Below are positions 1 to 32,522 of a stretch of DNA of 32,522 nucleotides, piece after piece. Source of the DNA: Spirochaetota bacterium (GTDB lineage: Bacteria; Spirochaetota; Spirochaetia; DTKZ01); assembly GCA_026418195.1 (NCBI GenBank), contig JAOABU010000052.1, positions 1 through 32,522 of the forward strand. Reading direction: 5' to 3'. How positions within the stretch are numbered: the stretch's first letter is position 1; each line of letters begins with the position of its first letter. The notes beneath the pieces are model-generated. The model saw only the letters and a program-made list of their open reading frames with translations. It was not told where the DNA came from and ran no database searches. A program made the position numbers and the translations under genes.

Positions 1-30
1 TTAAAACTCATTTAGTAGCGAGGAGACAGT

Positions 31-285
31 ATGGCAGATACTTCGGAAGTTCTTGGCCGAATCGGTATGGATTCTTCGGGAATAGCAAAGGTACGGGAAC
101 CAATCTTTGTGAGCCTTTCTTCCTTTAAAAAATCCAAATACTTGGATATCCGGAAATACTACGAAAAGGATGGGCAATGGCTTCCTTCCCAAAAGGGAAT
201 CACGCTCCATGGAGAACAGTTCGCAGAACTTTTGAAGATTCTCGAGAATAACAAAGAAAAGATCGATCGATGGCTTGCCAGTTAG
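31..285 (+). CDS. PC4/p15-family ssDNA-binding transcriptional coactivator homologue (YdbC-like)
   Basis: This 84-residue protein carries the PC4 core: a beta strand with VSLSSFK, then KYLDIRKYYEKDGQW, then a PSQKGITL strand followed by a C-terminal helix (residues 26-80). Family members form dimers that bind single-stranded DNA. The eukaryotic protein is a transcription coactivator, and the bacterial role is poorly defined. The start is set by ATG at 31 with AGGAG at 21-25, five bases upstream. It is the first plus-strand gene in the window and lies about 150 bp ahead of the cyclase gene. Its own promoter is probably outside the window. Family assignment is firm; cellular role is unknown. 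Confidence 0.85.
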   Translation: MADTSEVLGRIGMDSSGIAKVREPIFVSLSSFKKSKYLDIRKYYEKDGQWLPSQKGITLHGEQFAELLKILENNKEKIDRWLAS

Positions 286-378
286 CCGGGCAGACATCGT
301 GAAGAACGAAATCCATCTCAACCCTCGTGGGTCTCACAAGCCCTAGATGCCTGAAAGAAAAAATTTCCGCTCAAAATA

Positions 379-407
379 TTGATTTTCCAAAGCGGTTCTA
401 CTACAGT
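379..407 (+). promoter_or_regulatory. Possible sigma70 promoter for the cyclase gene
   Basis: TTGATT (379-384) and TACAGT (402-407) are separated by 17 bp, each matching consensus at four of six positions. Transcription would start near 414 and give a leader of about 24 nt. This is a weak match, proposed only because the 150-bp gap upstream of the cyclase gene holds nothing else recognisable. Confidence 0.3.
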
Positions 408-437
408 TTCTGTATAGAAAAATAAAAGGTATAGTAA

Positions 438-2120
438 ATGAAAACGAATCAATTAAACCCAAGTACGATTGTATCTTTATGTAAAGAGATCCTTCGTAGA
501 AATGCAGGACGACCCCAGTATGCAACCCTCACAGTGCGAGAACTATTAGCGGCAACAGGGGTAAATCCGAATGTTGATCCAGAACTACAATCAATACTGG
601 CTGAACTCACCAGGGATCAGCCTCAAGAAACCCTCTCGTTAGAACAAACTCTTCCCATCGATACTTCTCCGGAAGAACAATTTCGAAAGGAAATCATTGA
701 TTTCTACATTCCCAAGCAACTGGTAGACGCTATTATTGCGAATGGAGGAATTCCAAAAGATTCCATAGAAACGCAGATTGGGGTCGGGTTCATCGATGTA
801 GCCGACTATACCTTTCTTGCGAAGTTCTTGAGCCCCAAGGAAAACCAGATTCTTCTAAACGGCCTGTACACTGCCTTCGCCAACATCCTGAAAAAACATG
901 GTGGATATTTGAACAAAACCGAAGGGGATTCCATCATGTTCCATTTTGGGGGGCTGATCGATCCCAAAGTAAAGAATTTGAGCCATAAGGAAGCCCTACA
1001 ATACATAAGTTCAGAGCTTTTCTATACCTGTGTGGAGATGCAGAAAACCTGTGACTTGTTTAATGAAGCGAACCCAGCTTTGATTGATCAGCTCATCGAA
1101 ACAGAAGAAAAAGAGGCAGTAAAAGCTGCCTTTCAAATCATTCACTTTATGAGAAACGATTCAGTCTTGGCCAACTCTTTCAACGCCCTGTTCCAGATCC
1201 GAATCCGAATTGGAGCCAACATTGGAGAAGTAAGCATAGGGAACTTCGGCCCGCCGGGGAACAAGCGTTGGGATGTCATTGGTATCGCTGTCATCGATGC
1301 GAAGCGAATGGAATCTACGGCTCCCATCGGAGGATTGAGGATTTCCGAAGCCTTTTACAATATTCTAAACGAAAACGGAATTGTGGACAAATATTACAAG
1401 GAGTTTAAAGCCGAAGCAGAACGGAAGGGTGGATACTTCAAGGAAATAACAAAAGATGAATTGTTTCATTTCAGTTCCGTGATTCTGAAGGACAAAAAGA
1501 ATGTCACTTTTCGTACTTATTCTGTCCAGGTAAACCCATCTTTACCCGAATCCATTCAGGAGCAGATAGGGTTGCTCCTCTATAAAGGCGACATTGGTGC
1601 TGAGAAAATCGTCGAATTAGTGCAGTACTACAGAGGCAACCGACATGTAATTCGTGCCATCGAAGATTTGTTCCAGAAGAAGAATATATTCATTCGAAAG
1701 GGAAAGATCATCTTCTACATGTTTCCGAAACGATACAGACAATTCGTACACAGGATGGAGAACGACCCGAATAAATTCGAATCCTATGCGCAACGGAAAT
1801 ACCAATTATTCGATCTGATGCGAGCCTTAGGGAATTACCAGGATCAGTTAAAGCTTCCCCCACGGACCTTTGAACAAAGCACTGTATTCCGAACCTATGA
1901 TCAATATATGAATGCTGAAATTCAGCACATCAATTACCAGTACAAGCGGACCATTCGAAATGCTATCCATAACACATACTTCTTTAATGTGATTTTCCCC
2001 TTAGTCTTTAAGTCAATCAAAGCAAGCATATTGGAGTACCAGCTAGCCAAACAGAAGGAAACCGCTCCTCTTACTTTAGAAGAGGAGGAAGAAACATTAG
2101 AAGAGATCCAAGCAGTGTGA
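438..2120 (+). CDS. Class III adenylate/guanylate cyclase-domain protein
   Basis: This 560-residue soluble protein has a class III nucleotidyl cyclase domain at about residues 115-310. Visible active-site elements are D120 in GFIDVADYT (first metal ligand), D164 in NKTEGDSIMF (second metal ligand), K160 and D279 (adenine-contact positions, suggesting ATP) and R290 in AKRMEST (transition-state Arg). The usual transition-state Asn of the VN-x3-R motif is Ile286, followed by Asp287, so activity is uncertain. Flanking the domain are an N-terminal helical region (1-114) and a long C-terminal region (365-560) with no recognised domain and an acidic tail. No membrane segment is seen. The ribosome site is a weak AAGG about ten bases upstream. 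It converges on the gene ending at 2135 with a 14-bp gap. It would make cAMP if active; otherwise it may be a degenerate regulatory domain. Confidence 0.85.
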   Translation: MKTNQLNPSTIVSLCKEILRRNAGRPQYATLTVRELLAATGVNPNVDPELQSILAELTRDQPQETLSLEQTLPIDTSPEEQFRKEIIDFYIPKQLVDAIIANGGIPKDSIETQIGVGFIDVADYTFLAKFLSPKENQILLNGLYTAFANILKKHGGYLNKTEGDSIMFHFGGLIDPKVKNLSHKEALQYISSELFYTCVEMQKTCDLFNEANPALIDQLIETEEKEAVKAAFQIIHFMRNDSVLANSFNALFQIRIRIGANIGEVSIGNFGPPGNKRWDVIGIAVIDAKRMESTAPIGGLRISEAFYNILNENGIVDKYYKEFKAEAERKGGYFKEITKDELFHFSSVILKDKKNVTFRTYSVQVNPSLPESIQEQIGLLLYKGDIGAEKIVELVQYYRGNRHVIRAIEDLFQKKNIFIRKGKIIFYMFPKRYRQFVHRMENDPNKFESYAQRKYQLFDLMRALGNYQDQLKLPPRTFEQSTVFRTYDQYMNAEIQHINYQYKRTIRNAIHNTYFFNVIFPLVFKSIKASILEYQLAKQKETAPLTLEEEEETLEEIQAV

Positions 2121-2134
2121 TGGTTGATTGCTAT

Positions 2135-5059
2135 CTATCCTTTATGATTGGCAACTTCCATGATTTTTGGTGCAAGGAATAAAGCTCTCAACTCTTCCAG
2201 AGAAATGCCTATCTTCGTTGCCAATAACACTATCCCCTTCTCGCCTCCATCTATATAAGGGATACAGAGGGGCACCAAATCTTTCACAATGTTTTTTACA
2301 GAGGGATCTACACAAAATTCTTCTATCAGCGAAAACGGATACCGTATACGCAGGATGGATCCATAATTACGGAACATTCTTGCGAAATAGGGACCGTCTT
2401 CCAATTGAAAACCTTGTATAACCGTTTGGGGGAATCCCACGGAATATATTACCGAATACATGCTTTCATTTTTTCGCAATACTTGGCAGATAGGTGAGGA
2501 AAAGATCTGAGACAGTCGAACTAGAGCTTTATGGATCCCCGTTTCATCTCTTTTATAATTCCTGAAATACTGATTCAATAAGAAATAACCGTCTTCCGTA
2601 ATGTATGGTTCTACAATGGGATTTACTTGCGTTAGGGCTCCTTCCGTATGTTCCTTCTGCAAGGATTCCTCTTCTTTAGGGATCTCTCCAAAAATATCCT
2701 CCAAGGATACTTCAATCCCCTCAAAAAGATCTTCTATGCCTTTCTCTTCTGAACCCGAGTAGGTCTGTTCCCTTTCAGCACCTTTCACTACCTGATCTAC
2801 TAACCCTTTCAAGGTTTGATCCTTAGGTACCCATTCGGTTGAGAAAGTTCTTTCATCGATTTGAATGATTCCGTCGGGTTTTGTAACAATCACTTGATCC
2901 TGCTGTTCCGTCTTCTCTTCGTCCAATGTAGTTGAAGCACCCAATTCCAGATACTCGAAATACCCTTCTTCATAGAGGTTAACTAGCGAAACCGTTCCCG
3001 ATAGGGTACGTTTCCCTGTTAAACGAGGAATTGAGGCCCCTCCAAATAGATGCTTGGTTAGGAGAATTTCTCGCCGAGAAGGGAAAGTTTTTTCAGATGG
3101 TTTGGCGAAAACCTCGGTATCGCCCTCTTGAAGCTCCTCCAAGATTCCCCAATCTTCTGCTTCTTCAAGTAGTTCCACTTCTTCCGCTTCTTTCGCTTCT
3201 TCAACTTTTTCAATTTCTGCTATTTGATCGACTGCCACCCCCATTTCTCGGGTTTCCATTGACATACCAGGGCGAATCTCAAGTGCTTCGACGGCAGGAA
3301 GGGTCTCTACTTCTTCGGGTTCCTCGACTTCAGAGGGGGTAGAGACTTCTTCTACTGCCTCGATTTCCTCAAGTTTTTCAAGCTCCTCGATAAGTTCGGC
3401 CTCTTCTATTTCCTCTAGCTCTTCAACCTCTTTTACCCCTTCACCCCTACTAGCTGCCTCAACTTCCTCGGCCTCTTCAACCTCTTCCACTGCTTCAACT
3501 TCTTCAACCTCTTCAGCCTCTGAAATATCTTCAACTTCAATAGCTTCTTCGATCTCTACTACTTCTTCTGCAGCTTCTTCCAGTTCCTCTGCTTCTTCTA
3601 ATTCTCTAACTTCTTCGAGGGGGACTGCTTCCTCAGCTTCTTCGACCGACTCCACCTCCTCGAGTTCCTCTACTTCTTCTGACTCCTTCAGCTCTTTCCC
3701 TTCTCCTACCTTTTCCATTTGGGGTACTGTGGAGGGAATTGTTCTTCCTGCAGCTTTAGAAATCTTAACTTCCTCTTGTTGCTCAGTTGGAATAGGGGCT
3801 TGAGTAACTGTAATTTTCTGTAACGCTCGTTCGATTAATTCAGTCAACCGGTTCAAGTCTACTGCAGGAGATGTGGCTTGAGCTTTGTTTCCTATTACTG
3901 TCAGGATCTCATCCCAGCTCTTATCAAATAAAGATTCGAGTGTCGTTTTATCCTCTTTTTTAACTCTCCCAACTCCCTTGAGAATTTCGCTCTTCACTTC
4001 TTCCCGCCGACTCTCGAGTTCCAGTTGAATCTTTTTCCAATCAATTTCCTGATTACGCTCTAGGTATTCCCACAAAAGGTGAAGTTGTAACTTCTTGATT
4101 CGTTCACTGACAACTAACACAGGCTCTTGCTTTAGATTAAAGATAAGGAAAAAAAGTAAAAATAGGGTGATGAAGGTACAGACAAAAATAATCCCCTTCA
4201 ACGTCGTACTCAGCCCAAAAAGACTTGCTGGTTGGAACAATCCAATCTTCAAGAAGGTTGTAGGTTTACTCTCAAAAAAACGAAAAGCTTCACCGTTCTC
4301 CAGTACGAAATATGGAACTTCAGAACTACTTCCCATCCAGTACTTCTGAAGGGACTCCAATATCTGACTAGTTAGATATTGAGCCTTCAGGACGATTCCC
4401 ACTCCATCTACAAACTCAATGGTATCTCCTAAACTAAGGTCGCCATTCTTTAAAAGATAATTCTGTAGACCAAGCTTCCCCACATAGAACAGAGCATACC
4501 CTGCATGTTTCGCGTAGATATCGAAGGCTTTGAAACAGTAGATAAAAGAATTAGCCCCTGGATGGAGAATAATAGGCTCTTCAGCCGCTTTTTTCTTCAA
4601 TGTTTCCAGGAAAGTACCCGTTTCTACATCCTTCAAGTTTCGAAGTTCTATATTCGTACCTGTTTTTCTGAGCACATCTTCTGGGAACGTGCTAAAATGT
4701 ATTCGTTCAATATTGAGATCGACAAATCGAACCCCTGAAAATCCTGTCTGCTCAGCTGCAAGTTTACCGAACAGACTCTCCCGGTTAAAAATATGCTCAC
4801 GGCTTTGATTTAAAAAATAAATTGTCTTAATGAAATCCATCTCCATGATGGATTTATACTTTTCGGTATGTATTCGTAAATATTGCGAGACATGCTCACC
4901 AGTTCTTTCAAGAGTCCTTTGTATAGTTTCCTGTACCTTCACATTATAGAAATGTGTTTCCAGGTATTCAAACAATCCGAAATAAGCAGCAAAAACAAAT
5001 CCGGTGAAAGCGATGATGGTCAAGAGCAAGCTAAGGAAGAGTTTCTGAACAGAACTCAT
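2135..5059 (-). CDS. Membrane-anchored putative sensor protein with a long Glu-rich repeat tract
   Basis: I do not recognise a named family for this 974-residue protein. Visible order: membrane segment (about 6-28); extracytoplasmic region (about 29-285) beginning with long helices and including GFSGVRFVDLN, reminiscent of Cache sensor domains; second membrane segment (about 289-308); charged helical region (315-415); extremely Glu-rich tract (about 458-640) of repeated EEVEE, EELEE and EEAEE units; less biased linker; and a compact C-terminal region (about 815-974) with LVPLCIPYIDGGEKGIVLL that might be GAF-like. No kinase, cyclase, GGDEF or methyl-accepting motif is visible. The start ATG has AGGAG ten bases upstream. 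The gene follows the rplQ terminator, so it is likely a separate transcription unit. Domain names are inference. Confidence 0.8.
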   Translation of the reverse strand: MSSVQKLFLSLLLTIIAFTGFVFAAYFGLFEYLETHFYNVKVQETIQRTLERTGEHVSQYLRIHTEKYKSIMEMDFIKTIYFLNQSREHIFNRESLFGKLAAEQTGFSGVRFVDLNIERIHFSTFPEDVLRKTGTNIELRNLKDVETGTFLETLKKKAAEEPIILHPGANSFIYCFKAFDIYAKHAGYALFYVGKLGLQNYLLKNGDLSLGDTIEFVDGVGIVLKAQYLTSQILESLQKYWMGSSSEVPYFVLENGEAFRFFESKPTTFLKIGLFQPASLFGLSTTLKGIIFVCTFITLFLLFFLIFNLKQEPVLVVSERIKKLQLHLLWEYLERNQEIDWKKIQLELESRREEVKSEILKGVGRVKKEDKTTLESLFDKSWDEILTVIGNKAQATSPAVDLNRLTELIERALQKITVTQAPIPTEQQEEVKISKAAGRTIPSTVPQMEKVGEGKELKESEEVEELEEVESVEEAEEAVPLEEVRELEEAEELEEAAEEVVEIEEAIEVEDISEAEEVEEVEAVEEVEEAEEVEAASRGEGVKEVEELEEIEEAELIEELEKLEEIEAVEEVSTPSEVEEPEEVETLPAVEALEIRPGMSMETREMGVAVDQIAEIEKVEEAKEAEEVELLEEAEDWGILEELQEGDTEVFAKPSEKTFPSRREILLTKHLFGGASIPRLTGKRTLSGTVSLVNLYEEGYFEYLELGASTTLDEEKTEQQDQVIVTKPDGIIQIDERTFSTEWVPKDQTLKGLVDQVVKGAEREQTYSGSEEKGIEDLFEGIEVSLEDIFGEIPKEEESLQKEHTEGALTQVNPIVEPYITEDGYFLLNQYFRNYKRDETGIHKALVRLSQIFSSPICQVLRKNESMYSVIYSVGFPQTVIQGFQLEDGPYFARMFRNYGSILRIRYPFSLIEEFCVDPSVKNIVKDLVPLCIPYIDGGEKGIVLLATKIGISLEELRALFLAPKIMEVANHKG
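3139..3689 (-). repeat. Glu-rich coding repeat tract
   Basis: On the minus strand this encodes residues about 458-640 of the membrane protein, dominated by GAA/GAG with GTT, GCT, CTT and GCA codons in imperfect short units such as EEVEELEEVE. The DNA is correspondingly purine-rich on the coding strand. The units are degenerate rather than exact, so it is a low-complexity protein segment rather than a perfect tandem repeat. Confidence 0.8.
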
Positions 5060-5075
5060 GAACTCACATATCTCC

Positions 5076-5115
5076 TGAACTTTCTATATATATAATATCG
5101 GCTTTTTCATAATTA
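5076..5115 (-). promoter_or_regulatory. Possible promoter for the Glu-rich membrane protein gene
   Basis: The 68 bases between the rplQ terminator and the next gene contain a run of alternating TA (TATATATATA, minus strand) preceded at about 16-18 bp by TTAATT. This could serve as -10 and -35 elements. The match is loose and rests partly on the need for a promoter after the strong terminator. Confidence 0.3.
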
Positions 5116-5127
5116 ACATAGAGCAAT

Positions 5128-5155
5128 AAAAAAAGCCACCATACTGGTGGCTTTT
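5128..5155 (-). terminator. Intrinsic terminator ending the ribosomal protein operon
   Basis: A perfect 10-bp stem (AAAAGCCACC at 5131-5140 with GGTGGCTTTT at 5146-5155) encloses a 5-nt loop. On the minus strand it is followed by further Ts, giving a TTTTTTT tract. It lies 21 bases after the rplQ stop codon and closes the long S10-spc-alpha run. Confidence 0.92.
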
Positions 5156-5176
5156 ATCCATATTGTATGAACTGGA

Positions 5177-5596
5177 TTATTCGTTTTCTTTCTTTTCTTC
5201 TTCCTTTGCTTTTTTCGGTTTCTTCTTGAGTTCCAAGGGTTTCCGTTCTACTAGTTCCAAAAGAACCATTTCACTGGCATCACCTTCCCTCTGACCGAGC
5301 TTTAAGATTCTCGTATACCCACCCGGTCTTGAGGCAAAACGAGGTGCGATGTCCTTAAAAAGTTTTGAAAGAACAGATTTTTCATGTATCCGTTTTGCTA
5401 CAATTCGACGATTATGGACAGTATCGACCTTTGCCCGAGTGATGAGTTTTTCTGCTATACGTCGGATTTCCCTAGCCTTTGCTTTGGTAGTTTTTATCCG
5501 TTCATACTTGAACAAGGAAATTACCATATTTCTTATTAGAGCTTTTCGATGCCCCGTTCTTCTACTAAGGGGATTAAAACCGATTTTATGCTTCAT
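5177..5596 (-). CDS. rplQ: 50S ribosomal protein L17
   Basis: L17 lies near the peptide exit side of the large subunit. The 139-residue protein begins [20 protein letters not shown], a diagnostic L17 start, and continues with [19 protein letters not shown]. The C-terminal 25 or so residues are a Lys/Glu-rich extension ([12 protein letters not shown]). Its ATG overlaps the end of rpoA by 11 nt, implying translational coupling, and AAGGAAG upstream serves as ribosome site. It is the last gene of the operon, just before the terminator at 5128-5155. Lengths of 116-140 residues are usual. Confidence 0.98.
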
Positions 5597-6647
5597 GGGT
5601 TTCTTCCTTCTTCCTCTGTTTTACAGTTTTCAATGCTTTCTTCAAGGCCGCATAATCTGTCATACCAAGGCTCAAATTCCATTCCTGCAGTTTCTCTTTT
5701 ATTTCCTGTAAGGACTTTTTTCCGAAATTCCTAGTCTTGGCTATCTCTTCCTCCGTTCGCATGGTTAAATCACCGATGGTACGTATGTTCGCATTTTTCA
5801 AACAATTACTGGATCGGACAGACAATTCCAATTCTTCAACTGGAGTTTCGAGTAGCTTGCGAATCCCCTCTTCCTCTTCGTCCGCATCCCCTCCCCCAAA
5901 TATGGAATCTTCATCGAAATTGATGAAGATCGTGAAGTGATCTTTAGCAATTTTTGCAGCCTCTGCAACGGCATCTTCAGGGGTAATGGTTCCATTCGTC
6001 CAGACTTCCAATGTTAATTTATCGTAATCCGAACGCTGACCTACTCGGGTATCTTCGACCATATACTTCACTTTCTTTATCGGGGAAAAAATAGCATCCA
6101 TCGGTATAGTGCCTATGATTTCGATATACTTTTCATTTAGTTCGGCTGGCACATACCCTCTTCCCAAATCAATCTGGATTTCCATTTCAAAATTGGCATC
6201 TTCCATAGTTGATGCGATATGATGATCTTTATTCAGAACCTCTACCGCTTCATCTACTTCTAAGTCTGCCCCTTTGAGTTCTTTTTTCCCTTTTACCTCT
6301 ACCAGAATCGTTTTTTGTTCCAACTCATCCTTAAGTCTAAGATTCAGAAGTTTTAGGTTATTTAATAAATCTGGAGTATCTTCTACAACTCCAGGGATCG
6401 CTTCGAATTCGCTAGATAATACATGAGGAGTGCCTTCTGCATCATAACAGGTGATCCTTACCGCTGTAATGGCATAGCCCTGTATAGATGAGAGCAAAAT
6501 GCGGCGAAGCGTGTTCCCAATCGTCGTACCATATCCTCGTTCGAAGGGATAAGCGATGAACTTTCCGTAGTTCGGTGAGGATTCGCTGTGCTCAAAGATA
6601 ATTCCCTTCGGTCTCTTAAAACCTTTTAATAGGTTCTTGCGCGCCAT
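5586..6647 (-). CDS. rpoA: DNA-directed RNA polymerase alpha subunit
   Basis: Alpha dimerises to nucleate polymerase assembly, and its C-terminal domain contacts UP-element DNA and activators. The 353-residue protein has the dimerising N-terminal domain (about 25-245, with [15 protein letters not shown]) and the C-terminal domain (about 268-340, with [12 protein letters not shown] and [14 protein letters not shown]). R278, N281, G309 and K311 match DNA-contact residues of E. coli (R265, N268, G296, K298). The interdomain linker is acidic (DADEEEEG), and the protein is somewhat longer than the E. coli subunit. The start [10 protein letters not shown] is typical of spirochaetes. GAGGAG precedes the ATG; the gene follows rpsD by 9 nt and overlaps rplQ. 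Confidence 0.98.
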
Positions 6648-6656
6648 TTATACTCC

Positions 6657-7292
6657 TCACTTAGAATAGAGCTCGACGATCAATTGCTCTTTGATATCCA
6701 TCATATCGGTCAAATCGCTTCTTCGAGGTATAGCCTTGAAGGTCCCCATCATGGTGTCCGGGTTAACCTCTAACCATGGGGCTACACCAGATCGTGTATA
6801 CTCTTTTAAGCTTTCTTTTACGGATAGCAACTTTTTTCCTTTTTCGGATATTTCCACACGGTCATTAGGTTTCAGCAGGTACGAGGGAATATTGACCCGT
6901 TTCCCATTCACCAGTACATGTCCGTGGGACACTAATTGCCTAGCTTGTTTTCTCGAACAAGCAAATCTCATTCTATATACTACATTATCTAACCGTCGTT
7001 CCAAGAGCATGAAAAGATTTTCACCTGTTTTGCCAGGCAATTTTGTTGCCTTGAAAAAGGTATTCTTGAACTGTTTTTCCAGAAGACAATAGATTCGCTT
7101 CATCTTCTGCTTTTCCCGTAACTGAACGGCATAGTCGGATTTCTTTCCTACCCGCATCCGCATGGCCTTTCCCGGCGCCTGCCGTTTCTTGGAAATTGCA
7201 CATTTATCGCTATAGCAGCGTTCACCTTTCAGGAAAAGCTTGGTTCCTTCTGCCCTACATAATCTACATTGAGGGCCCGTGTATCTAGCCAT
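6657..7292 (-). CDS. rpsD: 30S ribosomal protein S4 (zinc-finger form)
   Basis: S4 is a primary 16S rRNA binder that nucleates 30S assembly. In many bacteria it represses its own operon and takes part in antitermination. The 211-residue protein keeps a complete N-terminal zinc finger (C9, C12, C26, C31) and has the S4 RNA-binding domain near residues 100-165 (RLDNVVYRMRFACSRKQARQLVSHGHVLVNGKR region). It sits between rpsK and rpoA, the ancestral alpha-operon place. The start is ATG with GGGAGATAGG upstream. Confidence 0.98.
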   Translation of the reverse strand: MARYTGPQCRLCRAEGTKLFLKGERCYSDKCAISKKRQAPGKAMRMRVGKKSDYAVQLREKQKMKRIYCLLEKQFKNTFFKATKLPGKTGENLFMLLERRLDNVVYRMRFACSRKQARQLVSHGHVLVNGKRVNIPSYLLKPNDRVEISEKGKKLLSVKESLKEYTRSGVAPWLEVNPDTMMGTFKAIPRRSDLTDMMDIKEQLIVELYSK

Positions 7293-7306
7293 TTCTACCT
7301 ATCTCC

Positions 7307-7687
7307 CTATACTCTTCTAGCTTTTCTTGGCCTACACCCATTATGAGGAATGGGGGTGACATCACGAATGGATTTCACTTTCAGACCCAAAGCGCCTAGT
7401 GACCTAATGGCGGATTCTCTTCCTACTCCAGGACCTTTTACGAAAACATTTACTTCTCGCAAACCATTTTCCATTGCTTTTTGGGCAGCTGCTTCAGCTG
7501 TAGTCTGCGCAGCAAAGGGAGTAGATTTCTTCGCCCCTCGGAATCCTAATCCTCCTGCACTAGCCCAAGCCACCGTATTCCCTTTGAGATCTGTAATCGT
7601 GACGATGGTGTTATTGAACGTTGCTTGGATATAAACGTTCCCTTCGTAAACCGTCTTTTTTTCTTTTCTTTTCTTTACCTTAGCCAA
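7307..7687 (-). CDS. rpsK: 30S ribosomal protein S11
   Basis: S11 forms part of the 30S platform near the mRNA exit, where it contacts S7 and 16S rRNA. The 126-residue protein shows the family signatures [33 protein letters not shown] and the C-terminal [18 protein letters not shown]. The N-terminus is Lys-rich. It lies 18 nt after rpsM and 14 nt before rpsD, as in standard alpha operons. Length and motifs are ordinary. Confidence 0.98.
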
Positions 7688-7705
7688 GGATCATGCCCTC
7701 CGTAC

Positions 7706-8077
7706 TTACGTTGCTTTCTTCTTTCCCGCTACGGTCTTTTTCTTACCTTTGCGAGTTCGCGCATTGGTACGCGTTCTTTGGCCTCTAACCGGTAGCCCTT
7801 TTCTATGCCGAAGACCCCGGTAACATCCAATATCCATTAACCGTTTTATGTTAAGAGCTACCTCTGTTCGAAGTCGCCCTTCTACTTTGTATTCATTTTC
7901 GATGACATTCCTGAGCTCATTGATTTCTTCTGCAGTTAACTCGTTTGCCTTTCTACTTGGATCAATCTTGGTTTTCTCACAGATCTTCTTTGCCGATGAG
8001 CGACCGATTCCATAAATATATGTCAACGCAACATCCAATCTCTTGTTGGGAAGGTCTACTCCCGCGATACGAGCCAT
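7706..8077 (-). CDS. rpsM: 30S ribosomal protein S13
   Basis: S13 lies in the 30S head and contacts the P-site tRNA and, through bridge B1, protein L5. The 123-residue protein begins [25 protein letters not shown] and has the characteristic basic C-terminal tail after [21 protein letters not shown] lies just upstream of the ATG. It follows rpmJ by 15 nt. Confidence 0.98.
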
Positions 8078-8092
8078 GTATGTTCCTCCTGT

Positions 8093-8206
8093 TTATCTCT
8101 GCCTTTGCTTATGTTTAGGGTTTTCGCAGATGATCCTAACCACCCCTCTCCGTTTAATCACCTTGCATTTATCACAGATTCGTTTCACACTAACTCTAAC
8201 TTTCAT
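8093..8206 (-). CDS. rpmJ: 50S ribosomal protein L36 (zinc-binding form)
   Basis: This 37-residue gene begins [20 protein letters not shown] and ends in [12 protein letters not shown]11, C14, C27 and H32 form the intact zinc ribbon of the C+ paralogue. L36 binds 23S rRNA near the L7/L12 stalk base. It starts 26 nt after the secY stop codon and ends 15 nt before rpsM. In many bacteria adk, map and infA lie between secY and this gene; here they are absent. Confidence 0.97.
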
Positions 8207-8232
8207 AGTCTCCATTCCTCACTTGTTGTTCC

Positions 8233-9555
8233 TTATAGGTTCCTCGATCGAATCCTTCCCTTCTTTACAAGTCCTTCATGATGATGCATTTTTAGATGCC
8301 CCTCGATTTGGGACATGGTATCCAAGTCAACACCTACCATGATTAGCAATGAGGTTCCTCCCATCAAGTACGCTAAGTCCGTCGGGAAGTGAAAGAGCTT
8401 CTGCACAATGGTAGGTATGATGGCAATGAATGCTAAGAATAATGATCCTGGGAGTATAATACGATTCAATACTTTGGTAAAGTATTCTTCCATCTTTTCA
8501 GATCGTATTCCAGGTATGGATCCACCGTTTTCCCGAATATTTTTCGATATTTCTATAGGATTCAGGGAAACCTGGGTATAGAAATAAGCAAAGAAGATAA
8601 TCAATAGGGTGTAAAGAACCAAGTACGGTACTCCATCAGGACGGAGCCAATAGGCAAAATCGGAAAGCCACTTTACTTGCGCTCCGATGTTACCCGCAAT
8701 TTGTAGAGGGAACGTCAGTACCGACGAAGCGAAAATTACCGGAATGACCCCTGAGGGGTTGATCTTGAAAGGAATATAGGTGTTCTGGGCTCCGTACATT
8801 TTCCTTCCAACCACTCGTTTTGCATAATGGACTGGGATTTTCCGTTGTCCTTGCTGCTCGATGATCACCAAGGCTACTACGATGATGAACATGATGAACA
8901 CAACCAGGACAAATACCGGATTCAATTCTCTCATTTGGATTTTTTTGAGTAGGTTGTATAACGCATCAGGGAGCCTTGCTACGATTCCCGCAAATATCAA
9001 GAGAGAAATCCCATTCCCAATTCCCCGCTGGGTGATCTGTTCTCCCATCCACATAAGGAAAATCGTTCCAGTGGTCACCGTTAACATGGCAATCAATGAA
9101 TAGGAGAGTTTCCCCATGGTAATGGCATCGGGAATTCGATCTGCGTATACAGTGACGGCATAGGACTGGATAAGACACACTAATACGGTCCCATACCGGG
9201 TGTATCGATGGATTTTTTTTCGTCCTCCCTCTTCTTCGGAGAGCTTCTTCAAACTGGGAAAGACAAGAAGTAAAAGTTGCATAATAATAGACATGGAAAT
9301 GTACGGCATGATTCCCAGCATGAAAATCGAAAAGTTCTTGAACGCTCCTCCCGCAAAGAAATCAAGATAATCCGTTAAGGAGAGCCCGCCAGCCGATTCC
9401 TGGGCTATAAAATAGAGTTTCAACGCATTTACATTGATCCCGGGAATGGGCAATGTAGCTCCCAACCGAAATACGATCAGCATCACGAAGGTAAAAAAGA
9501 TTCGTTGTCGAAGTTCTTTGATACGGAAGATATCTAGTAGAGCGTTATTGGCCAT
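8233..9555 (-). CDS. secY: Preprotein translocase subunit SecY
   Basis: SecY forms the protein-conducting channel of the inner membrane with SecE, whose gene lies at 31732-31911. The 440-residue protein has about ten hydrophobic segments. Recognisable blocks are RLGATLPIPGIN near the N-terminus (first membrane helix and plug region), QRGIGNGISLLIFAGI mid-protein, and the cytoplasmic loop NPIEISKNIRENGGSIPGIR that contacts SecA and ribosomes. The C-terminus GLVKKGRIRSRNL is basic. It follows rplO by 10 nt. Confidence 0.98.
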   Translation of the reverse strand: MANNALLDIFRIKELRQRIFFTFVMLIVFRLGATLPIPGINVNALKLYFIAQESAGGLSLTDYLDFFAGGAFKNFSIFMLGIMPYISMSIIMQLLLLVFPSLKKLSEEEGGRKKIHRYTRYGTVLVCLIQSYAVTVYADRIPDAITMGKLSYSLIAMLTVTTGTIFLMWMGEQITQRGIGNGISLLIFAGIVARLPDALYNLLKKIQMRELNPVFVLVVFIMFIIVVALVIIEQQGQRKIPVHYAKRVVGRKMYGAQNTYIPFKINPSGVIPVIFASSVLTFPLQIAGNIGAQVKWLSDFAYWLRPDGVPYLVLYTLLIIFFAYFYTQVSLNPIEISKNIRENGGSIPGIRSEKMEEYFTKVLNRIILPGSLFLAFIAIIPTIVQKLFHFPTDLAYLMGGTSLLIMVGVDLDTMSQIEGHLKMHHHEGLVKKGRIRSRNL

Positions 9556-9565
9556 CAGATCGTTC

Positions 9566-10021
9566 CTATTCGTTAGAAGATTCTTTTATTTCGCCACCAC
9601 TTTGTAGGATTTTCTCCTTGGCCCCCTCAGAAATAGGGAGTCCTTCGAATACTAGCTTCTTGTGGAGTTCGCCTTTACCTAAAATCTTTACATTTATTGC
9701 CCTAGCTTTTACGATTCCTTTTTCTTTCAAGGATTGTAGGGTTACTAATTCTCCTTCTTGATATTTAGCATCGATGAGGTCAAGATTTACAGGTACCGCT
9801 TCGAGCTTAAAAGGATAATTGGAGAACCCTCTCCTAGCGATTCTCCGATACAAAGGCATCTGCCCACCTTCGAAACCTGGTCGGACTCCTCCTCCCGCCC
9901 TAGCGTTCTGTCCCTTATTTCCTTTACCGGCAGTCTTTTGTAGTCTCGTTCCTGAACCGCGCCCTACAATTTTTTTCTTTTTTTTCGAACCTTTTGGGGC
10001 CTTAAGGGTATACTGTTCCAT
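9566..10021 (-). CDS. rplO: 50S ribosomal protein L15
   Basis: L15 is a late-assembling large-subunit protein that spans several 23S rRNA domains. The 151-residue product has the Gly-rich basic N-terminal extension (VGRGSGTRLQKTAGKGNKGQNARAGG in two stretches) and then FEGGQMPLYRRIARRGF. I chose ATG at 10021, eleven bases after GAGGAG and giving MEQYTLKAP. A TTG two codons upstream would overlap rpmD by 4 nt and is possible. It precedes secY by 10 nt. Confidence 0.97.
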   Translation of the reverse strand: MEQYTLKAPKGSKKKKKIVGRGSGTRLQKTAGKGNKGQNARAGGGVRPGFEGGQMPLYRRIARRGFSNYPFKLEAVPVNLDLIDAKYQEGELVTLQSLKEKGIVKARAINVKILGKGELHKKLVFEGLPISEGAKEKILQSGGEIKESSNE

Positions 10022-10023
10022 AC

Positions 10024-10209
10024 TCAATCGATCTCCTCAACTTCGAGCATGTATTGGATCTGCTTGATCATTCCCAATATTGCTGGATCCTTTTTCTTTA
10101 TGACCACCGAGTTTAACTTCCTTAAACCTAAAGCTTTCGCAGTTAACCGATGGGAAGGCTTTCTACCAATCGTACTTTTTACCAGCTTGATTCTTAGTTT
10201 GTCACCCAT
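10024..10209 (-). CDS. rpmD: 50S ribosomal protein L30
   Basis: This 61-residue protein has the L30 signature KLRIKLVKSTIGRKPSHRLTA and the conserved LGLRKLNSVV turn. L30 is a small ferredoxin-like-fold protein of the large subunit, found in most but not all bacteria. It starts 4 nt after the rpsE stop and ends 2 nt before the preferred rplO start. Confidence 0.97.
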   Translation of the reverse strand: MGDKLRIKLVKSTIGRKPSHRLTAKALGLRKLNSVVIKKKDPAILGMIKQIQYMLEVEEID

Positions 10210-10213
10210 CTTG

Positions 10214-10717
10214 CTAACCCCACACTTCGTTTAAAGATTTTCCTCTATTTTTTGCAATGACTTTCGCATCTAAAAGATGCTCCAAGCCATGAAAAACTGC
10301 TTTTACGGTATTGATAGGATTCCTAGATCCCATGGCTTTGGTTAATACATCGTTTACTCCACAGGCGTCCAGAACAGCACGTACCACGCCTCCCGCAATG
10401 ACTCCTGTTCCAGGTGCAGCAGGTTTCATCACAACTCTTGAACTTTTGAACCTTCCAATATAAGGATGGGGTAAGGTGTTGTGTTTGATGGGAACCTCGA
10501 TCATGTTCCTCTTTGCTTTCTCCATGCCTTTGCGAATTGCTTCGGATACATCATTCGCTTTTCCAAAGCCATATCCTACTCGACCGTTTCTGTCACCTAC
10601 TACTACAAGAGCGGAGAAAGAAAATCTTCTTCCTCCTTTCACTACCTTAGCAACTCGGTTGAGTGAAATGAGCTTCTCAAGAAACTCTTTACCTCTAAGA
10701 CCTTTATCTTGATCCAC
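10214..10717 (-). CDS. rpsE: 30S ribosomal protein S5
   Basis: S5 helps keep decoding accurate and guards the mRNA entry side of the 30S subunit. The 167-residue protein has the dsRNA-binding-like N-terminal half with [18 protein letters not shown] and [17 protein letters not shown], and a C-terminal half with [19 protein letters not shown]. The start codon is GTG at 10717, five bases after GGAGG. It lies between rplR and rpmD in usual spc order. Confidence 0.98.
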
Positions 10718-10726
10718 GAATCCCTC

Positions 10727-11086
10727 CTAAAACTCCAAACCAGCTTTTCTGGCACCTTCAGCCACCGCTTTAACGATTCCGTGGTACAGATATCCGTTTC
10801 GATCGAACACCACAGAGTGAATATTCAGCTTTTTTGTCCGTTCACCAATGATTTGCCCTAATTTTTCCGCATTGGAAACATTGTTTCTCATGTCTCTAAA
10901 TTCCTTTTCTAAGGAAGAGACAGATGCTAACGTATGGCCTTTTGTGTCATCGATCACCTGTATATAGAGATGTTTATTGCTCCGATACACAGTGAGTCTA
11001 GGACGAGTAGGCGTTCCAAATATTTTCGCCTTTACCCTAAGTTTTCGTTTTGCCCTTTGGATCTTCTTAAGTTCTAATCTATTCAT
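10727..11086 (-). CDS. rplR: 50S ribosomal protein L18
   Basis: L18 binds 5S rRNA and links it to the central protuberance with L5. The 119-residue protein has a basic N-terminus, the family block RPRLTVYRSNKHLYIQVIDD and the C-terminal FDRNGYLYHGIVKAVAEGARKAGLEF. Length is normal. It is 9 nt from both rplF and rpsE. Confidence 0.98.
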   Translation of the reverse strand: MNRLELKKIQRAKRKLRVKAKIFGTPTRPRLTVYRSNKHLYIQVIDDTKGHTLASVSSLEKEFRDMRNNVSNAEKLGQIIGERTKKLNIHSVVFDRNGYLYHGIVKAVAEGARKAGLEF

Positions 11087-11095
11087 TTGTTGACC

Positions 11096-11635
11096 CTACT
11101 TTACACCTGATTTCCCAACTTTCCTTCGAACCTGTTCTGTCTCGTACTTTATTCCCTTTGCTTTATAGGGTTCTACAGGTCGAATAGACCGTATTTCTGC
11201 AGCCACCTGTCCGACTTTTTCTTTGCTGCTACCACTTACGGTAATTTTAGTCTGCCCTTCACACTCGACCTTTATATCCGGTGGGACAGTATAGATCACA
11301 GGAGCAGAGTAACCCATGTTCAGAACAAGGTCTTTCCCTTGCATTTCCGCCCTATACCCTACCCCGTTGATTACCAAGGATTTTTTAAACCCTTCCGTAA
11401 CACCAATGATCATATTCTTGATCAGGTTCCTATACAGACCATGGAGTGCTTTTGTCTTCTTCTGTTCGTTTTTTCTAATAACCTTACAGATTCCCCCTTC
11501 AATTTGCACCTCCACATCACCGTTATATGGTTGTTGGAGTTTACCCTTAGGCCCTTCCACGAAGATAATATTCTGTTCCACCTTCACTTTGACCCCTGGG
11601 GGTATAGGAATGGGCAATCTTCCAATTCTTGACAT
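11096..11635 (-). CDS. rplF: 50S ribosomal protein L6
   Basis: L6 sits near the sarcin-ricin loop and factor-binding site. The 179-residue protein starts MSRIGRLPIPIPPGVKV and ends with the conserved EPYKAKGIKYETEQVRRK block. Two tandem L6 folds are expected at about 1-80 and 85-175. GAGAGG upstream of ATG gives the ribosome site. It is 12 nt from rpsH. Confidence 0.98.
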   Translation of the reverse strand: MSRIGRLPIPIPPGVKVKVEQNIIFVEGPKGKLQQPYNGDVEVQIEGGICKVIRKNEQKKTKALHGLYRNLIKNMIIGVTEGFKKSLVINGVGYRAEMQGKDLVLNMGYSAPVIYTVPPDIKVECEGQTKITVSGSSKEKVGQVAAEIRSIRPVEPYKAKGIKYETEQVRRKVGKSGVK

Positions 11636-11647
11636 GTGTCTACCTCT

Positions 11648-12046
11648 CTACCAAACGGAACAAATTAATTCACCACCAACCTTTTTCTCCATGGCTTTCT
11701 TTCCCGTGGTAACCCCTTGGGAGGTGGATACGATTAACGTTCCATACCCATTCAGAACTCGGGGCATTTCACGGTACCCAGCATACACTCTTCGTCCAGG
11801 TGTAGAGATCTTTTGAAGACCATGGATAATAGGGTTCTGTTTTTCATCATACTTCAAGAAAATCCGGATGTAGCTCAAATTATCTTGGTTTACCTTTTTA
11901 AAATTCTTTATGTATCCTTCATTCTTGAGTATCTTCACGATTTCCAATTTCATCTTGGAAGTTGGTATATCAACCTTTTCGAAACGCGCTGCACTGGCAT
12001 TTCGAATTTTTGTCAACATATCCGCAATGGGATCGGAACAATTCAT
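11648..12046 (-). CDS. rpsH: 30S ribosomal protein S8
   Basis: S8 binds the central domain of 16S rRNA early in assembly. In E. coli it is the translational repressor of the spc operon. The 132-residue protein has [14 protein letters not shown] at the N-terminus and [20 protein letters not shown] near the end, finishing in CSVW. Spacing to rpsN is 10 nt. A repressor-binding structure near rplE was not identified. Confidence 0.98.
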
Positions 12047-12056
12047 ACTCTTCTCC

Positions 12057-12242
12057 CTACCAACTAGATTTCGTTACACCGGGTATTAAACCTTGATGAG
12101 CAAGCTTCCGAAAACAAAGCCTACACATCTGAAACTTTCTTATATACCCTCTTGGTCGTCCACAGAGTTTACACCGATTTACCTTTCTAGTGCTGTATTT
12201 TGGCTTCTTTAAAGCCTTTACGATCATTGCTTTTCTTGCCAT
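12057..12242 (-). CDS. rpsN: 30S ribosomal protein S14, type Z
   Basis: This 61-residue short form of S14 keeps the zinc-binding cysteines C24, C27, C40 and C43 in [21 protein letters not shown] and ends [13 protein letters not shown]. The type Z form (also called rpsZ) is the zinc-containing version rather than the longer cysteine-free one. S14 is in the 30S head, contacting S3 and S10. It lies 14 nt after rplE. Confidence 0.98.
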
Positions 12243-12256
12243 TATCCCTCACCCCA

Positions 12257-12814
12257 TTATTTTCTAAACGGCATTCCAAGTTTTGCCAGAAGACTCTTCG
12301 CTTCCATATCGTTCTTTGCTGTTGTCACGATGGTGACATTCATTCCAGAAACTTGTTCTATAGTATCGTAGTCTATTTCAGGGAAAATAATTTGCTCAGT
12401 TATTCCTAAAGAGAAATTTCCATGCCCATCAAATCCATTGGGGTTCACACCTCTAAAATCCTTTACCCGTGGAAGCGCTACGTTCACCAATCGATCAAAA
12501 AACTCGTACATATAGTTTCCTCTGAGGGTAACCTTCGCTCCAATTTCCTGACCTTTTCGGACCTTGAAGTTTGCAATGGACTTCCGTGCCTTTGTCTTAA
12601 TAGCCTTTTGTCCTGTAATTTGGGTAAGTTCGGATACGGCGGAGTCTAATAGTTTTTTATTCGTAATAGCTTCTCCAATGCCAACACTTACCACTATTTT
12701 TTCCAGCTTGGGAACCTGCATAGGGCTCTTGTATCCAAACTCTTGGAATAACTCCTGTGCAACCTTTTCACGGTATAATTTCTTTATTCTCGGTTCGTAG
12801 GTTTGTTTTGCCAT
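12257..12814 (-). CDS. rplE: 50S ribosomal protein L5
   Basis: L5 binds 5S rRNA and contacts P-site tRNA and S13. The 185-residue protein begins [14 protein letters not shown] and contains [29 protein letters not shown] and [19 protein letters not shown] chose the ATG at 12814, which shares one base with the rplX stop (TAATG) and has GGAGAGG upstream. A start six codons earlier would only extend into rplX. The one-base overlap indicates translational coupling. Confidence 0.97.
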
Positions 12815-13161
12815 TATAGAACCTCTCCACATTTTTTGCAGAACCGCACCTTCTTTTCGTTTTCAAACCGGTACCCTACTCGAACCGGTCCACACTTTTT
12901 ACATAACACCATTACATTACTGATGTGAATTGGGGCTTCTACTTCAATAATCCCACCCTGTTCGTTCTGTCTTCGTTTCTTGACAGCCTTTTTGTGAAGG
13001 TTCACCCCTTCGACAATAACTCGCTCTTTTTCGTGATCCACACGAATAACTCGCCCCGTTTTTCCTTTCTCTTTTCCTGCAATTACTTTCACTTCATCGT
13101 TCTTTTTAACACGGAAGGTTTTGACCTTTCGTTTTTGTTTGGTTGTGTTTGTCCGTCTCAT
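12814..13161 (-). CDS. rplX: 50S ribosomal protein L24 with C-terminal Cys-pair motif
   Basis: L24 initiates large-subunit assembly and lies near the exit tunnel. The 115-residue protein has the KOW motif region [20 protein letters not shown] (about 22-41). Near its end are two CxxC pairs (C87, C90, C108, C111), which would fit a zinc knuckle. The N-terminus [12 protein letters not shown] is basic. It overlaps rplE by one base. Confidence 0.97.
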
Positions 13162-13185
13162 CAGTTCTTCTCCTAGCCCTTTCCC

Positions 13186-13563
13186 TTAAAGCACTTCGGG
13201 AGCAAGAGATAGGATCTTCATAAAATCTCCTGCTTTTGATTCCCGAAGTTCTCTGGCTACAGGACCAAATACCCGTTTTCCTTTTGGATTGTTCCCACTA
13301 TCGATAATGACACATGCATTATCATCGAAACGGATGTATGTCCCATCGGCTCTACGATACTCTCTCTTAGTTCTTACTACCACTGCCCGTTCTACGTTCC
13401 CCTTCTTTACAGGAGTATTCGGGATAGCTTCTTTTATAGCGACAACGATTACGTCTCCTACACTGGCGTACTTCCGTTTCGTTCCACCTAGCACCTTTAT
13501 GCACTGTGCAACTTTAGCTCCGCTATTATCTGCAACATTTAAATACGTATTCATCTGAATCAT
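13186..13563 (-). CDS. rplN: 50S ribosomal protein L14
   Basis: L14 is at the subunit interface and forms bridges B5 and B8 with 16S rRNA. The 125-residue protein has [18 protein letters not shown] near the N-terminus, the basic [13 protein letters not shown] turn and the end [12 protein letters not shown]. The ATG at 13563 gives [10 protein letters not shown]. Gaps of 34 nt to rpsQ and 24 nt to rplX are slightly wider than others in the operon but hold no feature I can support. Confidence 0.98.
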
Positions 13564-13597
13564 AACGGTATCCTACCTTTTCGTATTCAACAGTCCA

Positions 13598-13864
13598 CTA
13601 TTTAGCCTTCTCTACGATCTGTAGTAAACGCCAACGTTTTTCCTTACTGATGGGTCTCGATTCAATAATTCTGACAATGTCTCCCACATGTGCCTCTTGA
13701 TTTTCGTCGTGCGCTTTGTACTTCTTCGAGACAGTAATATATTTCTTATATAGTCGATGCATCTTCCTGGAGGAGACCTTCACGACAATGGTTTTTTCCA
13801 TCTTATCGCTAACAACTTCCCCTTGAAGGATCCTTTTGTTCGATTTTCTTTCCACCGTATCCAC
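13598..13864 (-). CDS. rpsQ: 30S ribosomal protein S17
   Basis: S17 is a primary 16S rRNA binder with an OB fold. The 88-residue protein has [20 protein letters not shown] and the [20 protein letters not shown] block. The start codon is GTG at 13864 with AGGAG six bases upstream. It lies 3 nt after rpmC. Confidence 0.97.
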
Positions 13865-13867
13865 AGT

Positions 13868-14065
13868 TTACTCCTGTTTCTGTAAGGTCGTTTGATGGAT
13901 TCTAGTGTTCAACCGTGCGATTTTCCTCCGTAGCGTTCGAAGCTCCAGAGGATTCTCCAGATGTCCGATCACTTTATCAAACCGTAATTTAAAATACCTC
14001 TTTGTGAGTTCTTCCCGTTTTGCGATAAGTTCGGGAAGTGTGAGATCTTTGAAAGAATCTTTCAT
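13868..14065 (-). CDS. rpmC: 50S ribosomal protein L29
   Basis: L29 is a small two-helix protein near the tunnel exit that helps dock signal recognition particle and trigger factor. The 65-residue protein shows LTLPELIAKREELTKRYFKL, NPLELRTLRRKIARLNT and a short C-terminal tail. It lies 6 nt after rplP, the canonical position in the S10 operon. Confidence 0.96.
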   Translation of the reverse strand: MKDSFKDLTLPELIAKREELTKRYFKLRFDKVIGHLENPLELRTLRRKIARLNTRIHQTTLQKQE

Positions 14066-14071
14066 GGCGAT

Positions 14072-14497
14072 TTACTCTCCCTCTTCTCGAGAAACAATCT
14101 TGGTCTTGATAGGCAGCTTGCTTCCTGCCAACTTGAGGGATTCTTCAGCCAGTTCTTTCGGAACACCTGCAATCTCAAACATTACTGTCCCTCGTTTCAC
14201 AGGTGCTACCCAGTATTCTGGGTTTCCTTTCCCTTTACCCATTCGTGTTTCTGCAGGTTTTTTTGTGTACGGCATATCAGGGAAGATTCGGATCCACACC
14301 TTACCTCCCCGCTTTATATTCCGCGTCATGGCTACACGGGCTGCTTCGATCTGACGGTTGGTAATCCACTCCGGTTCCAAAGCGACCAATCCATAGTCAC
14401 CAAACTCGAGGCTATTGTTCCGGCTTGCTATCCCTACCAGAGTACGGTTAACCCTTCGCATTTTCTTTCTATACTTCGTTCTTTTGGGACTCAGCAT
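14072..14497 (-). CDS. rplP: 50S ribosomal protein L16
   Basis: L16 shapes the A-site side of the peptidyl transferase region and contacts tRNA. The 141-residue protein starts [14 protein letters not shown] and contains [20 protein letters not shown] and [19 protein letters not shown]. It begins 3 nt after rpsC. Length and motifs are ordinary. Confidence 0.98.
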
Positions 14498-14500
14498 ACA

Positions 14501-15205
14501 TTAGCTCCTACTACCCGCTGTCTTTTCTTTCTTCTTCTTGATCAGCTGCCCAGCGTCTTCTTTTTTATCTCTTCGGAACACTTCTCCAGTAAACACCCAA
14601 ACCTTCACACCTATGGCACCAAAGGTAGTGAAAGCTTCATCGAATCCATAATCTATATTCGCTCTAAGAGTGTGCAGGGGAACCCGGCCTTCCATAATTG
14701 TTTCAGTTCGGGACATTTCCGCTCCACCCAATCGACCAGAGATCCGTATCTTTATACCCTGTACACCAGCCTTCATCGCGTTGCTGATAGCTGTTTTTAA
14801 CGCCTTTCTGAATGATACTCTGGCAAGCAATTGTCTCGCGATGTTCGCAGCAATCAACTGTGCGTTCGTTTCAGGTCGTTTGATCTCTTTGATTTTTATC
14901 TGAATCTTTTTCCCTGCTTCCTTTTGAAGAACTGAACCAATTTTTTCGATCGAAGCTCCTTTGGTTCCAATAATAACTCCTGGCCTAGCCGTATGAATAA
15001 TCAGGGTAATTCGCTGAGGATGTCGAATAATTTCTACTTCTGCGATTTCTGCACTCTTTGTTTCTGGAAGAGAAGCAAGAATCTTTCTCAACCGAAGATC
15101 CTCATGTAAAGTAGGTGCATATTCTCGCGGATCGACGAACCATTTTGATTTCCATGTCTTGTTGATTCCTAATCGGAGTCCAACTGGATGAACTTTCTGG
15201 CCCAC
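14501..15205 (-). CDS. rpsC: 30S ribosomal protein S3
   Basis: S3 lines the mRNA entry pore with S4 and S5 and contributes to helicase activity. The 234-residue protein starts [14 protein letters not shown], has a type II KH domain with [14 protein letters not shown] (about 76-89), and a C-terminal S3 domain with [11 protein letters not shown]. The C-terminus is Lys-rich. The start is GTG at 15205, one base after the rplV stop. Confidence 0.98.
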
Positions 15206-15206
15206 G

Positions 15207-15569
15207 TTAATCCCCCACCTTCTGGATTTCGTCTACCACCACTTTGATGTGGCTCATACGTCTTTGAAGTATATCCGCCCTTCCTCTACCCCGGATCCAC
15301 ATCCTCTTCATCCTGGGACCCTCATTCACCAGGAGCTCTTTCACATACAACATGTCCTCGTCCAGTTTTTTATTCTGGTACAGAGCATTTGCGGCTGCTG
15401 ATTTCAGCACCTTGTATAGAAGCTTGGCTCCCTTATGAGGTAGATGTTCTAGAATCGCTATAGCTTCAGAGTAAGGCTTTCTCCGAATATTGTCTGCTAC
15501 CCGCCGCACCTTAGAAGGGGCTATGAGCAGGTATTTTGCTTCCGCCCGATATCCCGTAGTTTCCGCCAT
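15207..15569 (-). CDS. rplV: 50S ribosomal protein L22
   Basis: L22 lines the exit tunnel with L4; its beta-hairpin is a macrolide-resistance site. The 120-residue protein begins [20 protein letters not shown] and has the hairpin block [19 protein letters not shown] followed by SHIKVVV. I chose ATG at 15569, with AAGG nine bases upstream. A GTG three codons earlier would leave only 2 nt from rpsS and no room for a ribosome site outside rpsS. Confidence 0.96.
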
Positions 15570-15580
15570 ACTACCCACCC

Positions 15581-15862
15581 TTACTTCTTTTCTGCTTTTT
15601 TGTCGGACCCGGCATGTCCACGGAAAATCCTAGTAGGCGAAAACTCACCTAGCTTATGCCCAACTAAATTTTCCGTGATATACACAGGTATAAAGCTTTT
15701 CCCATTGTATACAGAGATCGTGAGTCCCACCATTTCAGGAATAATCGTTGAACAGCGGGAGTAAGTTTTAATCATCCTTCGTTCTCCAGACTTGTTCATT
15801 GCGAGAACCTTTTTATAGAGACTCTTTTCAATGAATGGACCCTTTTTGATTGACCGAGACAC
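15581..15862 (-). CDS. rpsS: 30S ribosomal protein S19
   Basis: S19 is in the 30S head and forms a complex with S13. The 93-residue protein begins [19 protein letters not shown] and has the conserved [18 protein letters not shown] near the C-terminus. The start codon is GTG at 15862 with AGGAG upstream. It lies 9 nt after rplB. Confidence 0.98.
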
Positions 15863-15871
15863 AGTTTGCTC

Positions 15872-16684
15872 CTATCTTCTCCGTTTTATGATAAAAGTAT
15901 TCGAGTATTTCTTCTTCTTTCTTGTTTTGTAACCCTTTGCTGGTACTCCAGTTGGTGAAACTGGGTGCCTTCCTCCACGGGTTCTTCCTCCAAGAGGATG
16001 GTCGACCGGGTTCATTGCTTCACCGCGAACTTTAGGTCTCCTGCCCAACCAACGGGATTTACCCGCCTTTCCCAACATCTCGTTCATAGCGTCTTCGTTA
16101 CCAATCGAACCTACGGTCGCATAACAAGCCTTATGAACCAATCTCATTTCTCCAGAGGGAAGTTTGAGAGTCACATAGTCACCCTCTTTTGCAGCTAGAA
16201 TCGCATAAGCTCCTGCACTTCTAGCCAATTGTCCCCCCTTCCCGCTCTTCAATTCGACATTATGAACCATCGTACCTAGAGGTATTTCATCCAATGGAAG
16301 AGCATTCCCTACAGTAGGAGGAGCCCCTGGTCCACTGAGAATAGTTGCTCCTTTCTCCAACCCTTTGGGGGCAATAATGTACCGTTTTTCTCCATCCGCA
16401 TAGGTTACCAGCGCTATCGAAGCGTTTCTGTTAGGGTCATACTCAAAAGCTTTCACGGTTGCAGGTATACCATGTTTGTCCCTTTTAAAGTCTATAACCC
16501 TATACTTTCGTTTGTGACCGCCTCCCCTCCTTCGAACGCTGATTCTACCCCATGCACCTCTTCCTGCTTTTGAAGAGAGTCCTTTCGTAAGAGACTTTTC
16601 CGGTTCTTTTTTATCTACTTCATACTGCAGGGTAGCGGCGAACCGTAGACCTGGTGTGATTGGATTGAACGTTTTGATAGCCAC
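15872..16684 (-). CDS. rplB: 50S ribosomal protein L2
   Basis: L2 is required for subunit joining and supports the peptidyl transferase centre. The 270-residue protein has the OB-fold domain with [21 protein letters not shown] (about 46-66) and the SH3-like domain. In [11 protein letters not shown]229 matches the catalytically important E. coli His229. The C-terminus [15 protein letters not shown] is typical. It follows rplW by 16 nt. Confidence 0.98.
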
Positions 16685-16700
16685 TGCATCCCCCTATCGT

Positions 16701-16985
16701 TTATGCGCCTTCGAAAATAGATATTTTTTCGCCCTTCTGTAGGGTAACAATCGCTTTTTTCCAGGAAGCGGTGTATCCCGGCTGAGCTCGACCCCTCTTG
16801 GGTTTACCTTTCACATTCATGATATTGCAGCTTACAGGATGCACGGAAAATAGCTCCCGGACCGCTCGCATAACCTGATATTTATTTGCCCGTTTGTCGA
16901 CCTTGAACACGTATTTTCCTACTTCCCTCATCTGATTTGTCTTTTCTGTAAGCACGGGTTCAATAATAATCTGTTCCGTATTCAT
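16701..16985 (-). CDS. rplW: 50S ribosomal protein L23
   Basis: L23 lies at the tunnel exit and is the docking site for trigger factor and signal recognition particle. The 94-residue protein starts MNTEQIIIEPVLTEKTNQM and has YVFKVDKRANKYQVMRAVRELF. I chose ATG at 16985 with GGAAG five bases upstream. A TTG four codons earlier would remove that ribosome site. Confidence 0.96.
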   Translation of the reverse strand: MNTEQIIIEPVLTEKTNQMREVGKYVFKVDKRANKYQVMRAVRELFSVHPVSCNIMNVKGKPKRGRAQPGYTASWKKAIVTLQKGEKISIFEGA

Positions 16986-17000
16986 AATTCTTCCCAATCC

Positions 17001-17621
17001 TTATGCATACATACTGCTCAAGTTTTGAGCTGCCGACTCAAGTACTAGAACATTCCTTCCGTATAGTAAATCATTGGCATTCAACTTGTCATAAGAGAGC
17101 ACGGTGAGCCACGGAATATTCGCTCCCGCTCGTCGAATCGTGGAATCGTTATCCTTGAGAATAAGTACAGTGCGTTCTTCGGGAATCAGATTTCTTAGAA
17201 TGTTTAACAGGTCTTTTGTTTTCCCCGATTCCACGGTAAAATCCTCTACCACCTTCAGTTTATTTTCTTTCACCTTCAAACTTAACAGAGACCTGTATGC
17301 TGACTTCTTTACTTTCTTAGGAAGGGAGAAACTATAATCCCTCGGTTTTGGGCCAAAGATTATACCTCCTCCTACCCAGAGGGGAGATCTTCGCCTACCA
17401 GCACGAGCTCTACCCGTTCCCTTCTGCTTCCAAGGTTTCCGACTAGAACCCTTCACTTCTGCCCTAGTTTTGGTTGAAGCTGTTCCAACCCGAGCATTGG
17501 CTTGTTCATTCACAATGGCGTAATAAATAAGCGCATCACTTATATCTGCGTTAAACACAGAGTCGGCAAGTTCGATGGTCCGTACCTCTTCACCCTTTAT
17601 TGAAAACACCTTCTGTTCCAT
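17001..17621 (-). CDS. rplD: 50S ribosomal protein L4
   Basis: L4 reaches into the exit tunnel. In gamma-proteobacteria it also represses the S10 operon by transcription attenuation and translational control. The 206-residue protein has the tunnel-loop region KPWKQKGTGRARAGRRRSPL (about 62-81) followed by GGGIIFGPKPRDYSF. It is 9 nt after rplC. Whether it acts on the hairpin before rpsJ is untested. Confidence 0.98.
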   Translation of the reverse strand: MEQKVFSIKGEEVRTIELADSVFNADISDALIYYAIVNEQANARVGTASTKTRAEVKGSSRKPWKQKGTGRARAGRRRSPLWVGGGIIFGPKPRDYSFSLPKKVKKSAYRSLLSLKVKENKLKVVEDFTVESGKTKDLLNILRNLIPEERTVLILKDNDSTIRRAGANIPWLTVLSYDKLNANDLLYGRNVLVLESAAQNLSSMYA

Positions 17622-17630
17622 CTTTGACCT

Positions 17631-18257
17631 CTACAACTCTCTTTTCTTTGCTGAAGTAACGACCACCATCCCGTTTATAGCTCCGGGCACCGCACCTTTG
17701 ACAAGTAGCAGTTGTTTCTCTGGATCAATTTTTACGATCCGAAGATTCTGGACAGTGTATCGTTGTCCTCCCATCCTCCCTGCCATCTTTACTCCGCGGA
17801 AGGTATGACCGGGATGCGTGTTTTGCCCCGTCGATCCATGAGTTCGGTGGAATTTGGATCCATGGGTATCACGCCCCCCATGGAAACCCCACCGCTTCAC
17901 GACACCTTGATATCCCTTCCCTTTGGTGGTGCCTCGAACGTCTACAAATCGCAATCCTTCCAAGGCCTCAACCCCAATCTTCGCCCCTACCTCACCCTCA
18001 AGTTCGAAATCTCGTATTTCCACCAGATGCCGGGTAGGTTTGACAGACTCGGGAAATTGACCTCTGTATGGCTTGGTTAGACGGCTTTCCTTGATCTGAC
18101 CAGATCCTAAAACAACCGCCTCATACCCATTCTTTTCTATGGTACGTCTTGCAACAATCCAGTTGGGCTCCACCTGGATGACAGTAACGGGAACTAAAAC
18201 CCCGCTTTCATCGAAAACTTGGGTCATCCCAACTTTCTTTCCTATTAGACCAACCAT
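17631..18257 (-). CDS. rplC: 50S ribosomal protein L3
   Basis: L3 starts large-subunit assembly and reaches toward the peptidyl transferase centre. The 208-residue protein begins [15 protein letters not shown]. It has the central extension [18 protein letters not shown] and [10 protein letters not shown], which holds the Gln methylated by PrmB in other bacteria. It follows rpsJ by 19 nt. Confidence 0.98.
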
Positions 18258-18276
18258 TACATTCCCCTACTATTTC

Positions 18277-18585
18277 TTACTGCTTGATCTCTACATCTAC
18301 ACCCGCGGGTAGTTCTAACTTCATCAGAGCATCCATTACGGTCGATGTGGGAGATAGAATATCAATTAGCCGCTTATGTGTCCGCATTTCGAACTGCTCC
18401 CTAGATTTCTTGTGGACATGTGGAGAGCGCAGAACTGTAAACTTGTTTATTCGTGTCGGTAACGGAATCGGTCCCGAAACATTCGCTCCGGCCTTTTGTA
18501 CGGTTTGTACAATTGCCTTCGCACTTTGATCGATCAACTCCACATCAAAGCTTCGGAGCCGAACTCGAATTCTATCCTTAGCCAT
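18277..18585 (-). CDS. rpsJ: 30S ribosomal protein S10 (NusE)
   Basis: S10 is both a 30S head protein and, as NusE, a partner of NusB and NusG in antitermination and transcription-translation coupling. The 102-residue product begins [14 protein letters not shown] and has [23 protein letters not shown] at 18585 has a strong GGAGGAG ribosome site at 18588-18594. A TTG at 18618 lies inside the upstream hairpin and is rejected as a start. The gene has no room for a promoter between that hairpin and its ribosome site. Confidence 0.97.
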
Positions 18586-18587
18586 TA

Positions 18588-18633
18588 CTCCTCCAAAAAG
18601 AAGCCTTACCCCCTTCAAGGCGGGGTAAGGCTT
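18588..18633 (-). terminator. Terminator-like hairpin between tuf and rpsJ, abutting the rpsJ ribosome site
   Basis: A perfect 12-bp stem (18601-18612 with 18622-18633, AAGCCTTACCCC on the minus strand) encloses a 9-nt loop. On the minus strand it is followed by C and five Ts (18599-18595), then at once by the GGAGGAG ribosome site of rpsJ (18594-18588). It begins 9 bases after the tuf stop. This has the form of an intrinsic terminator or attenuator, yet the downstream operon shows no separate promoter. Confidence 0.85.
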
Positions 18634-18642
18634 TTATTGAAA

Positions 18643-19833
18643 TTACTCGATGATTTCGATTACCTGACCGCTGGCAACTGTTCTTCCACCTTCACGAATA
18701 GCGAACCGCAATCCCTTATCCATCGCGATGGGATAGATGAGTTCAACGGTAATTTCCGTATTATCCCCCGGCATCACCATTTGCTTATCCTGCGGAAGCT
18801 CTATCGTACCCGTCACATCGGTAGTTCGGAAATAGAACTGAGGACGATATCCGGAGAAGAACGGAGAATGTCTACCGCCCTCTTCCTTAGAAAGTACGTA
18901 GATCGTTCCCTTGAACTTTTTGTAGGGCTTAATCGATCCGGGTTTGGCCAAGACCTGCCCACGTTCCACTTCTTTCTTATCAATACCGCGAAGGAGACAT
19001 CCAATATTGTCACCAGCCTGGCCTTCGTCAAGGATCTTGTTGAACATTTCGATTCCAGTGACAACGGTTTTCTTGGTCTCGCGAATACCTACGATTTCCA
19101 CTTCATCGTTCAGCTTGATCACTCCCCGCTCCACACGACCCGTTACCACCGTACCACGACCCTGAATGGAGAATACGTCTTCAATGGGCATGAGGAAGGG
19201 TTTGTCAACATCACGCTGCGGAATGGGGAAATAGCTATCCATTGCATTGAGAAGCTCTCCAATGCATTTCGTCTTTTCCGGATCATCCGGATTTTCCATA
19301 GCAGGGAATGCTGCTCCCCGCACGACAGGCACTTCATCCCCTGGGAAATTGTAGAACTTTAATAGATCCCGCATCTCTTCCTCTACCAGGTCAATAAGAT
19401 CCGGATCGTCTACCATGTCAATCTTGTTGATGAACACAATAAGAGCAGGAACCCCTACCTGTCGAGCGAGAAGGATATGTTCCTTGGTTTGTGCCATAGG
19501 TCCATCCGTAGCGGCCACAACCACGATGGCTCCATCCATCTGAGCAGCACCCGTGATCATGTTTTTGATATAGTCTGCATGTCCCGGGCAGTCTACGTGC
19601 GCATAGTGCCGTTTATCGGTCTGATATTCGATGTGCCGAGTATTGATCGTAATACCCCTTGCCTTCTCCTCGGGGGCATTATCAATATCTTCATACTTCA
19701 TCACTTTCCCACCGTAGTGTCTGGCACAGTACATCGATATTGCTGCAGTTAGGGTAGTCTTACCATGGTCAATATGACCGATCGTACCGACGTTGATGTG
19801 AGGTTTCGCCCTTTCAAACTTTTCTTTGGCCAT
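18643..19833 (-). CDS. tuf: Translation elongation factor Tu
   Basis: EF-Tu delivers aminoacyl-tRNA to the ribosome in a GTP-dependent step. The 396-residue protein shows GHIDHGKT (19-26), RGITI (59-63), DCPGH (81-85) and NKID (136-139), followed by domains 2 and 3 with [12 protein letters not shown] and [18 protein letters not shown]85 is the catalytic His equivalent. AAGGAGG lies five bases before ATG. The gene follows rpsG after a 301-nt gap containing its own promoter and leader, and fusA is absent from that place. Only one tuf copy is visible in the window. Confidence 0.98.
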
Positions 19834-20090
19834 TTCTGCCTCCTTCCGCTATTTTCACCGAAAATAGTTTTCTAGATATCAGTGTCCGGTAATCCGTACA
19901 GGATACTACCGTACCTTAACCACCAGATTCGTTAGTTGGATGTGATAGGAGATGAAAAGTCTAACGAAAGACGCCCATCCTTCCTACACAACCTTGCTCC
20001 TGGAATAACCATAGGAAGTCCTCCTACAGTTTCGCAGGAACCCACAACATCGCACCGTTCAAGACGGTCTAATGGACGAACAGCGATCTG
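19834..20090 (-). promoter_or_regulatory. Long structured 5' leader of tuf
   Basis: The leader is about 250 nt if transcription starts near 20084. It holds three hairpins: an 8-bp stem (19928-19935 with 19961-19968); a 9-bp bulged stem (CGGTA and ATCC at 19887-19895 with GGAT and TACCG at 19901-19911); and an 8-bp stem with 3-nt loop (19849-19856 with 19860-19867) immediately ahead of the tuf ribosome site at 19839-19845. No known riboswitch class was recognised. Confidence 0.6.
19932..20012 (-). CDS. Possible 26-codon leader ORF upstream of tuf
   Basis: ATG at 20012 is preceded by AGGAGG at 20020-20025 with a 7-base spacing, which is an excellent ribosome site. The ORF reads MVIPGARLCRKDGRLSLDFS plus six residues and stops at 19934-19932. 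That stop codon lies in the 3' arm of an 8-bp hairpin. The peptide resembles nothing I know. It could be a regulatory leader peptide whose translation alters the hairpin, or chance. Confidence 0.4.
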   Translation of the reverse strand: MVIPGARLCRKDGRLSLDFSSPITSN

Positions 20091-20119
20091 ATTATATATG
20101 GTTCTCCCAAGATGGTCAA
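20091..20119 (-). promoter_or_regulatory. Strong sigma70-type promoter for tuf
   Basis: TTGACC (minus strand, 20119-20114) and a perfect TATAAT (20096-20091) are separated by exactly 17 bp. Transcription should start near 20084. It lies just inside the rpsG-tuf gap, 16 bases after the rpsG stop, and would let tuf be expressed apart from rpsLG. Confidence 0.8.
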
Positions 20120-20134
20120 TAGACCGTTCCCGAG

Positions 20135-20605
20135 TTACCACCGATAATGGGCAAATGCTTTGTTCGCTTCTGCCATCTTATGTGTATCTTCTTTTTTCTT
20201 TATGGCAGTGCCCGTATTGTTGTACGCATCCCAGAGTTCTAGCGCCAATTTTTCACTAAAGTTCTTTCCCGACCTTTCCCGAGCAGCGGTGATAATCCAT
20301 CGCATGGCTAGTGCCTCTCGCCGGGATTCGCGAATTTCCACCGGTACCTGGTAGGTAGCTCCACCTACTCTTCGGGATTTCACTTCTACCAACGGTTTTA
20401 CATTTTCAATCGCCTTCAGAAAAACTTCCAATTCACTCTTGTCTGTTTTACCCTTCAGCGACTCGATGGCGTTGTAGAGTAATCGAGTAGCGATGGACTT
20501 TTTTCCTTTCAACATCATGCGCGTAATGAACTTGGCCACCACTACATTGTGATATCGAGAATCAGGGAGTGTCGGCCGTTTCGTTGCTACTTTTCTTCTT
20601 GCCAT
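20135..20605 (-). CDS. rpsG: 30S ribosomal protein S7
   Basis: S7 nucleates assembly of the 30S head and contacts E-site tRNA and mRNA. In E. coli it represses the str operon. The 156-residue protein begins [20 protein letters not shown], has [19 protein letters not shown], and ends HYRW. It follows rpsL by 12 nt. The gene that usually comes next, fusA, is missing here. Confidence 0.98.
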
Positions 20606-20617
20606 GATACGTTTCTC

Positions 20618-20992
20618 CTACGCCTTTGGCCGTTTCGCCCCATACTTTGAACGGCCCCTTTTACGATCTTCCACACCCAATGCATCCTTTGTGCCCCGAA
20701 TGATATGATAACGGACTCCAGGTAAGTCTTTTACCCGTCCTCCCCGTATCAACACCACCGAGTGTTCCTGAAGATTGTGTCCGATACCTGGAATATACGC
20801 GGTTACTTCGATTCCATTCACCAATCGAACTCGAGCAACCTTCCGCAATGCAGAGTTAGGTTTCTTCGGTGTAATCGTCATCACTCGAGTGCAAACACCT
20901 CTCTTCTGAGGACAACCCTGCAGGGCTGGGGCCTTCGTTTTTGAACGTGCTTTTTGTCGTCCCTTTCGAATAAGCTGATTGATTGTTGGCAT
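20618..20992 (-). CDS. rpsL: 30S ribosomal protein S12
   Basis: S12 monitors codon-anticodon pairing in the decoding centre. The 124-residue protein has [17 protein letters not shown] and [14 protein letters not shown]43 and K88, equivalent to E. coli K42 and K87, are wild-type, so no S12 streptomycin resistance change is seen. D89 is the Asp thiomethylated by RimO elsewhere. The start [11 protein letters not shown] is typical. AGGAG lies 13 bases upstream of ATG, an unusually long spacing, with AAGG almost touching the start codon. Confidence 0.98.
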
Positions 20993-21024
20993 ACCTTAAC
21001 CATTTCTCCTACTGTTAGTTAAAA

Positions 21025-21070
21025 CCTGCAAGCGAAGCAGGAATGTACCCCAAGTTCTTCAAAATGTCAA
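21025..21070 (-). promoter_or_regulatory. Probable rpsL promoter with overlapping small hairpin
   Basis: On the minus strand a perfect TTGACA (21070-21065) and TACATT (21047-21042) are 17 bp apart, with the start expected near 21035. A 5-bp GC hairpin (21025-21029 with 21037-21041) followed by TTTT overlaps the start region and may weakly attenuate read-through from rpoC. The -35 and spacing are convincing; the -10 is only a four-of-six match. Confidence 0.55.
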
Positions 21071-21078
21071 TATAGGGA

Positions 21079-24000
21079 TCAATCGTCCGAATCGCCATAC
21101 TCATCCTCACCATTCTCCTCTTCCTGTACACTTTGAATGATCTCCTGTTTACTAGGCTCAGATTCTTCCTTTTCTTTCTGCTTGGATTCGAGGATTTTCT
21201 GTATCTTTGCGTCCAGGTCTTCTGCATTCTCATCGTACAGTTTCAGGGCTCGATACCGTTTCATACCCGTTCCAGCTGGTATGGGATGACCAATGATCAC
21301 GTTTTCTTTCAATCCCCTCAGGTAGTCCACCGCTCCAGCTATAGCTGCATTTGTCAGGACTCTGGTAGTTTCCTGGAAGGAAGCAGCAGAGAAGAATGAA
21401 TCAATGTTCAAAGAAGCCCGTGTAATTCCAAGAAGCAGGGGTCTTGCAATAGCGGGCTGTCCTCCTTCACGGATCACCTTTTCATTTTCTTCGTGGAACT
21501 TGTGCTTATCCACCTGTTGGCCAAAGATGAAGTTCGTATCCCCTACAGACACGATCTCTACTTTCCTCATCATCTGCCGAATGATGATCCCTATGTGTTT
21601 ATCGTTGATGCTTACACCTTGCAGACGATACACTTCCTGGATCTCGTTCATCATGAATTGTTGTAGGGCATTCTCCCCTAAGGTGTGCAGCACATCATGA
21701 GGATCTATATTCCCATCGCAGAGCTGTTCCCCTGCTTCTACCGTATCTCCTTCGCGAACCAACAGGTGACGTCCCATGGGAACCAGATGTTTATACTCTT
21801 TCCCATAGGGGTCCTCGATGGCAATGACCCGTTTTCCTTTGATAATGTTTTTAAACCGGACGACTCCCGAAACCTGGGCAAGAACCGCTGCATTCTTTGG
21901 CTTTCGGGCCTCGAATAGTTCTCCTACTCTTGGGAGACCTCCCGTGATATCACCTGTCTTTACACTTTCTTTTAAAAGTTTTGCCAATGTGCGGCCCGCC
22001 TTTATCTTGTCCCCGTCGTTCACATTCAAGTATGCTGAGCCAGGTATGAAATATACCGCTTTTTCCATGCCCTGCTCGTCGAGAATTCGGATCCGGGGTT
22101 GAATAGACTCAGACGTGTAATCGGTGATCTTCTTTTCGATATTCCCGGTTTCTTCGTTGATTTCCTCCTTCAGCGTAGTTCCCAACACGATATCTACAAA
22201 CTCTACAATTCCATCGTACTCTGAGATGATTGGTTCACTAAAGGGGTCAAACGTTGCGAGGGTGTACTCGGGAGGAAGAATATCACCAGGTTTCACGAAC
22301 AAGGTGGAACCGTTTCGGATTTCAACTTTCTGTTCCTGGGCAATGAGGTACAGTTTCTTTCTATCTTTTCCGATCAGAATGTAGGCATTGTGGTTGGAAA
22401 CAATATCTTGTCCATCCCGCTTTAAGATTGCCTGTCCCTTGAGTACTCGATCTCCATCCTTCAAGTAAAGTTTGTCCTTCGGCTGCAGATCGATGGAATC
22501 CAGGATCCGATTCACAATGATATGCCCTTTTCGGGTGAACAGGAGATCGCCGGTTTGAAGCTTCACTGTGGATCCGAGAATCCCTTTCATAACAATGGGA
22601 TACTTGAGATAGACCTTGTTTTCTTCAGAAGCTTTCGTAGCGGCCCCCCCGATGTGGAAGGTGCGCATGGTAAGCTGGGTTCCTGGTTGACCGATCGATT
22701 GGGCAGCAATGATTCCTACCGCTTCTCCAATTTCTACGGTTTTGTTGGTAGCCAGGTTCCTTCCATAACATTTCTGACATACCCCATGCCTGGACTCGCA
22801 AGTAAGTACCGTCCGGATCCGCACAGCCTCGATCCCGGCTGCTTCGATTTCTTGGGCTATCTCATCGGTAATGAGTTCATTCACATCTACGATGATTTCA
22901 CCCGTAATCGGGTGCTTTACCCGTTCTAGCGTGAACCGCCCCTCAATACGGTCTGCTAAGGATTCCACGATCTCCTCTCCATCCTTCAGCGCCCGCATTT
23001 CCAACCCGTTAATGGTGCCACAATCTTCCTCGTTCACTACCACATCCTGAGCGATGTCCACCAATCGCCGGGTCAAGTATCCCGCATCTGCCGTTTTTAA
23101 TGCGGTGTCTGCTAGACCTTTTCGGGCTCCGTTGGTAGAGATGAAGAATTCGATAACGGAAAGCCCCTCCTTGAAGTTCGAGAGGATCGGAAGTTCAATG
23201 ATATCTCCCGATGGCTTCGCCATAAGCCCCCGCATTCCCGCTAGCTGTCGAATCTGACTACGAGAACCTCTAGCACCCGAGTTGGCCATCATGTAGACCG
23301 GATTGAACCCCTGACGATCGCTCTTCAGAATGTTCATCAATTCGTTTGTCAACTCCTCGTTTGTCTTGGACCATACCTCGATTACCCGGTTGTATCGTTC
23401 TTCTTGGGTGATGTGTCCATGGAGGTACTGTTCCTGGATCTCCCGAACTTCGGCATTGGCTTTTTCAATCATCTTTTTCTTCGATTCGGGAATAAGGATG
23501 TCTTCTACCCCGATGGTTGCCCCGAAAAGGGTGGCATACTTGAAACCCAAGTCTTTCAAAGCATCCAACATTTGCACAGTGAGGTAAGGGCCTTTCTCTA
23601 CATAGACTTTCGCAATTAAGGCTTTCAATTCTTTATCGCCCATTGGGTAGTTCAGATACTCGATCCCTTTGGGTAATCCTTCGTTGAATACTACTCGACC
23701 CGGGGTTGTCTCGATTACTTCACCATTGATAGGAACTTTGATTCTAGCCCAATACTCGACCGATCCAGCATCGATAGCCATCAAGACTTCTTCCACCGAA
23801 CTGAACCGCTTCCCTTCCCCTTTGGCACCTTTCTTTTCTCGAGTCAAGTAATGGATGCCTAGAATCATGTCCTGAGAAGGAAACACGATGGGTTTTCCAT
23901 TTGCGGGATTCAACAAGTTCTTGGCAGATAGCATGAGAGTCCAGCATTCTATCTGAGCTGCTTGCGTCAAAGGTACATGTACAGCCATCTGGTCCCCATC

Positions 24001-25350
24001 GAAGTCAGCGTTGTATGCATGACAAACGAGAGGATGAAGCTTGATCGCTTTCCCATCTACCAATACGGGTTCGAAGGCTTGGATTCCCAATCGGTGGAGG
24101 GTGGGTGCCCGGTTCAGTAGAACAGGGTGCTCTTTCACTACATCCTCCAAGATCTGCCATACCTCCGGGCTCTCTGTTTCTACGAGAGTCTTAGCCTTCT
24201 TGATGTTATAGACAACATCTTTCTCCACCAGTTTCTTCATGATGAAGGGTTTGAACAGTTCCAACGCCATTTTCGTAGGAAGACCACACTGGTGAAGCTT
24301 CAACTCAGGTCCTACTACGATCACGGAGCGACCCGAGTAATCGACCCGTTTACCCAGAAGGTTCTGCCGGAATCGACCTTGTTTCCCTTTCAACATATCG
24401 GAAAGGGATTTAAGGGGTCGATTGGAAGCCCCTTTCACTACCCGTTTACGCTTAGAATTGTCAAATAAGGCATCTACCGCTTCCTGGAGCATCCGCTTCT
24501 CGTTTCGAATGATGATGTCAGGAGCGTTCAGAGCGATGAGCCGTTTTAACCGGTTATTCCGGTTAATCACTCTTCGGTATAGGTCATTCAAGTCACTTGT
24601 CGCAAACCTTCCTCCATCCAGCTGCACCATCGGTCGAAGTTCTGGAGGAATCACGGGAATCACCTCAAGAATCATCCATTCAGGACGGTTCCCTGAATCC
24701 CGAAAGTTTTCCACAATTTCGATCCGTTTTAGAAGCCGTTTGTCCGCTTTGGGGCCTTTCTCGATCATCTGGGCTCGAAGTTGAGCAGACAGAGCATCTA
24801 GATCGATCCCTTCCAGCAGGGTGCGAATGGCTTCTGCTCCTATACCGGCCGTAAAAGCCATTCCATGTCGCTCCTTCGCCTCCAGATACTCCTCCTCTGT
24901 GAGGAGTTCCATTTTCTTGAGATCGGTATCCCCCGGATCGATCACGATGTACTTTTCATAGTAGAGGACCGAACGCAAAGCAGCTACGGTTAGGTCCAGT
25001 AACAACCCCATTCTGGAAGGTACTGAACGGTAGTACCAGATGTGAGAAACGGGTGAAGCAAGTTCGATGTGTCCCATCCGTTCCCTTCGTACTTTAAAAT
25101 GGGTAACTTCTACACCACAACGATCACAGATGACGCCCTTGTACCGGATGGACTTGAACTTTCCACAGTAACACTCCCATTCTTTCGTGGTACCAAAGAT
25201 TCGCTCACAGAATAGCCCCTCTTTTTCAGGTCGAAGAGTCCTGTAATTGATGGTTTCAGGCTTCTTCACTTCTCCATAGCTCCATGCACGGATCTTTTCT
25301 GGAGAAGCCAACTGTATGCGAATGGAATCAAAATCCTGGATATCTCGCAT
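21079..25350 (-). CDS. rpoC: DNA-directed RNA polymerase beta' subunit
   Basis: Beta' holds the catalytic magnesium and the clamp. The 1423-residue protein has the N-terminal zinc ribbon (C60, C62, C75, C78), the active-site NADFDGD (447-453), the bridge-helix region with [20 protein letters not shown] (735-754) and the second zinc site (C777, C851, C858, C861). The C-terminus is an acidic tail ([14 protein letters not shown]). No large lineage insertion was obvious. It starts 9 nt after rpoB and ends 86 nt before rpsL. Confidence 0.99.
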
Positions 25351-25359
25351 GGTTACCTC

Positions 25360-28300
25360 CTAAAAATTGCTCCCCTGACGGTTGATCAATTCTTCGTCCC
25401 GTTCCGTTAGGGGAATCGGCTTTCCCTTAGCATCGCGGATGGTAATATCTAAAGCCAATCCTCGAAGCTCTTGAACCAACACATTGAAAGACTCGGGAAC
25501 ACCGGCTGCAGTGGAAGGTTCACCTTTTACGATGCTTTCGTAGATTTTTGCTCTTCCTGTCATATCATCTGATTTGATGGTGAGAAGTTCCTGTAGGGTA
25601 TTTGCAGCTCCATAGGCTTCCAATGCCCACACTTCCATTTCGCCCAAACGCTGTCCACCAAACTGCGCTTTACCTCCCAAGGGCTGCTGAGTAACCAAGG
25701 AATAGGGACCGGTAGAGCGGGCATGCATTTTATCGTCCACTAGATGATGGAGTTTCAGCATGTACATGTACCCCACTGTGACAGGATTCTTGAAAGGCTC
25801 TCCTGTTTTCCCGTCCCGGAGAATGGCTTTCGAGTTTTCTGGTAGATTGGACTGTCTCAGTTTCTGAGCAATTTCTTCCAAAGTGGCAGATTCGAACACC
25901 GGCGTTGCATACCACTCGTCATTGGATACTGCCGCCCAACCAAGCATCGTTTCCAACAACTGACCCAAGTTCATTCGGGAAGGTACTCCTAGGGGGTTCA
26001 AACAGATATCCAACGGTGTACCATCCTCGAGGAAAGGCATGTCTTCTTCCGGAAGGACACGGGCAATAACTCCCTTATTCCCATGCCGACCCGCCATCTT
26101 GTCTCCCTCCTGGAGCTTCCTCTTCGTAGCAATTAACACTTTCACTACCTCTTCCACTCCGGGTGGAAGATCATCCCCTTCAGACCGTTTAAGTCTCTGG
26201 ATATCGATCACTGTTCCCTCGGTTCCATGGGGAACACGGAGACTGGTATCCCGAACTTCTTTCGCTTTTTCGCCAAAGATAGAGTTCAAGAGTTTGAACT
26301 CAGGGGTCGTTTCTGTCTCCGATTTGGGGGTGACCTTTCCCACGAGGATGGACCCCGATTTCACCTTGGCTCCTATACGGATGATCCCCTCCTCATCCAG
26401 TTGTTCCAGAGCCTTCTCTCCAATATTGGGGATATCTCGAGTGATTTTTTCGGGCCCCAACTTCGTTTCTCTCACATCCACGGAGAACTCTTTAATGTGA
26501 ATAGAGGTAAAAATATCCTCTTTGACGATTTTCTCGGAAATCAGAATGGCATCCTCAAAGTTGTAGCCGTTCCAGGGAACAAATCCAACTAACACGTTTC
26601 TTCCTAGCGCTAGTTCCCCATGGAACGTAGCAGGTCCATCAGCCAGAACATCTCCAGCCTTCACTTTTTGACCGTATTTTACAATGGGTTTTTGGATATA
26701 ACAGGTATCTTGGTTTGTCCGCTGATACTTGATCAGTTCAAATACATCTCGATCGTTCGCATGAGCAGGCGAATCGGGTTTGATCACGATACGTGTACTG
26801 CTCACATACTCTACTGTTCCCGATCTTTTTGCCTTGATGAGCACTCCCGAGTCATAGGCGCATTTGGCCTCCATCCCTGTCCCCACCCGAGGAGGCTCAG
26901 GGAACACTAAGGGCACTGCTTGACGTTGCATGTTGGATCCCATGAGGGCTCGGTTCGCATCGTCGTGTTCCAGGAAAGGGATCAAAGAGGCCGAAACCGA
27001 TATGATTTGTTTGGGGGAAACATCCATGTACTGGATATCCTTAGGACTTCGAGTAGTGTAGTCCCCGCCTTTTCGAACACTGATTTGATCCTGAAGGAAG
27101 TTCCCATGTTCATCGATCGGTGCGTTAGCCTGGGCAATGAAGTACTTTTCCTCATCCATGGCCGATAGGAACTCGATCTCATTGGTCACTTTCCCATTCA
27201 CTACCTTACGATAAGGAGTTTCGAGAAATCCGTACTCATTCACCCGGGTGTAGTTGGCCAAAGAAACAATCAATCCAATATTGGGGCCTTCGGGTGTTTC
27301 GATAGGACACATCCTACCGTAATGGGTATAGTGTACGTCTCGAACCTCGAATCCTGCTCGGTCCCTCGACAACCCTCCGGGCCCCAATGCATTGAGCCTT
27401 CGCTTGTGGGTGAGTTCTGCCAGAGGATTCACTTGGTCCATGAACTGGGATAGTTGACTAGAACCGAAGAACTCCTTGATCGCAGCAACAATGGGTTTGA
27501 TGGAAATCAGATCCTGGGGTTTCAGCGTTTCTGTCTCTTTCAGAGACATACGTTCCTTGGCGATTCGTTCCATTCGAGTGAAGGCAGTTTTCAATTGGTT
27601 GGCTAATAGTTCTCCCACAGAACGAACCCTTCTATTCCCCAGATGATCGATATCATCCACGTTCGCTTCACCGATGTATACCTGAATCAAGTACTTCATC
27701 GTGTTGATGATATCTTCTTTCGTTAACAGATGAGAATCGATCGGCTGTTCGTACCCGAACTTCTTATTCAGTTTGTAACGACCAACCCTTCCTAAGTCAT
27801 ACCGACGAGCAGAGAAAAACATGGAAAGAAAATCTTTTTCCGCGTTCTCTACGGTAATAGGTTCCCCCGGCATAAGGATCGAATACACCGCAGAGAGCGC
27901 ATCTTCCTTGGTAGGCTCGTCCTGCCCTTGATCTTCACGGGTAAACTTGGCCTCTTCCCGTTCAAAACAGTTCAGGATCACCTCAGAGTTCAAGGAGCCT
28001 TCCGCTTCGAAATCGATGATCTCTAGTTCTTGAACTTTTTGGGTGAGCAGTTCATCGATATCATGAGGGTGAAGCTTGTCTCCCGCCATATGGAGGCGTT
28101 TCAAACTTTCCCCCTCCTGTACAAACACAGGTTTGGCCAATACTTTATTTACAAGAGAATCCTTTAATTCCCGATTTTCCGTCAACTGGACAGTTTTCGT
28201 TTTATAGAATAAGGAAATGATTTTTTCCCTGCTGTCGTACCCCAACGCGCGGAGGAATAAAGTTCCCAAAATCCGTTTTTTTCTGTCGATCTTCGCATAA

Positions 28301-28860
28301 ATCAAATCCTTCTTTTGGTCTATCTCGAATTCTAGCCAGGAACCACGGTAGGGAATGATTCTGGATGAGTATACCCCTTTCTCGTGGGAAAAAATCACCC
28401 CGGGAGAACGATGGATTTGAGATACAACGACTCGCTCTGCTCCGTTTATGATGAAAGTTCCTCGATCCGTCATCAGGGGAATATCCCCCATATAGATGTC
28501 CTTCTGGCGAATTTCGCCTGTTTCAAGGAACACCAGGTTTATCCTGGCCTTGATAGGAACCGCGTAGGTTAGCCCTTTCTGCTTGCATTCCGATTCACTG
28601 AACTTAATACTCCCTTCTTCAAGGGTGTAATAATCATACTCCAACCGCATATCCCCATTCTGGCTTTCGATGGGAAATACGGATCGGAATACTTCCTCCA
28701 GCCCCTGATTCAATAGTGGCTTTCCTTCCCGAAGACGTTCCCGTTGCAGGAATCGTTCGTAAGAAGAAAGCTGGATATCGATCAGGTTGGGCAGTTCCAT
28801 AACATCAGGTCTTCGCTTTCCTACGACGACCCGTTTAATCGCGGCATTCCTATCGAACAT
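25360..28860 (-). CDS. rpoB: DNA-directed RNA polymerase beta subunit
   Basis: Beta forms one jaw of the catalytic cleft and the rifampicin pocket. The product is 1166 residues from ATG at 28860, nine bases after AGGAGG. An in-frame start 14 codons earlier falls inside the intergenic hairpin and is rejected. The rifampicin region (about 466-502) reads SQFMDQ, then [11 protein letters not shown], then [10 protein letters not shown]490 corresponds to E. coli Ser531. Later blocks include [32 protein letters not shown] and the C-terminal [20 protein letters not shown]. Confidence 0.99.
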
Positions 28861-28885
28861 GTATGCACGCCTCCTGAGAATAATA

Positions 28886-28914
28886 GACCACCGGCCCAAC
28901 ATGCACCGGTGGTT
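28886..28914 (-). promoter_or_regulatory. rplL-rpoB intergenic hairpin
   Basis: An 8-bp GC-rich stem (ACCACCGG with CCGGTGGT, arms 28887-28894 and 28906-28913) has an 11-nt loop and lies 26 bases before the rpoB ATG. On the minus strand it is followed by CTATTATTC, a poor T-tract. It could be a partial attenuator or a processing site that lowers rpoBC output relative to rplJL, as the equivalent E. coli gap does. Confidence 0.6.
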
Positions 28915-28949
28915 TCATGAGAATGAAATACGTTGTAACTACTTCTGTT

Positions 28950-29342
28950 TTACTGGATCTCAACGGTTGCCCCGGCATCCTCTAGGGCTTTCTTGATGGT
29001 CGCCACCTCTTCCTTGGAAGCATTTTCTTTAATTACTCCAAGGCCTTCTACGAGATCCTTCGCTTCCTTCAGGCCAAGGCCCGGAACTACGGTCCGCACT
29101 GCCTTAATCACGTCGATCTTCTTGTCTCCTACAGCCTTTAACTTGATGGTGAACTCAGTCTTTTCTTCTGCGGGGGCTGCGGCAGCGGCTGCACCTGCGC
29201 CCGGAACCGCTGCTGCTACCGCTACCGGCGCAGCTGCAGTAACACCGAACTTCTCTTCCATCATTTTTACTAGCTCAGAGACTTCCAAGACAGACATGTT
29301 AGCGATCGCATCAAGAATCTGTTCCTTTGTCAGTGTTGCCAT
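28950..29342 (-). CDS. rplL: 50S ribosomal protein L7/L12
   Basis: L7/L12 dimers form the flexible stalk that recruits translation factors. The 130-residue protein has the N-terminal dimerising domain (1-33), an Ala-rich hinge (about 35-58) and the C-terminal factor-binding domain with [20 protein letters not shown] and [13 protein letters not shown]. It follows rplJ after a structured 94-nt gap and precedes rpoB by 89 nt. Confidence 0.98.
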
Positions 29343-29365
29343 ATTATCTTCTCCTTCGTTTTATT

Positions 29366-29433
29366 CCAGCGATAGCACGCAACACGTTTACGAAGACTAA
29401 CGCTGGGATCTATTTGAAGTCGCTACGCGACTT
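29366..29433 (-). promoter_or_regulatory. Structured rplJ-rplL spacer
   Basis: Two hairpins fill the 94-nt gap. The first is AAGTCGC with GCGACTT (29417-29423 and 29427-29433), a 7-bp stem with a 3-nt loop right after the rplJ stop. The second is CCAGCG with CGCTGG (29366-29371 and 29401-29406), a 6-bp closing stem around 29 nt. Neither is followed by a T-tract, so processing, mRNA stability or translation control of rplL is more likely than termination. Confidence 0.5.
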
Positions 29434-29436
29434 TCC

Positions 29437-29970
29437 TTACGACGCCTTCTTTTCCGCTACTGCCTGCAGAGTGCGTACAAGTTTCGTTGTGACCCCGTTC
29501 ATGGCATACACCAGATTCTGTACTGGGGCTCGCATAGTGCCCATAAGGCTGGCCAACAACTCTACCCTGCTGGGTAGCTTGGAAAATAGCACGATCTGTT
29601 TATCGTCGAAGACCTTACCTTCTACCAGCCCACCCTTGACCTTTACACTGGTTTCTTTGGCGAACTCTAAAAGGGACTTGGCTACTTGGGTAGATTCTTC
29701 GTTCGCCATGGCAATGGCAGTAGGACCGGTTAAGTAAGAAGAAACATCCGGATGACTCATCTCCTGGAAGGCAATCCGAGCAAAGTTGTTTTTTACCACT
29801 TTGTACTCGGCGTTCAATTTCCGGAGTTCTCTTCGCAGTTTCGTGATCTGTTCGACAGTTAGTCCTCTGAAATCGGTAAAGATGAATCCCTTGTAGGATC
29901 CGAACTTGTCTTTCAGTTCTTTTACAGCTTGAAGCTTCTTATCGTTCAACTTAACTTTGTATTCACCCAT
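29437..29970 (-). CDS. rplJ: 50S ribosomal protein L10
   Basis: L10 anchors L7/L12 dimers to the stalk base. In E. coli, with L7/L12, it represses its own mRNA. The 177-residue protein has FTDFRGLTVEQITKLRREL and the AEYKVVKNNFARIAF block, then a C-terminal helix that should hold the L12 dimers. It starts 3 nt after rplA, leaving no room for the long L10 leader found in many other bacteria. Confidence 0.98.
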   Translation of the reverse strand: MGEYKVKLNDKKLQAVKELKDKFGSYKGFIFTDFRGLTVEQITKLRRELRKLNAEYKVVKNNFARIAFQEMSHPDVSSYLTGPTAIAMANEESTQVAKSLLEFAKETSVKVKGGLVEGKVFDDKQIVLFSKLPSRVELLASLMGTMRAPVQNLVYAMNGVTTKLVRTLQAVAEKKAS

Positions 29971-29973
29971 GGC

Positions 29974-30651
29974 TTACTCCTGATCTCCCGAGATCCGTAT
30001 CCCTGGTCCCATCGTAGAGGAAATGTACACGGACTTGATGAAGTTCCCCTTGGCATCGGCTGGTTTCTTTCTTTCGATCTCCTGCAGAACAGTGACAAGG
30101 TTTTCTGCAATAGCCTTGGGTTCCATCGACACTTTCCCGATGGCCAAGTGAATAACCCCTGTTTTATCCGATCGGTATTCAATCCGACCTTTTTTCAACT
30201 CGTTTAAAGCTCCCTTGATATCGAAGGTAACCGTTTGAGTCTTGGGGTTCGGCATCAATCCACGTCTTCCGAGAATCTGTCCAAGTTTTCCTACATCTTT
30301 CATCATATCAGGAGTGGCAACCGCAATGTCGAAGTCCAGCCATCCTCCTTTGATCTTTTCGATAAGATCCTCATCTCCTACATATGTAGCGCCTGCTTGG
30401 CGAGCTTCCTCTGCCTTATCCCCCTTGGCAAACACCAGGATCTTTTTTTCTCCTTTAAATTGATGGGGAAGAACTAGAGTGTCTCGAACCGTCTGGCTCT
30501 TTTTCAACGCAAGATTGATAGACACTTCCACCGTTTCATCGAACTTGGCAAAAGCCATCTGTTTTACCAACTCTGCAGCCTTCGCTGGAGAGTAGGATTC
30601 CTTAGGATTGTACTTCTTTAAGGCTTCAAGATACTTCTTTCCCCGTTTCAT
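29974..30651 (-). CDS. rplA: 50S ribosomal protein L1
   Basis: L1 forms the mobile stalk that moves E-site tRNA and often represses its own operon. The 225-residue product begins [16 protein letters not shown] and contains [21 protein letters not shown] and [13 protein letters not shown] chose ATG at 30651, one base after the rplK stop and six bases after GGAGG. An upstream in-frame start would only extend into rplK. Confidence 0.97.
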
Positions 30652-30652
30652 C

Positions 30653-31084
30653 TTAAGCCTCCACTTCAACGCCCATACTGCGGGCAGTTCCTGCAATGAT
30701 TTTCATGGCTGCTTCTATATCGTTCGCATTCAAATCAGGAAGCTTAAGCTGTGCAATTTCTCGAAGCTTTTCCTTCGACAGCTTTCCTACTTTGTTCTTG
30801 TTCGGGACGGCTGATCCCGACTCAATCCCCAAAGCTTTCTTAATCAACACCGATGCAGGAGGAGTCTTCAGCACAAAACTGAAGGACTTGTCCGCATACA
30901 CAGTGATGATCACAGGGATGATCAAACCCGGCTCCATATTCTTCGTAGCATCGTTGAACTGTTGTACGAATTGCGGAGCCGAGACCCCATGTGGCCCAAG
31001 CGCTGGCCCGACGGGTGGTGCGGGGGTAGCCTTTCCAGCAGGGCACTGCAATTTAATGACGGCAGTGACTTTCTTTTTTGCCAT
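30653..31084 (-). CDS. rplK: 50S ribosomal protein L11
   Basis: L11 is at the GTPase-associated centre and is needed for the stringent response through RelA; thiostrepton binds there. The 143-residue product begins [20 protein letters not shown] and contains [14 protein letters not shown] and the C-terminal rRNA-binding domain (from about residue 70). ATG at 31084 has AAGGAG nine bases upstream. An extended start 16 codons earlier lacks a ribosome site and is rejected. Confidence 0.97.
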
Positions 31085-31119
31085 AGAATGTTTCTCCTTT
31101 CGTGGTACTGACGTCCTTG

Positions 31120-31158
31120 GTTGGACTCCCAACGAGAAGAAAGCCCGGAAACTCCGGG
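31120..31158 (-). promoter_or_regulatory. nusG-rplK intergenic hairpins (possible attenuator or L11 leader)
   Basis: Just after the nusG stop, CCCGGA and TCCGGG (31153-31158 with 31144-31149) form a 6-bp stem with a 3-nt loop, followed on the minus strand by CTTTCTTCT. A second small stem, GTTGG with CCAAC (31120-31124 and 31129-31133), follows before the rplK ribosome site. The first resembles a weak terminator. The gap shows no promoter, so partial read-through or regulation by L11 or L1 is plausible. Confidence 0.55.
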
Positions 31159-31160
31159 AT

Positions 31161-31715
31161 TTAAATCTTCTCTACCTGAAGAAAGTCGACTTCTACCGGT
31201 GTAGCGCGTCCAAAAATCCCCACCATCACCCGTAGCTTGCCTTTCTCCAGATTTACTTCCTCTATCGTTCCCGTAAATGAATCAAAGGGACCATCGATGA
31301 TACGGACACTTTCCCCTACAGAAAAAGTCTGTTTCGGTTTCAGTACTTTTTCTCCCTTAATTTCCCCTGTTTTTTGGAAGATCATCCTCGCTTCTTCTTG
31401 GGAAATAGGTTGAGGTTTCATATTGGGAGAAGAGCCGACAAAACCTGTCACCCCTGGTATCCTGCGAATAGCAGAACAGATGGGTTTCCACCCCTGATCG
31501 GGGAGATCCATTTCCAATAAAATATAACCCGGCAAAAATTTCTTCGTGGAAACCTTTTTCTTGCCGTCCTTCACTTCCACTACTTGCTCCGAAGGGACCT
31601 TGATATCGAAAATGTACTCTCCTAGATTCTGTTCCTGTATCATTTTGCGAAGAGTTTTCTCGATTTTGTTCTCGTACCCCGAGTACGTATGAAGGACATA
31701 CCAACCTTTTGCCAT
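31161..31715 (-). CDS. nusG: Transcription elongation/antitermination factor NusG
   Basis: NusG binds the polymerase clamp through its N-terminal domain and Rho or S10 through its KOW domain. The 184-residue protein has the NGN domain (about 1-115, with [20 protein letters not shown] and [13 protein letters not shown]) and a KOW domain (about 132-184, with [13 protein letters not shown] and FTGTIEEV). AAGG lies six bases before ATG. It follows secE by 16 nt, as in most bacteria. Confidence 0.98.
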
Positions 31716-31731
31716 GCGTTACCTTAACTCT

Positions 31732-31911
31732 TTAGAATATCCAATCCAATCCAAGTAGGAACAGAAAATCTACTAACCCGAGGATGATGGCAAAAATCAA
31801 GGTAGATACCAGGACAACCTTTGTAGAGGCGATGACTTCATCCTTTGTAGGCCAGACAACCTTCTTCATTTCCGCAACGCTGTCTTCGATAAATTGAATT
31901 ATCTTCTTCAT
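31732..31911 (-). CDS. secE: Preprotein translocase subunit SecE
   Basis: The 59-residue protein begins MKKIIQFIEDSVAEMKKVVW and continues with PTKDEV, the conserved amphipathic helix motif of SecE, then one membrane segment (about 32-54). It clamps SecY in the inner membrane. It is short enough to be missed by size-limited gene calling. It begins after tRNA-Trp and a 53-nt gap with GGGAG near the start, and precedes nusG by 16 nt. Confidence 0.96.
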   Translation of the reverse strand: MKKIIQFIEDSVAEMKKVVWPTKDEVIASTKVVLVSTLIFAIILGLVDFLFLLGLDWIF

Positions 31912-31964
31912 CCTCTCTCTCCCTCTGCTGGTACTCTGCCTGCGGGTTCCATGGAGTATGGAAT

Positions 31965-32038
31965 CAGGCCAGGTAGGATTCGAACCTACAACATTCGGTT
32001 TTGGAGACCGACGCTCTAGCCGTTGGAGCTACTGGCCT
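31965..32038 (-). tRNA. trnW: tRNA-Trp (anticodon CCA)
   Basis: The minus strand folds as a full cloverleaf of 74 nt: acceptor AGGCCAG with CTGGCCT, D stem GCTC/GAGC, anticodon stem TCGGT/ACCGA with loop CTCCAAA (anticodon CCA), and T arm GTAGG-TTCGAAT-CCTAC. The discriminator is G and the 3' CCA is not encoded. It lies between rpmG and secE, the common bacterial place. A 6-bp hairpin (31947-31952 with 31958-31963) follows it. Confidence 0.97.
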
Positions 32039-32049
32039 AAATTGCATCA

Positions 32050-32226
32050 TTATTTAATCTTTGTTTCTCGATGGAGCGTATGTTTTCGGTCGAACTTACA
32101 ATACTTCTTCAGTTCCAATTTACCTTGTGTGTTCTTTCGGTTCTTTTTTGTTGTATAGTTACGTCGCTTGCATTCACTACACTGCAATGCGATGAGTTCT
32201 ACGTTTTTCCCTTTCGCCTTTGCCAT
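32050..32226 (-). CDS. rpmG: 50S ribosomal protein L33 with an altered zinc site
   Basis: L33 is a small large-subunit protein near the E site. The 58-residue product begins [20 protein letters not shown] and ends [21 protein letters not shown]16, C19 and C43 are kept, but the fourth cysteine of the C+ form is Asp46, so zinc binding is uncertain. AAGGAG precedes ATG by nine bases. It has its own promoter at 32256-32285 and lies 11 nt before tRNA-Trp. Confidence 0.96.
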
Positions 32227-32255
32227 TCCCGATACTCCTTCTTAAATAGACGACA

Positions 32256-32285
32256 AGTATAGTGAATTTCTATTTCTAGTGTCAA
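32256..32285 (-). promoter_or_regulatory. Strong sigma70-type promoter for rpmG
   Basis: On the minus strand a perfect TTGACA (32285-32280) and TATACT (32261-32256, five of six) are 18 bp apart. Transcription should start near 32250, giving a leader of about 24 nt with AAGGAG. It could drive rpmG-tRNATrp-secE-nusG and onward. Confidence 0.75.
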
Positions 32286-32292
32286 TAGCATG

Positions 32293-32307
32293 GCTTTGTA
32301 TCAAAGC
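32293..32307 (-). promoter_or_regulatory. Small hairpin after tRNA-Thr
   Basis: GCTTTG and CAAAGC form a 6-bp stem with a 3-nt loop 4 bases after the tRNA-Thr 3' end. No T-tract follows, so it is more likely a processing or stability element than a terminator. The rpmG -35 element lies about 7 bases further on. Confidence 0.4.
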
Positions 32308-32311
32308 ATCA

Positions 32312-32384
32312 AGCCCCCGACCGGATTCGAACCGGTGACCCCCACCTTACCATGGTGGTGCTCTACCGACTGAGCTACAAGGGC
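32312..32384 (-). tRNA. trnT: tRNA-Thr (anticodon GGT)
   Basis: The minus strand folds as a 73-nt cloverleaf: acceptor GCCCTTG with CGGGGGC (two G-U pairs), D stem GCTC/GAGC, anticodon stem CCACC/GGTGG with loop ATGGTAA (anticodon GGT), and T arm ACCGG-TTCGAAT-CCGGT. The discriminator is U and the 3' CCA is not encoded. It is the most upstream gene of this strand in the window. Confidence 0.96.
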
Positions 32385-32412
32385 ATTTCCTTACAATATA
32401 ACAAGTTAGATC

Positions 32413-32472
32413 TTACAGTGTCTCCAGTATTCTGTATCAAATATCTCCAACCGTTACTGGAGTTTACAGTGT
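32413..32472 (-). repeat. Paired direct and inverted repeats upstream of tRNA-Thr
   Basis: TTACAGTGT occurs twice (32413-32421 and 32464-32472, plus-strand reading). Inside them lies an 8-bp inverted repeat, CTCCAGTA with TACTGGAG (32422-32429 and 32455-32462). A competing 5-bp pairing CTCCA/TGGAG (32445-32449 with 32458-32462) is also possible. It lies between the probable promoter and the tRNA. Confidence 0.55.
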
Positions 32473-32479
32473 GAATCTT

Positions 32480-32508
32480 AAATTATCAGAAGGTTTCTCC
32501 TTTGTCAA
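32480..32508 (-). promoter_or_regulatory. Probable promoter for tRNA-Thr
   Basis: A perfect TTGACA on the minus strand (32508-32503) is followed by GATAAT at 15 bp (32487-32482) or TAATTT at 17 bp (32485-32480). The first -10 is a better match with short spacing; the second is weaker with ideal spacing. Either would yield a leader of roughly 90 nt before the tRNA. Confidence 0.55.
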
Positions 32509-32522
32509 CGATGCCTGGGTAA

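Follow-up and report, generated by a model that had tools for sequence, protein, structure and literature searches.

The window analysed here is a stretch of 32,522 nucleotides from a Spirochaetota bacterium (contig JAOABU010000052.1 of assembly GCA_026418195.1), whose genome amounts to 3.13 Mb in 158 contigs. ORF reading and comparison with relatives place a frame of 974 amino acids with an ATG start at 2135..5059 on the minus strand, which encodes the candidate sensor-scaffold protein discussed below. The plus-strand reading of the same interval is riddled with stops. The initial annotation had described a large two-pass membrane protein at this place with no strand given, and its residue numbers agree with the minus-strand protein; the frame is real, as a relative of the same genus matches it in two stretches, with identities of 74% and 68%. 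Upstream lies rplQ, the end of a ribosomal protein cluster, and the gene starts 117 bases downstream of it. Between them, at 5131..5155 (minus strand), the terminator scan picked out a T-run hairpin of terminator-like form. Taken by itself, the scan has no significance (three such sites in the scanned stretch versus 3.8 expected in shuffles), and it is from position and stem that a real terminator is plausible. Since this hairpin separates the gene from rplQ, the gene is probably transcribed on its own in this genome. The convergent neighbour (438-2120, plus strand) encodes an adenylate/guanylate cyclase domain (PF00211, E = 9.7e-16), and such a neighbour adjoins the gene only in the close relatives at loci L022 and L026. 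At the far end of the window, two tRNA genes were identified with Rfam upstream of nusG (31965-32038 and 32312-32384, minus strand).

Regarding the layout of the protein, the two membrane segments proposed earlier at about residues 6-28 and 289-308 coincide with hydropathy peaks at about 3-33 and 279-318 (19-residue windows). The first segment (residues 6-28; 4976..5044, minus strand, as are all the following features) includes conserved residues, M1, K6, S10, L11 and G28 being nearly invariant among 20 aligned sequences. It is followed by an extracytoplasmic domain (residues 29-288; 4196..4975), the second membrane segment (residues 289-308; 4136..4195) and a juxtamembrane block which is conserved in the alignments (residues 309-395, ERIKKLQ...DKSWDEI; 3875..4135) and which is probably helical, as it appears in a low-confidence model. 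The rest of the cytoplasmic part contains an acidic tract (residues 459-640; 3140..3685), a conserved motif region (residues 719-767, DGIIQI...KGLVDQVV; 2759..2905) and a C-terminal region (residues 815-974; 2138..2617).

The family, its domain make-up, the triplet tract, the motif, the neighbourhood and the distribution were all established by computation. With the single sequence as query, 26 of 41 genomes proved to contain relatives, and a profile built from 20 N-terminal parts detected the family in 205 of the class's 394 genomes (in 142 of the 279 of good quality). One hundred regions were taken from the listed matches, mostly one per genus and several from the treponeme family, and 90 frames with an N-terminal match were read among them. 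The common plan consists of a membrane helix, an outer domain, a second membrane helix, the juxtamembrane block, the acidic tract and a short motif, to which many members add a C-terminal domain. One copy (L029 of genome G038, 9089-12286) is split into two frames of 102 and 893 amino acids with one in-frame TAA reported, and it is possibly a pseudogene or an assembly error. No characterised family was found for the protein in the Pfam, NCBIfam and PDB sequences searched, and the PDB sequence searches gave nothing significant for it. Hence the cautious label of an uncharacterised signalling or scaffold protein stands, and this spirochaete family is both widespread and unannotated. A match to ABC2_membrane_3 (E = 0.0025, below the cut-off) was rejected, as a scan restricted to the N-terminal 416 residues no longer listed it.

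A homologue in a T. pallidum-like genome shares the dCache and juxtamembrane part (E = 1.4e-85) and carries a C-terminal LVDSVL motif. It is probably Treponema pallidum TP0593, judging partly from its place beside TP0594 as given in the excerpt of PMC12687308. Compared with the protein of the window, it is a frame of 677 residues with a short, weak acidic tract and no GAF domain. Searches of the open literature for TP0593 and its name variants found no paper, and those on related topics found none on the sensor-scaffold protein among the papers listed.

The outer domain adopts, according to the profiles, a divergent dCache fold, in line with the Cache-like topology suggested in the initial annotation. 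Pfam dCache_1 (PF02743) matched 19 of 89 members (E ≤ 1, best 2.6e-9), any other listed family matching at most four. The hhalign comparison of the family profile with 19 dCache domains of relatives gave a probability of 95.3% (E = 2.4e-8), against at most 0.6% for 100 column-shuffled targets and 0.2% for the C-terminal domain compared with the same target. The N-terminal part of the window protein itself has no Pfam match, dCache_1 included, and the AlphaFold model of the outer part, built from a two-row alignment, is poor (mean pLDDT 40). The pattern RxW[YF], which we take to be part of the amino-acid ligand motif of dCache_1AA sensors, was absent from the window protein in a pattern search and present in just 2 of the 89 members; therefore, the domain would likely bind a ligand other than the amino acids of that type. 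As in the dCache_1 receptors (chemoreceptors, kinases and cyclases), two membrane helices flank a double-Cache-like periplasmic domain of about 260 residues; in contrast to them, the protein has no HAMP, MCP, kinase, GGDEF or cyclase output.

The Glu-rich tract of about 180 residues, first noticed as EEVEE-like repeats, shows a hydrophobic-E-E pattern with a period of three, and 88 Glu are found in residues 445-680 (236 residues). Its most acidic 60-residue stretch has a net charge of -32, compared with -6 at the median and -17 at the 99th percentile of 848 neighbouring ORFs of at least 150 amino acids, a background that was called mechanically and includes some ORFs that are not genes. Within residues 459-640, hydrophobic pairs at lag 3 number 50 versus 27 expected, with recurrence at lags 3, 6, 9 and so on. 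Among the complete members, 77 of 82 lie above the 99th percentile of background acidity (the weakest tracts being those of L026, L076, L105, L146 and L138), lag 3 or 6 is the strongest of lags 1-7 in 77 of 83, and the lag-3 z-score of the most acidic 90 residues exceeds 3 in 65 of 83. Thus, the tract keeps its charge and its period while letters and length vary, and this series is natural material on the function of hydrophobic-Glu-Glu repeats. Coiled coils have periods of 3.5-3.67, and a period of exactly three is unsuited to them; the tract is probably extended and polyproline-II-like.

Alternatively, the tract might simply have arisen through slippage of triplet DNA of the GAA/GAG type and have no function of its own. 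The DNA of the tract in the window does contain imperfect 9- and 36-base tandem arrays, and three intact proteins of one treponeme genus (L147, L103 and L038) range from 739 to 785 residues in length. However, the conservation of acidity just described extends over many families despite their differing letters, and this explanation seems very unlikely.

At the cytoplasmic end, the 32 complete members which lack a GAF domain mostly terminate in 'DGVFxI...DFKxLVDSVL', the clear exceptions being L131 and L139, which hold N stretches, and the treponeme copies likewise stop at this motif. A profile of these GAF-less ends recognised the motif ahead of the GAF domain in 30 of 53 GAF-bearing sequences (i-Evalue < 0.01), a set that includes three distant, non-scoring proteins of another class. 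In the window protein the match falls at residues 719-767 (i-Evalue 2e-6), the counterpart of 'DGVFxI...DFKALVDSVL'.

The initial annotation saw a compact C-terminal region and no output domain. This holds for enzymes, and the compact region turned out to be a divergent GAF domain (PF13185/PF01590): the family profile reached a probability of 92.7% (E = 4.3e-7) in hhalign against 29 GAF_2 domains of relatives, with at most 0.9% for column-shuffled targets. GAF_2 (PF13185) is also the commonest Pfam match of this region (5 of 51 members). At E ≤ 1, the PDB search yielded two sequences only, the PDE2A chain 1mc0 and the PtsP chain 3ci6 (E = 0.023 and 0.077), which are presumably both GAF structures. 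The family resembles these GAF domains in its profile and in the order of helices and strands, which fits GAF even in a poor AlphaFold model (mean pLDDT 37.5), and differs from them in the weak E-values of its single sequences (best 0.016). A fold search with this poor model gave no match at E ≤ 0.001; 3e0y at rank 1 and NreA 4iuh at rank 3 are, we assume, GAF proteins and were not counted as evidence. Concerning enzymatic or chemotactic outputs, neither family matches nor pattern signatures were found in the protein for kinase, GGDEF, EAL, HD-GYP or MCP, its single E-A-L tripeptide falls inside the acidic tract, and the HAMP or signalling hairpin of methyl-accepting chemotaxis proteins was found neither by Pfam nor by pattern. 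An architecture of dCache domain, two helices, acidic tether and GAF or motif end with no enzyme is well supported.

The distribution of the family was compared with that of flagella. Flagellin_N was detected in 281 of the 394 genomes: 201 carriers of the protein have flagellin and four do not, 80 flagellated genomes are non-carriers and 109 genomes have neither. The four exceptional carriers are G168 (81% complete), G301 (57% complete) and the weak f9 matches in G188 (E = 5.8e-4) and G230 (E = 6.8e-6). Thirty-six of the 80 flagellated non-carriers belong to f20, a probably Borrelia-like lineage in which none of the 36 listed flagellated genomes has a detectable copy, and the others are incomplete assemblies or members of further lineages. 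Since flagellated f20 genomes lack a copy, the protein is no general requirement for flagella in spirochaetes. On an RNase Y tree of 51 genomes, whose flagellin-less members came from the 20 listed of 113, flagella change three times and the sensor part is absent each time, never the reverse; genomes are not independent, and three pairs in a tree-based sign test cannot reach significance. The presence of the protein itself changes seven times on the same tree. The protein tends to be missing from spirochaetes which no longer have flagella.

The position of the treponemal cytoplasmic filament protein CfpA (TP0748) in G082 was established from its coordinate, its length and its residue 31 as published in the excerpt of PMC3373638. 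It is strikingly conserved, most listed full-length matches being about 60-85% identical. CfpA was found in 154 of the 394 genomes, 132 of them shared with the 205 carriers, and it is also nearly absent from flagellin-less genomes, with one exception (57% complete); these counts speak for the protein as the membrane anchor of the filament. Nevertheless, CfpA was not detected in 73 carriers, nor was a copy of the protein in 22 genomes with CfpA; anchoring is not supported as a general role, and we regard it as highly improbable.

The gene neighbourhood points in another direction. Among 86 loci with enough sequence, 49 have rplQ on the same strand no more than 1.5 kb upstream, and rny follows at a distance of up to 600 bases at 26 of 79; according to Pfam, the downstream genes encode RNase Y, YmdB and FtsJ. 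A second class of the phylum has proteins with a GAF-like end, partly with an N-terminal match, which also precede rny, with no rplQ seen upstream. Another class (f53, presumably Brachyspira-like) contains acidic triplet proteins that share this GAF-like end, and their loci (L078 2185-3672, L083, L217, L219 and L231) adjoin an ORF of about 88 residues and a gene for an M24 peptidase. Between rplQ and the gene, one clade (f29, f32, f37 and f39) has an ORF of about 200 residues (L094 7542-8147; similar in L096, L097, L117, L118, L119, L128, L129 and L130), and the one that was tested, of 201 residues, had no Pfam match. Two of the three flagellar losses, in f10 and f12, left a remnant with motif and GAF beside rny. 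In f12, the rplQ-rny site holds a protein of 262-281 residues with motif and GAF and without sensor or membrane part; in f10, that of G075 is 382 residues long, lacks the sensor and retains a membrane hairpin, the motif and GAF, and G017 shows a GAF match at the same site.

These associations could mean that the protein regulates RNA metabolism or tethers it at the membrane; its acidic tract would imitate RNA and draw RNase Y, ribosomes or basic ribosomal proteins to the membrane. This role is kept as a reading because the motif-GAF end persists beside rny where the sensor was lost, and the link to rny holds in the second class even where rplQ is not seen. However, RNase Y was found in all 25 genomes tested, those without the protein included, the treponeme copies sit at other loci, and rplQ is mostly directly ahead of rny in f3 and f18 genomes; with the two genes simply adjacent in lineages without the protein, its place may be inherited gene order. 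We consider such a role unlikely. As for the earlier suggestion that the tract binds ribosomal proteins, nothing beyond the gene neighbourhood speaks for it, and the linkage to rny is as strong.

The same remnants bear on a further alternative, an orphan transmembrane receptor in which the GAF domain would be the real output, binding a nucleotide or small molecule and reporting to one dedicated partner, with the tract as a mere spacer. dCache and GAF are both sensor folds, and in the two aflagellate lineages it is GAF and motif that outlive sensor and tract. On the other hand, the 32 complete members without GAF keep the motif and mostly the tract, so GAF is not a universal output, and this alternative appears possible, if rather unlikely.

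The order of the kinds of parts, which is like that of HubP/FimV, together with the absence where flagella were lost, leads us to take a signal-responsive scaffold as the most likely explanation. The protein would be a spirochaete-specific, non-enzymatic sensor-scaffold of the inner membrane, working by analogy like HubP/FimV though unrelated to them, and we give this reading a probability of roughly 40%. The divergent dCache domain would read a ligand or the envelope state in the periplasm, and the two membrane helices and the conserved helical block would relay the change inwards. The long, charged hydrophobic-Glu-Glu tether, probably extended, would hold the docking motif, plus GAF in most lineages, in the cytoplasm, where client proteins may be gathered. 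Such a hub could serve a task in flagellated cells, namely placing or tuning the machinery of motility or of the cell envelope. Ligand binding, client recruitment, the hub role and the location in the cell are the parts of the sensor-scaffold that we infer. Against it stand the 80 flagellated genomes without a copy, a sign test of three pairs, the seven changes of presence, the poor AlphaFold models (mean pLDDT 40 and 37.5) with no significant fold match, the weak tracts of the five loci named above, and a neighbourhood (rplQ, rny, ymdB and ftsJ) that points to RNA metabolism.

A bolder version would make the protein a membrane hub peculiar to spirochaetes and gated by signals, with no sequence relationship to HubP, FimV or PopZ. 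Its Cache sensor would switch a polyanionic tether, either an extended brush of three residues per turn or a condensate, that gathers the machinery of motility and possibly that of RNA decay; flagellar loss would free the cell to discard sensor and tether, and the motif-GAF end may persist beside rny. As a whole, we regard this picture as speculative and unlikely.

Roughly half of the genomes sampled from one spirochaete class, an apparent Treponema pallidum genome among them, contain a member of this family, and the curated Pfam and NCBIfam models searched hold nothing for it beyond weak dCache and GAF similarity. Regarding known systems, the protein has no sequence match to the polar landmark proteins HubP/FimV, no LysM match listed in Pfam and no NCBIfam match to the C-terminal FimV (TPR) domain. 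The excerpt of PMC12918733 describes HubP/FimV as consisting of a periplasmic LysM-like domain, a membrane region, an acidic cytoplasmic domain and a C-terminal FimV domain, and FimV of P. putida as contributing to swimming and to the placement of the chemotaxis system. Unlike them, the protein has two membrane helices, its outer domain is dCache rather than LysM, and a GAF domain or the motif alone stands where they carry the FimV TPR domain. It resembles them, as far as that excerpt describes them, in its periplasmic domain, its membrane anchor followed by a long acidic cytoplasmic region, its small C-terminal domain and its link to flagellar motility. If a hub linked to motility or the envelope is true, it would be the spirochaete counterpart of HubP/FimV, and the organisation of cell ends and envelope in these bacteria would become testable through it.
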